A stretch of 64,000 nt of DNA from Candidatus Roizmanbacteria bacterium RIFCSPLOWO2_01_FULL_40_13 (GTDB taxonomy: Bacteria; Patescibacteriota; Microgenomatia; UBA1406; GWC2-37-13): contig MGAN01000019.1 in the NCBI GenBank assembly GCA_001789745.1, positions 15,393 to 79,392 on the forward strand, in the 5' to 3' direction. The notes under the pieces are model-generated. The model was not told the origin of the DNA. It was given only the letters and a program-made list of their open reading frames with translations, and did not search any database. Numbering within the stretch: position 1 is the stretch's first letter; the number at the start of each line of letters is the position of its first letter. This document shows, piece by piece, positions 1-64,000 of this stretch. The position numbers and the translations under genes were made by a program.

Positions 1-345
1 GATGACATGATCGTTGGACTCACCATTGGAGCAATCGGCCCCTCGATCCCCAATATCCTGGCCGCCTATAAGGCGGCTAAGCGCGGCATGGGAGACGTGG
101 CTTTATCCGAGACCTTGGGGTCAAATATTTTTACGCTTCTTGTCACGATGGGATTTATCGCCCTGATCTCGCCAGTCGTCATCGCTCCCAACTGGATCTA
201 TTTTGACATTCCGGTCATGATCATCATGAGCCTGATGCTTTTTATCTTTATGATCACCCGCAAAACCATCTCCAAATTTGAAGGGGGTATACTTCTTGGA
301 AGCTATATCTTAATCCTCGCTATCCAAATCTTTCTTCTTCGATGA
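1..345 (+). CDS. Sodium/calcium exchanger family membrane protein, C-terminal part (truncated by window start)
   Basis: ORF with GSNIFTLLVTMG motif typical of CaCA exchangers; hydrophobic helices. Confidence 0.75.
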   Translation, partial: DDMIVGLTIGAIGPSIPNILAAYKAAKRGMGDVALSETLGSNIFTLLVTMGFIALISPVVIAPNWIYFDIPVMIIMSLMLFIFMITRKTISKFEGGILLGSYILILAIQIFLLR

Positions 346-472
346 AGCTCCCACGGCCTAACGGTCGGTGATTCAATTAGTTCGCTTCGTCAGAGCTGAA
401 ATCCTGCCGAAGCGGAAATTGCTCTCTCATCCCACGATCTAACGATCGGGGATTTCCGCGAAGGCGGATTTA
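344..472 (+). repeat. Hairpin-bearing dispersed element (family TGAAGCTCCC...GCGAAGGCGGATT), two-hairpin version
   Basis: TCCCaCGAT-ctaacg-ATCGGGGA hairpin; same sequence at 50553-50600 and diverged two-hairpin copy at 28088-28253. Confidence 0.75.
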
Positions 473-639
473 AATCTTTTGTCAACCCCAAAGACCGTCC
501 GATATTAGCATCTGCAATCAATTATGGATGCAATTATTTCGTAACCGGAAATATTAAGGATTTTAATGTCAAAAAATTAAAAACAGGATTAGAAATTATA
601 AAGTCTACAAAATTTCTTATGTTGATTAAACGTAAGTAA
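471..639 (+). pseudogene. 3' fragment of a PIN-domain toxin gene
   Basis: Open frame without start: KSFVNPKDRPILASAINYGCNYFVTGNIKDFNVKKLKTGLEIIKSTKFLMLIKRK*; 5' end abuts repeat element. Confidence 0.65.
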
Positions 640-665
640 AGCAACTGCAACCTAAAAAATTAGCA

Positions 666-688
666 GCGAACGAAGTTTATAACTTTTA
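666..688 (+). repeat. Dispersed motif GCGAACGAAGTTTATAACTTTTA (copy A)
   Basis: Shared with 6961, 10870, 12176, 16083, 16705. Confidence 0.85.
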
Positions 689-723
689 TCTACGTTCAAA
701 TTCATCTTTATTATTACCTGTGC

Positions 724-1587
724 TTAGAGTCCGTCAAGAAACGCCATTGAATAAACAACATTCGTTGACGGAAGAGATTGTTTTATTTTTGCAATTTCCG
801 CCGGATCCATTATGTTTTCCGATAAATTCAGAAGTTTTAGATTTTTAAGTTTCGACAGAAAAGCCGGAACTTCGTTAAGATTGCTCTTTGACAAATCAAC
901 CTCCTCAATCGATAAATTATCCGAATATTCGTTGGAAAATACCAGGCCGGAATTATATGCTAAAAAAAGCACTTTAAGTCCGGTCAATTTGCTGACGTCG
1001 GGCAACTCAACCAGCCCGGCATTTCCGGTTATAGAAAGTGTGTTAAGTTTTTTTAGTCTTATAATTTCCTTTGGAATGATTTGTATATCGGCCTGATTGA
1101 AATTCAAAGATGTAAGATTTTCCAGATTGCCGATTTCTTTGGGCAGGTAAGTATTTAAGGATTCAAGAAAATATAACGTCCTTAAATTATTTAAGTCGGA
1201 TATTTGCGGCGGGACCTTGGTTACCGGCGAGTCCCTGAAAAAGATCGACCTAACATGGCGGAGTTTTTTTGAATTTTTTTTAAGTTTATTAAGATCCTCA
1301 ACTTTGGTAATTTCTACATCGCATGCGGCGGGATCGGCCAAAGCAACGTCGATCGGGTATCTCCTGCCTTCTTTATGGCAGGAAACATCTTCTTCACGGG
1401 AAAGAGCAGGATCAATGGTCGGCTCCCTGGGTGATTCCTTGAGCGGCTCCCGAAGATTTTCCTCCGGGCTTTGAAATTCCTCAATATGTCTTTCCACCTG
1501 ATAGGTATGCCAGGCCACCCCACCGAAGGCAATAACATAGAATAAAAAAAGAAAATGAATCCACTGCAGTTTAAATTTCATAGGCAA
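724..1587 (-). CDS. Leucine-rich repeat protein with N-terminal TM/signal segment
   Basis: Repeated LxxLxxLxL units (LENLTSLNFNQADIQIIPKEIIRLKKLNTLSI). Confidence 0.8.
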   Translation of the reverse strand: MPMKFKLQWIHFLFLFYVIAFGGVAWHTYQVERHIEEFQSPEENLREPLKESPREPTIDPALSREEDVSCHKEGRRYPIDVALADPAACDVEITKVEDLNKLKKNSKKLRHVRSIFFRDSPVTKVPPQISDLNNLRTLYFLESLNTYLPKEIGNLENLTSLNFNQADIQIIPKEIIRLKKLNTLSITGNAGLVELPDVSKLTGLKVLFLAYNSGLVFSNEYSDNLSIEEVDLSKSNLNEVPAFLSKLKNLKLLNLSENIMDPAEIAKIKQSLPSTNVVYSMAFLDGL

Positions 1588-1596
1588 TTGTTTAAA

Positions 1597-2817
1597 TCAA
1601 ACTAACTGGGATTTTCTCACTGCGAACGAACCCAAAGCAATTGTCAGAATCGCGGTCGAACTCAGGATTATAAGGTCCAAAACCACTCCATCCAAATTGT
1701 TATAAAAAAGAGCCTGGCGCATCCCGTCTATGGCATAACGGGTGGGAACAAAAGCACTCAAATTTCTCACCCATTGCGGCACAAAGGCAATCGTCGTAAA
1801 ACCTCCTCCGAGGAGAAACAAGTAGGTGGAGACAACCGAAGCGGCCATGGCAATGAGCCGCGAGCCCTTAAACAAAGCTCCTAGTAAAGCACCCAACCCC
1901 GAAGCAGCCAGAGCCGTGGTCGTAAAAATAGCCGCCAGAGCCGGCCAGTGGGTGAGTGGAGGTGAAATAACTTTAAAATAGGCGGCAAGAATAAGGGCCG
2001 GAAGCAGGGCAATCATCACCGCGATCAATCCTCCCAAAATCCGGCCTGCCATCAGTTGCCATGAAGGTGTTGGTGAAACAACAAGATATAAGCTGGTTTT
2101 TCTTTCGATGTCCTGAGCGGAAAGCAGAGCCGTCCCCATAAGACCAACGTTTAGAATCAATAAAATAAAAGCCGAGACCGTCTGATAACTGAACCACTCG
2201 ACATTCGTCTGACGGAGGTCTCTCTTATACACATCAACCCTGTAGGGATTAGGCAGGTACTGGTTATCTGCTTCCGGATTAACGCTGCCGGCCGGTCCTT
2301 CTTCCTCCTCTTCGGCATCAAGCTTTAACTGGGGGGCGTCGAATTGCGCAACCGACCGGTCGACACTGCGCCTGATATCATCGGAAAAATCAATATCGAC
2401 ATTGTTAAGAACGTATCCGACTTCGGCCTCGCCTTTGGCTACTTTTTCATCAAAATCCGAAGGGATGGTAATGACGGCGGCCACTTCCTGGGTATCGAGC
2501 ATCCTTTGGGCGATTTTGGCGTCGGTAATTGTTAAAAAATAGGCGTCCGAATCGGTCTGGATAATCCGTTGCATTTTTTGAGCATTAGGGCCTTTTCCAT
2601 CAACAACCAGTGCAACCGGCTGCTGAAGGACCGCCAGACTAAGAGTAACCAAAACCATCGCCATACCTATAGGCGGAATAACGGCAGCCGCAATGGCAAA
2701 AGGCGTCCGCCTCCAAAGTATTAAATCAAGTCGGGCGATCGACCAAAGTCTTTTTATCATGACAAAATATTTTTTCTGGTTAACCGCCAGGATACGTAAA
2801 GAGCCAGTAAGGCCCAA
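1597..2817 (-). CDS. ABC-2 type transporter permease
   Basis: N-terminal TM, large extracellular domain, C-terminal TM cluster; next to second permease and ATPase. Confidence 0.85.
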   Translation of the reverse strand: MGLTGSLRILAVNQKKYFVMIKRLWSIARLDLILWRRTPFAIAAAVIPPIGMAMVLVTLSLAVLQQPVALVVDGKGPNAQKMQRIIQTDSDAYFLTITDAKIAQRMLDTQEVAAVITIPSDFDEKVAKGEAEVGYVLNNVDIDFSDDIRRSVDRSVAQFDAPQLKLDAEEEEEGPAGSVNPEADNQYLPNPYRVDVYKRDLRQTNVEWFSYQTVSAFILLILNVGLMGTALLSAQDIERKTSLYLVVSPTPSWQLMAGRILGGLIAVMIALLPALILAAYFKVISPPLTHWPALAAIFTTTALAASGLGALLGALFKGSRLIAMAASVVSTYLFLLGGGFTTIAFVPQWVRNLSAFVPTRYAIDGMRQALFYNNLDGVVLDLIILSSTAILTIALGSFAVRKSQLV

Positions 2818-3863
2818 CCTGCCAGAGCCAGATAATTAACTGTTACCGATTCCGGAGTCACCTTTAACCCCAAGACCGCATGTTCGATGATTCCGACTGC
2901 ATAGTAAAGGGGAGTAAAGTGCGCCATCGCCCACAATAGATTGCCGTCGAACCTTTCCGGTTCGTAAGTACCGGAAAAAAGGTAAAGTGGTAAAGCAACA
3001 CCGAAAATAAACGAGGCGACCGGAAAAGCTTTCTTCATACTCACTCCAAGAGCCATCCCAACCAAACCGAAAATGAAAACAGAGACAAGAAGAACCCCCG
3101 CCATCTGCAAAGGATATAGCGGTTTTATACCCCAACCAATAAGACCAACCGCAACCGCAACCGTTAAGCCAATCACGGAAACGATGTTGGCAGCCAGAAC
3201 CCTGCCAATGAAAACAACCAAAGGGTGAATGGGCGAGACCGCCAAAAACTCGACGGTTTTTGATTCAAATTCCGAGGCAACCGCCACACCGCTTAAAATG
3301 CCGGAAATAACCAGGGCTGCCAAAACTAAAGCGCTGACGACCATATAAGTGACAAAATCGGTATCATGGTCAATTAAATCCTTCTCCGCCGATTCGACCC
3401 GAATTTCCTTAAATCCCTGGTTCCTACCAAAATCTGTAATGGCCGAAGGCAATGCCCTCTGAATATCCATGCTCATATCAGTATCAATATTGTCAATGAC
3501 AACGCCAATTGGAGCGGTTCGGCTTGCGGCTATCGCTTTAGAAAAACCCTGGGGAATCATAATAATGGCAACCAAATTGCCGTGCCGTATCTCCTCCAAT
3601 GCTTTTTTGTAGTCATAATTGAACATTAAGGAAAACGAATGGTGGGCATTTTCGAGGTTTTTAACAAACTCTTTGGCCAATGGGCCTTTGTCATAGTCTA
3701 TCAAAGCGGTCGGCGCGAAGGCTCCGGTCAAGCCAAAAAGAGTCACCAAAAAAAGGAAAGTCACCGCTTGGACCATCACCAAGGCAATGAGAAAAGGGGA
3801 CCGAAAAAGCTTGATGATTTCCGCCCGGAAAGAGGCTGATAAAACTCTAAGGAACATGGTCAT
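2757..3863 (-). CDS. ABC-2 type transporter permease
   Basis: Same architecture; ASEFESKTVEFLAVSPIHP motif of ABC-2 permeases. Confidence 0.85.
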   Translation of the reverse strand: MTMFLRVLSASFRAEIIKLFRSPFLIALVMVQAVTFLFLVTLFGLTGAFAPTALIDYDKGPLAKEFVKNLENAHHSFSLMFNYDYKKALEEIRHGNLVAIIMIPQGFSKAIAASRTAPIGVVIDNIDTDMSMDIQRALPSAITDFGRNQGFKEIRVESAEKDLIDHDTDFVTYMVVSALVLAALVISGILSGVAVASEFESKTVEFLAVSPIHPLVVFIGRVLAANIVSVIGLTVAVAVGLIGWGIKPLYPLQMAGVLLVSVFIFGLVGMALGVSMKKAFPVASFIFGVALPLYLFSGTYEPERFDGNLLWAMAHFTPLYYAVGIIEHAVLGLKVTPESVTVNYLALAGWALLALYVSWRLTRKNILS

Positions 3864-4773
3864 TTTTTTCTTGCAATGACTTAAAAACTTCGGCCAGGTC
3901 GGGCGACCTGAATCTAAAGCCGTTGATTTTTCCCGTTCCCACTATAATATCGAGCATCTGTTTTTTCAAAGTCCGATCTTTCAAAAATATTGACAGCCCG
4001 CTTGGAGTGGTATCAGCCCGAAGAACGCCCTTTTTGCCGGACAAAATGTCTATGAATTTTTCGCCGGCTTCTGCGTCGCACTCGACATCGAGACAGTAGC
4101 CTGCGCGGCTGACAAGATAATCCGGTGAGGCAGTTGTCAAAAGGCGGCCTTTGTGCAAAACAGCAACCATGTCGCAAAGAGCCTGGGCTTCATCCAGGTA
4201 ATTGGTGGCAACGATGATCGTTCTGCCCTGGGATTTGAGAAGTCTTAGGTGCGACCAGATGGCGTGTCTGGCTTCGACGTCGACCCCAAGGGTGGGCTCG
4301 TCGATAATCAAAAGTTGCGGATCATGTAAAAAACCGCGGGCAATCGCTACCCGTCTTTTAAGCCCGCCCGACAGGGTTTTGACTATCTGGTTTTTTCTAT
4401 CCATTAATTTTAAAAGTTCGAGCACTTCCGTGATTCTTTCCTTGGTATTTTCCAGATTATAGAGGGCGGCGGCGAATTCAAGGTTTTCAAAGGTAGTTAA
4501 TTCTTCGTAAAGGGCGGTTTCCTGAAAAACCACACCGATTTTGGAGCGAAGCCGGCCGTCATCTGAAGGCAGTTCCGTACCAAGTAAGGTAATTTTTCCC
4601 GAAGTCTGGTTGCGAAGGCCATTTATCAATGAAAGCAGAGTGCTTTTTCCGGCGCCGTTTAGTCCCAAAAACCCAGTGATTTCTCCAGCTTTGATGTCAA
4701 GACTTATATTATTGAGGATAGTCGTTGTCCCGATTTTATAGTCTACCTTATTAAAGGCAACGGTTATTTCCAT
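3847..4773 (-). CDS. ABC transporter ATP-binding protein
   Basis: Walker A GLNGAGKST, signature LSGGLKRR, Walker B LLIIDEPT. Confidence 0.95.
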   Translation of the reverse strand: MEITVAFNKVDYKIGTTTILNNISLDIKAGEITGFLGLNGAGKSTLLSLINGLRNQTSGKITLLGTELPSDDGRLRSKIGVVFQETALYEELTTFENLEFAAALYNLENTKERITEVLELLKLMDRKNQIVKTLSGGLKRRVAIARGFLHDPQLLIIDEPTLGVDVEARHAIWSHLRLLKSQGRTIIVATNYLDEAQALCDMVAVLHKGRLLTTASPDYLVSRAGYCLDVECDAEAGEKFIDILSGKKGVLRADTTPSGLSIFLKDRTLKKQMLDIIVGTGKINGFRFRSPDLAEVFKSLQEKNDHVP

Positions 4774-4873
4774 AAGGTTATTCAGTAAGAATAGCAGAAA
4801 AACAAGAATCCGTCAGCTTAAAAATCATTGTTGAAATCGAAAGAATATGTCCTTATACTTTATTAATAAATAA

Positions 4874-5983
4874 ATGGCAGACTTCAGGGAAATCAGTCAT
4901 GCACCAGTGCTAATTTTACTGGCTCTGATTTTGGCGGCCGGCGGAATCGGATATACTATAACCCAGAACAACCAGAAGAACTCCGCTTTGCAAAACACCT
5001 ATGTCAGATACATAAGTAATGGTTCGGTCGTAGGGCCCCCGAGGCAGATACTGGACGCGTCCCCGCCGAACGTTGGCGATCCGATTAAAAGCGTTTCGGT
5101 TTCCGGTAATAACGTTACGGTCACTTTCGATTATCCTTCGGCAACAGCAGGGGACTATATTGAAATCTATAATGGTTCAAGCGCAACAAACGTATTGCCC
5201 CAAAACCGCAAATACTTAAATAACGGCATCTCACCGCCAACGACTGCGGTCACCACAGGGAATGTCACATTGTCCGTTCCCGATCCAAACGCGACTACTT
5301 CGGACAATGCTCCGATGGCCTTTCCAACCCTGGTAATTCCTACAGACAGGGATCTTACCCTGAAACAGGGAACATTTGAATTTCAACCTCCGGTACCGCC
5401 GACCAAAGAAGCAGGCATCTGCAATGCCGCCAATGTCCAGTTTGACGAAGAAGGGGCAACCGCCGGAAAAGGAAATATCTTTATTGCTGTCGATCCTCCA
5501 AATGGACAACCTGTAGGACCTCACAGGCAGTTAAGAGCTTGGGTCAGAGATGAGGCTGGCGGCATGTTTCCAAATTCGGCAGCAGCCGACGCAAACGGCA
5601 ATGTCACCAGACACAGTAACCCGGCGGTAGATAAGGATTCCCATGGATATCCTTGGGAATCGGCAGTTTATTTAACCAGGCTTACGCCCGAAAACGTCAA
5701 CGGCCCTTTCACAGGAGACAAGGAGAACGGCGGAACACCGGTCTTTCAACACGCGGTAAAAGGTCAGGTACGAAGTAAGGGGCAACCGTTTTTGAATATT
5801 CCGGTCAACGATGACCCGACACCCTTTATAATCGGAACGAGAGGAGGTCATGGAAATAAGAATGCCGAATATATCTGGAATGTCGATTCACTCGGTCTTA
5901 CGCCTGGCAACTATCGCGTCCAGATCTCTTTGCATGACGGCGATAACGACTTGGCCATTGAATGCACTACGATAATCCTTTAA
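4874..5983 (+). CDS. Hypothetical secreted/membrane-anchored protein
   Basis: Long ORF with N-terminal hydrophobic segment; no recognised domain. Confidence 0.7.
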   Translation: MADFREISHAPVLILLALILAAGGIGYTITQNNQKNSALQNTYVRYISNGSVVGPPRQILDASPPNVGDPIKSVSVSGNNVTVTFDYPSATAGDYIEIYNGSSATNVLPQNRKYLNNGISPPTTAVTTGNVTLSVPDPNATTSDNAPMAFPTLVIPTDRDLTLKQGTFEFQPPVPPTKEAGICNAANVQFDEEGATAGKGNIFIAVDPPNGQPVGPHRQLRAWVRDEAGGMFPNSAAADANGNVTRHSNPAVDKDSHGYPWESAVYLTRLTPENVNGPFTGDKENGGTPVFQHAVKGQVRSKGQPFLNIPVNDDPTPFIIGTRGGHGNKNAEYIWNVDSLGLTPGNYRVQISLHDGDNDLAIECTTIIL

Positions 5984-5986
5984 AAG

Positions 5987-6565
5987 TCAGAAGGCACAGT
6001 AGAAATCCTTAACAAGCCATTTGCTGTTTTCATTGATAAGAATTACCCGATACAAATCTCTTTTTTCCCCGATTTCCTCCTGGAGAATGACAGTTGCTTT
6101 CAACTTTGCAGCGTCAAAAGTTGCCGCTTGCGGGACCAGGGTTTTCGGTGAATCCGTTACTCCAATACAATTAAGGACGGGATCATTTTCCTTATAGTCA
6201 CCCAATATGATAAAGTCTTCAAGAGTTTCTTTAAATCCGGTCGAAACATATGGACTGTTTTTGAAAGCACCTGAACCCAAGGGATCGGGATGACCGTTGT
6301 ACCATTTATAAAATTCCCTGGCGGCGTATTCGGGCGATTCCGGCGGTGGATAGGATTTATTCACCGTTTCTTCGGTTGTTCCATCAGCTTGATTTTGAAG
6401 GACCGGCAGGCTTTCATCTTGGAGTTGGGTGGTTGCCATATCGTCTGTTTGGTTGATTTCACTGGTAGCAGTCTTTTTTTTGGAACTTAAGACAGAGAGT
6501 ATGATAATAAGAGACAACAGGACAAAAACCATGACAGCGGTAGCAAGATATAATTTTTTTTCCAT
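5987..6565 (-). CDS. Hypothetical membrane-anchored protein, DUF3828-like
   Basis: N-terminal TM; PEYAAREFYKWYNGHPDPLGSGAFK resembles DUF3828-type proteins. Confidence 0.55.
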   Translation of the reverse strand: MEKKLYLATAVMVFVLLSLIIILSVLSSKKKTATSEINQTDDMATTQLQDESLPVLQNQADGTTEETVNKSYPPPESPEYAAREFYKWYNGHPDPLGSGAFKNSPYVSTGFKETLEDFIILGDYKENDPVLNCIGVTDSPKTLVPQAATFDAAKLKATVILQEEIGEKRDLYRVILINENSKWLVKDFYCAF

Positions 6566-6924
6566 GTATATTAATTTGTTATTCTGGTAAGTTCCATCCC
6601 GAGCCAGAATGACAAATTACTTCTTAATTACGCAATGGTTATATTATAAGTTTCAATATAAGTTTTTTTTAAAAACAAGTCAATAAATAATATTTGTTGA
6701 CGGTAATACATTCTATATTTTCCCAACTTCTAGCGGTCAATTTCATTTTCGGATAAAACAAGATATTGAAGATTTTTTGGGACTTGCCAGTTTTTACCTT
6801 CAAAGCCTTCATTTTTTATTTTCTCTAAAATCTTTAAATAACTTTAAAATTCAAAGATTCATCGTTTAGCCCCTCTCCAAGTTTTTATGCATGAAAGAAA
6901 CTTCTAAAAATCATCCGGTTGAGC

Positions 6925-6982
6925 ATAGCGGATTATAATCCTGAGATTTAATTAATCGAAGAACGAAGTTTATAACTTTTTT
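6925..6982 (+). repeat. Dispersed motif copy B with 31-bp insert (GGATTATAATCC palindrome)
   Basis: Same 56-bp core agcggattataatcctgagatttaattaatcgaagaacgaagtttataactttttt as copy D at ~12140-12195. Confidence 0.9.
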
Positions 6983-7034
6983 GCTTCCCTAACTGTTCCT
7001 AGTAATTATTTGTATCAAATAAGGTAAGGAGGAA

Positions 7035-9062
7035 TTAATGAATTACAATATTTCCTCCAGTTAATTCAGTAGTAGGATCAGAGTTGTCATTTGAACCTAA
7101 ATTATTATCATAAACAACTTGGTCATTATTGTTTTCATCCCAGATTTTTATTCTGAATTTATCAACTCCTCCGCCACCATTTATTGATCCATCGATTGCA
7201 GATAGTTGAAACCCGTAACTTCCGCTTCCGTTAACAGTTCCATCGCCTTTAAACTTAGCTTGAGCGCCGGCAACGACCAACCATTGATAGACAGTACTGG
7301 TAAATGTAAAATCAGCCGCTTGGAACTTAAACTGGGTATTCCCCGTTGGCGTACTTGCACCCGGCTGGTATTTGGATACAAATCCAAATTTTGCGATTCC
7401 GGTTAATGAAGAATTCGGAACATAAGAACCTACCGGAGAATCGATTACTCCAGCTCCTGTTACAAATCCGCCTGAAGCGGAATTGTCATAAACTACAATA
7501 AATTGATAAATAGATTCTCCAATACCCTCGTCATCATCGGCGATATTGACTTTAACTTCATAAACTCCTGGTATTGTATATGTATGACTTCCTGTTACCG
7601 TATCGTTTTGTTGATCCACCGTGCCGGCAGAGGTTAGGTTATCGCCCCATTCCCAAACACCGGTATGTGTATCTGGCACTCCAGGATCAGTGAAAGAAAC
7701 ATTTGTGTTGATTTGTGTATTAACTAATATTGGATCGGTTGGTGCAGTAATTGGACCAACAGTTGGTGTGACGTTTGTGATATTAACAATTGTCTGATCT
7801 ATAGCAGTCAAGTTTCCGTCGTCAGTCACCTGAACTGTGATTATCTTTGAATCAGGTCCGTCTAAATTAGTTGCAGAAAAAGTTACAGTTTGTCCTAGGA
7901 TTTCAAAGGTTCCGTTATTATCTAAATCCCAAGCATAGGTTAAAGGACCGTTTTCCGGATCGGAACCAGTTGCGGCAACTTGAACCGTTTCACCTTCATT
8001 TACTTCATACGGACCGTCTGCGTCAACAGACGGAGTAATGTTCGGAAATACCACGGTTGCCTCTTCAGTTTTACCAGTGAAAACACCACCAGCTGTTGTG
8101 TCTCCTCCAATTGCATAAATTTTACCATTCCCTCCTGTTGTAACGCCAAGAACCATTCTTGATGTTGGCATGTTTATTTTGGCTTCCCAGCTGTTTGATA
8201 GCGTATCAAATTCTTCTACGACATTTAGTGGTGATTGGGAATATGGAGTAACATAACCATATCCTCCAATTGCATAGATTTTATTTTTTAAAGCGGCAAC
8301 TCCAAGTCCGTAGCGTGCAGTTGGCATATTTGCTTTAGAGGACCAAGTATCTGTTATTGGATCGTATTCTTCAATATTATTATTGAGTTGACCACTCCAA
8401 CCTCCCACCACATATATCTTACCATTACTTCCTAATACTGCTCCCATTTGAAACCGTGCAGTTGGCATATTTGCTTTAGAGGACCAAGTATCTGTTATTG
8501 GATCGTATTCTTCAACTATATTTAAAAGTTGACCATTATATCCCCCAATTGCGTAAATTTTACCATTGTTACCTGACACTGCGACTAATCCTTCTCGCGC
8601 TGTAGGCATGCTGGCTCGACTTGACCATGTGTTGGTCAGAGCGTTGTACTCTAAAACTGAATTTAGTCTGTTAGATCCATAAACTCCTCCAAAAACATAA
8701 ATTTTTCCATTTAATTCTGCTGCTCCAAAAGCAAGTCGCAGTGATGGCATACTTGCTTTTGGTAACCAAGAATTACTGTTTGGATCATATTCCTCATTAG
8801 TACTGACTATTGAGTTATCGGGAAACCTCTGTCCTCCAATAACATAAATTTTTCCATTACTTGCCGAAACGGCCGGCATCCACCCTCTTGGTGTAGGCAT
8901 TTGCGATCGTGTTGTCCACGATACAGTAGTTGATGCAAAAATATAATTGAAAAAAGGTAATACTAAAAGAGATGAAAATAAAATTATAAAAACTATAAAG
9001 AAATTGTAATTTAATGAAAAGAACGAAGTTCTTATATTTTTCATATTATTTATTTTACACAA
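7035..9062 (-). CDS. Kelch-repeat protein with PKD-type domains
   Basis: Kelch units (GKIYVIGGQ...NSWLPKASMPSLR) repeated, followed by DADGPYEVNEGETVQVAATGSDPENGPLTYAWDLDNNG. Confidence 0.9.
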   Translation of the reverse strand: MCKINNMKNIRTSFFSLNYNFFIVFIILFSSLLVLPFFNYIFASTTVSWTTRSQMPTPRGWMPAVSASNGKIYVIGGQRFPDNSIVSTNEEYDPNSNSWLPKASMPSLRLAFGAAELNGKIYVFGGVYGSNRLNSVLEYNALTNTWSSRASMPTAREGLVAVSGNNGKIYAIGGYNGQLLNIVEEYDPITDTWSSKANMPTARFQMGAVLGSNGKIYVVGGWSGQLNNNIEEYDPITDTWSSKANMPTARYGLGVAALKNKIYAIGGYGYVTPYSQSPLNVVEEFDTLSNSWEAKINMPTSRMVLGVTTGGNGKIYAIGGDTTAGGVFTGKTEEATVVFPNITPSVDADGPYEVNEGETVQVAATGSDPENGPLTYAWDLDNNGTFEILGQTVTFSATNLDGPDSKIITVQVTDDGNLTAIDQTIVNITNVTPTVGPITAPTDPILVNTQINTNVSFTDPGVPDTHTGVWEWGDNLTSAGTVDQQNDTVTGSHTYTIPGVYEVKVNIADDDEGIGESIYQFIVVYDNSASGGFVTGAGVIDSPVGSYVPNSSLTGIAKFGFVSKYQPGASTPTGNTQFKFQAADFTFTSTVYQWLVVAGAQAKFKGDGTVNGSGSYGFQLSAIDGSINGGGGVDKFRIKIWDENNNDQVVYDNNLGSNDNSDPTTELTGGNIVIH

Positions 9063-9117
9063 ATTGTATACTAAAAAAGTTTAATTTCAAAATCTGTTAA
9101 TAAATCTGTTATTAAGC

Positions 9118-10743
9118 ATGAAAATAATTAATTCAATTTTTACTTCAACAAACAAAGTAAAGATTTTTTTAATATTTTTTACATTTGGATTTTTGATTTA
9201 TGGTAACTCGTTATTTAATTCCTTTGTAGGAGATGATATTGGACAGATAAAAGAAAATAGTAAAATCCATTCTGTTTGGAACATTCCTAGTCATTTTATA
9301 CGTGGTACATTTGATGAGGGAAATGTCAAACAGAAAGATTTTAATAACTACTATAAGCCTGTCTTGTCTTCTATTTTTACTTTAATTTACGCTTTCTCTA
9401 GAAACAATCCCGTTGGTTTTCATTTGGTTCAAATAATAATACATATTATTAACTCCTTTATTATTTACTATTTATTCAAATACTTTTTTAGACGCCTTAT
9501 TTCTTTAATTTTAGCGTTAATATTTCTTGCGCATCCAATCAATACCGAGGCGGTTGTTTATATCTCTGCGCTACAGGAACCTTTATTTTTATTATTTGGA
9601 TTGTCTGCCCTTTATATTAATATAAAAAAGCCAAGCAGTCTAATTCGGACATTTTCAATAGTGACTCTTCTAGTTTTATCTTTACTATCAAAAGAAACTG
9701 GTTTAGTATTTTTATTAATTTTACCTTTATATAATTTGCTGTTAGAGAGAAAAAACCTAATTCAAGCACTGATTCATAGTCTTTTTGCTTCAACAACTTA
9801 TGTTTTCTTTAGATTCGTCTTGGCTGGTATTTATTTTGGGCGAAATGTGGTTATTCCTATGAATGCTTTATCTTTATCTGAAAGACTAATTAATATTCCA
9901 AAAATTATTTTTTTCTATATTAGTACTTTTATGTTCCCTCGATATTTGATTATGTTTCAGTCATGGATAGTAAAACAACCTAATTACCAAGATTTTTATA
10001 TACCTCTATTACTAGAAGTAATACTTTTTGTAGCACTAATAATATTTAGTATTCGAGTGTACAAATCTCGTAGAGAAGACCTCAAAACAATTCTTTTCTT
10101 TTTTGCTTGGTTTGTTGTCGGTTTAGGAGCACATTTACAAATTATTTCTTTAGACCAGACGGTTTCAGATAGATGGTTTTATTTTCCAATTATAGGATTG
10201 CTGGCTATGTTAGGAAGTTTACTTAAATATTTATACTCCACTAAAGTTTTGAATTCTAATTATTTGATCATTATTAGTTTAATAATTTTTGCTGCGTTTT
10301 CTCTTAGAGTTATCAATCGAAATAAGAACTGGAAAAATAGTTATACTTTAGTTACTCATGATATAAATTACACCAAAAATAGTCATCAACTTGAAAGAGG
10401 TATTGCTTATGAACATTACTTAAGAGGTGATTACACTGAAGCGGAAAAACACTATATAAAAGCAACTCATATATTTCCAAGTTCATACAATTTCTCTGCT
10501 CTGGGAATCTTTTATATCAGTATTAAAAAATATAAAGAAGCGGTAAATGCTTATGAAGATGCACTGAAATTCTATCCTGAAAATTTTTCTTCTTTGATTT
10601 GGTTAGCAATATCAAAATACAAATTAGGTGATAAAGAAGGTGCATTAATTAATGCGAATAAAGCATATTTATTATCACCAAGCAGTGAGACAATGCAAAT
10701 ACTTAAAACTATACAGGAAGATGCACCAATAAATATTCACTAG
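9118..10743 (+). CDS. Multi-TM glycosyltransferase-like protein with C-terminal TPR
   Basis: NSFVGDDIGQIKEN start region, multiple TMs, C-terminal TPR units (AEKHYIKATHIFPSSYNF). Confidence 0.8.
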   Translation: MKIINSIFTSTNKVKIFLIFFTFGFLIYGNSLFNSFVGDDIGQIKENSKIHSVWNIPSHFIRGTFDEGNVKQKDFNNYYKPVLSSIFTLIYAFSRNNPVGFHLVQIIIHIINSFIIYYLFKYFFRRLISLILALIFLAHPINTEAVVYISALQEPLFLLFGLSALYINIKKPSSLIRTFSIVTLLVLSLLSKETGLVFLLILPLYNLLLERKNLIQALIHSLFASTTYVFFRFVLAGIYFGRNVVIPMNALSLSERLINIPKIIFFYISTFMFPRYLIMFQSWIVKQPNYQDFYIPLLLEVILFVALIIFSIRVYKSRREDLKTILFFFAWFVVGLGAHLQIISLDQTVSDRWFYFPIIGLLAMLGSLLKYLYSTKVLNSNYLIIISLIIFAAFSLRVINRNKNWKNSYTLVTHDINYTKNSHQLERGIAYEHYLRGDYTEAEKHYIKATHIFPSSYNFSALGIFYISIKKYKEAVNAYEDALKFYPENFSSLIWLAISKYKLGDKEGALINANKAYLLSPSSETMQILKTIQEDAPINIH

Positions 10744-10869
10744 CTCTTTAATATAAAAAACATATTTATATATTTTAATTTTTAAATAATTGAAGCAAGC
10801 AGTCGGATAAACGGAAATAGAATTTATGTTTATATTACTAGAACAATCCAATTTTTGTTGTGGACAGCA

Positions 10870-10893
10870 GCGAACGAAGTTTATAACTTTTAT
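10870..10893 (+). repeat. Dispersed motif copy C
   Basis: gcgaacgaagtttataacttttat. Confidence 0.85.
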
Positions 10894-10899
10894 TTGAGC

Positions 10900-12050
10900 T
10901 CAAATAATTTTATATCTATTTAAAATTTCTTCAGGTGTAAAGGCGTTAGTATAAATATCATACACATAGCCTTTTCTTTCCTGTTTACTTAACTTACTTG
11001 CTATCAATCGGTGGTAATAAAGTGAAATACCATAAATATATTGATAAGTTCTTCCTAATGAGTCTTTTGATTTTTCAACAACTCCCTTTTTAATTTCATT
11101 TTCAGCCAGATAAGGTAGATAGGATTGAACAAATTCAATAATTTCTTCTATTTTGATATTTTTATTAGCCATAATGTGAGCATTATTCCATGCGTACCAA
11201 TATAGATGATCCGTATGTAAGCTTATTAACCCAAAATCTGAAAATGGATTATTAGGATAAAAATAGAAGAGTGATTCAGCAATTCCTTCCATCATAAATT
11301 GCTCTGACGTAAATACACTTACTAATCCCCAGAAAGAATTCATTCGTCCCTCACTTATTCGTTTTTTCCACGAGGATGCTTGTAAGGCATGTCCACATAT
11401 TTCATGGAATACTAAAAACTCTGTTGAACCTCTTAACCATTTATGTCTTTTATTTAAATTGTATTGCAATAAAATATCTCCATTTTCGTCAGTTGAAATC
11501 CAGTTCATCCAATATTCATCAATATCAACAAAAGCAACTTTATAATCAAGCTTAAAACTTAATCCAAGCCAATTCATTACGTTTGAAACTATTAATCCTC
11601 TAAACTTTATGAATGTCTGTTCTATTTCTTTTTTATTTAGTAGATTGTCTTTTTGAAATTTAAGAATTCCAGCTTTATTCCACTTATATCCAACTTTTTG
11701 ATAAGAATTTTTAACTTTTTCTAATTGATCGTCTAATTCCTTTTTAGAGATATATTGTGGAATTACTCCCATTGTATTAAAAACATACTCTTTGAAAGAA
11801 AAATCATTACCCAATAAGGCATTTAAATAATAAAAAGCACCTTGGGTTTTTTCTCTGTAAAAGAATTTTTATTCGGTAACTTCTTATATTTAGCTAATAA
11901 ATCTACTAATTCATTTAAAATTTCTTGTCTTGATTCAAAACCAGAGGAAGTTTGATTATTTTGAATTAAATCAAAATCAATAATATTGATATTATTTAAC
12001 TTCTCAAATTTATGCCATTTATAAAAGAAGTCTACTAATTGTTTATCCAT
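10900..12050 (-). pseudogene. Putative metallopeptidase-like gene with HEICGH motif, split by a -1/+2 type frameshift near an A6 run
   Basis: ORFs 11823-12050 and 10900-11814 join through an alternate frame reading GAFYYLNALLGNDFSFKEYVF; HEICGHALQ and downstream EGIAESL. Confidence 0.7.
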
Positions 12051-12135
12051 ATATGGAGTATATCAGAAGTACTAAAAAAAGATGTTATTAAATGGAGATT
12101 TAGACTATTACAACAGTCTAAATTTTGCTGGTGGA

Positions 12136-12195
12136 GCACAGCGGATTATAATCCTGAGATTTAATTAATCGAAGAACGAAGTTTATAACTTTTTT
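12136..12195 (+). repeat. Dispersed motif copy D with 31-bp insert
   Basis: Shares long core with copy B; left flank tggagcacagcg shared with copy E. Confidence 0.9.
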
Positions 12196-12223
12196 ATTAT
12201 CTAAAAAAAGATTTTTCTCTGTT

Positions 12224-12646
12224 TTAATTTGAATTGGAAAAAGGATTATAAGTATTGATTTCTGCTATTTTTTTAAAATCCTTATCATTATCCGTCGCGA
12301 TTGTTTGAATGTTATTACTTATTGCCGTTCCAACCAAATACGCGTCGAAAACTTGATCTGACTTTAGCTGATATTTCTTAATCAGTTCAAGAGCAAGATA
12401 AAAACTATCGAAATTTGGCTTGATAATTTTTATTGCTTTTGCAATTTTATTTATGGAATATATTGCATCAGTAGAATTCATCGGGTTTGGAAATTTCTTA
12501 TGAGTTAGAATTCTTAAACTTTCAAATACGTTTTGATGTGCTATAAAAAGCTTATCCTTAAATTTTTGGATAAAATTTTGAGCTTTCCGGTTTTTAGGTG
12601 AAGAATCGTTTATAGAGTAGACAACTATGTTAGAATCCAAAAGCAT
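12224..12646 (-). CDS. PIN-domain toxin (VapC-like)
   Basis: MLLDSNIVVYSIN start; conserved acidic residues; paired with small upstream gene. Confidence 0.85.
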   Translation of the reverse strand: MLLDSNIVVYSINDSSPKNRKAQNFIQKFKDKLFIAHQNVFESLRILTHKKFPNPMNSTDAIYSINKIAKAIKIIKPNFDSFYLALELIKKYQLKSDQVFDAYLVGTAISNNIQTIATDNDKDFKKIAEINTYNPFSNSN

Positions 12647-12652
12647 AATTTA

Positions 12653-12898
12653 TTAAAGATCGCTATAATAATCTTTCCTTCGTAAATTATCTAACTTCTC
12701 TCCAAGATCATGCGTCCTGAAAATAATCCGCTTTGCCTTCTTTTCAGCTTCTTCGTGAATAAACTTCTCTATTGCGGCATTAAATAAATCCTGCAAAGTT
12801 TTTTTTTCTTCTAACGCTCTTTTTTCTAAAGCTTCCTTTAAATTTTCTTTTATCCTCAAAGTTGTTCTTATAAGTTGCATATGTTTAAATATTAGCAT
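12653..12898 (-). CDS. Antitoxin (RHH/VapB-like)
   Basis: Small basic ORF TTLRIKENLKEALEKRALEEKKTLQDLFNAAIEKFI directly upstream of PIN toxin. Confidence 0.75.
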   Translation of the reverse strand: MLIFKHMQLIRTTLRIKENLKEALEKRALEEKKTLQDLFNAAIEKFIHEEAEKKAKRIIFRTHDLGEKLDNLRRKDYYSDL

Positions 12899-12951
12899 AT
12901 ATATGACAATATGTCAAGAATTTTTCGATTTATTTCATTAATCAGTCAAGA

Positions 12952-13160
12952 TTATTGTAGCTGTAAAATAGTGTCAACAATCTTTTTATTTTCTTCCGTT
13001 GGAGAAAGCAGGTATAAAAAAACTGTGTAAATTCCAATGCCTTTTCTTTATCGTTGTTCTGGAAGTTGAGTATAACTAATGCCCGGATAAGCCTGATGTT
13101 ATTTGGGAAATAAGAAAGCCCTTTTTCAGAAAGCGAAATTATATCATTAAGGTATTTTTA
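12952..13160 (-). pseudogene. 3' remnant of a TPR-type membrane protein gene, frameshifted
   Basis: Frame 1 LNDIISLSEKGLSYFPNNIRLIRALVILNFQNNDKEKALEFTQ, then frame 2 YLLSPTEENKKIVDTILQLQ*. Confidence 0.65.
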
Positions 13161-13210
13161 CGGAGCATGTTGACATGAAAGAAACAGCACTTTCAGACGT
13201 GAAAGTTCGC

Positions 13211-13255
13211 CAAAAAAACAACCCACCGTTATTTAAGCGATGGGTTGTTAAAACC
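13211..13255 (-). terminator. Intrinsic terminator (minus strand)
   Basis: AACAACCCATCG...CGGTGGGTTGTT hairpin followed by T-run on minus strand. Confidence 0.6.
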
Positions 13256-13366
13256 ACAATCAATGGTAGACTGCCTCTAACTCTTAACTACCCCCTCGCT
13301 TGTCGAAATTACCGACGGCATATTACTCTACAGATTGGGGTAGTCTGTCACCAAAGCGGTCAAAAG

Positions 13367-13563
13367 TCATAATTGTAGAATCAAGTTGTGCTCGAATAGA
13401 TAGGCGCCTGGATGCCAGCCAGTTAGACTCCCTCCATTAATATCGCTCGACAGAACGAGCCAAATTTTATACTCGCCTACTTCTTCTCCGCCCGATCCGA
13501 CGTCAGCTGTACCAGCTATGTGAACGTTCCCCGCGGCATCTGCCACATCACTACCAATGAACT
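13367..13563 (-). pseudogene. 3' fragment of a secreted/surface protein gene truncated at a palindromic element
   Basis: GSDVADAAGNVHIAGTADVGSGGEEVGEYKIWLVLSSDINGGSLTGWHPGAYLFEHNLILQL*; in-frame stop and hairpin element at 5' edge. Confidence 0.6.
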
Positions 13564-13692
13564 ACCCCGCAGCAGAGCTGCGGGGTATCTTTATGTCATT
13601 CCCTCGAAGGAGGGAATCCAGACCGGATCCCCGCCTGCGCGGGGATGACAAACATTTCGCAGCAAGCTGCGAGGAATTAAACCACTAAGGTA
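13561..13692. repeat. REP/RAYT-like palindromic element with embedded second palindrome
   Basis: TACCCCGCAGCAGAGCTGCGGGGTA, then TGTCATTCCCTCGAAGGAGGGAATCCAGACCGGATCCCCGCCTGCGCGGGGATGACA, then TTCGCAGCAAGCTGCGAGGAATTAAAC. Confidence 0.75.
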
Positions 13693-13762
13693 AATTATTA
13701 AAAAGAATATTTATATATTTGTATCGTTTGTTGGAGGAATACTACTTACACTTTTAATTACT

Positions 13763-14221
13763 ATGCCGCTGTTAGTTCAAGCTCACCAAGGAGGTCCACC
13801 TTCGGCTCCTCCGGGCGGAGGCGGAGTTCCTCTCCCATTTATATGTACTAAGTGTGATCTCTATCAAGAATTTCATACAGAAATAACCCAGGGAAATTAT
13901 ATAAATGCAGTTTTGTGGCGTTCTGAATTTAACGATATGGATATTAGCGGATCAAATTTCTCTAGTGCCAAGGTTGCTTCTTCTGATATGGTTAATGTAA
14001 ATGCATCCGGCGCTAACTTCACGGGCGCAGATTTACGATTGACAGGTTTTCATTCTGACACTAATTTACAAAATGCCAACTTCACTAATGCTAATTTAAA
14101 GTCTGCAGAGTTTGATCAGGGTACGGACTTAACTGGAGTTATTTGGTCAAACACAACATGCCCTGATGGAACTAACTCTGACAACAATGGAAATACCTGC
14201 GAAGGTCATCTAAGTCCTTAG
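13763..14221 (+). CDS. Pentapeptide-repeat protein; true start probably upstream with signal peptide (non-ATG)
   Basis: SGSNFSSAKV...ASGANFTGADLRLTGFHSDTNLQNANFTNANLKSAEF; upstream in-frame KKNIYIFVSFVGGILLTLLIT. Confidence 0.8.
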   Translation: MPLLVQAHQGGPPSAPPGGGGVPLPFICTKCDLYQEFHTEITQGNYINAVLWRSEFNDMDISGSNFSSAKVASSDMVNVNASGANFTGADLRLTGFHSDTNLQNANFTNANLKSAEFDQGTDLTGVIWSNTTCPDGTNSDNNGNTCEGHLSP

Positions 14222-14238
14222 TATAGTTGATTTGATCA

Positions 14239-16038
14239 TTAAAACTCATCAAGCAGTTTCAGTTTTTCTTTTTCTAAGAGATTATTATTCCAATCAAAAA
14301 ATTTTTGTGCCTCCTTAATATTTCCTGTTTTGAAATAATTGATTGCCAAGACCAACCTTGCTTTAGAGTGAATTGGCTCTTGACCAAAGTTACTGATAAT
14401 CACCGATAAACTTTCTTTATGTTTACCAAGTTTTGCCAAGACTAAAGCATAATCAATAATATCGGAATCTCTAGATTTTGATTTTTTGTAAACCAGACGT
14501 TTAAGAGCCCTTTTTGCATTTTCATATTCGCCAAGTCTATAGTAAACCATAGCAGCATTTCTAAAGCCTTCACCTATAGTTGGAGCGACAATAGTTGCTC
14601 TATAGAAAGCTGCTTTAGCCAATTTGTAATTCCCTTCTTTATAAGCAATTTGACCAACTATATTTAAAAGAGGAGGATAATCCTTATCAATAGAGTAAGC
14701 TATTTCTGCTTCTTTTTTAGCCTGGCTCATCTGATTTTTCCCAAAATAATAATCTGCCAGTCCCCAGTGACCCATCACGCTTTTTGGCGCTGATTTAATC
14801 ATACTTTTATACAGACTCTCGGATGAACGCCAGACTAAATTTCGAGGAATCAAAATCCATGAATAAGTCATTAGGACGCTTGTAAAGATTACAGATCCCA
14901 ACAGTTTATTTTTCTTAAACAATTTGTCAAATAAAAAACCTCCTATAATGCTTAAACCAATAGAAGGGAAATACATCCACCTTTCCGCAAGTAAATCTCC
15001 ACCTTTGAATAAAAACTTGGAAAAAATAAAAAAAGTGATAATAAAAGTAAGAGAACCAATTTGTATCGGCGAGTTTCTCCATCTTATAGAAAAAGCGACA
15101 AAAACAAGCAATAATAATAGGGTAAAACCAAAAATGGCTTGCCATGAAGTAAATAAATTAGTAACTAAAGGTAATTGATTATAGTGATATGATGCAGAAA
15201 GATTCCATGGTATATAAGTTTTCCCTATATAAATGAACGCAATTTTAAAAGCTGTAAGGAAACGTGTCCAAAAATCAGTATATGCTAAAGGGTTTACCGC
15301 AAAATAAAGGTTGTCTTTTCCAAAAGCATATTCACCAAGCACAGTATAACGCCAAAAAAAGTATAGAACTAAAGTAACTGCATATATCGAAGCAATCTTA
15401 ATTAACATAGTTTTACTTTTAGATTTTTTAAAGAATAAGTCAACAAGAAATATTGCTGGTAAAAATAAAATTAGCTCTTTTGTCAAAACTGCCAAAAGAT
15501 AAAGGAAAGCACTTAAGATAATTTGGAAATATTTTATTATTTTGCTATTTTCTGTTATCTTAATAAAGAAAAGCCAAGAAAGTAATCCGAAAAAAGCAGA
15601 TAGCAGTTCTTCGCGACCTTTTATTGAAGAAATAGCTTCACTATGAATTGGTAAAAATGCAAAAAGTAAGGCAATGAATAAAGAGAGAGATAATCTTTTG
15701 AATAATTTGTAACAAACAAGAAAAACCAAAAAACTAATTAATCCATTCAAGACAATATTAGTTATATGAAAACTTTTTGTAGATGAACCGAAAAGAACAA
15801 AGTTAAGAATAAAAGAAAATAAAGTTAATGGACGGAAGAGACCAGCAGAATTATTATGAGGTAAATAAGGTTCATTCCAAATCTGAAAAACGTAGTTTGG
15901 ATTTTTTAATTCTAGGCGATTTGCGAAGAAAAAATCGTCATGGACGAAATCGCCGTTTATTGAATTTCCATAGAGTGCAAAACTTAATAAAATGAAGATA
16001 AAAAGTAAGACGAGGTATTTCTTGAAATTCATTAACAC
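14239..16038 (-). CDS. Multi-TM glycosyltransferase-like protein with C-terminal TPR (paralogous type to 9118-10743)
   Basis: DFVHDDFFFANR, multi-TM, C-terminal TPRs (LGHWGLADYYFGKNQMSQAKKEAEIAYSIDKDYPPLL-like). Confidence 0.85.
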   Translation of the reverse strand: MLMNFKKYLVLLFIFILLSFALYGNSINGDFVHDDFFFANRLELKNPNYVFQIWNEPYLPHNNSAGLFRPLTLFSFILNFVLFGSSTKSFHITNIVLNGLISFLVFLVCYKLFKRLSLSLFIALLFAFLPIHSEAISSIKGREELLSAFFGLLSWLFFIKITENSKIIKYFQIILSAFLYLLAVLTKELILFLPAIFLVDLFFKKSKSKTMLIKIASIYAVTLVLYFFWRYTVLGEYAFGKDNLYFAVNPLAYTDFWTRFLTAFKIAFIYIGKTYIPWNLSASYHYNQLPLVTNLFTSWQAIFGFTLLLLLVFVAFSIRWRNSPIQIGSLTFIITFFIFSKFLFKGGDLLAERWMYFPSIGLSIIGGFLFDKLFKKNKLLGSVIFTSVLMTYSWILIPRNLVWRSSESLYKSMIKSAPKSVMGHWGLADYYFGKNQMSQAKKEAEIAYSIDKDYPPLLNIVGQIAYKEGNYKLAKAAFYRATIVAPTIGEGFRNAAMVYYRLGEYENAKRALKRLVYKKSKSRDSDIIDYALVLAKLGKHKESLSVIISNFGQEPIHSKARLVLAINYFKTGNIKEAQKFFDWNNNLLEKEKLKLLDEF

Positions 16039-16072
16039 TAATTTTAGCGTTTAAGCGGCTTGAATTCAATTT

Positions 16073-16105
16073 GTGGAGCACAGCGAACGAAGTTTATAAC
16101 TTTTT
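16073..16105 (+). repeat. Dispersed motif copy E
   Basis: tgtggagcacagcgaacgaagtttataactttt. Confidence 0.85.
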
Positions 16106-16128
16106 CAGGGACTTGATTACGGCGAATG

Positions 16129-16392
16129 TTAAATTCCGGTATGAGATTGATGGACTTTTTCCATAATCCACATTCTGATAAGTTGTGTCGGACCAAGTCC
16201 TTTTTTATGAGCCTCACCCTTAATTTTATCAAGAACTTCAGGCTCTAATCGAATATTAATGGTTGCGGACAAATTTTTGGCAAATTCAATACCTGTTGAC
16301 TTCCCTTTTTCCCAGGTTTCTTTATAGTTTTTCTCCCAAAATTTTGCCTCCTTTTCTCTGTTTGTAAATATTGATTTATTTGGTTTTTTCAT
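16129..16392 (-). CDS. CopG/BrnA-type antitoxin
   Basis: SATINIRLEPEVLDKIKGEAHKKGLGPTQLIRMWIMEKV; follows BrnT-like gene. Confidence 0.8.
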   Translation of the reverse strand: MKKPNKSIFTNREKEAKFWEKNYKETWEKGKSTGIEFAKNLSATINIRLEPEVLDKIKGEAHKKGLGPTQLIRMWIMEKVHQSHTGI

Positions 16393-16655
16393 AATTCTTG
16401 CACCTCCTCAAATGCGGTAATAACATAATAAATGTCATTTCCATACGGTTTTAAATCTCTACCTTCCGGTGAAAGGATAATAATTAACCCTCTTCCTTTT
16501 TTCGTTTTTCCCATAAGTTGTATCCTTCCTCGGTAACTTGTAACTGCTCGAAACTTACTATGACAGACTTCTTCTACCTCTTCTGGAGTAACAGAATGAT
16601 TAGCTAAATGTTTTTTATTCCAGTCATCCCAGATAAGACCGCGAACTTTAATCAT
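16389..16655 (-). CDS. BrnT-like toxin (start adjusted to ATG at 16655)
   Basis: MIKVRGLIWDDWNKKHLANHSVTPEEVEEVCHSKFRAVTSYRGRIQLMGKTKKGR. Confidence 0.8.
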   Translation of the reverse strand: MIKVRGLIWDDWNKKHLANHSVTPEEVEEVCHSKFRAVTSYRGRIQLMGKTKKGRGLIIILSPEGRDLKPYGNDIYYVITAFEEVQEL

Positions 16656-16667
16656 GACATTAAATAT

Positions 16668-16690
16668 ATTGTAGCACAATGTGCTACAAT
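16668..16690 (-). promoter_or_regulatory. Perfect 23-bp palindromic operator overlapping promoter of BrnT/CopG module
   Basis: ATTGTAGCACA-T-TGTGCTACAAT; minus-strand TTGACA (16690-16695) / 16 bp / TACAAT (16668-16673). Confidence 0.8.
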
Positions 16691-16704
16691 GTCAAATCAT
16701 GGAA

Positions 16705-16728
16705 GCGAACGAAGTTTATAACTTTTTT
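16705..16728 (+). repeat. Dispersed motif copy F (between two divergent TA promoters)
   Basis: gcgaacgaagtttataacttttt. Confidence 0.85.
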
Positions 16729-16781
16729 GTAAGTTCCAAATAGAATATATTAAATTGAGAATCAAAATTGCTATAGTTTGC

Positions 16782-16810
16782 TTGACTTATGTACATTTAA
16801 CATGTACAAT
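16782..16810 (+). promoter_or_regulatory. Promoter with inverted-repeat operator for Phd/YefM-RelE module
   Basis: TTGACT-17 bp-TACAAT with ATGTACATtTAACATGTACAAT inverted repeat. Confidence 0.75.
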
Positions 16811-16819
16811 AATTTTGTT

Positions 16820-17068
16820 ATGAATATAATTACAAGTACTGTTCTTAGAAATAACCTGTCTGATTCGTTAAAAGAAGTAACCGAAAAAAAAGATTATCTT
16901 TTAGTGGCAAAAAAAGGTAAAGTTACTTCCGCTCTTGTTAATATTGACTTATTCGAAGACCTAATGGCTCTCGTCAATAAAAAGTATGTCAAAAGTATTA
17001 AGAAAGCCAGAGAAGAATACAAAAAAGGTGATTTTTTTTCACACGCTGAGGTTTTCGGAGAAATATAA
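16820..17068 (+). CDS. Phd/YefM-type antitoxin
   Basis: MNIITSTVLRNNLSDSLKEVTEKKDYLLVAKKGKVTSALVNIDLFEDL. Confidence 0.85.
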   Translation: MNIITSTVLRNNLSDSLKEVTEKKDYLLVAKKGKVTSALVNIDLFEDLMALVNKKYVKSIKKAREEYKKGDFFSHAEVFGEI

Positions 17069-17071
17069 TTC

Positions 17072-17323
17072 ATGTCTTACAAGCCTCTTTATACCAAGTC
17101 AGCCTTCAACGATATTAAAAAACTTGATACGGTAACGAAAAAAAGAATAAAGAAAAAAATCGAAGCGCTCTCTCTAAATCCGATCGTCAAAGCTAAAAGG
17201 TTGGTTAATCCAATTATCGGTACATATAGATGGCGAATTGGCAACTTCAGGGTTGTTTTTGATCTTGATGGTAATAAAATAATTATTCTTCGAATCGGCC
17301 ATCGCAGAGAGATATATAAGTAG
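17072..17323 (+). CDS. RelE/ParE-type toxin
   Basis: YTKSAFNDIKKLDTVTKKRIKKKIEALSLNP...YRWRIGNFRVVFDLDGNKIIILRIGHRREIYK. Confidence 0.9.
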   Translation: MSYKPLYTKSAFNDIKKLDTVTKKRIKKKIEALSLNPIVKAKRLVNPIIGTYRWRIGNFRVVFDLDGNKIIILRIGHRREIYK

Positions 17324-17471
17324 TCTGTGTAATAAAATTGCATTAAACTGTTAAGACAGCTAAGCTGTCACTTGTGGACAGTGGCACTTCGGTGGGCTCA
17401 GTGTAAACGAAGTCGAAGGACGAAGTTTACCTGTCCCAAACGGAACTTAAAAGCGAAGTGGGATAAATTTT

Positions 17472-17711
17472 TTAAATCAACTGTTTGTTTCTGAAAGCTA
17501 GTCCTGAGGAAGATTTAAGATAATTTTCAAAATCAGTTGCTTTCTTTTGAGTTACAAAAGCAGAATAATAAACTAATTTTACTAGTCTGAAGTTTTTTGT
17601 TGATGAGATCGACCCTTTATTGTGAGTTTTAATTCGAGTTTTTAAATCAGAAGAAGAACCTACATAAAATGTTTGATCAGAAAGTTGAAGAATATAAACG
17701 TAGTACGCAAA
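17472..17711 (-). pseudogene. GIY-YIG endonuclease (YhbQ-like) lacking a recognisable start codon
   Basis: Open frame (F)AYYVYILQLSDQTFYVGSSSDLKTRIKTHNKGSISSTKNFRLVKLVYYSAFVTQKKATDFENYLKSSSGLAFRNKQLI*, in-frame TAA just upstream. Confidence 0.75.
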
Positions 17712-17891
17712 TTAATTATAATAAACAGTCCCCTTCGCTCTTCGAGCTTCGGTAAGGACACACTTCTTATCTTGTAATTAAACGCTTACAACTTTAGTGT
17801 GGTTTACCACTCTTCGCTTTATTGAAATAGTCAAAAAGCTACGATGTGGCTTGCCACGCGAAGCCACGACGATTTTTGTCGGGACGAAGTG

Positions 17892-18287
17892 TGGAGATGC
17901 CGGGAGTTGAACCCGGGTCCGGAAGGGCCATTTTAAAAAGGTTTAGGTAGAGATAGTATATTTAATTCAAAATCCAAATTCCAAATATACAAATGACAAA
18001 TGGATCACGATTGATATATCTTTGAATCATCCGTCAATCGTAAAACACGGATTTCATCTCACCTTGATTGGTTTATCTCTAAAGTTAAGTTGAACCAAGG
18101 AAAACTTAATCAGAGGAAGCTTAGTTGTAGTAAGCTGGAACTCTTGCTTGCGCAAAAGTCATTTGCCTACCGTAAAAAGCTTCAATCGCTTCCATTTCGT
18201 CAGCAATTAAAGTTTTTCTATTTGACGGATAGATCCGCCCTACCCATTTTTAAAAGTGCATGCATTCCGTCGATTCCCTTCATCCCC
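17892..18287 (-). ncRNA. ssrA: tmRNA
   Basis: Minus strand 5' GGGGATGAAGGGAATCGACGG ... GGACCCGGGTTCAACTCCCGGCATCTCCA 3'; 7-bp acceptor stem; adjacent to smpB. Confidence 0.9.
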
Positions 18288-18489
18288 AATTCCGCTTTGC
18301 GGAAAATTCGAATCTCTAATTTCTAAATTCTAAACGATTATCAGAATTCAAATGACGAACAATCAAAAAGTTTAAAAAATTTGAAAATTAAATATTTGAA
18401 TTTGTTTAGGATTTAGAGTTTAGGATTTAATATTTAGTTTTTAAGGTACTCTTTTGTCGCGTCTAACGCGACTGCAGGAATATTTAAAA

Positions 18490-18939
18490 TCAGGATTTTA
18501 AATATTCCTTTGCTTCTCTCTCCTCCTCTCTCTTAATATCCTTCGCTCTCTCCAATCTCTTTTTTTCAAGTCCCTTCCTTCCCTTGGCCAAAGCTATCTC
18601 AAGTTTCACCAAACCGCCCTTATTATAGCATGCGACAGGCACGATTGTCAATCCGCCTGCTGCCGCCAACTTGGTCTTCAGCCTGATGATTTCCCGCTTG
18701 TGAAGCAGTAGTTTTCGGGTTCTTCGCGCATCATATCCCTGAGGCCTGGCATACTCATAAATTTGAATTAGTGCGTTAACCAAATAGACTTCCGATCCCA
18801 AAATTTTGACAAAACTGTCCTCAAGCTTGATCCGTCCTGCCCGCACCGACTTAACTTCGGCTCCGGTCAAAGTGATACCGACCTCGTATTTCTCGACTTC
18901 TTGAAAGTCCCTTCTATATTTCCGATTAACTATTTTCAT
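18490..18939 (-). CDS. smpB: SsrA-binding protein SmpB
   Basis: NRKYRRDFQEVEKYEVGITLTGAEVKSVRAGRIKLEDSFVKI. Confidence 0.97.
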   Translation of the reverse strand: MKIVNRKYRRDFQEVEKYEVGITLTGAEVKSVRAGRIKLEDSFVKILGSEVYLVNALIQIYEYARPQGYDARRTRKLLLHKREIIRLKTKLAAAGGLTIVPVACYNKGGLVKLEIALAKGRKGLEKKRLERAKDIKREEEREAKEYLKS

Positions 18940-19082
18940 TAAAGAATTGTAACAAATTTAACCTGAAGACTTGACACGGATATTAAAAAGGGCTATTATA
19001 TTTTTGTGATATAAATTACAAAATGTGATTAAAATTTCCCTTTTCTTTTTACAAGTTAATTTTAGAAAGCGGGTGAGAATAG

Positions 19083-19343
19083 ATGATTAATATTAAAAGA
19101 GCTTTAATTACAGGAGCTTTAGCTGCTTCAATTTTGGCAAGCGCGGTTCCGGCATTTGCAGATAATCCAAATCAAGTTGATACAACTTCACCCAATTGTC
19201 ACGGAAAGCTTGCTTCCCTTAATGCCAAAGGGCACGGAGGGCTGCAAAATGCCTCTGAGGCAAAACATCCTAATTATGGCGATGGCGGACCGGCAGACAG
19301 CGTACAGGATTTTCAAGAAGAGATGCGTGAACTCTGCAGTTAA
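19083..19343 (+). CDS. Small secreted hypothetical protein
   Basis: Signal peptide MINIKRALITGALAASILASAVPAFA; RBS-like AAAGCGGGTGAG upstream. Confidence 0.75.
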   Translation: MINIKRALITGALAASILASAVPAFADNPNQVDTTSPNCHGKLASLNAKGHGGLQNASEAKHPNYGDGGPADSVQDFQEEMRELCS

Positions 19344-19380
19344 CAAATGACTAATAGTAAAAAGACTATTGTCATATAAA

Positions 19381-19412
19381 CAACCCATATTTGATTATGG
19401 GTTGTTTTTTTA
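19381..19412 (+). terminator. Intrinsic terminator
   Basis: CAACCCATA-tttgat-TATGGGTTG followed by T7. Confidence 0.85.
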
Positions 19413-19454
19413 TAAATTTACCTAAACCGTATTTTTTTTAAAAAAAATTTACTC

Positions 19455-19943
19455 TTATAGATTTTTATCCACAGAGTTGAGGCATCTTAAATACTCCGGA
19501 GTTTGAGTCCAGCCACATTCACCGCTGCTTTTCCGTTCGCAGCTTGATAAAGGTAAACAACTATATTCTTCTTTGTAAACGCAGGGTGACATCTTTTCAC
19601 CTTCCGCCGAATCATAGCATAGCTCCCCGCTGCATCCGCCAATCGTGCATCCGCCTTTAGCCGGATCAGTCGCGTCCGGTAAAGGAGGAAGCGATATATT
19701 CTCCGGGCAAGGTGCAAACTCGCAGTTGGGCGGAATTCTTCCCACGCCGGATCCGTCCGGGCAAAGTTTAGCATCCAACGAACACGCTATACCGGTCGGA
19801 GTTATTTTAGAAGATCGTTCATAGTTATTTGACCACCTTCCCAGTTGAAACCCAACCATTGCTCCAACTAAAAAGATAATAAAAATCACTCCTAAAGCGG
19901 GCTGTCTTACATTTTCAGAAAAAGGAGAAGTTTGATCAATCAT
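19455..19943 (-). CDS. Eight-cysteine-cluster-like secreted/membrane protein
   Basis: N-terminal TM; CTIGGCSGELCYDS...SPCVYKEEYSCLPLSSCERKSSGECGWTQTPEYLRC. Confidence 0.7.
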   Translation of the reverse strand: MIDQTSPFSENVRQPALGVIFIIFLVGAMVGFQLGRWSNNYERSSKITPTGIACSLDAKLCPDGSGVGRIPPNCEFAPCPENISLPPLPDATDPAKGGCTIGGCSGELCYDSAEGEKMSPCVYKEEYSCLPLSSCERKSSGECGWTQTPEYLRCLNSVDKNL

Positions 19944-19970
19944 GCTAATTATATTTTATCATTTCTTGCT

Positions 19971-20579
19971 CTAATCTTTACTAATTAGACTTCCTATATT
20001 TCCAAAACCTTCAAGCGTTGCAACCTGTCGCCTACGATAATGATCGAAACGATAAATTATTTCTGCCCGCTCTCCTACATAGATTTTTAAATTTGGATAG
20101 AACCATAGTAGTCTTCTTATTCCGCTCTCTGACGCAACTGCCGAAAAAATGAATAAATCACTTTTTTTTTGACCGTTGGCTAGTTTTTTCACCGCCTCAG
20201 ACATTGTTTCTCCCGTAACAATGACAGAGTCAACGATTAAAATACAATCAGGCTCTTCATTGCTTTCCCAACCATTCACGTTATTCACTAAATAATATGG
20301 GTAACTAGGTAATAAACTACTTAATCCTTTACTCATCGGTATCCCGCTTCTCGGTATGCCAACAATAATTCCATTATCCATAAGTGGATTATAATTTTGC
20401 CAGCAATTACCCATAATTTGACCTAGATGATATAATCGGTCTCTCAGTGGTTGACCTCCTTTTCTATCTAATCGAATTTCAGAAATTAACCGGGAAACTT
20501 CAGGCGCATTATTACACACTACCAAATTTGAGGTGTTTTGCTCATTAGTTGAAGTAATTAGCTCGTTCAAAATACCCAA
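19971..20579 (-). CDS. Phosphoribosyltransferase-domain protein
   Basis: IIVGIPRSGIPMSKGL and PDCILIVDSVIVTGETM (PRPP-binding loop-like). Confidence 0.75.
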   Translation of the reverse strand: MGILNELITSTNEQNTSNLVVCNNAPEVSRLISEIRLDRKGGQPLRDRLYHLGQIMGNCWQNYNPLMDNGIIVGIPRSGIPMSKGLSSLLPSYPYYLVNNVNGWESNEEPDCILIVDSVIVTGETMSEAVKKLANGQKKSDLFIFSAVASESGIRRLLWFYPNLKIYVGERAEIIYRFDHYRRRQVATLEGFGNIGSLISKD

Positions 20580-20631
20580 ATTTTAACAAAATCTTTTAAT
20601 AAAAATTAACCCTTGTTATACTTAACTAATT

Positions 20632-20835
20632 ATGGATCGGTTGCCTTTTCAAATTCTTTTTCTTATCCTCTGCGTCACGGCTCTCGCTTATCTTAACCGA
20701 AATAACTTCGGCGGCCCGGCCCAGCAGGTGATGGGACGTTATTTTCCCCGACCGATTATTATCGGGGCATTATGTCTTTTTTTGGGAATATTTATTTGGC
20801 TGGTAATTAATACCTTACTCTGGAGATTTGGATAA
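20632..20835 (+). CDS. Small membrane protein, hypothetical
   Basis: Two hydrophobic segments; in operon-like position. Confidence 0.55.
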   Translation: MDRLPFQILFLILCVTALAYLNRNNFGGPAQQVMGRYFPRPIIIGALCLFLGIFIWLVINTLLWRFG

Positions 20836-20876
20836 TATCCCTATTTAACAAATCTATAACTCAAGTATACGATTTT

Positions 20877-22148
20877 ATGAATAAGTTTTTCAAAAAAAAT
20901 CACCTCCTGACGTATTTTCTTTTAGGACTGCTATTTCGGCTATCACTGCTTTTTTACGACTTCAGTTGGGATCTCAACAATCATATTGTCTGGGCAAAAG
21001 ACCTCTGGCAGCGGGGATTTGCCGGATTTTACGAGATACAATCCTCCGAAGTATATGCGACTTTATATCCTAATTATCCTCCTCTTTCACTGTTTCTTTT
21101 TTATCTTTTTTACCCGCTACATACACTAATCGAAAAAATCGCCTGGATTATCAATATTAGCATTCCGCTATTCCCTTCCAAATTAATTTTCTTTATCCAA
21201 AGCCGGTCGTTTCTGGCCGCAACGCTGAAGTTGCCGGCAGTCTTTGCCGATCTGGGAATTGCTTGGATATGTTATCTGTTTGCGAAAAAAACAACCGGCC
21301 ACCGGTTGACTAATAAACTGATAACTGCATTTATATTATTTAATCCGGCTTTTTTCTTTAATAGCGCCATGTGGGGTCAAATTGATGCAATTCCGATTTT
21401 TTTTGTTTTAGTCTCAATTTATCTAATAATGTTTTCCGAAAAATATTTATTAAGCGGTGTATTTTTCGTTTTGGGAATTCTGACAAAACCGACTGCTTTT
21501 GTTTTTCTTCCTGTTTATATTTTATTTTTTATTAAAAAATTTAGATTAATCAACTTTATCAAAGCTGCTCTTCTTGGTTTTTTTATTTTTTATTTATCAT
21601 TTATTCCTTTTCTAAATAATTTCGCTAGTCCATGGTTGCCTTTTGAAATTTTTTCTCAAAAAATTATGGCAGCCCAGAGTCTGCCCTATGTCACCAATGG
21701 CGCCTTCAATCTCTGGGTATTACTGCATGGTTTTGAGGGAATCAAGGATACTGTGCCATTTTTACTTAGTATCTCCTATAGGTATTGGGGATATTTTATT
21801 ACAGGATTATTTACTGTTTCGATTTTATTTAGAATATTTCGCCGCAACGCTTCCCGATATTTTTTCTTCGCGTCATTTCTTGTCGCTTTTGCCTCGTTTT
21901 TATTCCTTACCAAGATGCACGAAAGATACTCGATCTTACCTCTCCCTTTTTTGCTTCTGGCCAGCATAAAGAATAAAAAGTTAATCAAATGGTTTGTGGC
22001 CTTATCTTCAATAAGTTTACTCAATCTTTACCATAGCTGGCCTGTGCCTAAGCTGGGTATTTTCACCGGACTGCTTTATTACCCGCAAGTTACTTTCGGA
22101 ATTTCTCTCTTTAATGTTTTTCTATTTTTCTATCTTTTGCTACAATAA
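20877..22148 (+). CDS. Multi-TM mannosyltransferase/GT-C-like protein
   Basis: LYDFSWDLNNHIVWAKDLWQ; NPAFFFNSAMWGQIDAIPIFFVLVS; multi-TM. Confidence 0.8.
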   Translation: MNKFFKKNHLLTYFLLGLLFRLSLLFYDFSWDLNNHIVWAKDLWQRGFAGFYEIQSSEVYATLYPNYPPLSLFLFYLFYPLHTLIEKIAWIINISIPLFPSKLIFFIQSRSFLAATLKLPAVFADLGIAWICYLFAKKTTGHRLTNKLITAFILFNPAFFFNSAMWGQIDAIPIFFVLVSIYLIMFSEKYLLSGVFFVLGILTKPTAFVFLPVYILFFIKKFRLINFIKAALLGFFIFYLSFIPFLNNFASPWLPFEIFSQKIMAAQSLPYVTNGAFNLWVLLHGFEGIKDTVPFLLSISYRYWGYFITGLFTVSILFRIFRRNASRYFFFASFLVAFASFLFLTKMHERYSILPLPFLLLASIKNKKLIKWFVALSSISLLNLYHSWPVPKLGIFTGLLYYPQVTFGISLFNVFLFFYLLLQ

Positions 22149-22152
22149 CTCC

Positions 22153-23514
22153 ATGCAGATAATAGCCGATCTTCAGCTTCACTCCAAGCACTCCCGCGCC
22201 GTCTCACACAAGATGGACCTTGACGAGATCGCCCGCTGGTCCTCTAAAAAAGGGATAAATCTTGTTGCCACCGGCGACTGGACACATCCCTTGTGGTTTA
22301 GGGAAATAAAAGCAAAATTAAAAGAAGTATCTCCCGGTATATTTTCGCTGAATGAGGATAAGACCGATTTACCGGTCTCAAGCGATGTTCGCTTTTTGCT
22401 CTCCACCGAGATCTCCAGCATCTACAGCCAGGGTGGAAAAGTTCGCCGTGTCCATAATTTGATCTTTTCGCCGTCAATCGCCACCTGTGAAAAAATCATC
22501 AAAGAAATGCGGGGCCGGGGCGCCAATCTGATGTCAGACGGCAGGCCGATTGTAGGTATCCCGTCCAAGGATCTTTTGGAGATGGTTTTGACCATAGATA
22601 AAAATGTTTTGTTCGTGCCGGCACACGTCTGGACTCCTTGGTTCTCGTTGTACGGCTCCAAATCAGGATTCGATTCAATTGAGGAATGTTTTGGAAATCT
22701 CTCAAATAATATCTATGCGATTGAGACTGGTTTAAGTTCAGACCCGATCATGAACTGGCAGATCAAGGAACTTGAGACCAGATCGATCATCTCCTCCTCC
22801 GACGCCCACTCCGGACCAAAACTGGGAAGAGAAGCAACGGTTTTCACAACAGTCAACCATCAACAGTCAACAATCAACAATTTTTCCTACCAAGATATAA
22901 CAGACGCAATTAAACAAATATCAAATTCAAAATTAAAGATCGGTTATACTATCGAGTTCTTCCCGGAAGAGGGAAAATACCACTGGTCTGGCCATCGCGC
23001 CTGCAATATCAGATACAGCCCCAGACAAGTTAAGGAAAAAGGGGGAATCTGCCCGGTCTGCCGTCAGCCGCTGACCATCGGAGTTGAGAATCGCGTCATG
23101 GATTTGTCATATAAAACGCTGGGTCAAGACGATCTTTTATATCTTAAAAACGGCCTGGGAGTGACTTTCGTCTACGATAAAAACAAAAAGAGAGTCCCAT
23201 TTGTTTCCTTGATTCCGCTACAGGAAGTCTTGGTTGAAATAAACAATGGCTCCCCAATCAGAGCCTTTAGACAGTATGAGCAGCTTACCTCCGCTTTTGC
23301 TACCGAATTTGAAATTCTTTTGAAAAAAACTTATGCAGAGATTGAGACTGCGGCCGGCTCGCAATTAAAAAAAGCGGTTCAGATTATCCGCGACCGCAGG
23401 GTGCATGTTGACCCGGGCTACGACGGAGTTTTTGGAGTCGTAAAATTAATTGGTAAAGATGAAAAAACAGATAGTGAAGAAAAAAAATCTGAAAATCAAC
23501 CGAGTTTATTCTAA
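22153..23514 (+). CDS. Endonuclease Q (EndoQ)-like PHP-domain protein
   Basis: IIADLQLHSKHSRAVSHKMDLDEIARWSSKKGINLVATGDWTHPLW; SSSDAHSGPKLGREATVF; zinc-binding RACNIRYSPRQVKEKGGICPVCRQPL. Confidence 0.85.
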   Translation: MQIIADLQLHSKHSRAVSHKMDLDEIARWSSKKGINLVATGDWTHPLWFREIKAKLKEVSPGIFSLNEDKTDLPVSSDVRFLLSTEISSIYSQGGKVRRVHNLIFSPSIATCEKIIKEMRGRGANLMSDGRPIVGIPSKDLLEMVLTIDKNVLFVPAHVWTPWFSLYGSKSGFDSIEECFGNLSNNIYAIETGLSSDPIMNWQIKELETRSIISSSDAHSGPKLGREATVFTTVNHQQSTINNFSYQDITDAIKQISNSKLKIGYTIEFFPEEGKYHWSGHRACNIRYSPRQVKEKGGICPVCRQPLTIGVENRVMDLSYKTLGQDDLLYLKNGLGVTFVYDKNKKRVPFVSLIPLQEVLVEINNGSPIRAFRQYEQLTSAFATEFEILLKKTYAEIETAAGSQLKKAVQIIRDRRVHVDPGYDGVFGVVKLIGKDEKTDSEEKKSENQPSLF

Positions 23515-24739
23515 TTCCCTTCGTCATTCTGGCAGACAAAGTTCGGGAGCCGGAACGACGGCTAAAAAATTTTTACTATTCTTATTTATCCTCCTTCTGC
23601 CTACCCAGCTGGGAAAACATTTTTTCTTTGCCTTTTCTTATCTTTCAGGCGTCCGGGTAGATTATCTGGCGCCCACCTTGTACCTAACCGATATTTTAGC
23701 CGCTGGTTTAATCCTCCTGAATCTAAAGACTGTATTTAACTTCTTTAAGCAAAGAAAGGTACTTATCGTGCTTTTACTTTTATCTCTCAATCTCCCAGTC
23801 GCCCGATCTCTACCAATCTCTTTATATAGATATATCAAGTTTGTTGAGGTGATAGCCGTTTTTGCCGTTTTAAAGAAAACTGCTATATCCGGCCGGGCAC
23901 TGCGTTTTGCTTTATTGCTTGGAGCCCTGTTTGAGATGTCCCTATCTCTTTTTCAGTTTGTCAACAAACAATCCCTTCAGGGAGTATTTTATTTTTTTGG
24001 TGAGCGGCCTTTGAACCTGTCGCTTCCCGGTATTGCCAAAGCTTCCCTGCGGGGAATGGAGTTCCTGCGTCCTTACGGGACTTTTTCCCACCCTAATTCT
24101 CTAGCCGGATTTTACCTTCTAATATATTTTTTTATTCTTACCCGATTCAGCCGGATTTCAACCGGTTTCAACCGATTTAAACTGGTTTCAACTGTTCTAC
24201 TTTTTATCTCAAGCCTTTTAATCTTCCTCTCTTTTTCCAAAATCACCATTGTTGCTTATCTTTTATTAAACTTCGTCTTTCTTTGGAAAAGCCAGCTAAA
24301 AAAACTTTGCCGCTTTTGCCTTTTTGCCAGAATTTTTGTGCTATTGTTTATTTCTACCCTTTTTTTACAGACAACCAGCGACCCTCTTTCCCTTCATAAA
24401 AGAGTTGAACTAGCAAAAAATTCGCTGACAATCATCTCTCAACGGCCAATTTTGGGAGTGGGTTTGGGAAATTATTTAATCGCTCAACAGCAGTTTCCGC
24501 AAAAGTTTAGTGATTTTTTATATCAGCCGGTGCATAATATCTTTCTTTTACTGATTGCGGAAATCGGCCCAATCGCATTTGTAGGTTTGCTCCTGCTCTT
24601 TTTTAAGGAGTTAAAAATACTTGTAAGAAGTTACCCTTATATTTTTTTCGCGGTTTTACTGACCGGCTTTTTTGACCATTACTGGTTTACCCTGCAGCAG
24701 AATTTTTTATTAATGGGAGTAGTTATTGCTTTTCTATAA
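23450..24739 (+). CDS. O-antigen ligase family protein
   Basis: Multi-TM; RPYGTFSHPNSLAGFYLL and GVGLGNYL...VHNIFLLLIAEIG. Confidence 0.85.
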   Translation: MVKMKKQIVKKKNLKINRVYSNSLRHSGRQSSGAGTTAKKFLLFLFILLLPTQLGKHFFFAFSYLSGVRVDYLAPTLYLTDILAAGLILLNLKTVFNFFKQRKVLIVLLLLSLNLPVARSLPISLYRYIKFVEVIAVFAVLKKTAISGRALRFALLLGALFEMSLSLFQFVNKQSLQGVFYFFGERPLNLSLPGIAKASLRGMEFLRPYGTFSHPNSLAGFYLLIYFFILTRFSRISTGFNRFKLVSTVLLFISSLLIFLSFSKITIVAYLLLNFVFLWKSQLKKLCRFCLFARIFVLLFISTLFLQTTSDPLSLHKRVELAKNSLTIISQRPILGVGLGNYLIAQQQFPQKFSDFLYQPVHNIFLLLIAEIGPIAFVGLLLLFFKELKILVRSYPYIFFAVLLTGFFDHYWFTLQQNFLLMGVVIAFL

Positions 24740-25273
24740 CTTTTCCAGTTTATCTTTGATTTCTTGATTCAGCTCCAGTGATTCATTTAAGCCTTCACTT
24801 TGTCCTTGAGGCAGGTCTTTTAATAAAGTGTTGCCAATCTCTTTGTGTTTTTCATTGCTTAATTTAAGCCGAAGGATAAAATCAGACGACGGGGATATTC
24901 CTTGTTCCTTTGCTGTTTCAAGCAGGGAGGGAATTTTCAGGAAGTATTGTTCGCCTTCCCTAAAAGCCGTAAGCGCATATTTATCCTTGCCGCTTTTAGC
25001 CAAGGCCGTTGCCATGGCTGACCGCTTATCGGAAAACAATAGATATAACTCTGCTTTTTTATGACTGTCTCTGGTCACCAATTCAAGCAATTTATCTCTG
25101 ATTTTTTTTAAAAAAAATAGGGGGTGGTCTGGAAGAATGCCCGGATAGGGAAGGTTGTACTCTATCTTATCCTGGCTTAGATTAACTTCCTGCGAATCTA
25201 AAAAAATTAAAGTGGGCGTAAACAGAAAAAATAGAAGAAAAAAAGTAAACACCAGTATGAGTTTTTTTATCAT
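24734..25273 (-). CDS. DUF5667-like protein
   Basis: LPYPGILPDHPLFFLKKIRDKLLELVTRDSHKKAELYLLFSDKR. Confidence 0.8.
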   Translation of the reverse strand: MIKKLILVFTFFLLFFLFTPTLIFLDSQEVNLSQDKIEYNLPYPGILPDHPLFFLKKIRDKLLELVTRDSHKKAELYLLFSDKRSAMATALAKSGKDKYALTAFREGEQYFLKIPSLLETAKEQGISPSSDFILRLKLSNEKHKEIGNTLLKDLPQGQSEGLNESLELNQEIKDKLEKL

Positions 25274-25299
25274 TATTAAATTATACTAAACTGTGACCA

Positions 25300-25332
25300 T
25301 AGGAACAACCCCGCCGATGGCGGGGCTGTCTA
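25300..25332 (-). terminator. Terminator-like hairpin after HU gene
   Basis: CCCCGCC-atc-GGCGGGG. Confidence 0.5.
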
Positions 25333-25342
25333 CGTCTCATAT

Positions 25343-25615
25343 TTATTTGACGAGCCTCTTAAGACTCTTACCTGCTGTAAAACCAGGAGTTTTGGTAGCA
25401 GGGATTTGGATTTCGGCTCCGGTTTGTGGATTTCTTCCTTTTCTAGCTGCCCTTCTTCTCACCATAAAAGTGCCGAATCCTGTCACGACAACCTTTTCGC
25501 CTCTTTTTAGTGCGTCGGAGATTGCGCCAAAAACTGTCGAGACTGCGTCCTTGGCTGCTTTGGCCGTCAGACCTGCTTTTTTAGCAACCTGAGCGACTAA
25601 ATCTGCTTTTGTCAT
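25343..25615 (-). CDS. HU family DNA-binding protein
   Basis: MTKADLVAQVAKKAGLTAKAAKDAVSTVFGAISDALKRGEKVVVTGFGTFMVRRRAARKGRNPQTGAEIQIPA. Confidence 0.97.
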   Translation of the reverse strand: MTKADLVAQVAKKAGLTAKAAKDAVSTVFGAISDALKRGEKVVVTGFGTFMVRRRAARKGRNPQTGAEIQIPATKTPGFTAGKSLKRLVK

Positions 25616-25914
25616 TCAAAAACACCCCCCATCGTTGGACAAAACTTATAATGATTTTAGATTGATTTTTCAATCAATCGCAAACATCATAGAAAGTTTT
25701 GCCTGTCTTGTCAATCTATATTTAAAATATCTTATTATAACAATCTGGGTCAGATTGGAGCTTTATTACAGTAAAAATAAGAATTTATATGAAAAAGGGG
25801 TAAAATTAACTAAGAATCCGCTACTATGCAGTTATTTGTTATTGGATATTGGTTATCAAATTAATTTTATTTATTCATACCCAATAACCAATATCTATTA
25901 TCGAATATCTTAAG

Positions 25915-27393
25915 TTATATCTTCGTAGTTGCTTCGGCTCGATATTCGCGGATGACTGTAACTTTAATTTGCCCCGGAAAGACGTCGAACTTCTTTTCCA
26001 ACTCCTCTTTAATCTTCTCGGCCATTATAACTACCTCATCATCCGTCACCTCGTCTGCCTTAACTATGACTCGCAACTCTCTTCCGGCTTGCAAGGCGTA
26101 GGCCTCTCTTACTCCTTTTTTTGACTTGGCCGCGTCTTCAATGGTCTTGATCCGCTTCAAGTATTGTTCAAAGTCTTCATGCCTTGCGCCGGGTCGGCCA
26201 CCGGAAACTGCGTCTGAAATATAGACAATCACGGCCTCAATCGAAGGAAAAGGAATATCCTCATGATGCGCAGCGACACAGTCGATAATCTTTTGGGGAA
26301 AGCGATATTTTTTCAAGAGTTCTACTCCCAGCTCGACATGCGACCCTTCTTTGTCGGTAATCACTTTTCCGATATCGTGTAAAAGACAGCCAAGTTTTAC
26401 CACGTTGATATCCGCCTTTAGTTCATGTGCCAAGGCAATACCTATGCGCGTTTCCTCAAGCGTGTGAAGAATCATGTTCTGACCGTAGGAATAACGGTAT
26501 TTGAATTTACCCAAAAGCTGGACAATTTCCCGGGGTAAATTAAATACGCCTACTTTGTGCGCCAAATCTTCACCCGCCTTAAAGATGATCTTCTCTACCT
26601 CTTCTCTGGTTTTTTTGACAATCTCTTCTATCCGTTCTGGCTGGATTCTGCCGTCCTTTATTAATCTGTCCAATGACAGCTTGGCCACTTCCCTTTTTAT
26701 GGCGTCAAAGGAGGAAAGTTTGATTGTCCCTTCCTCCTCCAAATCAACGTCCACCCCAGACGCCAACTCAAACGCCCTGATATTTCGTCCGTCTTTGCCG
26801 ATGATTCTGCCTTTAAAATCTTCGTTGGGAAGATCTATAACCGATAAAGTGTACTCGGCAACATAGTCGGTGGCGCCGTAACGCATGGCATCAATCAATA
26901 GGGCCTTGGCTTTTTCATCCACTTTTTCTTTTATCTCCTCTTCCGACTGCTTGATCCGCTTGGCAATATCCGCCTTTAGCTTCTCTTCCCATCCGGAAAT
27001 CAGAAGCGTTCGCGCCTGGTCTTTGCTCATAGCGGCTACCTTTTCAAGTTTCTCCAAGATCGCTTCGCGCTTATCCTCATAGTCTTTTTTAATCTGCTCC
27101 AGCGACTCTCGCTCTTTTATGATTAACTCTTTGGTCTGATTTATCTGTTTTTCCTTTTCTTCCAACTGTTGTTCCCTGCTCATTAAGCGTTTCTCAATTG
27201 CCAGACTCTCCTCGGTTGTCTTTCTGGCTTGACGCTCTACCTCCTGTTTGATCTTAAGAGCTTCTTCATTGGCTTTAAATATAATTTCTTTAGCCTGCTG
27301 TTTCGGGTTTGAATCATCTTTGGGATTTTCCTGTTTAACTCCCTGTAGCTCTTCACGCAGGATCGAACGAATCAAGTTTTTTAAATCTACCAT
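25915..27393 (-). CDS. rny: Ribonuclease Y
   Basis: KH domain (GRIIGKDGRNIRAFE) and HD domain (LGCLLHDIGKV...HHED). Confidence 0.95.
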   Translation of the reverse strand: MVDLKNLIRSILREELQGVKQENPKDDSNPKQQAKEIIFKANEEALKIKQEVERQARKTTEESLAIEKRLMSREQQLEEKEKQINQTKELIIKERESLEQIKKDYEDKREAILEKLEKVAAMSKDQARTLLISGWEEKLKADIAKRIKQSEEEIKEKVDEKAKALLIDAMRYGATDYVAEYTLSVIDLPNEDFKGRIIGKDGRNIRAFELASGVDVDLEEEGTIKLSSFDAIKREVAKLSLDRLIKDGRIQPERIEEIVKKTREEVEKIIFKAGEDLAHKVGVFNLPREIVQLLGKFKYRYSYGQNMILHTLEETRIGIALAHELKADINVVKLGCLLHDIGKVITDKEGSHVELGVELLKKYRFPQKIIDCVAAHHEDIPFPSIEAVIVYISDAVSGGRPGARHEDFEQYLKRIKTIEDAAKSKKGVREAYALQAGRELRVIVKADEVTDDEVVIMAEKIKEELEKKFDVFPGQIKVTVIREYRAEATTKI

Positions 27394-27605
27394 ATTAATT
27401 TTATGAAGCTTGTCGAAGACCTTTTCTGAATTTGTGTTGATTACTTAACTATCTTTGCAGACTCACCGCACATGTGGTAATCCGCTATAAATCTGCGGAA
27501 ATCAAAAGATATTAATTCTAACTTTAACTCTGAAGTAATCATGCAAAAATTGGTAATTACAATAAAAGTCTTCAGCAAGCGTTAATTGCTAATTCTCCAA
27601 TTTTA

Positions 27606-27875
27606 CTACTTTTCTTCAAATTCTGCAATATTAAATATAATTTTCCTTTTACGCCTATTAAAATCCAAGGAAAATTTTTCCGGTAATATATCATCTCTTC
27701 CCAGTAGAAATGGGGTCTGTTCGTCATCAGTAATAGAACATCTAATAATTGTCTCATATGATTGTAAACGAATCGCGACTTTTGTTTCCCAAGTCTTTAT
27801 GATAAAACCTCCAATTCCTTCTGCATTGCTTGTTCTGCATTTTGATAGGTTATCCTCCGGTATGGCGTCAAGAAA
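27606..27875 (-). pseudogene. C-terminal remnant of a retropepsin-like aspartic protease domain protein
   Basis: Open frame KILEFLDAIPEDNLSKCRTSNAEGIGGFIIKTWETKVAIRLQSYETIIRCSITDDEQTPFLLGRDDILPEKFSLDFNRRKRKIIFNIAEFEEK*, preceded by stop, no start. Confidence 0.55.
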
Positions 27876-28087
27876 TTCTAATATTTTTTATACTTTAATT
27901 TTACTTTTTTCACTAATTTTCTGCAATCGGATACTCAGCTGCTGGCGCTGGTGTAGTAACGAAGCACAAACTTCCAGAATTTTCCCGATGTCAATAAAAA
28001 CAATGCTATTCGGCTAGATCCGAATCGTATTTTCTTTATCTGGAAAAATGAAAATACCGCACTTCTTATCGATATTGGTAAACATGT

Positions 28088-28253
28088 TGAAACTCCCTGA
28101 TCTTACAATCAGGGAATCTTTGACTACGCTTCGCCGGGAGTTGAAATCCGCCGAAGCGAAAAACTTCTTCGCTTTGATCCCTTATCTAATTTATACCTCC
28201 GAAGGACTTTAGCGTAAGGGGGACGATAAGGGTATTTCGCGAAGGTGGAATAA
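28088..28253 (+). repeat. Hairpin element, TTGAAACTCCC family, two-hairpin version
   Basis: TCCCTGAT-cttaca-ATCAGGGA hairpin; cgcttcgccgggagttgaaatccgccgaagcg; TATTTCGCGAAGGTGGAATAAA end matches 344-472. Confidence 0.7.
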
Positions 28254-28282
28254 ATATAGAAAATATTAATTAAATCATTTAC

Positions 28283-28774
28283 TCAATAGTCCAATTCTGT
28301 TTCTTCCATTTTTCTGATTGCGCTGCGAATTGTATCGAAGGAAAAACCGCGGCGAAAGAGAAAGGCGGCGGATTTTTCAAAACGTTCTTTTTTGGGTAGA
28401 TGCTTAAAAAGGTGCCATTTGGATTTGAGTGCTTGAAAAGCTAATTTTTCCTCATCCAATGGATTATTTTGTAAATATTTATCTATCAATTCTTTCGAGA
28501 TACCTAAACGCAGAAGCTCTCCTTTTAAAACAAACCCCCCTTTTGGTTTACCTCTTGCTCGCTGCTCGACAAACCATTCGACAAAAGCTTGGTCATCGAT
28601 TAATCCTTGTTCCTCAAGGTCTGCAATTACCTTATCCGCGTCGATACGGGAGAAGTGTCTCTTTTGGATTTTTTTATACAAATACTTCTGCATTTCCTTT
28701 TTCGTACGGGGACGGAATTTTAAATAAAAGTAGGCTTTGTTGAATAACTCTTGAAGATCATCATTTGAAGACAT
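28283..28774 (-). CDS. recX: Regulatory protein RecX
   Basis: AYFYLKFRPRTKKEMQKYLYKK...VIADLEEQGLIDDQAFVEWFVEQRA; immediately downstream of recA. Confidence 0.9.
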   Translation of the reverse strand: MSSNDDLQELFNKAYFYLKFRPRTKKEMQKYLYKKIQKRHFSRIDADKVIADLEEQGLIDDQAFVEWFVEQRARGKPKGGFVLKGELLRLGISKELIDKYLQNNPLDEEKLAFQALKSKWHLFKHLPKKERFEKSAAFLFRRGFSFDTIRSAIRKMEETELDY

Positions 28775-28876
28775 TTGACCAAATTTCCAATTTCTAAGAT
28801 CTAATTTCTAATCAAATCCCAATTTCCAATATCTAAAACATTAGATCAATTAGAGTAATTAGGTTAATTAGAAATT

Positions 28877-29899
28877 TTATTTTTTAGACAATAGTTTCTC
28901 CATCACCTCTTTGGCGATGTGCTGGCGAAGCTTGTGGTCTTCGGCGAAAAGCTGCTTAACCTGTTCCTTGCCCTGACCAAGCATTTTATCACCGTATTTA
29001 AGAAAAGCACCGTTTTTACTAAGGATATTGGCGTTGACCGCTACGTCTATCAAGGCTTCGTCCTTATCTATCCCGTCGGCCGTAATCACCATCTCTGCGT
29101 CTTTGAAGGGCGGTGCGACTTTGTTTTTGACGATTTTGACTCTGATCCGGGCGCCGTAAACTTGGTTATTCTTTTTCAAAGTTTCGATTTTTCGCACATC
29201 CATGCGTACCGAACAGTAAAATTTGAGAGCCAGCCCTCCGGGAGTGGTCTCGGGATTGCCAAACATTATCCCGATCTTCAGCCTGATCTGGTTGGTAAAA
29301 ACTATGGTGGTTTTGGATTTTGAGACAACTCCTGTTAGTTTCCGCAAAGCCTGTGACATCAGTCTGGCTTGAAGACCCATTTGCGCCTCACCCATCTCAC
29401 CTTCGATCTCCGAGCGGGGGACGAGCGCCGCCACCGAATCAACCACCACCAGATCGACTCCTCCTGACCTGATAAGCTGTTCTGCTATCTCGAGGGCTTG
29501 TTCACCCGTATCGGGCTGGGAGACCAAAAGATCGTCCAGGTTTACTCCTAAAAGCCTCGCCCAAGCCGGATCAAGCGCATGTTCAGCGTCTATAAAAGCG
29601 GCGATTCCGCCGGACCTTTGCGTCTCGGCAATCAGCGAAAGACAAACCGTGGTTTTGCCCGATGCCTCCGGGCCGAAAATCTCAACGATCCTTCCTTTTG
29701 GGATTCCTCCCACACCCAGCGCGATATCCAAAGGTAAAATCCCGGTTTTAAGGACCGCAACTGATGTCGCCGGTCCTTCACCCCAGCGCATGATCGATCC
29801 CTTACCGAATTGCTTCTGGATCTGCTCGATAGCCAGCATCACCGCTTGTTTTTTTGGGCTTTTGTCCGCCTGTCCGTCTCCCTTGCTTGAAGTTCTCAT
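28877..29899 (-). CDS. recA: Recombinase RecA
   Basis: GPEASGKTT, canonical RecA sequence. Confidence 0.99.
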
Positions 29900-30033
29900 C
29901 CTATCGATTAATATCTATCGGCTTTATTATCTATCACGTTTTACTAAATTTCAACCGCTTATTTCCTTTATAAACACGGTTGCCATAGATATCTGACGGA
30001 TTCCGCTGTTTAATATATCCGGGGCAATCAGCT

Positions 30034-30137
30034 ATTATGCCCGTTTTACTCCGATTTACGATTCGTCAGAGCGAAAAAGCGGATTAGACAGTTATATAGT
30101 GAGCAACTCGGTTGCAAACCTTAAGTCATCAAAGTAT
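30034..30137 (-). repeat. ~105-bp structured dispersed element, copy 1
   Basis: Minus strand tactttgatgacttaaggtttgcaaccgagttgctcactatataactgtctaatccgctttttcgctctgacgaatcgtaaatcggagtaaaacgggcata aligns with 40067, 48509, 50782. Confidence 0.85.
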
Positions 30138-30161
30138 TTAAATCCGCGGAGATCTCTTATG

Positions 30162-31091
30162 TTAAAAGACATAAATAATTGCAATCACAATCAGCCCCCA
30201 CAAAAAAATAGTGAAAACTAGGGGTCTGTCTGTCGTGATGACCTTCTCCGGCCTCTCCCCCTCATATTTTTCGAATAAAAGCTGGGCATAGCGTGAGATG
30301 CCATAGGCAACTAAAGGAATTGTCACCATCATCCACTTTCTGCTGGCAATCCGCATCAGTGGAAACGCCTCGGCGAGAAACTTCGAGATAAAGGTAGGAA
30401 CTTGGGGAACAACCTCACCATAAGTATAAGTGGAGTAAGCAATCAGAGTAGCTGCGGCAAACGTATAAGTAAGAAAGTCCAAAAAGTGCTCGTTATACTG
30501 ATATAGCGAGGCTCTCCCCTCTTTGCCGTGAGACACCAATTCCGCATGCCGCTTGACCGATCCCATAAAAAGCGAGATGAAAAATATCGTCAATAGAAGC
30601 CAGATAGGGATATGAAAACCTGTCGCCACTTCTCCCGCAAAGGTCCTGATCATAAAAGAAAATGAAATGCTGAAGATATCTATGACGGGATAACGCTTGA
30701 GGTAAAGCGAGTAGAAAAAATGTAAAAGGATAAAAAGTAAGCTTAAGAAAAAAAAAGGCAGAGAAAAAAATAACGCTGCTATCAAGGAGATCAGTGTCAA
30801 TAGGAAAACAATAAAAGTAGCTTCGGGTATAGTAATTTTTCCTGCGGCAATCGGGCGGAATCGCTTAACCGGGTGCTTTTTATCATATTGATAATCGATG
30901 ATGTCATTGAGAACATAGGAGGTCGAGGAAAGGAGGCAAAAGATAGCAAAAGCGATTGTCGATTGGATAAAGAGGTTCGGATCAAAGAGTTTGCCTGAAA
31001 AAATAATTGCTGTATAAACAACCAGGTTCTTGATCCATTGATTGACCCGAAGCGCTCTCAACAGAGTAAATACTTTTTTCCTGGTCATCAA
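30162..31091 (-). CDS. UbiA-family prenyltransferase (decaprenyl-phosphate phosphoribosyltransferase-like)
   Basis: LRVNQWIKNLVVYTAIIFSGKLFD; YVLNDIIDYQYDKKHPVKRFRPIAAG. Confidence 0.9.
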   Translation of the reverse strand: MMTRKKVFTLLRALRVNQWIKNLVVYTAIIFSGKLFDPNLFIQSTIAFAIFCLLSSTSYVLNDIIDYQYDKKHPVKRFRPIAAGKITIPEATFIVFLLTLISLIAALFFSLPFFFLSLLFILLHFFYSLYLKRYPVIDIFSISFSFMIRTFAGEVATGFHIPIWLLLTIFFISLFMGSVKRHAELVSHGKEGRASLYQYNEHFLDFLTYTFAAATLIAYSTYTYGEVVPQVPTFISKFLAEAFPLMRIASRKWMMVTIPLVAYGISRYAQLLFEKYEGERPEKVITTDRPLVFTIFLWGLIVIAIIYVF

Positions 31092-31127
31092 TGTGCATTA
31101 TACTATGTTAAAATAATCATTACTATA

Positions 31128-32207
31128 ATGATTGATCTTGATAAGCAAGAAAAAATTTCAAAATTGTTGGGCGGAATTAAAGTTATTAAATCTATTAACT
31201 CTTTTCCACAACAGCTACAACAATCTATTAAAGAATCATTTGAAGTTAAATTTCCACAAGCATATTCGAAGATTAACAATATTACAGTATGCGCAATGGG
31301 CGGCTCCAGATTTACCCCATTTGTTGTTAAAGAGCTATTCAAATCCAATATCTCAATCCCTTTTATAATTAATGATGATTATATTCTTCCCGAGTATGTA
31401 AACAATAATTCTCTTGTAATATTATCTTCCTATTCGGGAACCACAGAAGAAGTTTTAATTTGTGGAGAAAAAGCGAGGGAAAAAAATGCTAAGATCGTCT
31501 GTATTTCAACAGGAGGAGAGCTTATAAACTTTGGTAAAAAAAATAATTATCCTTGTTATAAATTCATTCCTGCATATAATCCTTCAAACCAACCCAGAAT
31601 TGGATTTGGATATATTATCGGTGGAGTAATCGGGTTACTCTCTCGGTTAAATCTATTAAATATTCCTTTAAATCAAGTTGAGGCCGTAATAGAAAAACTA
31701 CCTCAACTATTATCAAATAATAAAATTAAAGTTCAAGTTAAACAAAATCCCGCCAAGCAAATGGCAATCAATTTATTTCAGAAATATCCTTACTATATTG
31801 TTTCTGAATTCTTAACAGGAGTTGGCAATGCCATTCAAAACCAAACCAATGAAAACGCCAAGCAAATCTCAACTTTCAGAGTCATCCCGGAACTAAATCA
31901 CCATATGATGGAAGGACTAAAGTTGCCAACTATACATCGGGATTTAGCGGTGTTTGTATTCTTTTTTTCCAAATTTTATTCGGAGAAGATTAAAAAAAGA
32001 TATCATGTAACCAAAGATGTTGTTGAACAAAATAAAATTAATACAATTTGGCATGAACTCAGAGGCGGTACAGCAATTGAACAAGTTTTTGAACTACTGG
32101 GATTTGGAAGTTTTATGACAATGTATTTATCAGCTCTAAATGAACAAGATCCAACCGTCATTCCTTACGTGGATTATTTCAAGAAAAAATTGAAAGAAGT
32201 GGATTAA
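31128..32207 (+). CDS. SIS-domain sugar isomerase (bifunctional phosphoglucose/phosphomannose isomerase-like)
   Basis: CAMGGSRF, SSYSGTTEEVL, ELNHHMMEG motifs. Confidence 0.85.
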   Translation: MIDLDKQEKISKLLGGIKVIKSINSFPQQLQQSIKESFEVKFPQAYSKINNITVCAMGGSRFTPFVVKELFKSNISIPFIINDDYILPEYVNNNSLVILSSYSGTTEEVLICGEKAREKNAKIVCISTGGELINFGKKNNYPCYKFIPAYNPSNQPRIGFGYIIGGVIGLLSRLNLLNIPLNQVEAVIEKLPQLLSNNKIKVQVKQNPAKQMAINLFQKYPYYIVSEFLTGVGNAIQNQTNENAKQISTFRVIPELNHHMMEGLKLPTIHRDLAVFVFFFSKFYSEKIKKRYHVTKDVVEQNKINTIWHELRGGTAIEQVFELLGFGSFMTMYLSALNEQDPTVIPYVDYFKKKLKEVD

Positions 32208-32242
32208 AGAAGCTATAAGCTGGGTGATTAAGTTCTTTAATT

Positions 32243-33040
32243 ATGGATAAATCTTTAATTAAACACGTTACAAATATTTTGGTTCTTGCAAATAAAAAAG
32301 TTAAAAAAAGCCCTCTTCTGGCAGACGAAACAGGAGCTACCAATATCAAAGGTGATAAAACCCTAGCCATGGATAAAAAATTGGAAGATGCTGTAATTGG
32401 ATATATAAAACTAAACAGCATTCCCGCCGATATTTTTTCGGAAGAAATCGGGATGGTAAGATTTCATCCAAATCCAAAATACCTTTTAGTCTTTGATCCT
32501 TTGGACGGAAGTACAAATTATAAACTGGGAAAAAATTTATTGCCTTACGGTCTTTTAATTTGTTGCTATAAAGGATTATCTCCAAAATTAAAAGATGTTG
32601 TTGTTTCAGGTATGATGGAGGTTACGACGAATCAAGGAGTAATCTTTGACGGAAAGCAAACTCGGGCTTTAAATGGAAAAAAAGTAAACCTAAATAAAAG
32701 TTGGTTTATTAACCAAAGCACCCCTGTCTATTTTGATCTTTACTACAAAAAGGCGTATGATGCATTTGCTCCTCTTGCCCAAAAAGTTCACATTCGCTGG
32801 AACGGTTCAAATATTGCAAGCCTTACTTATGTTCTATCAGACGTCGCCGCTGCCATGGGTGCTTACCAAATGCGACCAGAAGAAATCGGCACTATGGTTT
32901 CTTTGATCAAAGGTGCGGGAGGCGTCGCAGTCGACTATGAGGGAAACGATCTAGGTGAAGAAGAATTTTCTATTGATAAAACATACAAAATATTTGCCGG
33001 TGATAAAAAGGTGGTTAATTTTCTAGTGGATCAATTATAG
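32243..33040 (+). CDS. Inositol monophosphatase/FBPase-family protein
   Basis: LLVFDPLDGSTNY; SDVAAAMGAYQMRPEEIGTMVSLIKGAGG. Confidence 0.8.
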   Translation: MDKSLIKHVTNILVLANKKVKKSPLLADETGATNIKGDKTLAMDKKLEDAVIGYIKLNSIPADIFSEEIGMVRFHPNPKYLLVFDPLDGSTNYKLGKNLLPYGLLICCYKGLSPKLKDVVVSGMMEVTTNQGVIFDGKQTRALNGKKVNLNKSWFINQSTPVYFDLYYKKAYDAFAPLAQKVHIRWNGSNIASLTYVLSDVAAAMGAYQMRPEEIGTMVSLIKGAGGVAVDYEGNDLGEEEFSIDKTYKIFAGDKKVVNFLVDQL

Positions 33041-33517
33041 TTTGTAACCGAATTTGCGAAGTAGCTCTTTTCTCTCTCTAACTTCTTCTTTTTTCTCAAC
33101 CCCTTTAGGTGAACCTCCGTCGACCACCCCCAGAATTCCCCTACCCTGTTTGGTTTCGGCGACGACGACTTCGGTCGGGTTGGCGGTCGCGCAAAAAATG
33201 TTGACAACTTCCGAAATATTTTTGATTCTGTTTAAGACATTGACCGGAAAGGTATTTTTGAGAAAGACAAAAAGCGAGTGGCCACAGCCGACTCTTCTGG
33301 CATTGTCAACAGCCAACTTGACCATCTCTTCGTCCGTCCCAGAAGTCCTGATTTTTCGCGGACCCGAAGCTTCGCAAAAGGCAAGGCCGAATTTTATACC
33401 CGGTACCGCCTCAACCAAAGCCTCATAGACATCCTCAACTGTCTTGATGAAGTGCGATTGGGCTAAAATAAAATTTATTTCTTCCGGTTTTTTGATTTTT
33501 ACTGCCTCGAATTTCAT
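33035..33517 (-). CDS. Adenosine-specific kinase-like protein
   Basis: NFILAQSHFIKTVEDVYEALVEAVPGIKFGLAFCEASG...GRGILGVVDGGSPKGVE. Confidence 0.9.
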   Translation of the reverse strand: MKFEAVKIKKPEEINFILAQSHFIKTVEDVYEALVEAVPGIKFGLAFCEASGPRKIRTSGTDEEMVKLAVDNARRVGCGHSLFVFLKNTFPVNVLNRIKNISEVVNIFCATANPTEVVVAETKQGRGILGVVDGGSPKGVEKKEEVRERKELLRKFGYKL

Positions 33518-33536
33518 TTTTTAATATCTGTTCTGA

Positions 33537-33854
33537 TCAATAAAACCAGCCTAAAAGATGCAACAACAATCCTAAAATTAAAATTAATATAAGCAGATTA
33601 TACAATCCTCCCAAGTAAAATACACCAAAAAAAGATAGCAGCCAAATTATAAGAAAGAAAGCAACAATTTCTCTTAAGGGACTTGGCAGAATCCGTATCA
33701 GCCAAATTATGAGGACGGGAACCAAAATGTCGTAAAGACCGACAGCTTTTCTTCCTAGATAAATTAGAGGTGAATTGACCAGCGAAAAAGCAGGGATTCT
33801 CACCGCTCCCAGAAGCCAGAGAATGATTAAAGCAAATAAAATGTATCCCAACAT
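33537..33854 (-). CDS. Hypothetical membrane protein
   Basis: Hydrophobic ORF in operon-like context. Confidence 0.55.
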   Translation of the reverse strand: MLGYILFALIILWLLGAVRIPAFSLVNSPLIYLGRKAVGLYDILVPVLIIWLIRILPSPLREIVAFFLIIWLLSFFGVFYLGGLYNLLILILILGLLLHLLGWFY

Positions 33855-33859
33855 ATTTC

Positions 33860-34489
33860 TTATAAATATTCCTTGGTTTCAAGTCTGCTCTTGCACAACT
33901 CAAACACCAAAGGAAAACTCAAAAATTTTGCTTCGGAATTGAGATGTTTTCCTCCCATAATCTCAATCGTCTGACTATCCATTCTTTCGGCGAAATCAAA
34001 AATATATTTTTTATCAACGTAAGGATCGTCATTTCCGTAGACGACATAAGAAACAGGAATAAGTTTCTTTAATTTGGCAAAATCAAAGTCTGTTTTATAA
34101 AAAGTTTGATTTACCAAGTAAAAATCCCATAAATCTTTTGGCAGTTGCAAGAAAGGTGAAACAAAGACAACGCAATCCAGTTTGAGATTAAAATTATCAA
34201 CTAAGTGTAGGATAAAAACAGGCGCCAGAGAATGTCCGACAAATACCAAGTCTTTTTTACCTTTTAATTTATTAAGCAGATTTTTTTTAAAGTAATTAAG
34301 CCAGTTTTTAAGATTTTGTTTAATGGCTTTTGCTTTTTTTTCACCCAAATGCAAAATTTCCTTATGATCTTCTATCGGAAATTGCGGAACTAATACGTCC
34401 TGATTTATCAACTCTAACTGATTTTTAAGATATGGAAACCAGTTCCCCTCTGAACTCCCGTAAGATCCGTGAAATAACACAAACTTCAT
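33860..34489 (-). CDS. Alpha/beta hydrolase (RBBP9/YdeN-like)
   Basis: LFHGSYGSSEGNWFPYLKNQLE; FVGHSLAP. Confidence 0.8.
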   Translation of the reverse strand: MKFVLFHGSYGSSEGNWFPYLKNQLELINQDVLVPQFPIEDHKEILHLGEKKAKAIKQNLKNWLNYFKKNLLNKLKGKKDLVFVGHSLAPVFILHLVDNFNLKLDCVVFVSPFLQLPKDLWDFYLVNQTFYKTDFDFAKLKKLIPVSYVVYGNDDPYVDKKYIFDFAERMDSQTIEIMGGKHLNSEAKFLSFPLVFELCKSRLETKEYL

Positions 34490-34493
34490 AGAA

Positions 34494-35939
34494 TTATTTT
34501 ATCAAACTGCTTACTTCTCTCCCTAATTTTACCGCGTAGTTTGTCCCGCGGTCGTAGGGGTAGGTCATGTCGAGATTGGCGATATAAAAATTTTTGACAG
34601 GAGTTTTAAAAGCCGGTTTGTTCTTGATAAATTCGCGGTCGAAGATCGGCTGGGCGAAAGGACCGACGAATTTATAAAAACGCGAAACATGAAACTTGAA
34701 ACTTGAAACTCTATGAAGATGGGGTAAATAATAATTCAGAACTTCTTTGGCTGACATTTTGATTAACGGGTCTTTGCGCTCGATATACCAACCAACATAT
34801 GCGATATGATTGCCGCCGTAATTTTTTTTATCGACGAAGTTGGTGTGTTGAGCCACGATCATAATCGGAACCTTAGGCGTACAGACATTTAACCAATAAG
34901 TCTTGTCCAAAATTTTTTCCTTTGTCTCCAGAATCATCACCACCGCATGCAAGTATTTTAAATTACTGAATTTTTGCAGATACAAAGACGGGAAAATATT
35001 CTGCGTAATCTTAGACATGATTACTGTAGGTAAGGTACTAATAATTACGTCAAATTTTTTTTTAACTATTTTGTCACGCTGAACTTGATTCAGCATCTGT
35101 TTTTTAGAATCAGATCCTGAAATAAATTCAGGATGACGTATAACAAAAAATTCTTCATTTCTCTTCTCTATCGTTTTTACTTCATAATCTGTTAAAACCT
35201 TAACCCGTAATTGATCTAGCTCGTTTTTAACATGATTAATAAAAGTCTGAAATCCTCCCTTGATGTAGCCTAGTTTTTTGGCTCTTTTGGTCACTCTCGC
35301 CCAGATGAAAGTAGCCAGAATTTTTTCCGCATATTTACCGAATTTTTTCCGAAAAAGCTGCTGCCACAATACTTCCCAGACATGTTCTCCTTGTGTTTTT
35401 CTCAAAAAATCCGCGGCAGTTTGTTTTTCATAGATATTTAAAAAGGGTGAAAACTTGAGAAATGCCAATACAATCCCGGCTCTGATCTTTTCGGGCAACG
35501 ACAGAAGAGGGAAGTTCAATAAATCCTGCGGTGAATCTAAGGGAAATATGCGGTAAATGTTCTTCATGGTTTTGTCATCCTGAACTTGGTTCAGGATCTG
35601 TTTTATCATTCCGACTTGTCCAGTATCCGATTCTGTAGTCGCTCCGTTACCTAGTATGGCGTTTCTGTCAATTTCATACAATGATGAAGTCTGTGTTTCC
35701 TTAAAAAAAATGTCTTTAAATCCTAGATCTCTGGCGAAATTCAAGATATCATCTTCGCTGTCCAAAAGATGATGGTAGGCCCGCTCCAGATACCAATCCC
35801 AGTTCGGCTGCCGGAATCCTACCGCCAAGCCTCCTAATACTTTTTCCTTTTCGTAAAGGCTTACTTCGTGTCCTTTTTTCGCCAGGTAATACGCGGCAGT
35901 CATTCCGGTAAATCCGCCGCCCAAAACAGCTATGCGCAT
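34494..35939 (-). CDS. FAD-dependent oxidoreductase (amine oxidase/protoporphyrinogen-oxidase-like) with in-frame repeat insertions
   Basis: MRIAVLGGGFTGMTAAYYLAKKGHEVSLYEKE Rossmann motif; inserted peptides ILNQVQDDK, RHPEFISGSDSKKQMLNQVQRDK, SFKFHVSRF. Confidence 0.85.
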   Translation of the reverse strand: MRIAVLGGGFTGMTAAYYLAKKGHEVSLYEKEKVLGGLAVGFRQPNWDWYLERAYHHLLDSEDDILNFARDLGFKDIFFKETQTSSLYEIDRNAILGNGATTESDTGQVGMIKQILNQVQDDKTMKNIYRIFPLDSPQDLLNFPLLSLPEKIRAGIVLAFLKFSPFLNIYEKQTAADFLRKTQGEHVWEVLWQQLFRKKFGKYAEKILATFIWARVTKRAKKLGYIKGGFQTFINHVKNELDQLRVKVLTDYEVKTIEKRNEEFFVIRHPEFISGSDSKKQMLNQVQRDKIVKKKFDVIISTLPTVIMSKITQNIFPSLYLQKFSNLKYLHAVVMILETKEKILDKTYWLNVCTPKVPIMIVAQHTNFVDKKNYGGNHIAYVGWYIERKDPLIKMSAKEVLNYYLPHLHRVSSFKFHVSRFYKFVGPFAQPIFDREFIKNKPAFKTPVKNFYIANLDMTYPYDRGTNYAVKLGREVSSLIK

Positions 35940-35948
35940 AAGGTAATA

Positions 35949-36326
35949 TTATAAAAGAAGTTTAACTTTATATTTTTTAAACAGCTTATCTAAAGTTATA
36001 AGGGTTAATTTTTCCGATTGAGCTTGAGCAATAAGAAGCCTGTCAAACGGGTCTCGGTGGTGAAGAGGTAGTTTACCCAGCATTAAAATATGATTAAAGC
36101 TGATATTTAAAATTTCAAAATCATATTTTCCGAAAGCTTCCTCAAGGGGCATTGTAAGTTTAAGCTTTCCTGCTCTTTGTTTAATACTTATTTCCCATGC
36201 AGTCACAGCACTTATAAGAATGTCATTTTCGGGGCTTTCAATAATTTTGTATAAAGATTGTTTTAGTTTTTTATTATCTTCCAACCACCACAAAAATATA
36301 TGAGTATCAAGTAGGTATTTCATCAT
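35949..36326 (-). CDS. PIN-domain toxin (VapC)
   Basis: YLLDTHIFLWWLEDNKKL; HHRDPFDRLLIAQAQSEKLTLITLD. Confidence 0.95.
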   Translation of the reverse strand: MMKYLLDTHIFLWWLEDNKKLKQSLYKIIESPENDILISAVTAWEISIKQRAGKLKLTMPLEEAFGKYDFEILNISFNHILMLGKLPLHHRDPFDRLLIAQAQSEKLTLITLDKLFKKYKVKLLL

Positions 36327-36556
36327 TCACCATAAAACATTTTATTTATCTCTTCCGATTCTTCATCAAAATCAGGAGCAATCCAAATTTCTCCCTTAAA
36401 AGCGCCGGCTTTCCTTTTTTTTTTGATACTTTTATATGGAGTTAATTTAGCTACCGGCTTACCGGCTTTAGCAATGACCAATTCCTCTCCCTTAAGAGTT
36501 TTTTCTATCAATTTTGAAAGGTTTGTCTTTGCTTCATGTATATTGTATGTTTGCAT
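36323..36556 (-). CDS. Phd/VapB-type antitoxin
   Basis: MQTYNIHEAKTNLSKLIEKTLKGEELVIAKAGKPVAKLTPYK. Confidence 0.95.
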   Translation of the reverse strand: MQTYNIHEAKTNLSKLIEKTLKGEELVIAKAGKPVAKLTPYKSIKKKRKAGAFKGEIWIAPDFDEESEEINKMFYGE

Positions 36557-36584
36557 ATTAAATTATAATTTGGCTAACTTAGCT

Positions 36585-36613
36585 AAGTATAAACTCTGTT
36601 TTATATATTGTCA
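36585..36613 (-). promoter_or_regulatory. Promoter of VapBC module
   Basis: Minus strand TTGACA-17-TATACT; adjacent CTTAGCTAAG palindrome. Confidence 0.75.
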
Positions 36614-36708
36614 AGAATGATATAATTATCTCACTTTTTTTTAACCTTCCCAATAACGCCAATGAAAAATCGTTATTCAAAATTTATTCTCTCAATAAAA
36701 GCGCAGAA

Positions 36709-37090
36709 ATGAGAAAAAATATTTCGACAAATACTCCCAGTGAAAAAAGAGTAGGCTACCAGAGCCGTTGTCGTAAACAATACCATGTATGTCTCGGGAA
36801 CAACGGCGATGAATGAGAAAGGGGAAACAATTGGAAAAAACGTTTACGAACAGACTATCTATTGCTTTGAAAAAATTAAAAAGGTTCTAGGATATGGAGG
36901 TTTTTCTAAAAAAGATGTCGTGCTGATCAAAGCCTATCTGGTTAATATGAAAGACATTGGCCGCTTTGATAAAGTATTTATAAATCGCTTTTTTGACATT
37001 AAACCTGGTTGTACTCTGGTTGGCATTAAAGAACTAGTAAAACCAAATTTGCTTGTAGAAGTAGAATGTATTGCAGAAAAAAATTTGTAG
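36709..37090 (+). pseudogene. RidA-family gene with frameshift near 36760
   Basis: MRKNISTNTPSEKRVGYQ (frame 1), then SRAVVVNNTMYVSGTTAMNEKGETIGKNVYEQT (frame 2). Confidence 0.75.
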
Positions 37091-37155
37091 TTGAAATTTT
37101 GTCATAAATAATAGAGGAGGTACAACTCGAGCAAAAATCTGGAGAAAATTATCCG

Positions 37156-37875
37156 ATGTATAAATTTAAAATACCACCTACTGAAGATTTGATCAATCAA
37201 AATCCCTATTATCGTCGCTTCAAAATAGTTATCGGCTCTCCTTTGTGGAAATTTTATCTTGGATGGGCTTATAAAAAATGTGTTGAGGATTTTATAAAAC
37301 TAAATTTCATCCCAGACTTCAACAAAAAAGACTTTACCTGTTTGTTATGTGGAGTTGGAAATGAAGTAACCGCAGATGAGTTTATTAAATTTGTTATAAC
37401 ACGAAATCAACAAGCTAAAATAAAAATTATTGATCTGGCAAACGAACAGACAAATGCCGTCAGTAAGTTAGTTGAAGGTAAATATTCATCTTTTGATATC
37501 GGGATAAAACAAATTAACGCTTTAGATTTGTCTAGTTTTATTCCCAAAAATAGTATTACCTGGATTGAAACAGATGGATTTTTAGAATTCTTCTCAAAGA
37601 AAGCTTTAAATAAACTTCTAGATGTTTGGGGGATAATTTTAAAAAAAGATGGATTTATCACATTACGAGAGCCTGCTAGTATAGGAAAAGTTGGACGGCT
37701 AATTGATTTTTTTAGAATATGGATTGCAAAAAAATGGTTAGGAGTTACGATATACAATCACACTAAATTAGATCTAGATAAAACATTTAGAGAACATGGT
37801 TTTAGCTTCACATCAGCGCCAACTTTTATACCTACTTTTACCAGATACTCTCTTATTAAAACCGGTGCGGAATAA
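37156..37875 (+). CDS. SAM-dependent methyltransferase-like protein
   Basis: FTCLLCGVGNEVTADEFIKF...KIKIIDLANEQTNAV...LKKDGFITLREPAS. Confidence 0.6.
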   Translation: MYKFKIPPTEDLINQNPYYRRFKIVIGSPLWKFYLGWAYKKCVEDFIKLNFIPDFNKKDFTCLLCGVGNEVTADEFIKFVITRNQQAKIKIIDLANEQTNAVSKLVEGKYSSFDIGIKQINALDLSSFIPKNSITWIETDGFLEFFSKKALNKLLDVWGIILKKDGFITLREPASIGKVGRLIDFFRIWIAKKWLGVTIYNHTKLDLDKTFREHGFSFTSAPTFIPTFTRYSLIKTGAE

Positions 37876-38046
37876 AAAAGTTCCCAAAAAGCATAGTTAC
37901 TATAACCATTTAAAGATTGAGGCTGGCCGCCCTGAAGGTGGACTTTTACCGCAGAATTACCGGGGATAATCCCTCATATTTGAGAGTTGCAATTTCAAGC
38001 TAAAATTAGTAAGTTTATATATGATAAAAATAAAATCCTTTAAATT

Positions 38047-38991
38047 ATGAACATTTTAAAAGATTCTGATTTTAAAAAAGCTTTCCTTATCTCTTCTATT
38101 ATTTTAATACATCTATTTTACAGTGTAATTGTAGATATACAATCTTCTATTGCCTTACAAAAATATTCCTTCAGGTCATCCTCGCCAGATAATAGATTTT
38201 TGATTTATATTATTGAACTCTTTCTCTTTGTTTTTAGTTTTTTAATTTTATACTTAACTTTCAAACTTTCAAAAAACTCAAATCAATTATTAAAAAAGGT
38301 TGTAATATTTTTTTATTCCTTACTTATAACCTATTTTATTATCTATCAGTTGATTTTCCTTGGATTCTACAATAAGTCTGGCGGGGAAGACTTGTCATTT
38401 TTATTGGTGCTATTAGGGTGGCCTCTGTATATCATTGCTCATCTTCCAATAATGATTGTTATTGTCAGTATTATTGGCACTCAAATTCTTTCTTTTAAAA
38501 AACATTTTGCGCCTAATATATTGCCGTTATTGCCATCAATATTAGGATTTCTCGTCTTAACAATTTTAAATCTTACTGGAAGAATGATATATGAACCTAT
38601 TTACAGATTTAAGGTCAAACAAATAGAATCAAAACTCCAATTGCAACCTTTAGTTATTAGACACGAAGAAATTTACAACGATCTATGTAAGTGTAAAATT
38701 CCAACAATAGTTGGAATGGTAAATATAGATAATCAAGTAAGTTTTCCGATCATTCTAACCATGAAAAAAAACTATGAACGACCACCCGCTAGCTGTCTTA
38801 TTGGTGAAAAATATCAATATGAAGTCCGAAAGGCAAAACAGACTGTAGAGTTTAATTGTAGCGTTCGTTATCCTGAACAAGTCAATCTTGATCAGGCTCA
38901 ATATATCTTTATATTAAAGGAGGAAAATAATGAAAGAGTTAGGTTTGAAAAAGCGTTTTTTATTAGTGATTTTCAAGATATAGGCAAATGA
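38047..38991 (+). CDS. Hypothetical membrane protein
   Basis: Multiple TM segments, no recognised family. Confidence 0.6.
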   Translation: MNILKDSDFKKAFLISSIILIHLFYSVIVDIQSSIALQKYSFRSSSPDNRFLIYIIELFLFVFSFLILYLTFKLSKNSNQLLKKVVIFFYSLLITYFIIYQLIFLGFYNKSGGEDLSFLLVLLGWPLYIIAHLPIMIVIVSIIGTQILSFKKHFAPNILPLLPSILGFLVLTILNLTGRMIYEPIYRFKVKQIESKLQLQPLVIRHEEIYNDLCKCKIPTIVGMVNIDNQVSFPIILTMKKNYERPPASCLIGEKYQYEVRKAKQTVEFNCSVRYPEQVNLDQAQYIFILKEENNERVRFEKAFFISDFQDIGK

Positions 38992-39052
38992 TTGCGAAGT
39001 TTTACAATTTCTAGGCGCTTTTTTACTTCTTTACGAATTAATTACCGCATTT

Positions 39053-40057
39053 TTACCGTGGATTCTCCGAAGATTTTGGTAGATTGGCCATCTCAAGCAG
39101 GATCGTCTCAAGAAAGACGGTAATCGGAATGGCCAGAAGAACCCCCAAAACTCCCCCGATTCTTCCACCAACCAGCAAAGAGATCAAGGTGATGATCGGA
39201 TTAAGGCCTACCGCTTGCTTCATCACCACCGGTACTATCAAGTTATTCTCCAGCTGCTGGATAACAAAATACAAGGCCAAGGCGGCCACTCCGGTTACGG
39301 GTGAGACGGCATAACCCAAAAGGATTGCGGGAATCGCCGAGATGGTCGGGCCAAGATTTGGCACCACTTCCAAAAGTCCGGCTAAAACCGCAAGAGCTAA
39401 GGCGTATCTGATGCCTATTAAATTCAGGCCGATGAAGGTCAGAACCCCAATTACCGTCATCAGGGTTATCTCACCCCAAAACCAAGAACTTAATCTCTTT
39501 TCAGCTTTGTCAAAAATCACCGCCGCAGTCCTGGCTTTTTCTTCCGAAAAAAATCGCGAGACGATTTTTCTTATCACATTTTCCTCAAGCAAAAAGTAAA
39601 AAGCAAAAAATAGGGTAGAGATAAAAAATACCGTGTTGGAAAATATTCCTGTCACGATATTGAAGAATTGATTGGCAAGATTTGGCAGGTGTTGGAAAAC
39701 CGAATCCAAGTTCAAAACAGACATGACGCTGGGTACGACTCTGTCTATAATTGAAGGCAACGCTCGAAACAACAGTGTGCTTTCGCTTATCAAAGGCGGC
39801 AAAACAATGAATAGCACTGAAAACAAACAAGCCAGGAATAGAAAGTAAACCAAAAAGGCGGCTAAAAATCGGGGCAACTTTATTTTTTCCAGATAAAAAA
39901 CGTACGGTTTAAGCGCGCTCATGATGATGAAGGCAATAAATAAGGAAAAGATGACATCCTGGATCAGCCACAAAAGCTGCAAGAAAAGTACAAATAAAAC
40001 TGCAAAAACTATTGTCCGGGAGGAAATTTCAATTTTATAATTTTCCTTCATATGCAA
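39053..40057 (-). CDS. AI-2E family transporter
   Basis: GLLEVVPNLGPTISAIPAILLG; NLIVPVVMKQAVGLNPIITLISLLVGGRIGGVLGVLLAIP. Confidence 0.92.
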   Translation of the reverse strand: MHMKENYKIEISSRTIVFAVLFVLFLQLLWLIQDVIFSLFIAFIIMSALKPYVFYLEKIKLPRFLAAFLVYFLFLACLFSVLFIVLPPLISESTLLFRALPSIIDRVVPSVMSVLNLDSVFQHLPNLANQFFNIVTGIFSNTVFFISTLFFAFYFLLEENVIRKIVSRFFSEEKARTAAVIFDKAEKRLSSWFWGEITLMTVIGVLTFIGLNLIGIRYALALAVLAGLLEVVPNLGPTISAIPAILLGYAVSPVTGVAALALYFVIQQLENNLIVPVVMKQAVGLNPIITLISLLVGGRIGGVLGVLLAIPITVFLETILLEMANLPKSSENPR

Positions 40058-40066
40058 ATTTTATTA

Positions 40067-40271
40067 TATACTTCGTAACTTAAGGTTTGCAACCGAGTTA
40101 CTCAGTATATACCCATTTATACCCATCTTAGTTGATTTTGCAAATTGTCAACTAAAGTTATCTTATCAAATCAACTAAGGAGGGGTATATACTGATTGTG
40201 ATTTCAATTAATAGAAGTATAATCCGCTTTTTCGCTCTGGGCGAGCTGCAAATCGTAAGTAAGATAGGTAT
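40067..40271 (+). repeat. ~105-bp dispersed element, copy 2, interrupted by a ~92-bp inverted-repeat/SD module (40127-40218)
   Basis: Left half tatacttcgtaacttaaggtttgcaaccgagttactcagtatata, right half tccgctttttcgctctgggcgagctgcaaatcg. Confidence 0.85.
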
Positions 40272-40353
40272 AACTTATTTTTAACTGAATGGCAATCTTC
40301 ATTGATTTACCAACATCCCGAAGCGACTAGTAAGAGAAGACTCTCGTTTAATC

Positions 40354-41040
40354 TCACCCCCTAGCTAAAGCCAGAACGAAAACGGATTTAGCTCCTGCTT
40401 TTTTGAGGCTTCGTGCCGCTTCCTTGACGGTCGATCCTGTGGTTATGACATCGTCAACCAGGATAATATTTTGTCCTACTAATATATGAGCATGGGTAGA
40501 AAATGCACCTCTTATGTTAGTCAACCGGTCTTTGTCTTTTTTAATCTGGGCTTGCGGCCGGGTATTTTTGCTTCTTTTCAGGTGGTCTATTACAGATAGA
40601 TTAAGAAAGCGATTAAAAAAGTCTGCTACTAATTTTGCCTGATTAAAGCCCCGAATTCTCAATCTGCCTGTGTGCAAAGGTATGGGTTGAAGCTGAAAGT
40701 CGCCTTTTTTTAATTCCTTCAGGACCGATATTTTGCTAAGTTTTTCAGGCTCTATGATAAGACAAAGCTCTCTAAAAACCTCTGTCGCCAACCTGTATTT
40801 TATGCTTTTAATGATCTTTTTGAGAAAATTGTTGTAGTAGAAGACGCAGATCATGCCTTCGATACCGCGGTTTCGCTTACAGCCGTAGTGGGTCAAACCG
40901 TAAAGACTGGGTTTGCCGCAGTAGACGCAGTTGTCTCTTCTGACATAGCTCAACTTTTTTTGACATTTCAGACAAATGTAAGCTCCCAAAAAGCCACAAC
41001 CCAGACAGAATTTGGGTAAAAACAGGTCCTTGAGAAACAT
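40354..41040 (-). CDS. ComF family protein
   Basis: Cys-rich N-terminus CLGCGFLGAYICLKCQKKL; PRTase loop NIILVDDVITTGSTVKEAARSLKKAGAKSVFVLALARG. Confidence 0.92.
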   Translation of the reverse strand: MFLKDLFLPKFCLGCGFLGAYICLKCQKKLSYVRRDNCVYCGKPSLYGLTHYGCKRNRGIEGMICVFYYNNFLKKIIKSIKYRLATEVFRELCLIIEPEKLSKISVLKELKKGDFQLQPIPLHTGRLRIRGFNQAKLVADFFNRFLNLSVIDHLKRSKNTRPQAQIKKDKDRLTNIRGAFSTHAHILVGQNIILVDDVITTGSTVKEAARSLKKAGAKSVFVLALARG

Positions 41041-41334
41041 AAAATTATAATAGCAAGAAAACGAACGTAATTAAGTAAAAATACAACTGTTTAATTTAAT
41101 TTTTGCTGTTTGCTTATTTACGTGATTACGCATTTACTTGATATTTTCGTTCACAAAAATTTTGGTATCTGGCATTTCGCCAACACTACAAAAAGGCCCC
41201 GAGGCTAAAAAATTGCCTGATATAGTTTGATAGTATTTTGATCTCTTGCAATCCTACCATTAGTGTTTTAAATTTGAAAGTGGCACTAGAAGAAATATTT
41301 TTAAATTCAAAGTTTGAAATTAAAAATTTAGTTA

Positions 41335-41781
41335 ATGCACTGTATATTTTGTCAGAATTCAAGTACCGAGGTTATTGAAACCCGTCTTTCCGAAGACGGA
41401 GGAGCCATTAGGAGAAGAAGGCACTGTTCAAAATGTCAAAAAAGATATACCACTTATGAGCGGATGGAAGAACTTCCTATCTTGGTAATCAAAAGAGACG
41501 GAAGACGCGAGAGGTTCGACCGGGAGAAATTAAGACGGGGGGTCTTAAAGTCATGTGAGAAAACCAAAGTAACTGCAGATCAGGTCGAAAAAGTCGTATC
41601 GGACGTAGAAACAGAACTCAAACAGCAAGACTCGACCGAGATCGAAAGCAAAGTCATCGGCAACCTGGTTGCGAAACATTTGAAAAAACTTGATAAAATT
41701 GCCTACATTCGCTTCGCCTCGGTATTTCGCAGGTTTGTCGATGTTGAGGATTTTGAAAAAGAGCTTAAGAAATTAATATAA
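41335..41781 (+). CDS. nrdR: Transcriptional regulator NrdR
   Basis: MHCIFCQNSSTEVIETRLSEDGGAIRRRRHCSKCQKRYTTYERME. Confidence 0.97.
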   Translation: MHCIFCQNSSTEVIETRLSEDGGAIRRRRHCSKCQKRYTTYERMEELPILVIKRDGRRERFDREKLRRGVLKSCEKTKVTADQVEKVVSDVETELKQQDSTEIESKVIGNLVAKHLKKLDKIAYIRFASVFRRFVDVEDFEKELKKLI

Positions 41782-41931
41782 CAAATTCAAACACTAAGCA
41801 CTAAACCCTAAATCCAAAACAAATCCAAATTGCCAAATTTTTTAATGTTCAAAAAATGTTTTGTCTCTTTGAGATTTTGAATTTTGAAAATTGTTTAGAG
41901 TTTAGATATTAGAAATTAGAGTTTTTATCTT

Positions 41932-44343
41932 ATGAAACTAAAAGGCGTATCGGAAAAAGTATTTTTGGACAGATACTCTTTAAAAGATAAATTGGGCGAA
42001 CCTCTTGAGAAAAAACCGGACCAGATGTGGCGGCGAATTGCCAAAGCCGTAGCTGGGGTTGAGAAAAAAAACAAAAGGTCTTACTGGCAAAAGGAATTTC
42101 TCCAGGCGATGAAAGAGTTTAAATACGTACCGGGAGGAAGAATCTTAGCCGGTGCAGGCACAGGTTATAAGATTACCTTCTATAACTGTTTCGTCATCCC
42201 CAGCCCCAAAGACTCTCGGGATGGAATCTTGGAGACTTTAAAACAGATGGTTGAAATCATGGCCCGCGGTGGAGGAGTGGGAATCAATCTCTCCTCCTTA
42301 AGACCCAAGGGGTTCAGGGTCAAAAAAGTCAACGGTTTCTCATCCGGCCCTTGCAACTGGGCCGAGCTTTTCTCGGTTGCCACCAAAGACATCATCCAGC
42401 AGGGCGGAACCAGACGGGGAGCCCTGATGCTTATGCTTTGGGATTGGCATCCGGACCTTGAAGAATTCATCACCGTCAAACAGGATTTGGCAAGGATTAA
42501 CGGCGCCAATCTTTCGGTGTGTTTCTCCGACCGCTTTATGGAGGCGGTCGATAAAGACGCAGACTGGCCGCTGGTTTTTCCCGACACCGCTGACCCCGAG
42601 TATGACGAGAAGTGGGACGGAGACTTGGAGGTCTGGAAATCGCTGGGCAAAAAAATAATCGTCAACAAGATAGTTAAGGCCCGCAGGATCTGGGATTTGG
42701 TAGCAGAAGCCGCATGGAAGTCAGCCGAACCGGGAACAGTATTTATGGAACGCTACAATAAACTTCATAATAACTACTACTGGAACAGAATAAACTGTGT
42801 AAATCCTTGCGGTGAAGAGGGTCTTCCGCCTTGGGGTGTCTGCAACCTGGGTTCCATCAATTTGTCATCTTTGGTTAAAACTAGAAATATCGACAAAAAA
42901 GGCGCTTTTGATTTTAAAGCTCTGAAAAAAATAGTCCATACGGCGGTTAGATTTCAGGACAACATAGTCGATATGGATCCTTATATCTTTGAGGAAATCC
43001 GCCAAACACAGCTAAACGGCGAACGAAGAATTGGTCTGGGCACCATGGGTCTGGGAGACACCCTCATCAAACTCCATCTGCGCTACGGCTCGGATGAAGC
43101 TCTGAAATTTATCGATAAAGTTTATCGACTGATCCGTGACGAAGCCTACAAGGCATCAGTTGACATCGCCAGAGAAAAAGGCTATTTTCCTAAATTTGAC
43201 CCAGTCAAGTACGCCAAGGGTAAATTCGTCCAAGAGCTTCCCTCTGACCTGCAAACGAGCATCAAAAAACACGGAATCAGAAACTCAATATTACTGATGC
43301 AGGCGCCAACCGGCTCAACCTCGCTGATGACCGGCACCACCTCTGGAATAGAGCCGGTATATGAATTTGAGTTTATCAGACGCGATCGATTGGGAACTCA
43401 TATGATCCGCCACCACCTCTTCGACCAGTGGTATCTCAAACATGAAAAAGAGATGAAAGAAGGAAAAATTCAAAAACCCGACTGGTTCGTCGCAGCCAAC
43501 GAGTTGACCCCGGAAGATCATGTTAAAGTCCAGGCGGTAATACAAAAATATGTCGACGCCTCAATTTCCAAGACGGTGAACGCTCCCAAAAACCACACGG
43601 TCGGGGATGTCAAGCGTCTCTATACCCTAGCTTACAAACTGGGTCTTAAAGGAATCGCCTATATGCGCGAAGGCTCCCGCCCCGGAGTGCTGGAGCGTAA
43701 AAAACAAGCGGAGAAAAAGCCCGAAGAAACCAAGTCAACCTACACCGTAAAACCGCGCCCGATGGTGGTCCATGGCTCAACCTACAGGATCGATACCCCG
43801 GTCGGCGCAGCCTTTATCACCATCAACACCAACGGCAATATGGAACCGTTGGAAGTGTTTATTAACGTCGGCAAGGCCGGCACCGACGTCTATGCCATGG
43901 CAACCGGTATGGGCAGAATGATCTCGCTAGCTCTTAGATTCGCCTCACCCCTGTCACCCAAGGAAAGAGTCTCCGAGATTGTCGACCAATTGCAGGGAAT
44001 AGGCGGCGCCCGCAGTATGGGTTTTGGCAAGGAGAAGATAAGAAGCCTTCCTGACGCGGTAGCCAAAATTATGTCCATGCACTTCGGTCTCAACGGCTAC
44101 GCTAAAAAGGCAGCGGCAAACAATAATGACAACGGAAACGGTCAGTCAACTCTTGTTTCCAATCTGCCAACAAAGGTGAAAGGCGAAGAAAAACCAACTC
44201 TTGTCTCTACCGTATCACAACCGTCATTGATGCAAGCGGAGGTTGCCAACCACTTTGACATCTGCCCTTCCTGCGGCGAAGCCAATCTGGCTCTTGAAGA
44301 AGGCTGCAAAAAATGCTACGGCTGCGGCTACGCCGAGTGTTAA
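41932..44343 (+). CDS. nrdJ: Class II (adenosylcobalamin-dependent) ribonucleotide reductase
   Basis: FYNCFVIPSPKDSRDGILETLKQMVEIMARGGGVGINLSSLRP; NPCGE; C-terminal CPSCGEANLALEEGCKKCYGCGYAEC. Confidence 0.93.
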   Translation: MKLKGVSEKVFLDRYSLKDKLGEPLEKKPDQMWRRIAKAVAGVEKKNKRSYWQKEFLQAMKEFKYVPGGRILAGAGTGYKITFYNCFVIPSPKDSRDGILETLKQMVEIMARGGGVGINLSSLRPKGFRVKKVNGFSSGPCNWAELFSVATKDIIQQGGTRRGALMLMLWDWHPDLEEFITVKQDLARINGANLSVCFSDRFMEAVDKDADWPLVFPDTADPEYDEKWDGDLEVWKSLGKKIIVNKIVKARRIWDLVAEAAWKSAEPGTVFMERYNKLHNNYYWNRINCVNPCGEEGLPPWGVCNLGSINLSSLVKTRNIDKKGAFDFKALKKIVHTAVRFQDNIVDMDPYIFEEIRQTQLNGERRIGLGTMGLGDTLIKLHLRYGSDEALKFIDKVYRLIRDEAYKASVDIAREKGYFPKFDPVKYAKGKFVQELPSDLQTSIKKHGIRNSILLMQAPTGSTSLMTGTTSGIEPVYEFEFIRRDRLGTHMIRHHLFDQWYLKHEKEMKEGKIQKPDWFVAANELTPEDHVKVQAVIQKYVDASISKTVNAPKNHTVGDVKRLYTLAYKLGLKGIAYMREGSRPGVLERKKQAEKKPEETKSTYTVKPRPMVVHGSTYRIDTPVGAAFITINTNGNMEPLEVFINVGKAGTDVYAMATGMGRMISLALRFASPLSPKERVSEIVDQLQGIGGARSMGFGKEKIRSLPDAVAKIMSMHFGLNGYAKKAAANNNDNGNGQSTLVSNLPTKVKGEEKPTLVSTVSQPSLMQAEVANHFDICPSCGEANLALEEGCKKCYGCGYAEC

Positions 44344-44484
44344 ATCAAATGCTAAACACTAAATTCTAAACTCTAAACAAATCCTAATTCTCCAATTTCA
44401 AAAGTGTTATTATTTAGTTATTTAATTTTAATTTGAATTTAGATATCATTTAGGATTTAGAAATTAGATATTAGAATTTATACA

Positions 44485-45003
44485 ATGTCTATATATACCC
44501 GTACCGGCGACAAAGGTACAACTTCACTCTTTGGCGGCAAGCGCATCTCCAAGTCTGATCTTCAGGTTGAGGCTTACGGATCAGTCGATGAATTAACTAG
44601 CTTTTTAGGTCTGGCCATAACCAAACTTCCCAAATCTAATCGGCCAATTTTTTTTAAGATGCAAAAAGATCTATATAGAATCATGGCTAATCTTTCCGGG
44701 GCAAAACAGGATTTAAAATTTCTGGATAAAAAAGTTAAGGAATTTGAAAAACAGATAAACCTGATGGATAAAAAATTACCGAAACTAACCAAATTTATTC
44801 TCCCCGGAGGCAGCGAACTTTCTTCCTGGTTCCACATCTTACGCGTAGTCTGCCGTCGCGCTGAAAGAAATGTGATTAGATATTATGTTCCATTGGAAAT
44901 TGGAAATTGGAAATTGGAAATTGTCCGCTATCTCAACCGACTCTCCGATCTTTTTTTCACCCTGGCACGCATTTACAATCAGGGTAAAGATCAAACGGCT
45001 TAA
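44485..45003 (+). CDS. Cob(I)alamin adenosyltransferase (PduO type)
   Basis: MSIYTRTGDKGTTSLFGGKRISKSDLQVEAYGSVDELTSFLG; LPGGSELSSWFHILRVVCRRAER. Confidence 0.95.
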   Translation: MSIYTRTGDKGTTSLFGGKRISKSDLQVEAYGSVDELTSFLGLAITKLPKSNRPIFFKMQKDLYRIMANLSGAKQDLKFLDKKVKEFEKQINLMDKKLPKLTKFILPGGSELSSWFHILRVVCRRAERNVIRYYVPLEIGNWKLEIVRYLNRLSDLFFTLARIYNQGKDQTA

Positions 45004-45044
45004 AAACAAATTTTTAAGAAAATTATGTATACTTTGCTTTTAAC

Positions 45045-45692
45045 ATGAAAAAATTCTGGTATTGGGTCGGGGGAATTTTTTTGGTTCTTGTTATTTATTT
45101 CCTGGCAAAAAATAACTTTCTCTCGCTGCAGATAAGTCAGACACCCGAACCTACACCGGCGGTTGCAGAAAATTCTATGGACAACCAACTTATCCCAAAG
45201 ATGACCATCGACAAAAACAAAAACTATGCCGCCACTCTTAAAACCGAAAAAGGCGATATCGACATTGAGTTGTTTGCCGATAAAACTCCCGTTACCGTCA
45301 ATAATTTTGTCCACCTGGCTAAAAAGGGGTTTTATGACAACACGGTCTTTCACCGGGTCATCAAGGATTTTATGATCCAGGGCGGAGACCCGGAAGGTAC
45401 AGGCCGTGGAGGTCCCGGCTACCGTTTTGCCGACGAGCCTTTTGAGGGAGAATACATGAGGGGAACAATCGCCATGGCCAATGCCGGACACGACACCAAC
45501 GGCAGCCAGTTTTTTATCATGCACCAGGATTATGATCTTCCCAAAAACTACGTCATCTTCGGCCGCGCCACCTCGGGACTGGAGGTCGTCGACGCCATCG
45601 CCGAAGCCCCGGTCAAAGACGGTGAAACAGGCGAAAACTCAACTCCCGTGACCCCCGTCAAAATCCAATCGGTTGAAATAAAAGAAGAATAA
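45045..45692 (+). CDS. Cyclophilin-type peptidylprolyl isomerase, membrane anchored
   Basis: TVNNFVHLAKKGFYDNTVFHRVIKDFMIQGGDPEGTGRGGPGYRF; NGSQFFI. Confidence 0.96.
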   Translation: MKKFWYWVGGIFLVLVIYFLAKNNFLSLQISQTPEPTPAVAENSMDNQLIPKMTIDKNKNYAATLKTEKGDIDIELFADKTPVTVNNFVHLAKKGFYDNTVFHRVIKDFMIQGGDPEGTGRGGPGYRFADEPFEGEYMRGTIAMANAGHDTNGSQFFIMHQDYDLPKNYVIFGRATSGLEVVDAIAEAPVKDGETGENSTPVTPVKIQSVEIKEE

Positions 45693-45781
45693 TTTTTTAC
45701 TGCGGATTGAGAATCAGGAGGGGCTTTATAACAAATACTTTATTCTCCGATTTGGAAGAGACTGTTAAACTAATTAGAAAT

Positions 45782-46048
45782 ATGTTAATCAAAGTCAAAG
45801 TCTTTCCGGAAGCGAAAAAAGACGAGGTACTTAAAAAAACCAAAGACGCTTATATGATTAATGTAAAAGCGAAGGCGGAAAGAGGAAAGGCGAACTGGAA
45901 AGTCCGGGAAATTCTGGCTTCATATTTTGGCCTTCCCCTAAATAAAATCCGACTGGTCAAAGGCGGCAAAAAGGCCAATAAAATTTTTGAAGTAAATAAA
46001 TTGGGGAGTAATTATATGCCGGCTTTCAAGTCCGGCGGAATTTCATAA
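45782..46048 (+). CDS. DUF167 (YggU-like) protein
   Basis: MLIKVKVFPEAKKDEVLKKTKDAYMINVKAKAERGKANWKVREILASYF. Confidence 0.85.
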   Translation: MLIKVKVFPEAKKDEVLKKTKDAYMINVKAKAERGKANWKVREILASYFGLPLNKIRLVKGGKKANKIFEVNKLGSNYMPAFKSGGIS

Positions 46049-46293
46049 ATAGACACTCCTCTAAAGTAAGCTAAAGTTCGAGCAAGTACTGGACAGATTA
46101 GACAAATAACTCTGAGTTTGTTCTCTTCGCTCATGGGTACGCCCGCTTCTTCTAAAGTTAACTCTTGCAGTCCGGCAACTTTTCTTGCTTCATTACATTT
46201 TGGACTTCCTGGCGCTAACAGAAAAGCGTGTAAAACATCTTTTATTTCGTTACAGGAAGCTGATCCAATAATTGATTTATAATCCTCTGTCAT
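46012..46293 (-). CDS. Hypothetical protein
   Basis: ORF only; several Cys residues. Confidence 0.4.
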   Translation of the reverse strand: MTEDYKSIIGSASCNEIKDVLHAFLLAPGSPKCNEARKVAGLQELTLEEAGVPMSEENKLRVICLICPVLARTLAYFRGVSIYEIPPDLKAGI

Positions 46294-46417
46294 TTTGAAG
46301 AATTATAATAATTTAAGAGCTTATAGTCAATTCTCAATTTTTACCATTAGGTTTCCCAGAACTTAAACCATTTCAAAACACTACAATAATTAAGTTTAGC
46401 TTGATATAATAGTATAA

Positions 46418-47086
46418 ATGGAAAGAGTTGAACCAAATTTAATTCCTCGCTTACAACAAAGTGCTATAGCTCATAAACTGTGGAAGTCTGTCTTCCTTAA
46501 GCAAGAAGCTGCCGCTGGTAAACCGCAAGCCGTCCGCTATAAACCTTATGATCTTCGCTCGCTTGAAGACCGGATAACAATTGCTATAGCGAAAAAGTGG
46601 GATTTTAAACCCGACACCCTGATAGAAAAAAAGGGTCAAGTAATGGTAAATATAGTTGCGGTTCCCTATGATTTTCTTCCTGAACAGGTTCGGGCAGGCA
46701 TAAAAAAATCGCTATCGGTGGCTTCTGTCGGAATTAAGGCAAGATACAACATGCTTGTAGAAAAACGGGTAAAAGACGAGTCTTATTTGACATTAGACAC
46801 CAAAAAGGATATCTTGACTCAAATCTATAACGAGATTGCTCGGGTCAAGACGCTACTGGTTAAACAACAAAGCGGTCAAAAACTCTCTTTCAAAGAAAAG
46901 TTACTGCTCAGAAAAAGCTGGGTTTGTCAAAGCGCCGCCGACATTCATGTTTCCTGGGTGGAAGATAACAGTCAAAGAGAGGAATTAAAAAAAGCTTATG
47001 ATTCGCTGGATCCGTTCGAAAAAGAAAAGGATGTTGTTTTTCTTGAAGCGGTGGCTTTGGAAAAAATATATGGACTTAGCCATTGA
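46418..47086 (+). CDS. Hypothetical protein
   Basis: Isolated ORF, protein-like composition. Confidence 0.6.
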   Translation: MERVEPNLIPRLQQSAIAHKLWKSVFLKQEAAAGKPQAVRYKPYDLRSLEDRITIAIAKKWDFKPDTLIEKKGQVMVNIVAVPYDFLPEQVRAGIKKSLSVASVGIKARYNMLVEKRVKDESYLTLDTKKDILTQIYNEIARVKTLLVKQQSGQKLSFKEKLLLRKSWVCQSAADIHVSWVEDNSQREELKKAYDSLDPFEKEKDVVFLEAVALEKIYGLSH

Positions 47087-47163
47087 TAGCATTACTTACC
47101 TAAATCATCTATTCCGCTTTCAGTCTCATAATTCTGTGTTATGGGAGAAAACCTCTATGTAAA

Positions 47164-47523
47164 TTGACAGGGATCTCGGACCAGGTATATAATTGGGGTG
47201 TGGATAATCAAAAACCGGTTTGGGTTAAAGCCTTTGGTCAGGCTATCGGTGTGACTTTATACTGCGGTTTGGTCGGGATGCTCTTCTGGAAGGGGAATGT
47301 GATCTTCGGCAAAGTATCCAACTACTTTGGCCCGGTTGCTTTTCTTCTGTTATTCTCGGTCTCGGTCATGATCTGCGGTTTGCTGGTTTTTTACCAACCC
47401 TACAAATTGTTTTTTTCCGGAAAGAAACAACAGGCGGCAGATCTCGTGCTTCATACCGCTATCTATCTTTTTGTTTTTTTCTTGCTTTTTCTCTTCTTGG
47501 CAATTATTCTTAAAGTAAGTTAG
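47164..47523 (+). CDS. Hypothetical membrane protein
   Basis: Three hydrophobic segments; start codon uncertain. Confidence 0.5.
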   Translation: MTGISDQVYNWGVDNQKPVWVKAFGQAIGVTLYCGLVGMLFWKGNVIFGKVSNYFGPVAFLLLFSVSVMICGLLVFYQPYKLFFSGKKQQAADLVLHTAIYLFVFFLLFLFLAIILKVS

Positions 47524-47566
47524 GATCAAATTTTGTTGGAAAGTTTCCCTGTATAATAGTTAGAAT

Positions 47567-48355
47567 ATGTCGATGACCAAACATCCTCCCGTCAGATCAC
47601 TGATTCTTGCTGCAGGATTTGCTACGCGAATGAAAGGCATTGATACTCCCAAGGGTCTCATCAATATTGACGGGGGGTCAAGCATGGACAGGATGCTGGC
47701 CGATTTTAACGCTATTCCGCTGGTAGGCAAAACGGCGGTAATCGCCAATAGCAAAAGCTTTCCCTATTATAAAAATTGGTTAAAATTTCCTAACGCCAGT
47801 CGTGGACAAAACAAAATTAAGCTGCTCAACAACGGCGTAAGCAATAAAGATGATAAAAAAGGCGCTATCGGCGACCTGATTCACGCTTTGGATATCCTTG
47901 GCTGGTGGAATCAGGATTTGTTGGTCATGCCTTGCGACACTCTTTACCGCGGGACGCTGGCAACTTTCATAGATTTTTACCAGATGACTCTTTCCCGTCC
48001 GGGATTGGCGACCATAGTCTATGAACATCCGAAAGAACTTATCGCCGGCAGACTCGGTTGCGTTGAAATCGAAGGAAATAAAATAACACGCTTTACGGAA
48101 AAACCGGAAGCGCCTTTCAGCTCTTTAGCTATTGCGCCCTTCTACTTTTATCCGCAACAAGTTTTGAATCTGCTCAAACAGTATGTCAACGAGGGTGGAG
48201 ACAAAGACGCTCCCAGCTCGATTATCAGCTGGTTATTGGATAGAAAATTACCGGTATACGCTTATAAAACCAAACCTTCTTTTGACTTGGGATATCCGGC
48301 AGATATCAATACAGCCCGGTTATATCTTCAGCTGGAAACTCGGCTAATTAGTTAA
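47567..48355 (+). CDS. NTP-transferase (sugar nucleotidyltransferase-like)
   Basis: LILAAGFATRMKGIDTPKGLINIDG; ITRFTEKPEAPFSS. Confidence 0.85.
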   Translation: MSMTKHPPVRSLILAAGFATRMKGIDTPKGLINIDGGSSMDRMLADFNAIPLVGKTAVIANSKSFPYYKNWLKFPNASRGQNKIKLLNNGVSNKDDKKGAIGDLIHALDILGWWNQDLLVMPCDTLYRGTLATFIDFYQMTLSRPGLATIVYEHPKELIAGRLGCVEIEGNKITRFTEKPEAPFSSLAIAPFYFYPQQVLNLLKQYVNEGGDKDAPSSIISWLLDRKLPVYAYKTKPSFDLGYPADINTARLYLQLETRLIS

Positions 48356-48387
48356 TCGCAGGTATTCCTTACACGCTGATCATCGAT

Positions 48388-48480
48388 GCTTCTGTTAATT
48401 GAAATCGCAATCAGCATATACTCCTCCTTAGTTGATTTGATAAAATAACTTTAGTTGACAATTTGCAAAATCAACTAAGA
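48388..48480 (-). repeat. Inverted-repeat/Shine-Dalgarno module, second copy (reverse orientation)
   Basis: Minus strand cttagttgattttgcaaattgtcaactaaagttattttatcaaatcaactaaggaggagtatatgctgattgcgatttcaattaacagaag; near-identical to 40127-40218. Confidence 0.9.
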
Positions 48481-48508
48481 CGAGTATATAAATATTTTTT
48501 TTAAATAT

Positions 48509-48616
48509 TGTATACTTCGATAACTTAAGGATCGCAAATGAGTTACTCAGTATATACCTATCTCATCCGCTTTTTCCCGCTCCAGCGAGCTGCAAATCGG
48601 AGTAAGATGGGGATAT
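48509..48616 (+). repeat. ~105-bp dispersed element, copy 3
   Basis: tgtatacttcgataacttaaggatcgcaaatgagttactcagtatataccta...tccgctttttcccgctccagcgagctgcaaatcggagtaagatgggg. Confidence 0.85.
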
Positions 48617-48628
48617 GATTAAGCTCTG

Positions 48629-49234
48629 ATGAAAAAATTATTTTTGGATATCGAGACTTTGCCGGCAGCGGAAAGTAAAAAAGAAGTTCTCAAAGAAATT
48701 CATCAAAAAAGAGCCCGGGACAGAGGCGACAAAAGATCCTTTGAGGAGTATCTTGAGCTTTCGGGACTTGACGGCAGCTTTGGTAGGATCGCCTGCATTG
48801 GTTATGCTCTCGACGACGAAGACCCACGGGTTTTGTTCGGCGACGAGAAGCAAATGCTTATAGATTTCTGGCAGATCGCCAAAGACGCCGACCTTTTCAT
48901 TGGCTTTAATATCCTGGACTTTGACCTTAAATTTATCTACCAGAGATCGATGATTCTGGGAGTCAAACCCGGCCGCGACTTGACATTCGCCCGCTACCGC
49001 AGTTCCCCGATTTATGACGTCATGTGGGAGTGGACTAAGTGGAGCAACCTGGGAAAATGCAGTCTGGATAAATTAGCTCACGCTTTCGGTTTCGAATCTT
49101 CCAAAAATGAACAGATGAATGGCAGATTGGTATCCCGTGCCTATAAACAAGGAAGGATTAAAGAGATTGCTGACTACTGCAAGAAAGATGTCAATCTCAC
49201 CCGCAAAATCTACAAAAGGATGAATTTCTCTTAA
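48629..49234 (+). CDS. RNase H-like 3'-5' exonuclease (PolB-type predicted)
   Basis: KKLFLDIETLPA; FIGFNILDFDLKFIYQRS; YCKKDVNLTRKIY. Confidence 0.8.
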   Translation: MKKLFLDIETLPAAESKKEVLKEIHQKRARDRGDKRSFEEYLELSGLDGSFGRIACIGYALDDEDPRVLFGDEKQMLIDFWQIAKDADLFIGFNILDFDLKFIYQRSMILGVKPGRDLTFARYRSSPIYDVMWEWTKWSNLGKCSLDKLAHAFGFESSKNEQMNGRLVSRAYKQGRIKEIADYCKKDVNLTRKIYKRMNFS

Positions 49235-50334
49235 TCTTTAATTTTTTCCCAAGGAAACTCTTCCCGTCCAAAATGACCATAAGCTGCAGTCGGAAGATAT
49301 ATGGGCCTCCTTAGATCTAGTCCCGTAAGGATCCCCTCGACTGATGTATCAAGTAATTTTTGGCAAAAATCATTCATCGCTCTTTTGGAAACTTTGCTTG
49401 TCCCGAATGCTTCAATTTCCTGCATAACCGGTCTTTTGCCTCCGATGAAGTAAGCTAGCATTACTTCAGCTTTATCGGCCAAGCCGTGAGCGACAATATT
49501 TTTGGCTAAAAATCTTGCGGCGTATGCGCCCGACCGATCAACTTTTGTCGGATCTTTGCCGCTAAAGCATCCTCCTCCAGCCCTGGCATAACCGCCGTAG
49601 CCGTCTACTATTATCTTTCTTCCCGTCACCCCAGTATCAGACGCCGGCCCGCTCTTGTGCCAGACTCCGGTCCCGTTTAACACAAGATCTTTTTCTTTAA
49701 TTTCGAAACCGTACTCTCTCAACACCGGCGTGACGACCAGTCTGAATAAATCTTGTTTTACTTGTTCGAGTTTAACTGATTCACTATGGGGCGCGGCCAA
49801 TATTACCGAAATCACCCTGAGCGGCTTACCGTTTTTATAATCAATTGTTGCCTGGGTCTTTCCGTCAGGCCTAAGATAGGTAAGGATTTTTTTCTCCCGA
49901 ACTTCATCAAGTTTCTTTGCCAGCCGGTGAGCAAGAATAATGGGCAAAGGCATCAGCTCTTTTGTCTCGCGGCAGGCATAACCGAACATCATCCCCTGGT
50001 CGCCGGCGCCTTTCATCTTAACGCCTCGAGCTATATCCGGCGATTGGGTATGTATATATATTTTTATCGGCGAGCGAAAAGAAAAATTCAGATCTTCGTT
50101 TATATAGCCCAACCTTCTGATCTCTCGACTGGCAACTTCTCTATAATCAACCCCTGCTTTAGCCGTTACCTCACCGGCAATTATAATTCTGTTATAAGTG
50201 ACTAAGGTCTCTACGGCAACTCTGCCATATTTATCCTGGCGCAGAATCTCATCAACTATCGCGTCCCCTATTTGGTCGCAGATCTTATCCGGATGTCCGC
50301 TACAGACCGACTCTGATGTAAAAACATCATGCAT
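49231..50334 (-). CDS. metK: S-adenosylmethionine synthetase
   Basis: FTSESVCSGHPDKICDQIGDAIVDEIL; GAGDQGMMFGYAC; GGGCFSGKDPTKVDRSGAYAAR. Confidence 0.98.
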   Translation of the reverse strand: MHDVFTSESVCSGHPDKICDQIGDAIVDEILRQDKYGRVAVETLVTYNRIIIAGEVTAKAGVDYREVASREIRRLGYINEDLNFSFRSPIKIYIHTQSPDIARGVKMKGAGDQGMMFGYACRETKELMPLPIILAHRLAKKLDEVREKKILTYLRPDGKTQATIDYKNGKPLRVISVILAAPHSESVKLEQVKQDLFRLVVTPVLREYGFEIKEKDLVLNGTGVWHKSGPASDTGVTGRKIIVDGYGGYARAGGGCFSGKDPTKVDRSGAYAARFLAKNIVAHGLADKAEVMLAYFIGGKRPVMQEIEAFGTSKVSKRAMNDFCQKLLDTSVEGILTGLDLRRPIYLPTAAYGHFGREEFPWEKIKD

Positions 50335-50336
50335 AT

Positions 50337-50365
50337 AAAAAACCTCTCAACTTATAATTGAGAGG
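50337..50365 (-). terminator. Riboswitch-associated terminator, overlapping the metK ribosome-binding region
   Basis: CCTCTCAA-ttataag-TTGAGAGG followed by T6, 3 nt from ATG. Confidence 0.85.
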
Positions 50366-50510
50366 TGATGAATTTCCCCGCTTTTGGCGAAGCACATCTC
50401 CTCTCAGTCGGTTAGCACCGTGTCCCGCCAAAGGCGGGGTCGGTTGTTGGATAGGTAATCGATCCGACTCTCTACCTATCTCTCGGGATGCCTAAACATT
50501 ACCAGTAAAC
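50366..50510 (-). ncRNA. SAM-I-type riboswitch upstream of metK
   Basis: Minus strand CCGAGAGATAGGTAGAGAGTCGGATCGATTACCTATCCAACAACCGACCCCGCCTTTGGCGGGACACGGTGCTAACCGACTGAGAGGAGATG. Confidence 0.8.
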
Positions 50511-50552
50511 CACAAGTTAAGACTTTTTACAACACGCTTTTAATTCCCTTGT

Positions 50553-50600
50553 TGAAGCTCCCACGATCTAGCGATCGGGGATTTCCGCGAAGGCGGATTA
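50553..50600 (+). repeat. Hairpin element, TTGAAGCTCCC family, single-hairpin version
   Basis: gaagctcccacgatctagcgatcggggatttccgcgaaggcggatta matches 430-472. Confidence 0.8.
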
Positions 50601-50774
50601 AAAACCCAGTAAATTAAAAAGTTGCAAAAGCAAGAAAATAATTACTATAAAAACCAGACTTAAGACAACCACGGCAATTTTGAGGTTGATTAAAATGAAC
50701 TCGACCAGCTGCAAAAAAAGTTTCTGCAAATTAGCCAGGGGATCAATAGTTTTTTCTTCCTCATTGTCTGTCAT
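50598..50774 (-). CDS. Small (58 aa) single-TM protein not in ORF track
   Basis: MTDNEEEKTIDPLANLQKLFLQLVEFILINLKIAVVVLSLVFIVIIIFLLLQLFNLLGF. Confidence 0.6.
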   Translation of the reverse strand: MTDNEEEKTIDPLANLQKLFLQLVEFILINLKIAVVVLSLVFIVIIFLLLQLFNLLGF

Positions 50775-50781
50775 TAAATCT

Positions 50782-50885
50782 GTATACTTCGATAACTTAA
50801 GATTTGCAACTGAGTTACTCAGTATATACCCGTCTAGTCCGCTTTTTCGCTCCGAGAGAGCTGCAAATCGGTAAGATGAGTATAC
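50782..50885 (+). repeat. ~105-bp dispersed element, copy 4
   Basis: tatacttcgataacttaagatttgcaactgagttactcagtatatacccgtctagtccgctttttcgctccgagagagctgcaaatcggtaagatgagtata. Confidence 0.85.
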
Positions 50886-50930
50886 ATATTATATACTTAT
50901 TGTTTGTCCGTAAAAAATTACGGATAAAAC

Positions 50931-52112
50931 ATGATTAGACAAAACCGCAATCTCTTGATTATCGCCCTAATAGCGGTAGTCAACGCCCTGGGCTATGGCA
51001 TAATCATCCCCATTCTGTATTCTTACTCTGTCCGTTTCGGCTTATCGGATTTCCAAAACGGACTTTTATTTTCCACATTCTCCGTCTGCCAGTTTCTCTC
51101 TACGCCGATCATCGGCAGGTTGTCTGATAAATACGGCAGAAAACCTCTTCTTATCGTCTCAATCTCAGGCACTGCCGTATCTTTTTTCATGATGGCCTTT
51201 GCCCCAAGCGCAATTTTCCTTTTTCTTGCCCGCGCCCTTGACGGGATCACCGCGGGCAACATTCCGGTCGCCTCGGCAGTCATCTCGGACACCACCACGC
51301 AGGAACAAAGAGCTAAGGGTTTTGGAATAATCGGGGCGTCATTTGGGTTTGGTTTTATCTTCGGTCCGGCAGTCTCGGCGCTTACCGTAACAAGGTCTGT
51401 CTCCTTGCCTTTTATTATTGCCGGCATTATCTCACTAATTGCCGTTGTAATTACTTTTATTTTTCTGCCGGAGACCAACAAACACCTTGGGGAAGTAAAA
51501 CATAGTCCGCTTTTTAATTTCAAAATACTTTATCACGCATTTTTTGACAAAAATGTTGGACCCACCATGCTTATAACTCTGTTTAACGCCATCTCCTTTT
51601 CCTTGCTGATCTTTGCCTACCAGCCTTTTTCCCTAAAAATCCTGCACCTGTCGGCTAACCAAATTTCGCTTCTTTTTACTCTGTTTGGAGTTGTGGGCTT
51701 TGTTACCCAAATTTTTCTGGTGCACAGACTGGTTAAACTTGTTGGGCTAAAAAAACTGTTTACCGCTTCGACTTTGCTGATTGCCGTAGTTTTCTTTGTT
51801 TTCTTCTTCATCAGATCCGCCTGGCCGTTTGTTGCCGCCTCAGTTTTTCTGGGGCTCTCCAACTCCGTGATTCAGACCCTGATCCCTACGATTCTTTCGC
51901 AAGAAACCGACGCCAAATCTCAGGGATCGATCATGGGCCTTAACGCCTCTTACATGAGTATCGGACAGATTGTGGGGCCGATCGTTGGCGGAATCATAGC
52001 CGCCTTTGGTCTTTCTTATCCTTTTTTGACAGCAGGCGCTTTTTCACTAGTTGCTTATTATCTTTCTTTTTTCGTACTAAAGCGAGGGGTCAAAAAAGAG
52101 TCTGCTTTCTGA
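50931..52112 (+). CDS. MFS transporter
   Basis: 12-TM pattern; IGRLSDKYGRKPLL motif. Confidence 0.95.
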   Translation: MIRQNRNLLIIALIAVVNALGYGIIIPILYSYSVRFGLSDFQNGLLFSTFSVCQFLSTPIIGRLSDKYGRKPLLIVSISGTAVSFFMMAFAPSAIFLFLARALDGITAGNIPVASAVISDTTTQEQRAKGFGIIGASFGFGFIFGPAVSALTVTRSVSLPFIIAGIISLIAVVITFIFLPETNKHLGEVKHSPLFNFKILYHAFFDKNVGPTMLITLFNAISFSLLIFAYQPFSLKILHLSANQISLLFTLFGVVGFVTQIFLVHRLVKLVGLKKLFTASTLLIAVVFFVFFFIRSAWPFVAASVFLGLSNSVIQTLIPTILSQETDAKSQGSIMGLNASYMSIGQIVGPIVGGIIAAFGLSYPFLTAGAFSLVAYYLSFFVLKRGVKKESAF

Positions 52113-52142
52113 TAAAATTAAACTGGAACGGTGGTGATTATA

Positions 52143-52397
52143 ATGGCAGATAAAAAGGTTGGGGTAATTACCAATTATTTTAATCATCTCGGGGTTGGGA
52201 TAGTCAAACTTTCGGCTCCGCTTGCCAGAGGAGATCAAATTAAAATTGTCGGGCGCGGGCATGAGTTCGCCCAAGCCGCTGAGTCGATGCAGCTTGACCA
52301 TACGGATATAGAAGATGCGGGAAAAGGCAAAGAGATTGGGTTGAAGGTCAACGAAAAAGTCAAAAAGGGTGACGAGGTATTCAAAGTTACTACATAA
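52143..52397 (+). CDS. Translation elongation factor-like (EF-Tu domain 2-like) small protein
   Basis: KVGVITNYFNHLGVGIVKLSAPLARGDQIKIVGRGHEFAQAAESMQLDH. Confidence 0.75.
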   Translation: MADKKVGVITNYFNHLGVGIVKLSAPLARGDQIKIVGRGHEFAQAAESMQLDHTDIEDAGKGKEIGLKVNEKVKKGDEVFKVTT

Positions 52398-52400
52398 CAG

Positions 52401-52937
52401 ATGAAAAAAAGTTTAGCTACATTTGGCGGCGGCTGCTTCTGGTGTACGGAGGCTATCTTTAAGGAATTAAAAGGAGTAGAAAAAGTAATCTCCGGTTACT
52501 CCGGAGGTGGGATTAAAAACCCTAATTACTACGAAATTTCCGAAGGCAAAAGCGGACACGCCGAATCAATCCAAATCAGCTTTGATCCCGAAACTATCTC
52601 ATACGCTACATTGCTTGAAGTCTTCTTCCTAACCCACAATCCGACCAGCTTAAATCGCCAAGGTAACGACGTCGGCTCCCAATACAGATCGATCGTTTTT
52701 TACCATGATGAGGAACAAAAAAAAGCCGCTGAAAAAATGATCAAAAAACTAGAGGAGGAAAAAACCTACGACTCTCCGATTGTGACTGAAGTCGCACCCT
52801 ATGAAGCCTTTTATTTTGCCGAGGATTACCATCAGGATTACTTCAAGAAAAATTCCGACGCACCATACTGCCAGTTTGTCATCGATCCCAAACTAGCCAA
52901 ATTCAGGCAAAAATTTTCGCCTCTGCTTAAAAAATAA
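52401..52937 (+). CDS. msrA: Peptide-methionine (S)-S-oxide reductase
   Basis: TFGGGCFWCTEAIFKELKGVEKVISGYSGG. Confidence 0.98.
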   Translation: MKKSLATFGGGCFWCTEAIFKELKGVEKVISGYSGGGIKNPNYYEISEGKSGHAESIQISFDPETISYATLLEVFFLTHNPTSLNRQGNDVGSQYRSIVFYHDEEQKKAAEKMIKKLEEEKTYDSPIVTEVAPYEAFYFAEDYHQDYFKKNSDAPYCQFVIDPKLAKFRQKFSPLLKK

Positions 52938-52939
52938 TT

Positions 52940-53022
52940 CTTCCGTTCCAAACAACGATTCCGGACAAGTCTTACGACAGGCTCAAGACACTGAGCAAAG
53001 TCGAGGTGCCGGAATGACAAAG
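52940..53022. repeat. Intergenic palindromic repeat with CCGGACAAGTC / GGTGCCGGAATGACAAAG motifs
   Basis: Same motif class as in-gene element 35571-35653. Confidence 0.5.
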
Positions 53023-53027
53023 ATCGT

Positions 53028-53819
53028 CTAAATCTCCAGCGTTGCAGCCAGAGGATAGTGGTCGGAGATATCAACCTTAGGTTGATAATGTCTCACAACT
53101 TTTATGTCCTCTGAGACGAAAATCATATCGACAACCGCCTTAGAAAAACTAGTAATGTCGCCGTCATTAAAAAAATGCAGCTTCTTGACAAATGGAGTTT
53201 TTATCTTCATGTTAAATGTCGACCGCAATTCATCCTTAAAAACATTTTTTAATTGCCTTTTGATTAACCCGATCGTCCGCGTATCGGTCGAGATGTTAAA
53301 ATCACCGGCCAAAACCGCTTTTTCCTTGCCTTTTACTTCTTCAGCTATGAGTTCGCCCATATTTATCCTGTCGGATGTGTCGCGACCATGCGTTCCCCAA
53401 ATACCATGAGTGTTGAAAATATGAATTATCGTATCTTCTGTTTTAATTTGTACCTGTTGCAGATTCCGGGGAGAATTAAGAAACTCTTCAAAAGACTCCT
53501 TTGTTCTTTCACGATAGGAGCCGGAAAAAAAATCAGTTTGCCGTTTAATAATTGGAGACCGGGTAAAAATCGCGTTACCCGAATCAATCCGCCTTCCTTT
53601 TATTGCCCGGAAGTATTCTGGGGAAAAATAACAATGATGGCTGCTGAAATGATTTTTCAAAATTTCAAGCGAACGATATTTAGTTTCTAGTCTTGTGTCA
53701 CCCCCATCATATACTTCCTGCAGGACAAAAATGTCTGGATTTTCTCGCTTTAAAAAATCGGCACATTGATCCAAATAATTGCCGTTGAAGACATTAAGGG
53801 TGACAAACTTTATTTTCAC
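53028..53819 (-). CDS. Endonuclease/exonuclease/phosphatase family protein
   Basis: VFVLQEVYDGG; AVLAGDFNISTD; SDHYPLAATLEI. Confidence 0.85.
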   Translation of the reverse strand: MKIKFVTLNVFNGNYLDQCADFLKRENPDIFVLQEVYDGGDTRLETKYRSLEILKNHFSSHHCYFSPEYFRAIKGRRIDSGNAIFTRSPIIKRQTDFFSGSYRERTKESFEEFLNSPRNLQQVQIKTEDTIIHIFNTHGIWGTHGRDTSDRINMGELIAEEVKGKEKAVLAGDFNISTDTRTIGLIKRQLKNVFKDELRSTFNMKIKTPFVKKLHFFNDGDITSFSKAVVDMIFVSEDIKVVRHYQPKVDISDHYPLAATLEI

Positions 53820-53846
53820 ATCGTTGATTATATATAATATAGCGTC

Positions 53847-54242
53847 ATGAAAAAACTTCTTTTGCTGATTGTTTTCTTTGGCATTTTTCTGGCTTTACTC
53901 AAGATCGTCCCTATAGTTAAAAATGGGGCTAAAGCTCCGGACACTTCACGGAACATTCCTAAAATAACCGTTAAGCAAAAAATAACCGGTCAGGATGATT
54001 TTTCTTCTTATCAGATAGAGGAGGATAAAACAGCGCTTGACCTGTTAAAACAATCCAGTTCCCCGGTCACAGTCGGAGAAAAAGAAAATGCTTATGTTGC
54101 CGGAATCAACGGCATTAAAGCCGAAGCGGAAAAACAGGAGTTCTGGGCTTTTTATGTAAACGATAAAATGTCCTCGGTCGGAGCCGGAAGTTATAAGTTA
54201 AAAAACGGGGACAAGATTGAATGGAAAGTGGAAAACTATTAA
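53847..54242 (+). CDS. DUF4430-like protein
   Basis: TALDLLKQSSSPVTVGEKENAYVAGINGI...FWAFYVNDKMSSVGAGSYKLKNGDKIEWKVENY. Confidence 0.8.
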   Translation: MKKLLLLIVFFGIFLALLKIVPIVKNGAKAPDTSRNIPKITVKQKITGQDDFSSYQIEEDKTALDLLKQSSSPVTVGEKENAYVAGINGIKAEAEKQEFWAFYVNDKMSSVGAGSYKLKNGDKIEWKVENY

Positions 54243-54766
54243 AAATAGCAAAAAAGTCTCTTCCTCTTGTCCTGTTGGTTATCAGCGCCGTTGCAGCAAG
54301 AATTTTGCCTCACCCGCCTAACTTTACCCCTATTGCAGGCATTGCGCTTTTTTCGGGTTCTTATCTTGCCGGCATTAGCGCTTTTCTCCTACCTTTATCA
54401 ATTATGTTTGTCTCTGACCTTTACTTAGGTTATCACTCGACCATGCTTTATGTCTATGGCAGTTTTTTACTTATCACCTTGTTAGGCAAATATATTCTTG
54501 CCAAAAAAAATAATTTTTCCCGTCTATTTATCGTCGTTTTTATTTCATCTTTGATCTTTTTTTTGATTACCAACTTCGGTGTCTGGCTAAGCGGGGGACT
54601 ATATCCGAGGAATTTGCTTGGACTTGAGCAGTCCTATATTATGGCGATCCCTTTTTTCAAAAATACCCTGTTGGGTGACTTATTTTATACTTTCTGTCTG
54701 TTTTACGGCTTTCGCTTCATCACCTATCTCCTGGGTCAAGTCACATTTGCCAAAAAATCCGCCTGA
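54221..54766 (+). CDS. DUF6580-like membrane protein (ECF-substrate-component-like)
   Basis: AARILPHPPNFTPIAGIALFSGSYL...LPLSIMFVSDLYLGYHSTMLYVYGSF; overlaps DUF4430 gene. Confidence 0.75.
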   Translation: MESGKLLKIAKKSLPLVLLVISAVAARILPHPPNFTPIAGIALFSGSYLAGISAFLLPLSIMFVSDLYLGYHSTMLYVYGSFLLITLLGKYILAKKNNFSRLFIVVFISSLIFFLITNFGVWLSGGLYPRNLLGLEQSYIMAIPFFKNTLLGDLFYTFCLFYGFRFITYLLGQVTFAKKSA

Positions 54767-54820
54767 ACGCTTATTGAATTTTTGATCAAAATAAAGTATC
54801 CTAATAATCGTTCGTTAATA

Positions 54821-54902
54821 GCAATTGGTTTGGATTATGGGAACTAGGTGCAAATCCTAGGCTCTGCCGGAACGGTACAGCCCGACACCACCCAAACCTT
54901 AA
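54821..54902 (+). ncRNA. Short cobalamin-riboswitch-like leader
   Basis: GGTTTGG...GGGAACTAGGTGCAAATCCTAGGCTCTGCCGGAACGGTACAGCCCGACACC...CCAAACC. Confidence 0.6.
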
Positions 54903-54918
54903 ACCTCGAGCAAGGAGT

Positions 54919-56268
54919 ATGACAGAAAAGCTTCCCTTATCATTAGCGTCCCGTTTCGCTTCGGATTTTGTTTTACCACGAGAAATTGTCTCTCCTCCTC
55001 CTTTAAAAGACAGAGAGCCCCTGATTACTGATTTTTATAATGTGGAAAACGACATTTTGTTCCTTCGAAAATATACCAGAAACTCCTCAATTGAAGTAAA
55101 AGTACATTATCTAAGAGAAAATATCTTAGGCTTGCTGGCGGAATTCGCCGGTAAAGTGCCTTACAGAAAAATAACCTATCTTTTAGACGACAGCGGTTTG
55201 ACATACGGAGAAATCAGAATGCTTGACATGCTCGAACATACTACCAATATCGCAGGCGGAAGAGAACGACAAGAGAATATAGGCCATTCATGGGTTTATC
55301 AAGAATTTGAAAACCCGTATCAACAAAGTCAACCTTTCGATCACGCAGTAATTATTTCTCCACCCTGGAATTGGGATTATGGTTATTTATTTTATTACGC
55401 CAAGGAATTTGACCAAGACTTAGGTCAAAACGTAGTGAAAATGCACGCTATAAAGTATGATGAAAAGCGTCACCAAATAGGCAAAAGTCAAAATATCTTG
55501 CGCAAATTAAATCCTGTTTATATTTATAAAACCGCTCAAGAATTTTTGGAAACTCCGGTATTTGATTTAACAAACGCTCCTAATCTGAATGCGATTTTAT
55601 TGGCTGCCGGCACCACTCAAGAAGACGTCGACTATTCACATTGGTTTGAAAATCAGGTTAAAATAGACAGAATTATAAAGTTCGGGGAAACGGCTTATCT
55701 CCAGCTCGCGCTTGATTTGGAAGAAAACGAAACCTTGTACACACTGGAGGAAAGACAAAAAAAATTATCGGAAATGGAGTTGATTATAATCGGAGTCTAT
55801 AACAGGGCTAGAGAAATAAAAAAAAATTATAATTCGAATTTCTCCTTCGTCAATCAATCTTGTACGACCAGTTTTGATATTGATCTGCCAAATATTAAAG
55901 ACGGTCTAATGGCTTACCGGCAAGCGTTTACTAATTACACATCTCGATCCGCTACGGTCCCAGGCGGTGGAAGCTGTCCATCGGTCAACAATGAAAATTC
56001 AAGCGGATTTTTATCCTCATATAATTTATCGGAGGGTCTATCAAATGGAATAACCCCGGAGCAGTTAATCTCTGAAAAAAGCGGGTTATTAATTAATGAA
56101 GACGGTGCTTGCGGTCATTGTTCCAAAGAGAATGATGGCCACTACCACTGTCCCCGTTGCAATAAAATGTATACTGATGAAACCAATATTCCCGCAGAAC
56201 AAAGAACTAAAGTCTGCTTAGGAACTTTTTCTGATGGCCAACCGTGCAATTTCAAGTTTAATTGTTAA
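54919..56268 (+). CDS. Uncharacterised protein with C-terminal Cys/His (zinc-ribbon-like) region
   Basis: Good SD AAGGAG; C-terminus CGHCSKENDGHYHCPRCNKMYTDETNIPAEQRTKVCLGTFSDGQPCNFKFNC. Confidence 0.75.
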   Translation: MTEKLPLSLASRFASDFVLPREIVSPPPLKDREPLITDFYNVENDILFLRKYTRNSSIEVKVHYLRENILGLLAEFAGKVPYRKITYLLDDSGLTYGEIRMLDMLEHTTNIAGGRERQENIGHSWVYQEFENPYQQSQPFDHAVIISPPWNWDYGYLFYYAKEFDQDLGQNVVKMHAIKYDEKRHQIGKSQNILRKLNPVYIYKTAQEFLETPVFDLTNAPNLNAILLAAGTTQEDVDYSHWFENQVKIDRIIKFGETAYLQLALDLEENETLYTLEERQKKLSEMELIIIGVYNRAREIKKNYNSNFSFVNQSCTTSFDIDLPNIKDGLMAYRQAFTNYTSRSATVPGGGSCPSVNNENSSGFLSSYNLSEGLSNGITPEQLISEKSGLLINEDGACGHCSKENDGHYHCPRCNKMYTDETNIPAEQRTKVCLGTFSDGQPCNFKFNC

Positions 56269-56276
56269 AATGAAAT

Positions 56277-56696
56277 ATGGTCAAAAATTACACTCCCGTT
56301 GACAACCTGGTAAAAAAACATAAAAAGAGTTTGGCTGTAGGCAGACCCAAAGAGGCAGAACCTGTCCCCAGATCAAAGGAAAAATATATTATTAAGGAAG
56401 CGGTCGAACACAAGCCGGAAGAAGAAGTCAGGCCTTTTGTCCAATCAAGAGCCGAGACTTTAGAGATTCCCCCCGACCTGCAAAAGCACGGACTGGAGCC
56501 CGTTTCAGGAACCAATTTTCCTTCCTATCAAAATATAAAAACTCCTTTATCTGATGAAAAAATAATTGCAGGAAGACATGAACCCGTAACGTCTTCGCTT
56601 CGCTGGCTTTCTGCTTTGGCAGAATACATACTCGCACAAGCCCATCTTGCCTTAAAAATAGTTCATGGGAAAATAATTCGCGTGGTCAGAAGCTAA
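56277..56696 (+). CDS. Hypothetical protein
   Basis: ORF directly downstream of 54919 gene. Confidence 0.5.
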   Translation: MVKNYTPVDNLVKKHKKSLAVGRPKEAEPVPRSKEKYIIKEAVEHKPEEEVRPFVQSRAETLEIPPDLQKHGLEPVSGTNFPSYQNIKTPLSDEKIIAGRHEPVTSSLRWLSALAEYILAQAHLALKIVHGKIIRVVRS

Positions 56697-56707
56697 TTTT
56701 AACTCGT

Positions 56708-57031
56708 TCAGCCGGTTTTAACTTTCTGTATTTCGTGAAGAAATCCTTCTTTTCCCATTGCTCCGACAAACTGAGAGGCAACTTGCCCCCCTTTAAAAAT
56801 CATGAAGGTCGGAATGGAAAAAATAGAGTATTGCTGTGCGAGTTGGGGATTTTTATCAACGTCAACCTTGACAAATTTCATGTCTTTGATTTCACCTGAC
56901 AACTCTTCGATTAAAGGAGAGGTAACTCTGCAGGGCCCGCACCAGTCGGCGTAAAAGTCTACAAACACAGTCCTTTTCTCGTTCAAAACTTCTTTCTGAA
57001 ATGTGTCTTGAGCTACCTGAGTAACCACCAT
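56708..57031 (-). CDS. trxA: Thioredoxin
   Basis: FVDFYADWCGPCRVTSPLIEEL. Confidence 0.97.
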   Translation of the reverse strand: MVVTQVAQDTFQKEVLNEKRTVFVDFYADWCGPCRVTSPLIEELSGEIKDMKFVKVDVDKNPQLAQQYSIFSIPTFMIFKGGQVASQFVGAMGKEGFLHEIQKVKTG

Positions 57032-57090
57032 AGTTATTTAAGAATAATTTAAAAACAACCTTACTATCATAAACTTTGATTTAAGGTTAG

Positions 57091-57483
57091 TCAAGCCGAA
57101 GATTTTTTAAAGTCCAGAGCCAATGAGTTTATGCAGTAGCGGAGACCCGTTTTGTCCTGTGGGCCGTCATCGAAAACATGACCCAGATGTGTTTCACAAT
57201 TTGCACAAAGCACTTCGGTTCGGTGCATTCCGTAGGTTTCATCTTTCAATAACTTGATATTGCCTTTTTTAACCACATCATAAAAACTCGGCCAACCGGT
57301 GCCGGATTCGAACTTGGTATCGGAGGAAAATAGAGCATTGCTGCAGACTGTACAATGGTACATTCCTTTTTCTTTGTTATGTAAGTATTTTCCCGAAAAA
57401 GGCGCTTCCGTGCCCTTGTAAAAACAGATGTCAATCTGCTCTTTACTCAATTTTTCCAAAAGTTTTTTGCCAATTTTTTTCAT
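57091..57483 (-). CDS. msrB: Peptide-methionine (R)-S-oxide reductase
   Basis: FYKGTEAPFSGKYLHNKEKGMYHCTVCSNALFSSDTKFESGTGWPSFYDV; GLRYCINSLAL. Confidence 0.98.
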   Translation of the reverse strand: MKKIGKKLLEKLSKEQIDICFYKGTEAPFSGKYLHNKEKGMYHCTVCSNALFSSDTKFESGTGWPSFYDVVKKGNIKLLKDETYGMHRTEVLCANCETHLGHVFDDGPQDKTGLRYCINSLALDFKKSSA

Positions 57484-57484
57484 C

Positions 57485-59173
57485 TTATTGTTTCTCCACA
57501 TTATACAAAGGTCCTACAATCTGGATGTTGGCAGGGGCGCGGAGGTTGAACCAGTTTTTAAATTCCGATCCGCTGAAGGAAATCGATCCGGCATCACCCG
57601 AGAAATTGATTGAGGAAGTTGAGCCGCCGTTTAAATCGGCCGAGATCCCTACATCTGAAATACTGTTATAAGGCGTTGTGCCGCGATTTCGGAGCTCTTG
57701 TTTAACTCTGTCTTCGTTCCAAATCTCGCCGCCATAGGGGTGAGATTTGTCTGTTTGATAAAAGTGCTCTCCGGTTGACGAATCGGCTCTGGCCAAAAGT
57801 ATCACGTTGACGATATCTGCCACCTCGGAAGCTTTAAGCCAAGCCGTCTTATTGTAGTTTGCCCTTGACCCCCAATCACAGTAAAACCAGGGAGATTCTT
57901 TATCATAAGCTCTTTCATTTAGCTCGGAAAAATTACCCGGGTTACCTACCCTACCGTCAAATTTACCTAAGTTTAAGATATATCCTCCGTGAGTCGAGGC
58001 GTACTGGGTAAAGCCAGCCCCACCTCCGTCCATAAGCACCCAGCCTACGGTAGCGTTTACCGCCTGCTCCCAATTATCACCCTTGGGGTCAGATTGAAAA
58101 ACCTGACATTGTTCTGTAGTGCAGATTTGTTTTGAACCGTTCCCTGTCACATTCAAGGCGTAAGTGCGTGCCGCTACGGCCTGCGCTTTAAGAACGGCCA
58201 TGTTGTTGTCGGTCCAAGAGTCAGGTACCTCATAAATTCGTTTTACATACTCTTCAATCGAACCCGACCAGCCCGTGGTAGTTGAAATCTGAACCCCTTG
58301 ATCATAATCTTTTTTCAAAGACATATTTGGGTAATATGCCTGAAGAATCTGTTCTTCGTTTTGTCCGTCTTTAGCCCTTCCCCACGCACCATATTGATTC
58401 ATGCCTTTGCGGTGTGGTGCTCCATAAGTGAAAAAGGCCAGACGGGGGGAAAAACCCGGATCTACTCCTCGGTCGTCGCTGCAGCCTCGTGCAGAAGTGC
58501 CTGCAGATCTTGGAATGTTCAAGCTTGCCAGTCTTTGGTTTATGAGCTGCTGCTGTTTGGCGGTGAGCTCTGCGATCTTCTGCTGCAACTCTCCCTGATA
58601 TTTTCTCGCTGAAGCTACCTCACCCGCCAAGAATTGTGACTGTTTGTCAATATCTGTCTTTAAGGTCGACAGTCTTTCTTTTTCGCTTTGCAGGCTGACC
58701 TTTTTATCTTCGAGGTTGTTGACGTAAGTAACCACTTTAATTATCGTCTTTCTGTCTTCGTCAACCAAAGACTTCTGGTAGACAAAATTTTTCAGCGAGG
58801 TCGACAGATTTTCAGCGGTTAAAAGAGTAATCAGAGAAAGAGTTGATTTTGATATATTCTTGTAATACGATCTGGCCCGTTCGTTAAGAAGTTCTTTCTG
58901 ATAAGACAGGATCTGTTCGCCTTGTTTTACCTCAATCTCTTTTTTGTCAATTTGCGCCTCAATGTCCGCAACCTTGGCTTTTATTTGACCTAATTGTTTA
59001 TTGAGATTAGCCAAGGCTACCTCGTTGGTGTCTGCGGCTTTTTTGATATCGTTAAAAGTACGTTGCAAATTTTCTAACTGATGATTGATGTCGGCAAGTT
59101 CGTCGGCAAGGACAAAAAAAACTGAAAAAAAATAAAAAACCGTTAAAATCAATATAAATAAAAGCTTCCTCAT
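57485..59173 (-). CDS. SpoIID/LytB-domain protein with N-terminal coiled coil
   Basis: Coiled-coil N-terminus; MNQYGAWGRAKDGQNEEQILQAYYPN; VLKAQAVAARTYAL. Confidence 0.9.
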   Translation of the reverse strand: MRKLLFILILTVFYFFSVFFVLADELADINHQLENLQRTFNDIKKAADTNEVALANLNKQLGQIKAKVADIEAQIDKKEIEVKQGEQILSYQKELLNERARSYYKNISKSTLSLITLLTAENLSTSLKNFVYQKSLVDEDRKTIIKVVTYVNNLEDKKVSLQSEKERLSTLKTDIDKQSQFLAGEVASARKYQGELQQKIAELTAKQQQLINQRLASLNIPRSAGTSARGCSDDRGVDPGFSPRLAFFTYGAPHRKGMNQYGAWGRAKDGQNEEQILQAYYPNMSLKKDYDQGVQISTTTGWSGSIEEYVKRIYEVPDSWTDNNMAVLKAQAVAARTYALNVTGNGSKQICTTEQCQVFQSDPKGDNWEQAVNATVGWVLMDGGGAGFTQYASTHGGYILNLGKFDGRVGNPGNFSELNERAYDKESPWFYCDWGSRANYNKTAWLKASEVADIVNVILLARADSSTGEHFYQTDKSHPYGGEIWNEDRVKQELRNRGTTPYNSISDVGISADLNGGSTSSINFSGDAGSISFSGSEFKNWFNLRAPANIQIVGPLYNVEKQ

Positions 59174-59238
59174 AGATTAATTATACGCAATTCTCTTTCT
59201 CAATTTCTTAATCTTGTAATTTCTTTTTTCTTATTTTG

Positions 59239-59410
59239 CTATACTCATACTGTGACTGAGACATAGGTGTTGTTTCGAGCTTGTCGAAAAATCTCTTGCG
59301 GCGGCGATTGAAACAGATTCTTCGATTCGCTGCGCTTTCTCGGAATGACTTTCTCGGAATGACTCGGAATGACCATGAAATAATTATGTCCCACTATACT
59401 CATACTGTGA
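59239..59410. repeat. 17-bp direct repeat CTATACTCATACTGTGA flanking a palindrome-rich insert
   Basis: Copies at 59239-59255 and 59394-59410; insert carries ttcttcgattcgctgcgctttctcggaatgac-type repeats. Confidence 0.85.
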
Positions 59411-59967
59411 AAGGGTTATTGCTAATTATATTAGTATTCGTTGTAGTTTTTCTTTTTTCACCCTCTGGGCTAAAACAGCTTGGCGCCGTATCCCAAACCC
59501 GCTACAGCGCCTGTGATCTCTGCGGCTATTGCCCCCCGGACCCTCCTCCTTCAACCTGGGAAAGTTGCCGAAAGTGCCTTTATCCAAATGCAAGTAACAG
59601 CCCGCCAACAAAAGCAACGCTTGTGGTTGACCCCGCTTCCAATACGGGGCCAACCCCGTATCCGGGTCGACAATATACCGTCATAGGCTGCATTAAGACC
59701 GACCTGGCAAGCTTCAGTCAACAAGGAGCAGCTGCGGGAGTGGTGCAGACTCTGCTTAACATCATCTTCGGCATCATCGGCGGATTAGCCTTTTTGTATC
59801 TTATCTATGGGTCGTTTGTCGTTTTAACCTCTCAGGCTGAACCGGAGAGATTAAACTACGGTAAGCGTTTGATTATAGGAGCAGTTGTTGGAGCGGTCTT
59901 TAGTTTACTGTCTGTTTTTATAGTCAATTTCCTGGCTTCCGGAATCCTTAGAATACCGGGATTCTAG
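59388..59967 (+). CDS. TrbC/pilin-like small membrane protein (start uncertain; 59281-ORF start lies in inserted repeat)
   Basis: C-terminal two-TM GGLAFLYLIYGSFVVLTSQAEPERLNYGKRLIIGAVVGAVFSLLSVFIVNF. Confidence 0.7.
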
Positions 59968-59970
59968 TAT

Positions 59971-60291
59971 TTATTTTCTTTTTTTCAAATATATTCCCAG
60001 GGAAAGGGTGGAAAACAATACCGGCAATAAATAAGTGGGTGCTCCGGTTGCTGGAATTGAGGTGGGTGTTCGGGCGCCGCTTCCGTAAGAAGTTGTGTTT
60101 TGATCTGATACAGCGGTAGGCGATAAGAAAGGAGAAATTGAAATCGTCGGAGTAACTCTGGGCTTCCCGGCCAAGTTTATCAAAGTCCTTCTAAAATTAC
60201 CTGTATTGATTCTTCCTGTAATGACCGCCAAGAAAACAATAACGACTACTAACCCTAGAACAAAAGAAAGAATCTTATTAAAGTTGTCCAT
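59971..60291 (-). CDS. Hypothetical membrane protein with sorting-signal-like C-terminus
   Basis: IPATGAPTYLLPVLFSTLSLGIYLKKRK. Confidence 0.6.
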   Translation of the reverse strand: MDNFNKILSFVLGLVVVIVFLAVITGRINTGNFRRTLINLAGKPRVTPTISISPFLSPTAVSDQNTTSYGSGARTPTSIPATGAPTYLLPVLFSTLSLGIYLKKRK

Positions 60292-60395
60292 GATTTCGAT
60301 TCATATCATATCATTATGGGTTTTGTTTTACAACCGCAAAGCTCTAAACCGTAAGTGACGTTGACTTTTGTCAAAAATTGTAGAAGAATTAAGGC

Positions 60396-60953
60396 ATGGA
60401 GAACCCGCAGCTAATTTTCTCGTGGAAAGCTCCTCTAAGACCTTATAAAAAAAGGGCCGCCTTGGTTCTGCGTTTTTATTTAGCCGTCGCGCTGCTTCTT
60501 TCTTTGATCGTCTTTTTTTTCGGCGACAAAATTCTGCTTATCCCTATCTGGGCGGTTTTATTTTTATTTTATGTTCTTACTATCACTCCGCCGCCTGAAG
60601 TGGAGAATAAAATTACCAGGTTTGGCATTGAGACAACGGGTATCACTCTAAGGTGGGAGTCGCTTTCGCACTTTTACTTCACCGAGAGATTCGGATTTTA
60701 TGTTTTAACCATGATCAGTCATGCGCCTTATTTTTATCACGCCTATCTGGTTGTTCCCAGTGAAGAGATTAAAAAAAATCTGCTGCTCATTCTCTCCGAA
60801 CATTTAGTTTACCAGGATCAGCCACAGCTTAGTTTCACCGATAAGGCGATCAACTGGTTCTCACAACTTATACCGGACGAGGAAGAAAGAATTGACGTCA
60901 TGAAGACAAGTCATCCAATCTCCTCTTCCAAGCCCCAGCCGGCATCTCTTTGA
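60396..60953 (+). CDS. YcxB-like/hypothetical membrane protein
   Basis: Two TM segments followed by a soluble domain. Confidence 0.55.
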   Translation: MENPQLIFSWKAPLRPYKKRAALVLRFYLAVALLLSLIVFFFGDKILLIPIWAVLFLFYVLTITPPPEVENKITRFGIETTGITLRWESLSHFYFTERFGFYVLTMISHAPYFYHAYLVVPSEEIKKNLLLILSEHLVYQDQPQLSFTDKAINWFSQLIPDEEERIDVMKTSHPISSSKPQPASL

Positions 60954-61524
60954 CGCCAAACATTCTCCCCCAATAGATGACTCCTTCATCGGTGCTTACA
61001 AGACAGGCGTCAAGATTCTTGGTTAAAACGATTAAATCAAGGTCGGCCAAACTATCTAAGAAACCGCGTCTTGTTGCCTGACGATATCTTTCGCGGAATT
61101 TTTTAATCACTCCTCCGATCTTAATCTGAAAGTCTTTGGTTGAAAGCCCTTCTTTTCCCTGCATTAGTCGTCCGGCCTTTTCTATTTCCTCCTCTCCTAT
61201 ATTTAAACCCCGATAGCTTCTCTCTCTTATGTCTCCCACCAAGCCGTAAAAAACTTGGGCGGGGAAGGAGATTTCGCCAACATCAGGCGATTTAACCGTA
61301 ACCGCAGATAAAAAATCTTTGAGGAACGGTTGTTCTTTTTCCTCAAAAAAACTTAGGAACTCGGTTACTATCCGCGGCGGCAGGAAAAATTCGGCCTTTT
61401 TTGAGGTCTTCAGTTTTTTAACAATCGCGGTCAGATTTTTTATCACCGCCTCTGTCTTATCTCCCAGACCCAAGCCCGCTTCCATGTTAAAAAACAGGTT
61501 GGCATCAAGCACGTATTTTTCCAT
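60898..61524 (-). CDS. RNA ligase partner-like PIN-domain protein
   Basis: MEKYVLDANLFFNMEAGLGLGDKTEAVIKNL...DSLADLDLIVLTKNLDACLVSTDEGVIYWG. Confidence 0.8.
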   Translation of the reverse strand: MEKYVLDANLFFNMEAGLGLGDKTEAVIKNLTAIVKKLKTSKKAEFFLPPRIVTEFLSFFEEKEQPFLKDFLSAVTVKSPDVGEISFPAQVFYGLVGDIRERSYRGLNIGEEEIEKAGRLMQGKEGLSTKDFQIKIGGVIKKFRERYRQATRRGFLDSLADLDLIVLTKNLDACLVSTDEGVIYWGRMFGVKEMPAGAWKRRLDDLSS

Positions 61525-61612
61525 AAGTTTATAGTATCACATCTAAGTATAAAAACCATATAAAAAGATCCATTTGGACCTCTTGACTGGAGCTGTGCAA
61601 ATGTGTAGGATT

Positions 61613-61631
61613 TGTGTATAAGTTATCCACA
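61613..61631. promoter_or_regulatory. Pair of inverted DnaA boxes upstream of dnaA
   Basis: TGTGTATAA-g-TTATCCACA (consensus TTATCCACA on + strand, TTATACACA on - strand). Confidence 0.75.
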
Positions 61632-61641
61632 TGTATTACTT

Positions 61642-62982
61642 ATGTCTATCTTGTCATCTTTCTGGAACCAGTTTGTCAAATCGATTGCCAAAGACGAAAA
61701 AAAATACCCTGTGTTTTTTCCTCTTCTAAAACAACTCCATCCGGTTGAGCTGACCGAAGATAAAATTGTCCTCGGCTGTCAAAATCAAGGTCTCAGGTTT
61801 TTTTTAACCCAGGGCAAGGGGAGGTATGAATTGGAGGCGGCAATTTCCGATCAGGCGGGAAAAAACATTAAAGTAGAGCTCGTGGTAGCCCCCGGCAGGA
61901 AAAAATCTAAAGAAACACCTCTTTTAAATTACCAACCCGCTCTTAACGACCTGTATTACAGAACCGGCCTGCATGCAAAATACAGCTTTGATAATTTTGC
62001 CGTCTCCACCACCAATCAGGTTGCTTATGCCGCCTCTCAAGCCGTAACCAACGGCCTAGGGCACACTTATAACCCTCTGTTTTTTTACGGGGGGGTGGGG
62101 GTGGGCAAGACCCACCTGGCTCAGGCGGTAGGAAAATACATTTTAAACCAAGATCAGGGGAAAAAAATCTTTTTTTGCCCCGGCGACCTGTTCACTAATG
62201 AACTGGTTGAGTCCATCAGGGATAAATCCACCCCGGCTTTCCGGAGAAAATACAGAAAATTAAACCTGTTAATCGTCGACGACGTACAATTCATCGCCGG
62301 TAAAGAAAGAGTGCAGGAGGAGTTTTTCCACACCTTTAACTCCATTATTTCACACGGGGGGCAGATTATCTTAACCGCCGACCGGCCACCCTCTGAAATT
62401 AAGGGGTTGGCGGACAGACTCCGCTCCCGCTTTTCGGGCGGCCTCTCTGTCGACATCGAGCCACCGGACTTTGAATTAAGAACCGCCATTCTTCTAATTA
62501 AGGCCAAAGAAAAAAACATCGAGATTGACATTGAGTCGGCCAAGCTGCTCGCAGAGAAAGTCTCTGACTCGCGCGCGCTCGAGGGAACTCTGCTTACTCT
62601 CTATTCCAAGGTTCTGGGAAAAAAGGAAAAAATCGAATTTCAAGACGCGGAGGACTTTTTTAGCAAGAAACAAAAAGAGGTGGTAAACAAAGTGACTCCT
62701 CAAGACGTTTTAAAAACCGTCTGTTCCTATTATAATGTCCGCCAATCTCATGTTAAGGGCTCTTCCCGTACTAGCAACTTGGTGTTGCCGCGACAAATTG
62801 TCATGTATTTGTTAAGGCAGACGCTAAAAATGAAATACGGAGAAATTGCTTATTTCCTCAATAAAAAAGACCACACCACGGTGCTTTATGCGGAAGAAAA
62901 AATTAGCCGTTTACAGACAAAAGACCAGTCGGTTAAAAAAGAGCTTGAACTGATAACCCAATCGCTTTTTCAATCAACATAG
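61642..62982 (+). CDS. dnaA: Chromosomal replication initiator DnaA (start adjusted; upstream alternative at 61612)
   Basis: YNPLFFYGGVGVGKTHLAQAVGKYIL; LLIVDDVQFIAGKERVQEEFFHTFN; DHTTVLYAEEKI. Confidence 0.98.
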   Translation: MSILSSFWNQFVKSIAKDEKKYPVFFPLLKQLHPVELTEDKIVLGCQNQGLRFFLTQGKGRYELEAAISDQAGKNIKVELVVAPGRKKSKETPLLNYQPALNDLYYRTGLHAKYSFDNFAVSTTNQVAYAASQAVTNGLGHTYNPLFFYGGVGVGKTHLAQAVGKYILNQDQGKKIFFCPGDLFTNELVESIRDKSTPAFRRKYRKLNLLIVDDVQFIAGKERVQEEFFHTFNSIISHGGQIILTADRPPSEIKGLADRLRSRFSGGLSVDIEPPDFELRTAILLIKAKEKNIEIDIESAKLLAEKVSDSRALEGTLLTLYSKVLGKKEKIEFQDAEDFFSKKQKEVVNKVTPQDVLKTVCSYYNVRQSHVKGSSRTSNLVLPRQIVMYLLRQTLKMKYGEIAYFLNKKDHTTVLYAEEKISRLQTKDQSVKKELELITQSLFQST

Positions 62983-63089
62983 AATTCACATCAATTCAAC
63001 AAGGATTTTTTCCGGTTTTTATTGTCTTGAAAATACCCTCTCTTTTTTATACACTTATACACGCTTTCTATTACTACTATAATATAAAT

Positions 63090-64000
63090 ATGATAATAAA
63101 AATAAACAGGCAGGAATTTATTGATAAATTAACTTTTGGCTCACGTTTTACATCAACAAAACTTTCTTCCTTACAAATTCTGCAAGGAGTCCAGATTAAG
63201 AAAAGGGGGAACGGGTTGCATTTTTTCAGCAGTAATTTAAGCGCTTATTATCATAGTTCATTACCGGTAGAGGGCGAAAAAGAAGGCGATTTTGTAGTCG
63301 AGCCCAAAAAAATCATAGAATTTTTGAGTTTTTTACCAGACGGAAAAATCGACCTTGAAGTAGACCCGAAACAACTTTTGATCAAAGCCAAAAAAACAGT
63401 AGGAAGGTTTCCTCTTATTATAGAGAAAGAGTTCCCGCAACCGCCTAAAATTGAGGAAAAAGAACAAAAGATAAATACCGGCTTTTTGCTTAAATTTCTT
63501 CCCCTGGTCCTTTTTGCCGCCTCCCCCGACGAGACCAGGCCCGCCCTTTCCGGCGTTAATTTCGTCACCAACGACGAGCTGATTATGGTGGCGACCGACG
63601 GATTTAGGCTCTCCTTGATTAAGGCTAAAAAGGAAACGCGGTTTCCCCCGGTCATAATACCCGCGGACTTTTTAAAGGAGTTGATTCATTTTCTCAAAGA
63701 GGACAAGGAGACGCGTTTTTCTTATTCAAACAAGGAAAAAACCGTCGTGTTTCGCGCCGGGGAGACCGAGCTTTATTCAAGACTGATTGAGGGAGACTTC
63801 CCTCCTTATGAGAAAGTAATACCCCAGGAAAAAAGGACGACGGTCAAGCTTGAGAAAGAAGAATTTTTACGCAATATAAAGTTAATCTCGGTCTTCGCCC
63901 GAGACCTGTCGTACATTATTACGCTTGATATAAAAAAGAACGGCGTTAAATTTATGCCAAAAACCACAGAAGGAGAGGAAAACACTTCTTTTCAAGAGGC
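63090..64000 (+). CDS. dnaN: DNA polymerase III beta subunit, truncated by window end
   Basis: MIIKINRQEFIDKLTFGSRFTSTKLSSLQILQGVQIKKRGNGLHFFSSNLSAYY...LSGVNFVTNDELIMVATDGFRLSLIK; no stop in window. Confidence 0.95.
   Translation, partial: MIIKINRQEFIDKLTFGSRFTSTKLSSLQILQGVQIKKRGNGLHFFSSNLSAYYHSSLPVEGEKEGDFVVEPKKIIEFLSFLPDGKIDLEVDPKQLLIKAKKTVGRFPLIIEKEFPQPPKIEEKEQKINTGFLLKFLPLVLFAASPDETRPALSGVNFVTNDELIMVATDGFRLSLIKAKKETRFPPVIIPADFLKELIHFLKEDKETRFSYSNKEKTVVFRAGETELYSRLIEGDFPPYEKVIPQEKRTTVKLEKEEFLRNIKLISVFARDLSYIITLDIKKNGVKFMPKTTEGEENTSFQE

Follow-up and report, generated by a model that had tools for sequence, protein, structure and literature searches.

How can a gene remain readable when palindromic repeats lie inside it, and where do such elements come from? 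Until now, most in-frame palindromic elements on record were those of Rickettsia and certain other Proteobacteria. The question is raised here by a gene on contig 19 of a 1.04-Mb Candidatus Roizmanbacteria genome (G000), within a window, the whole stretch of DNA that was analysed, of 64,000 nucleotides. A sequence-only reading had described it as an FAD oxidoreductase gene whose reading frame stays open across three repeat-type insertions, two of them palindromic and related to each other. The frame is open over its whole length, and the two palindromic sequences (inserts A and B) both match one REP pattern. The third sequence is a real 7-bp tandem array but not an insertion. The features are collected in Table 1.

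Table 1. Coordinates in the window of the host gene, its inserts and their repeat units.
Feature	Position	Strand	Description
Host gene	34494..35939	-	481 aa, open ORF; FAD-dependent oxidoreductase of predicted amine-oxidase fold, PRK07233-like
Insert A	35562..35666	-	Residues ~92-126, predicted turn of beta-hairpin 83-89/129-133
REP unit in insert A	35575..35599	+	0 mismatches to family pattern
Probable second REP arm of insert A, decayed	35605..35618	+	Tentative, approximate boundaries
Insert B	35070..35141	-	Residues ~267-290, predicted turn of beta-hairpin 263-268/292-296
First REP of insert-B REPIN	35074..35098	+	TCACGCTGAACTTGATTCAGCATCT
Second REP of insert-B REPIN	35112..35136	-	TCATCCTGAATTTATTTCAGGATCT
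7-bp tandem array in variable loop C	34684..34710	-	Peptide SSFKFHVSRF; TRF 3.9 copies, score 47

In a profile search, the host protein scores 316.9 bits against PRK07233/NF005560 (cut-off 252), and it matches the Pfam family Amino_oxidase (PF01593) at 1.7e-26. Used as a query, it finds matches in 35 of 37 genomes, its own included, and its nearest orthologs are in Candidatus Roizmanbacteria (Microgenomates, Patescibacteria). An AlphaFold2 model built from 43 sequences has a mean pLDDT of 90 and a pTM of 0.88, with most residues above 90. Since the top Foldseek match of the model is a protoporphyrinogen oxidase (2ivd, TM 0.72), the label of FAD oxidoreductase is correct at the level of the fold. 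All 56 columns that are invariant among the other orthologs are preserved, and the gene is most likely functional. Pairwise dN/dS is 0.06-0.11, similar to ortholog pairs without these inserts, but because dS is near saturation the ratio taken alone is poor evidence of constraint. The terminal branch of the oxidoreductase is 0.22 compared to about 0.14 in congeners, which hints at mild relaxation. A gene for a PIN-domain (VapC-like) protein lies directly upstream, at 35949-36326 on the reverse strand.

Alignments to related genomes are interrupted at residues ~90-127 and ~266-293, and, as the sequence-only reading had expected of insertions, the two inserts are missing from most orthologs; insert A is either missing or replaced by something else. 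The REP of insert A (TCATCCTGAACTTGGTTCAGGATCT) lies inside 35571-35603 and reads ILNQVQDD on the gene strand. Near it is what is probably a decayed second arm, tentatively placed (ACAAGTCGGAATGA on the gene strand), whose score in local alignment to a REP variant was equalled by 3 of 1000 shuffles. Insert B is a head-to-head pair of REPs, or REPIN, with a 63-nt core at 35074-35136 inside 35069-35137. In the AlphaFold2 model both inserts fall in turns of beta-hairpins, and confidence there is low (pLDDT below 50 at residues 95-124 of insert A and about 67-69 in insert B). Because they sit in hairpin turns of low model confidence, both are expected to lie at the protein surface.

The third sequence differs from these two. 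Loop C, in which it lies, has about the same length in homologs, so an insertion is rejected, and an 18-mer of the array is not dispersed in the genome (25 matches at up to 3 mismatches, compared to 20 for the reversed pattern). Some relatives do have palindromes in loop C, for example CCCCGCCTAAGGCGGG in G005 and a long hairpin in L195, and the loop may be a third tolerant site, though it holds no insertion in this genome. Arrays with a 7-bp period number 16 in the window, where 20 dinucleotide shuffles gave a mean of 1.85 (range 0-3); examples are at 44892-44923, 22847-22881, 18304-18334, and 34684-34710. The window also holds a 141-bp tandem repeat at 8314-8582 (1.9 copies, 82% matches).

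The palindromes were predicted to recur in the genome, and they do. The REP pattern matches 67 sites at up to 3 mismatches, with none for the reversed-pattern control; three matches are in the window, where shuffles gave none. The 67 units form about 50 elements, mostly outside ORFs, and the family is present in 21 of 36 relatives. The consensus is GTC-ATCCTGAA-CTTGT-TTCAGGAT-CTG, with an 8-bp stem and a 5-nt loop. Among 100 distinct units taken from stretches of three genomes, the first two stem pairs are A-T in 95 and T-A in 97; pair 5-21 is C-G in 51, G-C in 36, and T-A in 6, and pair 7-19 is T-A in 77 and C-G in 16. The stems stay paired through compensatory changes. A G precedes the TC in 157 of 160 bare units, and the base before that is T in 128, A in 18, and C in 9. 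The tail of the unit is mostly CTG, with G at +25 in 117 of the 160. In Candidatus Roizmanbacteria genomes the units are usually paired head to head, and the REPIN cores are about 55-66 nt long.

Tag-outward pairs are common among the bare elements and the rule among those embedded in MITEs. About 26 elements, roughly half of the genome's total, are of the latter kind: terminal inverted repeats (TAG..GCAAAACAAAATG) bound a larger element that has a REPIN at its centre. The in-gene copies are bare REPs that lack such ends. The layout of these MITEs is TAG..GCAAAACAAAATG..CATTTCGTTTTGCG..CTA (e.g., L126, L113, and L132), and in some copies about 110-215 bp separate the two REPs. Two other ideas about the repeat were considered and rejected. 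The sole Rfam match, RefA5, has an E-value of 0.29, far below gathering, and is taken as chance rather than as membership of a known RNA family. Spread by phages is rejected since insert B had no match in a phage collection and the exact consensus had none in viral contigs.

The unit design places the family close to a known superfamily. The CGTC-tagged REPs (Di Nocera et al. 2013, PMC3733652), which include dRS3 of Neisseria, end in CGTC, in many repeats TGTC or CCTC, and have an 8-9 bp stem starting with the pairs A-T and T-A, a loop of 4-5 nt, and a short unpaired tail that is mostly CCA. They form mainly head-to-head dimers and are mainly intergenic, with some in frame within genes and no adjoining RAYT (PMC3733652). 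The family described here shares the tag through its TGTC variant, the stem and loop (8 bp with A-T and T-A first; 5 nt), the head-to-head dimers without a flanking RAYT, and the mainly intergenic location with some in-frame genic copies. It differs in having mostly TGTC as its tag, CTG as its tail, and CCTGAA as its stem core. It also differs in its host, a Patescibacterium; the five phyla listed for CGTC-tagged REPs do not include Patescibacteria (PMC3733652). Because the CCA tail, which the source gives for most repeats, is replaced, the family is better called CGTC-like than a certain member of the superfamily.

The sequence-only reading had compared the inserts to the palindromic elements (RPEs) of Rickettsia, and the comparison is borne out by the unit design, since RPE-4 and RPE-6 have been assigned to the CGTC superfamily (PMC3733652). 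The likeness to these two rests on that assignment, and the likeness to RPE-1 is by analogy only. As in Rickettsia, palindromes are inserted in frame into unrelated genes, are absent in relatives, and add 20-30 residues. The differences are the phylum and the occupation of a single loop by different families among related species, of which no description was found in the literature read. REPINs, paired inverted REPs that act as short mobile units (Bertels and Rainey 2011, PMC3116915), show the same pairing; in contrast to REPIN/RAYT systems, none of the RAYTs examined here lies beside the same REP, and those of this genome and its relatives have other hairpins or none. What is found in Patescibacteria is an RPE-like REP family of CGTC type, and no fitting paper on REPs in Patescibacteria or CPR was found in the literature searched, which was largely outside subscription journals.

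Why copies inside genes stay in frame had been left between two explanations, selection for tolerated insertions and an element that avoids stops in one frame. The second is rejected. On average, a bare intergenic dimer leaves 0.81 of the six frames open, compared to 1.47 for dinucleotide shuffles, so the element does not favour coding. A count of genic and intergenic copies in three congeners, with at least 30 residues required on each side, placed 27 bare elements out of 120 inside ORFs, and 1 of the 27 embedded in MITEs; coding density is about 86% in the window. Some copies are thus in genes but most are outside them. ORFs elsewhere that cross an element were called on length, and because the coding score backs both flanks in only about half of them, the inside-ORF count should be taken as an upper limit. 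The elements are read in several frames: cores of 63 nt mostly read HPEFISGS..LNQVQHD, those of 64 nt VILNLFQDL..LKQVQHD, and those of 65 nt HAELVSAS..SRNKFGMT. Since intergenic copies are less open than shuffles and only about one-fifth of bare copies are in ORFs, the in-frame copies are best explained as those spared by selection, with the element itself not coding-prone, so it is tolerance, in the form of survivorship, that fits better. Repeat peptides can also cause false similarity; in the search with the host protein, matches in other ORFs of G002 cover the repeat-derived segment only.

The same loops are filled again and again in related proteins. Strong hairpins number 13 in 49 orthologs of the oxidoreductase, its own gene included; six of them lie in loop A and another three in loop B. 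Loops A and B, inserts counted, make up 6.6% of residues yet hold 9 of the 13, though these nine are not all independent because they come from six proteins. In loop A, the CCTGAA REPs of G000, G001, and G002 are replaced by CACCCTCAGGGTG and CACACCCTGAGGGTGTG in G003, a repeat coding ILRRASLAQDD in G005, TGAGACGGGT..ACCCGTCTCA in G006, and CCTGCCGGCAGG in G014. Loop B has CCTGAA REPINs in G000 and G006 and repeats coding HFERSEKS in L142 and L145. Orthologs with no hairpin in the loop are common, and some have a short plain loop.

Three other proteins show similar patterns. Glutamate dehydrogenase (GDH) carries CCTGAA REPINs in G000 and G002, in different frames, and VIPSEARNP..SASWRIPRNDGG in G003, all three immediately upstream of the strand TIAVQGFGNVG. 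In a PMT-like protein, one loop holds REPINs in two genomes (G000 and G004) and repeat-type peptides of other kinds in two more (G002 and G005), with nothing in G001. In an 830-aa membrane protein, REPs occupy a common site in G002 and G004 and a different one in G000. The peptides HFERSEKS, VIPSEARNP, and LPAGRQ are presumably repeat-derived; hairpins back only some of them. A PMT-like protein of G000 (C4:45595-47265, 557 aa) contains two peptides of repeat type, VILSAAKNLS..RDRSLTM and HPEHVSRSGFRNKSGMT.

One could consider that each loop received a single ancient insertion that was inherited and later decayed, was lost, or was replaced by other repeats. The closely similar loop-A REPIN common to G001 and G002 fits this, and shared occupancy may in part be inheritance, both there and for the PMT-like insert of G000 and G004. 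The 60 of 63 identical positions between the B inserts of G000 and G006 also seem to fit, but an intergenic copy in G002 is equally close to the G000 insert, so the similarity is no proof of common descent. G006 belongs to another genus and has an almost identical peptide in the same loop. Peptides shared with distant homologs had been named as evidence against insertion; they are found in part, but the loop is empty in five congeners, and the idea is not refuted. Insert B is missing from L141 as well, and several exact losses would be needed on the tree. The flanks of the insert, too, are unlike each other in G000 and G006, and because of these flanks and its absence in the five congeners two separate gains are favoured. 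About five different palindromes in loop A, and the different frames in GDH, also speak against a single ancient insertion per loop, which is therefore unlikely.

The inserted peptides could instead be adaptive, with the new loops useful for surface, interaction, or regulation. In two species the peptide of insert B is indeed nearly identical and sits in the same loop, and two retain the REPIN in the PMT-like protein. However, the same loop in sister species holds unrelated palindromes and peptides, or is short and plain, insert A has no confident structure in the model, and the G000 branch is longer than those of its sisters, not shorter. This makes adaptation improbable. Equally poor are the chances that the copies act as RNA or DNA hairpins in the gene, in attenuation or mRNA stability, with coding incidental. 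The stems do covary, and intergenic REPs have been suggested to function at the RNA level (PMC3733652), but covariation was measured mostly on intergenic copies and would be expected just as much if mobile units are recognised by their hairpins, the one Rfam match is sub-threshold, and orthologs free of hairpins are common. That repeats were misjoined into genes during assembly is hardly credible even though the genomes are MAGs, given that independent MAGs from different projects have different sequences in the same loops, open and in frame.

The reading that survives, and which is very probably correct, is that of a CGTC/TGTC-type REP/REPIN family with in-frame copies surviving in tolerant loops of this enzyme and three other proteins. 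Mobility of the REPs is inferred from copy number and presence or absence because no transposase is tied to them. RAYT-type genes were found in the own genome and 29 relatives in a search with PF01797, but no REP within 5 mismatches lies beside a RAYT at any of the 32 loci examined, where other hairpins or none are present, and a cognate RAYT beside the REP is rejected for own and related genomes. In the own genome, RAYT-type genes for Y1 transposases lie at L119:1732-2534 and on L120; the one on L119 stands between inverted ACTCTAACCTCGTAGGTTAGAGT hairpins that bear no relation to the present REP. The units may transpose as single-strand hairpins, and the likeliest agent, at about even odds, is a transposase supplied in trans, perhaps of the RAYT/IS200 type, such as a RAYT with other cognates. 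No target-site duplication was demonstrated, the empty sites being too diverged. Insertions would land widely, and selection would purge most of those in genes. The survivors would be in-frame copies without stops, placed in tolerant loops, and would be translated as flexible extra loops, with no new function required for their retention.

A further possibility, which we favour by a small margin, is that tolerant loops, a few per protein, are landing pads for unrelated palindromic families, filled independently and repeatedly in Roizmanbacteria and perhaps in Patescibacteria generally. No description of such recurrent filling by different palindromes was found in the accessible literature. There is also a warning for annotation, as peptides such as HPEFISGS and QMLNQVQHD are repeat-derived and give false similarity among unrelated proteins. 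A Patescibacterium with a reduced genome carries in-frame palindromes, and about 50 orthologs show where insertions survive. The question of how mobile DNA becomes protein is made testable, with predictable loops, empty and filled versions, and measurable effects. If the landing pads are real, mobile DNA would give rise to new protein segments at positions that can be predicted.
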